Shown here one piece after another: positions 1 through 5,440 of a stretch of DNA of 5,440 nt. The stretch's first letter is position 1. Each line of letters begins with the position of its first letter. A program made the translations under genes and the position numbers. The DNA is from Thiomicrorhabdus sp. (GTDB taxonomy: Bacteria > Pseudomonadota > Gammaproteobacteria > Thiomicrospirales > Thiomicrospiraceae): assembly GCA_021648185.1 (NCBI GenBank), contig JAKITH010000085.1:1-5440 (forward strand). The letters run 5' to 3'. The notes under the pieces are model-generated. The model made no database searches and was not told the origin of the DNA. It saw only the letters and a program-made list of their open reading frames with translations.

Positions 1-375
<375 letters not shown>

Positions 376-412
376 GCTAGCGGGTTGCCCTTAGTTTCTT
401 TGATTTTTCGAC

Positions 413-691
413 TCAAACCTCGTCTTTCGAGGTTTTTTTCTTGGTTTTGGCAAAGCCCGCCCCTTTTTTAGTTTTGGCTTTTAAGTCAAGTTTCTCAATC
501 ATTTCACGATAATCGAGTCCTGCTTTTTTCAATTCAACAAAGCTCACCACTATGACCGCAATGGTATTTGGCACTTCGCCCTTTTTTTTATACGCTTGCA
601 AGTTCTTATCGCTGACCTTTATTAAGCGACTGAATTTAGGCAAGGATATCTCCGCGTCTAATAAATGTTTTTTAAATTCAATGAATGTCAT
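413..691 (-). CDS. Small helix-turn-helix protein with lysine-rich tail (hypothetical)
   Basis: The product is 92 residues from ATG 691. That start is preferred over an in-frame GTG at 703 because a GTGAG Shine-Dalgarno-like sequence sits 7 nt before the ATG. Residues ~5-60 look like a compact Cro/XRE-like helix-turn-helix fold: EFKKHLLDAEI, then LPKFSRLIKVS (helix 2 and turn), then DKNLQAYKKKGEVP (candidate recognition helix). The C-terminal ~25 residues are a basic, probably disordered tail (KAKTKKGAGFAKTKKKTSK). The fold suggests a small DNA-binding protein or regulator; target and role are unknown. It is convergent with sqr and divergent from the lysine-rich gene at 867, with 175 bp between the two starts, so regulation of that neighbour or of itself is possible but not shown. 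I recognise the fold type, not a named family. Confidence 0.7.
   Translation of the reverse strand: MTFIEFKKHLLDAEISLPKFSRLIKVSDKNLQAYKKKGEVPNTIAVIVVSFVELKKAGLDYREMIEKLDLKAKTKKGAGFAKTKKKTSKDEV
415..439 (+). terminator. Rho-independent terminator of sqr
   Basis: An 8-bp perfect stem (AAACCTCG 415-422, CGAGGTTT 428-435) with a 5-nt loop is followed by T residues; the T tract spans 433-439. It lies 40 nt after the sqr stop. It also falls within the last codons of the convergent small gene, so one DNA segment serves as terminator on the + strand and as the coding end on the - strand. Confidence 0.82.
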
Positions 692-774
692 GCAAAATCT
701 CACTTAAATTAGTGTGGAAGCCGAAAAAAGGCGACTTAACCAATGTTTGTTTTATATCAAAAGGTAATATTTTA

Positions 775-804
775 TTGACATTGTCGCTAATAAGAGTGTA
801 CTAT
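775..804 (+). promoter_or_regulatory. Sigma-70-type promoter of the lysine-rich protein gene
   Basis: A perfect -35 box TTGACA (775-780) is followed, after an 18-bp spacer, by TACTAT (799-804), four of six matches to TATAAT. An alternative -10, TATAAC at 802-807, would leave a 21-bp spacer to this -35, which is too long. The predicted transcript begins near 811 and carries a leader of about 55 nt to the ATG at 867. Confidence 0.62.
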
Positions 805-813
805 AACTCGCAG

Positions 814-835
814 TTACTTAAATGGACATAAGTAA
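814..835. repeat. 7-bp inverted repeat at the transcript start of the lysine-rich gene
   Basis: TTACTTA (814-820) and TAAGTAA (829-835) are perfect reverse complements separated by 8 nt. The repeat sits just downstream of the predicted -10, where an operator for a dimeric repressor would overlap the start of transcription. In RNA it would form a weak AU-rich 5' hairpin. The repeat is seen directly; either role is inference. Confidence 0.5.
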
Positions 836-866
836 TAAATCGTATTTTTTGTAAGGAGCTAGAAAA

Positions 867-1091
867 ATGGCAAAATCAACTAAGAAGAGCGTAAAAAAAT
901 CATTAGCAACTAAGCTGGTTAAAAAGGTTGCCGCAAAAGCCGCAGCAAAAGCCGCTGAAAAAGCAGGATTTAAGAAAAAAGACGCTAAAAAAGTAGTTAA
1001 GTTAGCGGTTAAAAAAGCGGTTAAAAAAGGCCTTTCTAAGAAGTCTAAAGTAAAGTCAGTCGCTAAAAAAGTGGTTAAAAAAGCCTCTTAA
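867..1091 (+). CDS. Lysine/alanine-rich histone H1-like DNA-binding protein
   Basis: The product is 74 residues. AAGGAG (853-858), 8 nt before the ATG, is a strong ribosome-binding site and supports this start. By my count 29 residues are lysine and 15 alanine. There is no arginine, and only three non-basic features stand out: E31, F35 and D39. The N-terminal half has AAK/AAAKAA helical runs. The middle GFKKKDAKK is followed by repeated VKK(A/G) units. This composition matches eukaryotic-type histone H1 tails and bacterial H1-like proteins such as Chlamydia Hc1/Hc2 and Bordetella BpH1, which bind DNA non-specifically and compact the nucleoid. Low complexity means similarity may be compositional only, so the call is by type rather than orthology. 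The gene is monocistronic: own promoter, own terminator. Good initiation signals suggest substantial expression. An RNA- or ribosome-binding role is the main alternative. Confidence 0.75.
   Translation: MAKSTKKSVKKSLATKLVKKVAAKAAAKAAEKAGFKKKDAKKVVKLAVKKAVKKGLSKKSKVKSVAKKVVKKAS
1005..1028 (+). repeat. 12-bp tandem duplication encoding AVKK twice
   Basis: GCGGTTAAAAAA occurs twice head to tail (1005-1016, 1017-1028), in frame, coding residues 47-54 of the lysine-rich protein. Related GTTAAAAAAG copies occur elsewhere in the gene. Identical codons in both units point to a recent duplication or to slippage, a route for length variation in the basic tail. Confidence 0.8.
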
Positions 1092-1122
1092 TTTCAAAAG
1101 ATTGTCAAAAACTTTTTGTAAG

Positions 1123-1159
1123 CCCCTGTTTTAGGTAATGCCTGAACAGGGGTTTTTTT
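1123..1159 (+). terminator. Rho-independent terminator after the lysine-rich gene
   Basis: A perfect 8-bp stem CCCCTGTT (1123-1130) / AACAGGGG (1145-1152) is followed by seven T (1153-1159). Within the loop AGG (1133-1135) can pair with CCT (1141-1143), lengthening the hairpin. It lies 31 nt past the stop codon and isolates the gene from the TRIC gene downstream. Confidence 0.92.
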
Positions 1160-1177
1160 ATGGTGATTAAAAATTAC

Positions 1178-1222
1178 GAGTCTTATGCTTTCCTCCTTTT
1201 TTATCTTTTTAGCACAAGACTC
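1178..1222. promoter_or_regulatory. 12-bp interrupted inverted repeat upstream of the TRIC gene -10 box
   Basis: The left arm GAGTCTTATGCT (1178-1189) and right arm AGCACAAGACTC (1211-1222) are reverse complements at 11 of 12 positions, separated by a 21-nt T-rich spacer. The right arm ends 2 nt before TATAAT, and the spacer covers the -35 region. This is a plausible binding site for a dimeric regulator. If transcription instead began further upstream it would be a leader hairpin with TCCTCC in its loop. The symmetry is seen directly; function is inference. Confidence 0.5.
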
Positions 1223-1224
1223 TC

Positions 1225-1230
1225 TATAAT
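1225..1230 (+). promoter_or_regulatory. Consensus -10 box (TATAAT) of the TRIC channel gene
   Basis: This is a perfect TATAAT. A good -35 is missing at the expected spacing (TATCTT at 1202-1207 for 17 bp), so an activator may be needed or the box may be fortuitous. If used, transcription would start at about 1236-1238, on the ATG at 1237. Confidence 0.5.
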
Positions 1231-1236
1231 GTGCGC

Positions 1237-1872
1237 ATGAATTTTGATATGACGATCAGTGCATTGGATTTGCTGGGAACCGTGGTGTTTGCGATCACAG
1301 GGTTGCTGGCGGCAAGCCGTAAGCAGTTAGACTTATTTGGCGCCATCGTCATTGCGATGGTGACGGCCATTGGTGGCGGAACCTTGCGTGATCTGATTTT
1401 AGATCAACCTGTGTTTTGGGTTACGCAACCCATCTATATTTACATTGTGGTGACCGCGGCGCTGTTTATGTTTTTTTACGCCAAGTTTAAAACCCCTCCA
1501 ATGCGCTTGCTGTTGTATTTAGATGCATTGGGTTTGGCGGTATTTACCGCTATTGGGGCGCAAAAAGCGATGGACTTAGGATTGAGTGACCCCATTATTA
1601 TTATGACCGCGATTATGACTGGGGCGGCAGGTGGGGTGATTCGAGATGTGTTGGTGGGTGAAGTTCCGTTGATTTTTCGTAAAGAAATTTATGCCACCGC
1701 GAGCTTTATTGGCGCGAGTGTAATGGTATTGGCAACGGGCTTTTTTGAGCAGCAAGAAGTGGCGGTGATGTTGTGTATTGTGGTGGTCTTTAGTTTACGA
1801 ATTTTGACCATCATTGGTAATTACAGTTTGCCGGTGTTTAACCCAATTCATAAACAGGATTCGGATGATTAA
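1237..1872 (+). CDS. TRIC-type cation channel / UPF0126 membrane protein (YicG-like)
   Basis: The product is 211 residues from ATG 1237; relatives are about 205. An upstream in-frame GTG (1231) abuts the TATAAT box and would fall outside its transcript. ATG 1249 is a third option giving 207 residues. No Shine-Dalgarno sequence precedes any of them. The protein is almost entirely hydrophobic, with about seven membrane helices, built from two homologous halves. Each half carries the family's Gly-rich motif: GGGTLRD at residues 46-52 and AGGVIRD at 131-137, each followed by a short acidic/proline stretch (ILDQPVFW; VLVGEVPLIF). Prokaryotic TRIC proteins of this fold are trimeric monovalent-cation channels. 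The Pfam repeat has also been called a glycine transporter domain, so substrate is not certain. A palindromic element is inserted right at the stop codon. Confidence 0.88.
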   Translation: MNFDMTISALDLLGTVVFAITGLLAASRKQLDLFGAIVIAMVTAIGGGTLRDLILDQPVFWVTQPIYIYIVVTAALFMFFYAKFKTPPMRLLLYLDALGLAVFTAIGAQKAMDLGLSDPIIIMTAIMTGAAGGVIRDVLVGEVPLIFRKEIYATASFIGASVMVLATGFFEQQEVAVMLCIVVVFSLRILTIIGNYSLPVFNPIHKQDSDD

Positions 1873-1874
1873 AA
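1870..1874. repeat. Left target-site duplication TAAAA, containing the TRIC stop codon
   Basis: TAAAA lies directly left of the palindromic element and is repeated exactly on its right (2034-2038). Its first three bases are the TAA stop codon of the TRIC gene. With a 5-bp AT-rich repeat, chance cannot be excluded, but both copies abut the inverted repeats exactly. Confidence 0.65.
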
Positions 1875-1892
1875 GAGACCTTTGCACGAGAG
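1875..1892 (+). repeat. Left terminal inverted repeat of the palindromic element
   Basis: GAGACCTTTGCACGAGAG is identical over 18 nt to the reverse complement of 2016-2033. Counting the outer A1874/T2034 pair, which I assign to the target duplication, the symmetry reaches 19 bp. Confidence 0.88.
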
Positions 1893-1945
1893 GATGCACG
1901 GATAAAAAAGGCTGAAATACGCCTGATTTTCGTTGAAAACCTTGC

Positions 1946-1961
1946 GAATACCTAGGTATTC
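1946..1961. repeat. Central 16-bp perfect palindrome of the element
   Basis: GAATACCTAGGTATTC is its own reverse complement. Its centre (between 1953 and 1954) coincides with the midpoint of the two terminal repeats, so the element is symmetric at every scale. Confidence 0.9.
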
Positions 1962-2015
1962 CCTGCGATTTCCGCCTCAATCAGTCAAATTTCATCTCTT
2001 TTTTCTCTAGCGCCT

Positions 2016-2033
2016 CTCTCGTGCAAAGGTCTC
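2016..2033 (-). repeat. Right terminal inverted repeat of the palindromic element
   Basis: CTCTCGTGCAAAGGTCTC is the exact reverse complement of 1875-1892. Just inside, the right arm has an extra CT compared with the left, so perfect pairing stops here. Confidence 0.88.
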
Positions 2034-2038
2034 TAAAA
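2034..2038. repeat. Right target-site duplication TAAAA
   Basis: This is the exact copy of 1870-1874, abutting the right inverted repeat. Before insertion the TRIC stop would have run TAAAA then TAACG, leaving only about 30 bp to the lolC start. Confidence 0.65.
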
Positions 2039-2068
2039 ATAACGTTTTTAAAAAGGCATTAATCTTGT

Positions 2069-3322
2069 ATGTTTAAACTTCCTTATGAGCTATTTTTAGG
2101 GCTGCGCTATACCCGTGCGAAACGGCGTAATGGCTTTATCTCATTTATCTCTTTTTCATCAATGATTGGAATCGCTTTGGGCGTGACGGCGTTAATTACG
2201 ATTATGTCGATTATGAACGGCTTTCAAGAAGAGTTACGAGACCGTATTTTGGGTATGACCGCCCACATGACCATTAATGAGCAGAACAATCGCTTAGAAG
2301 ACTGGGATTCGCTCTACAATCAAATGATTAATCAACCACATGTTACCGGTGCGGCGCCCAACATTATGGAGCAAGGCATGTTAAGCCATGCGGGTGAAGT
2401 GAAAGGGGTGCAAATTAGAGGCGTATTACCAGAGCTTGAAAATGACGTAGCGGACATTGACAGTAAAATGTTAGACGATGGTCAGCTTGCGGATTTGGTT
2501 CCTAAAAAATATCGGATGATTTTGGGCAGTGAGTTGGCGATGAGCTTAGGGGTGGATATTGGAGATAAAGTGACACTCATCGCACCGCAAGGGACGATTT
2601 CACCTGTGGGCATGGTGCCACGTATTAAACGCTTTACGGTGGTGGGTATCTTTGAAGCAGGAATGCATGAGTACGACAGCGGACTGGCCATTATTCACAT
2701 AGAAGACGCTAAAAAAGTGTTTAAGTATGGTGACTCTGTCAGTGCATTGCAACTTAAGTTAGACGATATGTTTTTGGTGGCTAAGGTTAAAAATCAGTTA
2801 GCAAAAGTGGCTGAAAAATCCTTGTATTTGCGCGACTGGACGCAACAACACGCCAACTTTTTTAGAGCGATTGAGATGGAAAAACGGATGATGTTTATTG
2901 TGTTGGCTTTAATCATCATGGTCGCCACCTTTAACATTGTCTCCACTATGGTGATGGTGGTCACGGATAAGCAGGGCGACATTGCGGTACTGCGAACCAT
3001 TGGCGCATCGCCGGGCAGTATTCAACTTATTTTTATTATTCAAGGTCTGGTGATTGGTGTGCTCGGCTCGTTGATGGGATTAGCAGGGGGCTTGAGTTTG
3101 GCCTTTAATATTGATGTGATTATCCCCTTTATTGAGACCATTTTAGGCATTGAGTTTTTCCCAGCGGATGTGTATTACATCAGCAGTGTGCCCTCTAAAG
3201 TAGAGTGGAGTGATGTGTGGTCGGTAACCGGTTTGGCCTTTGTGTTAACCTTGCTGGCCACACTGTACCCCGCTTTTAAAGCCGCAAAACTTCAACCTGC
3301 CGAGGCATTACGTTATGAGTGA
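2069..3322 (+). CDS. lolC: Lipoprotein-releasing ABC transporter permease LolC (or homodimeric LolF)
   Basis: The product is 417 residues; E. coli LolC and LolE are 400 and 414. It is the inner-membrane permease of the Lol system, which extracts outer-membrane lipoproteins and transfers them to periplasmic LolA. It opens with the family's N-terminal PYELFLGLRYTRAKRRNGFISF. TM1 is at about 22-49, followed by a large periplasmic domain (~50-270). TM2 is near 276-298, TM3 near 317-345 and TM4 near 383-405, in an FtsX-type arrangement, and it ends PAEALRYE. A proline-rich PQGTISPVGMVPR stretch (173-185) sits where LolC carries the LolA-binding Hook (167-179 in E. coli). The ATG is weakly served: AAGG lies 12 nt upstream. 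It overlaps lolD by 8 nt. With no lolE following lolD, it may act as a homodimer. No clear promoter is seen between the palindromic element and the start, so read-through from the TRIC gene is possible. Confidence 0.93.
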   Translation: MFKLPYELFLGLRYTRAKRRNGFISFISFSSMIGIALGVTALITIMSIMNGFQEELRDRILGMTAHMTINEQNNRLEDWDSLYNQMINQPHVTGAAPNIMEQGMLSHAGEVKGVQIRGVLPELENDVADIDSKMLDDGQLADLVPKKYRMILGSELAMSLGVDIGDKVTLIAPQGTISPVGMVPRIKRFTVVGIFEAGMHEYDSGLAIIHIEDAKKVFKYGDSVSALQLKLDDMFLVAKVKNQLAKVAEKSLYLRDWTQQHANFFRAIEMEKRMMFIVLALIIMVATFNIVSTMVMVVTDKQGDIAVLRTIGASPGSIQLIFIIQGLVIGVLGSLMGLAGGLSLAFNIDVIIPFIETILGIEFFPADVYYISSVPSKVEWSDVWSVTGLAFVLTLLATLYPAFKAAKLQPAEALRYE

Positions 3323-3998
3323 GTTTGTATTACAAGCCAAAGAACTGTCCAAATCGTTTACCGATGCCGCCGTGCAAATCACCGTATTTACCGATGTAAA
3401 TTTAGCGATAAAGCCGGGTGAAAAGGTCGCGATTGTGGGCGCTTCGGGGTCAGGAAAAAGTACCTTATTGCATATTTTAGCGGGATTAGACCAACCCGAT
3501 AGTGGCGAGGTTTTACTGAATGGTGCGTCTTTTTCACAACAAAAAGATACCCCACGTGGGCGGTTACGCAATCAGTACATGGGCTTTGTGTACCAGTTTC
3601 ATCACTTACTGCCAGAGCTTAGTGCACTAGAAAATGTGATGCTGCCGCTTAGGGTCAGGCGAACGGCCGCCAAAGAGGCGCAAACCACTGCGGAAAAGTT
3701 GTTAACACGTGTGGGATTAGCTGATCGTGCACACCACAAACCCAGTGAACTCTCGGGAGGGGAGCGTCAAAGAGTTGCCATTGCGCGTGCTTTAATTACC
3801 GAACCCAAATGCATTTTAGCCGATGAACCCACAGGAAATTTAGATGATACCTCTGCAGATCAGGTGTTTCAGTTATTACTGGAGCTGAATCAAGAGTTTA
3901 ATACGGCATTGGTGATTGTGACCCATGATTTGGCGTTGGCAAGTAAAATGGATCGTCAATTACGCCTGTCAGGCGGCCATATTCAAGAGGTTAAATAA
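3315..3998 (+). CDS. lolD: Lipoprotein-releasing system ATP-binding protein LolD
   Basis: The product is 227 residues, full length for LolD. This cytoplasmic ATPase drives lipoprotein release through the LolC-type permease. Motifs in order: Walker A GASGSGKST (42-50), Q-loop Gln94 within the FVYQFHHLLPE segment characteristic of LolD, ABC signature LSGGERQR (146-153), Walker B ILADEP with catalytic Glu171, D-loop GNLD (174-177), and switch His204 in VTHD. All key residues are intact. The start ATG overlaps the lolC stop (ATGAGTGA), with GAGG (3302-3305) 9 nt upstream as ribosome-binding site; this indicates translational coupling. LolD belongs to the MacB/LolD/FtsE class, but the HHLLPE segment and the lolC neighbour favour LolD over MacB or FtsE. 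Confidence 0.96.
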   Translation: MSEFVLQAKELSKSFTDAAVQITVFTDVNLAIKPGEKVAIVGASGSGKSTLLHILAGLDQPDSGEVLLNGASFSQQKDTPRGRLRNQYMGFVYQFHHLLPELSALENVMLPLRVRRTAAKEAQTTAEKLLTRVGLADRAHHKPSELSGGERQRVAIARALITEPKCILADEPTGNLDDTSADQVFQLLLELNQEFNTALVIVTHDLALASKMDRQLRLSGGHIQEVK

Positions 3999-4001
3999 AC
4001 C

Positions 4002-5440
4002 GTGTTATCCCTTCAAAATCTATCCATTCGAGCCGGCTCAAAATTACTGTTTCAAGGCGCTACGCTTAATGTACATCCTGGGCAAAAAATTGGCTTAATT
4101 GGTCAAAATGGCACAGGAAAAACCACTCTATTTAAAACCCTATTGGGTGAACATTCGGTGGATGAAGGCCAAGTCGCCATTCCTGCCAACTGGTTAATCG
4201 GCAGTGTGGAGCAAGAGGTAAAACAGCTTGACTTAAATGCACTGGATTACGTCTGTTTTGGTGACACAAAATACGCGCACGCGCAAAAACAAGTCGCTGA
4301 ATCGGAAGCCACAGAAGACCATGATGCTTTGGTGCGAGCTTACGATGTTTTGGATAAAATAGACGGGTTTGCCGTGCCCAATAATGCGCGTCAATTGCTG
4401 TACGGTCTGGGGTTTAGTGAAGCCGATTTTGAAAAGAAAATTTCTGAATTTTCAGGGGGTTGGCAAGTTCGTTTAAAGTTGGCTAGAGCCTTAATGCAGC
4501 GTTCTGATTTATTGCTATTAGACGAACCCACCAACCATTTAGACATTGAAGCCGTGGCCTGGTTGATTCAGTGGTTAAAGTCCTATGAAGGCGCCATTTT
4601 AATCATCTCACACGATCGAGATTTTTTAGACCAAGTGGTGCAAGGCATTGCCCATATTCTCCAGCAAAAAATTACCTTTTATTCGGGAAATTTTGCCTCG
4701 TTTGAACGCCAGCGTAATGAACAGCTCATGCAACAACAAGCGTTGCACGACAAACAAAAACAGCAAATGCAGCATCTTAAAAGTTTTATTGAACGCTTTA
4801 AAGCCAAAGCCAGTAAAGCCAAGCAAGCGCAAAGCCGAGTAAAAGCCCTAGAGCGAATGGAAGAGGTGGCTGCTGTACAAGCCAGTAATCCGTTTACCTT
4901 TAAATTCTCCCCCCCCCAGCACCAGCCCGATCCCATGTTAGGGCTGGAGCATGTTGATTTTTCTTACGCAGATCAACCCATTTTAAAAGACGTAGATTTA
5001 ACCTTACGAGCAGGCGATCGTATTGGTTTAGTGGGCGTAAATGGCTCAGGTAAATCCACCTTAATTAAATTGTTGGTGGGCGATTTACCGCCTGAAAATG
5101 GCAAGGTTAAAATCAGTAGAGGGGTAAAGTTTGGCTATTTTGCACAACATCAGCTGGAATCGTTAATCTATGAAAAAAGCCCCCTACAGCACCTGCTCAT
5201 GTTGCCCGAACCGCCCAGCGATCAAGAAGCACGTAATTTTTTAGGCAGTTTTGGTTTTTCTAATGAACAGTGCTTGGACTCTATAAAACACTTTTCGGGG
5301 GGCGAAAAAGCCCGCCTAGCGTTAGCGATTATTGTTTACCAAAAGCCCAATTTAATTATTTTAGATGAGCCAACCAACCATCTGGATATGGATACTCGAG
5401 ATGCGCTGGATATGGCACTGCAAGATTTTGACGGTGCCTT
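4002..5440 (+). CDS. yheS: ABC-F family ATPase YheS, 3' end outside window
   Basis: The frame opens at GTG 4002, 3 nt after the lolD stop, with AAGAGG (3985-3990) 11 nt upstream. It stays open to the window end: 479 codons plus two bases of a protein usually ~635 long. It has two fused ABC domains and no membrane segment. Domain 1: Walker A GQNGTGKTT (34-42), signature FSGGW (150-154), Walker B LLLDEPTNHLD (Asp174, Glu175), His204. The linker (~205-310) holds the charged, Gln-rich helical arm typical of ABC-F, with KAKASKAKQAQSR and LERME motifs strongly resembling E. coli YheS. Domain 2: Walker A GVNGSGKST (345-353), signature FSGGEKARLALA (from 431), Walker B LDEPTNHLD (Asp455, Glu456). ABC-F proteins bind the ribosomal E site and modulate translation; YheS's exact job is less clear. 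A C9 run lies in the linker. Missing: the end of domain 2 and the C-terminal coiled coil. Confidence 0.95.
   Translation, partial: MLSLQNLSIRAGSKLLFQGATLNVHPGQKIGLIGQNGTGKTTLFKTLLGEHSVDEGQVAIPANWLIGSVEQEVKQLDLNALDYVCFGDTKYAHAQKQVAESEATEDHDALVRAYDVLDKIDGFAVPNNARQLLYGLGFSEADFEKKISEFSGGWQVRLKLARALMQRSDLLLLDEPTNHLDIEAVAWLIQWLKSYEGAILIISHDRDFLDQVVQGIAHILQQKITFYSGNFASFERQRNEQLMQQQALHDKQKQQMQHLKSFIERFKAKASKAKQAQSRVKALERMEEVAAVQASNPFTFKFSPPQHQPDPMLGLEHVDFSYADQPILKDVDLTLRAGDRIGLVGVNGSGKSTLIKLLVGDLPPENGKVKISRGVKFGYFAQHQLESLIYEKSPLQHLLMLPEPPSDQEARNFLGSFGFSNEQCLDSIKHFSGGEKARLALAIIVYQKPNLIILDEPTNHLDMDTRDALDMALQDFDGA
4909..4917 (+). repeat. C9 homopolymer inside yheS
   Basis: Nine consecutive C encode part of Ser303-Pro304-Pro305-Gln306 at the end of the interdomain linker. 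The rest of the gene is AT-leaning and contains no comparable run. Losing one C would bring a stop at 4939-4941; gaining one would bring a stop at 4955-4957. Either would leave only the first ABC domain and the arm. Confidence 0.85.

Follow-up and report, generated by a model that had tools for sequence, protein, structure and literature searches.

A MITE family with IS5-family ends and a conserved hairpin, inserted at the stop codon of a TRIC-family gene in Thiomicrorhabdus

The repeat between a TRIC-family gene and a lolC-like gene of Thiomicrorhabdus sp. is very probably a non-autonomous MITE, moved in trans by the transposase of an IS5-family insertion sequence (IS), formed by inverted duplication of an IS end and landed on TAAAA at the TRIC stop codon. 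We studied it in a stretch of 5440 bp (the window) and in related genomes. The mover would be the transposase of an IS5-family IS with the left end GAGACCTTTGCACGAGA (or GAGATCTTTGCACGAAA), acting in trans, and GAGACCTTTGCACGA is the putative end sequence by which it would recognise the MITE. The element most likely arose when the IS left end was duplicated in inverted orientation round a core of other source. Insertion would take place at AT-rich Y-WWWWW-R sites with a 5-bp duplication and would here have used TAAAA at the stop codon, just upstream of lolC and in the direction of transcription. The hairpin may since have been selected as a structure, either as DNA during transposition or as RNA in 3' untranslated regions, rather than kept by copying between its arms.

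As determined by direct reading and repeat search, the element comprises 159 bp at positions 1875-2033 (+ strand), with perfect inverted ends of 18 bp as the initial annotation had described them. Its orientation is shared with both flanking genes, and the window copy sets the + direction of the family profile. The terminal inverted repeats (TIRs) lie at 1875-1892 (left, + strand) and 2016-2033 (right, − strand). Repeat search returned arms of 19 nt (1874-1892 and 2016-2034) with 100% complementarity, which become the 18-bp perfect TIRs once the flanking A/T pair is counted into the duplication. The element is non-coding and too small for a transposase, as MITEs are. The flanks TAAAA at 1870-1874 and 2034-2038 read identically, in keeping with the 5-bp duplication found family-wide, and the left one holds the upstream stop codon as had been noted. 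The central perfect palindrome of 16 bp, GAATACCTAGGTATTC, forms the hairpin apex at 1946-1961. Its centre (1953.5) and that of the element (1954) differ by half a base, so that the single common centre proposed for the symmetry is accurate to that offset. Folded as RNA, positions 1870-2038 gave −66.5 kcal/mol, against −33.26 ± 3.7 kcal/mol in shuffled sequences (z = −8.98; 0/200 as low). The hairpin spans the full length of the element. Thus the central palindrome and the end-to-end fold of the supposed palindromic design are borne out, but full symmetry is not, since internal loops and bulges interrupt it. The pair 80/85 is C-G in the window and in a copy from genome G003, and G-C in most relatives.

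The upstream gene (1231-1872, + strand) encodes a TRIC/glycine-transporter family protein of 213 aa (Pfam PF03458 Gly_transporter, E = 1.4e-45) and ends with TAA at 1870-1872. The lolC-like gene (2069-3322, + strand; 417 aa; Pfam MacB_PCD and FtsX) begins 30 bases past the right TAAAA; its protein is 97% identical to LolC of a Thiomicrorhabdus MAG, and its 3' end is overlapped by a lolD-like gene (3315-3998, + strand). A lysine/alanine-rich ORF of 74 aa (867-1091, + strand) gave no match in Pfam and resembles histone-H1-like proteins. The last + strand reading frame, presumably ABC-F-like, extends beyond the window end and contains a run of nine C at 4909-4917. Runs of ten and seven C were also seen in the pre-lolC spacers of two relatives (loci L001 and L002), and these runs are possible slippage sites.

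Searched by BLAST (E 1e-3), the lolC loci of relatives showed no match to the element within the pre-lolC spacer in 80/80 loci, and the empty sites expected between the TRIC gene and lolC were thereby found. Elsewhere in these loci, a MITE copy lies 2.1 kb ahead of lolC in L021, and the far end of L016 holds part of one. The empty site in L003 reads ...GATGATTCAAAATAATATTTTAAAAAGGC, and the window, after one duplication is dropped together with the element, reads ...GATGAT[TAAAA]ATAACGTTTTTAAAAAGGC. The L003 gene end reads ...GAT GAT TCA AAA TAA, and the TRIC-family protein of the window is two residues shorter than that of L003. The A creating the in-frame TAA is present in both TAAAA copies, so the stop is probably older than the insertion. 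Judged from this one relative, a substitution seems to have produced the in-frame TAA before the element arrived, in which case the insertion would have preserved an existing stop and not created one. The initial annotation held that insertion regenerated the stop and left the protein intact; the stop was indeed kept across the insertion, but it appears to have existed beforehand, and the protein lacks two codons relative to that of L003.

The element had matches in each of the 14 genomes searched at first, which belong to the 16 nearest loci after removal of L013 and L015, and in 36 of the 62 genomes of the family; the order-level search also covered 62 genomes, with 36 matching. In genome G010, a profile search of two 0.8-Mb stretches (1.6 Mb) returned 58 + 85 = 143 non-overlapping matches, about one per 11 kb, and 47 and 71 of these, respectively, were full-length. 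An exact 5-bp duplication flanked 47 of 82 full copies (47 from G010, 26 from G003, 8 from G035 and the window copy), against 1.2% of pairs in a mismatched-flank control. It was also present in 32 of 72 further copies, which were the best matches of other genomes and include one copy counted twice (L021 = L319, neither duplicated), giving 79/154 combined. The second, fresh stretch of G010 gave 37 of 71 full copies. The insertion target is the symmetric Y-WWWWW-R. In a 113-bp partial copy directly before a full one (L256, G003:C97:4404-4677) we observed an apparent insertion of one MITE into another. Searches of plasmid sequences with the element gave zero matches.

The genomes of relatives thus hold dispersed copies in number, with duplications of fixed length and with empty sites. 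These copies, together with an IS that has the same ends, uphold the MITE reading of the initial annotation, which had looked for many duplicated copies in relatives; neither a single copy without an empty site nor a conserved ancestral spacer was encountered. The alternative of an immobile sequence, a structured spacer or terminator ancestral to the TRIC-lolC region, has a negligible probability. The hairpin itself speaks for such an origin and nothing else does, whereas the relatives' spacers have no match in 80/80 loci, the copies are dispersed with target duplications, a promoter and terminator scan of 1700-2200 found none, and Rfam gave no family at gathering score within the window. In our view the dispersed copies and the empty sites refute a terminator or ancestral intergenic sequence.

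The source of the MITE ends was sought among transposase genes. DDE_Tnp_1 was searched in 12 genomes, five of which matched, and 30 loci were inspected. Genome G002 contains two IS copies of 1254 bp with 94% identity, the match beginning at the left end and stopping two bases before the right end. Their reading frames have 337 codons (328 aa from the first Met), and their ends are GAGATCTTTGCACGAAAAC and GAGACCTTTGCACAAC or GGGACCTTTGCACGAC. The transposase belongs to the IS5 family (NF033581, E = 2.6e-77, 260 bits with a cut-off of 140; Pfam DDE_Tnp_1 and DUF772). A shortened relative of 586 bp with a 142-aa reading frame occurs in G001, and relatives of the transposase at E 1e-20 were present in 9/62 genomes, part of them as fragments. 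Nine distinct two-ended IS copies were compared (L164, L165, L166, L167, L171, L173, L174, L179 and L183), and an exact 5-bp duplication flanked three of them (aataa, aagat, aagct), all three in G060. An IS with matching ends, as had been called for, was accordingly found.

The first 17 bases of the left TIR are identical to the left end of the IS in G007, G056 and G060, and the right TIR also matches this IS left end at 17/17 in these three of the four IS compared. The IS right end matches the MITE ends over 8-12 bases in the same three IS. The IS of G002 matches with its left end at 14/15 and with its right end at 13/13, so that the match of the right TIR to the right end covers 8-13 bases over the four IS. 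The match of both TIRs to one and the same IS end, seen with three of the four IS, suggests that the MITE is a fold-back whose ends both derive from the IS left end. Ends in common with an IS5-family element (17/17, three of four IS) and the same duplication length are what defines IS5-derived MITEs. Ends with GAGAGC for GAGACC occurred both in MITEs (G012, G014, G024 and others) and next to transposase fragments (L168, L177). The MITE interior showed no match to the four IS past short chance words. From these end sequences, the likely mover is an IS5-family element of about 1.25 kb with the same ends, whose transposase would carry out the transposition. Several findings count against it: at E 1e-20 the MITE-rich genomes G010 and G003 lacked a transposase relative, in G055, G056 and G060 the IS was present and a MITE match absent, and six of the nine two-ended IS copies had no duplication.

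A second IS was sought in G010 and rejected. The 1.6 Mb examined contain a single TIR pair at IS-like spacing, 1347 bp apart, which encloses fabG- and acpP-like frames and no transposase. Of the 22 DDE_Tnp_1 matches of this genome, 18 were examined as loci (13 with 400-codon frames, 5 with 354- or 390-codon frames), and among these no GAGACCTTTGCA-like end pair recurred in the same place.

To describe how the hairpin has changed, the window copy was aligned with 22 others, each standing for one genome (23 sequences). RNAalifold returned a structure of 50 pairs, and 20 of these were changed on both sides, compared with 9.9 ± 1.6 in shuffles; the corresponding number of cells was 68 against 22.0 ± 3.3. 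Paired cells reached 95.7%, versus 89.0% in shuffles, and 0/500 shuffles were as high in any of five measures; relatedness persists in the shuffles, so these numbers are not probabilities. Slid controls of the hairpin had 2-8 pairs changed on both sides, a control in which the hairpin is favoured since its structure was derived from the same sequences. For all 133 copies of similar length, RNAalifold returned no structure. The fold is conserved through compensatory change, and DNA structure, RNA or copying between arms are all possible causes.

Wobble pairs bear on the choice among these causes. One reading is that the hairpin is kept as RNA, delivered in sense as a 3' UTR or operon-internal hairpin after stop codons, here between the TRIC-family gene and lolC, and altering mRNA decay (as is reported for ERIC and NEMIS and proposed for QMITE2). 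We consider this possible but doubtful. The strong, compensated fold agrees with it. In the genome consensuses G-U cells outnumbered A-C cells (58 vs 15), but 42 of the G-U cells lie in two constant columns. Private single changes outside the TIRs in 122 copies gave 17 G-U and 14 A-C (P = 0.72), which tells against an RNA role. Among the copies nearest the consensus the counts were 15 and 10 (105 copies, P = 0.42) or 14 and 7 (101 copies, P = 0.19), the latter leaning towards RNA without significance. When shared subfamily variants and the TIRs were counted as well, in five genomes, the result was 36 G-U and 60 A-C and so ran the other way (P = 0.018 towards A-C). The initial annotation had suggested that the element was selected to be, or arose as, a hairpin able to fold. 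The general form of this suggestion is partly supported by the fold-back ends (three of four IS) and the compensated fold, while the more specific part, an mRNA-stabilising or RNase III-cleaved repeat, is met by no significant excess of G-U.

Compensation without a clear wobble preference is also what would be seen if the arms were kept alike by mutation and not by selection, through template switching from arm to arm or conversion among copies. Such template switching within an imperfect palindrome is known as quasipalindrome correction. Private changes were fewer in paired columns (41/6422) than in unpaired ones (64/5353; P = 0.0016), which is expected under selection and under arm-to-arm copying alike, and the presence of none, A, B or AB of the inserts described below in G010 copies is as from conversion or recurrent loss. 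However, the 23-sequence consensus keeps unpaired stretches on both arms (e.g. columns 21-26 and 139-144), and these should vanish under unchecked correction. Copying between arms is a minority possibility in our estimate, and we retain selection on the structure as the working proposal.

The positions of the copies relative to genes were examined with a home-made gene caller (coding 87%). A stop codon ended 0-4 bp before an element end in 8 of 55 copies (first half of G010, and G035), where 1.5 were expected under uniform placement (P = 1e-4) and 1.7 under motif-weighted placement (P = 3e-4). The replicate in the fresh G010 stretch gave 5/71, all five in sense (P = 0.07, using the first set's expectation), and the combined count was 13/126 against about 4 expected (P = 1.6e-4). 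Fifteen of 82 copies shared more than 12 bp with a called gene, and in 4 of the 38 gene-end cases listed a TGA stop was completed by the first GA of the element. Between co-directional genes, 28 of 43 copies lay along transcription and 15 against it (P = 0.066; 18/10 in G010, 4/0 in G035, 5/5 in G003, and the window copy); in the replicate the division was 27 to 11 of 38 (P = 0.014), and G010 and G035 pooled gave 49/70 (P = 0.0011). Both the stop adjacency and the sense orientation favour the RNA role. Against it stand the even orientation in G003 alone, the fruitless terminator and promoter scan, and the fact that a position bias may reflect only purifying selection against other sites. Copies from the same genome cannot count as separate lineages, and selection is absent from the null models, so the bias fits either function or tolerance; it is compatible with an RNA role and equally with simple tolerance of harmless insertions.

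The MITE also occurs in longer forms. Among 118 full copies in G010, 68 were without an extra module and the remainder were combinations of four inserts, assigned by approximate matching: A (20 nt), B (25 nt), C (36 nt) and D (26 nt, replacing a few core bases). The combinations were B (17 copies), ABCD (8), A (7), AB (7), ABC (4), ABD (3), D (2), CD (1) and BCD (1). Each insert holds a small palindrome and, as judged by eye, A pairs with D and B with C across the main stem; the consensus 260-bp form folds at −130.3 kcal/mol. Outside G010, one copy in G035 has D by itself, and one copy each in G012 and G003 has B or an insert like it. A, B and D were rejected as free repeats, as their counts inside and outside the MITE in 1.6 Mb of G010 were 46/2, 44/4 and 46/0, numbers that overlap because A resembles the reverse complement of D.

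Insert C also exists independently, as a 36-bp hairpin repeat with the pattern CGAAGAACTCGNCGCCCGNAGGGGTAAGNCGAG, and is present in 18/62 genomes at up to three mismatches. At the loci viewed (L375, L378, L386-L395, L397 and L399) and elsewhere it occurs singly, in tandem (G022, G027; 36-bp spacing) and inside the MITE, where it takes other positions at L378, L386, L389, L391 and L392. Its stems are compensated (CTCGAC/GTCGAG, CTCGGC/GCCGAG, CTCGCC/GGCGAG). At L397 the repeat lies in the loop of a strong hairpin (percentile 0.00); insertion into hairpin loops as a rule was rejected, the other seven of eight loci being at percentiles 0.17-1.00. A REP/RAYT system, with a RAYT transposase moving the repeat, was not supported, since Y1 transposases do not track the repeat-rich genomes: Y1_Tnp (E 0.001) was absent from G020 (15 units), G022 (15), G014 (9) and G023 (5), and a match was present in G010 (40 units, mostly in MITEs), G041 (24) and G027 (20).

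It is conceivable, though we think it unlikely, that the IS-derived fold-back is now a mobile structural unit, with a selected hairpin, sense delivery to gene ends and loops receiving 36-bp hairpins. If true, a hairpin-in-hairpin element would be diversifying gene ends across a bacterial family, supplying ready-made 3' UTR or operon-internal hairpins. The family offers one system for an old question, whether a long hairpin is a by-product of the ends, a DNA structure of transposition or a selected RNA. The question is testable there through compensation, wobble bias, orientation and position, because the family combines a high copy number with clean target duplications, a same-ended IS and representatives of 22 genomes. 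It also provides an example of a short hairpin repeat nested at defined positions in another mobile element. The hosts are sulfur-oxidising sea bacteria.

The sequence GAGACCTTTGCA ends BrickBuilt copies of Porphyromonas gingivalis and the IS5-family element ISNme1 of Neisseria, and ISNme1, with ends GAGACCTTTGCAAAA, is the proposed parent of the Neisseria ATR (PMC4596501). Of the two papers found to contain GAGACCTTTGCA, the other has it as a primer. ISNme1 and BrickBuilt_4 have the same first 12 end bases as the present MITE, and IS5-family parents were proposed from the ends there too; BrickBuilt is also without a transposase remnant (PMC4596501), the likeness being one of ends and description. 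BrickBuilt belongs to a different host group and has varying duplications and a minisatellite, whereas here the duplications are mostly fixed at 5 bp, the hairpin is long and the ends extend to GAGACCTTTGCACGAGA.

A full-length hairpin is not novel in itself, because long stem-loops are given for small bacterial MITEs as a class (PMC2229807). ERIC (127 bp) and YPAL (about 168 bp) of enterobacteria are likewise small and mostly intergenic, with stable stem-loop transcripts, and ERIC at the 3' ends of Yersinia genes affects transcripts in a manner that depends on orientation (PMC2229807, PMC10969869). ERIC has TA termini and YPAL has internal inverted repeats and variable duplications, in contrast to the present family, known from sequence alone, with its same-ended IS. 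The Correia/NEMIS elements of Neisseria (about 107 and 155 bp) are stem-loop MITEs in which an internal block gives length variants, as here, and RNase III is reported to cleave them at the TIRs (PMC10969869, PMC2229807); by description rather than by sequence, they differ in their TA ends and 24-bp TIR. QMITE2 of Coxiella burnetii (150-190 bp) is similar in its strong predicted fold, its 3' untranslated or intergenic location, its full and small versions and the REP it contains, and differs, again by description and not by sequence, in duplications of 7-11 nt against 5 bp (PMC5896051). For Thiomicrorhabdus, Hydrogenovibrio and Thiomicrospira, no MITE report was among the literature matches listed. 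Taken with these systems, the MITE family is probably new and its kind known, that of an IS5-derived MITE, here with a probable fold-back origin.
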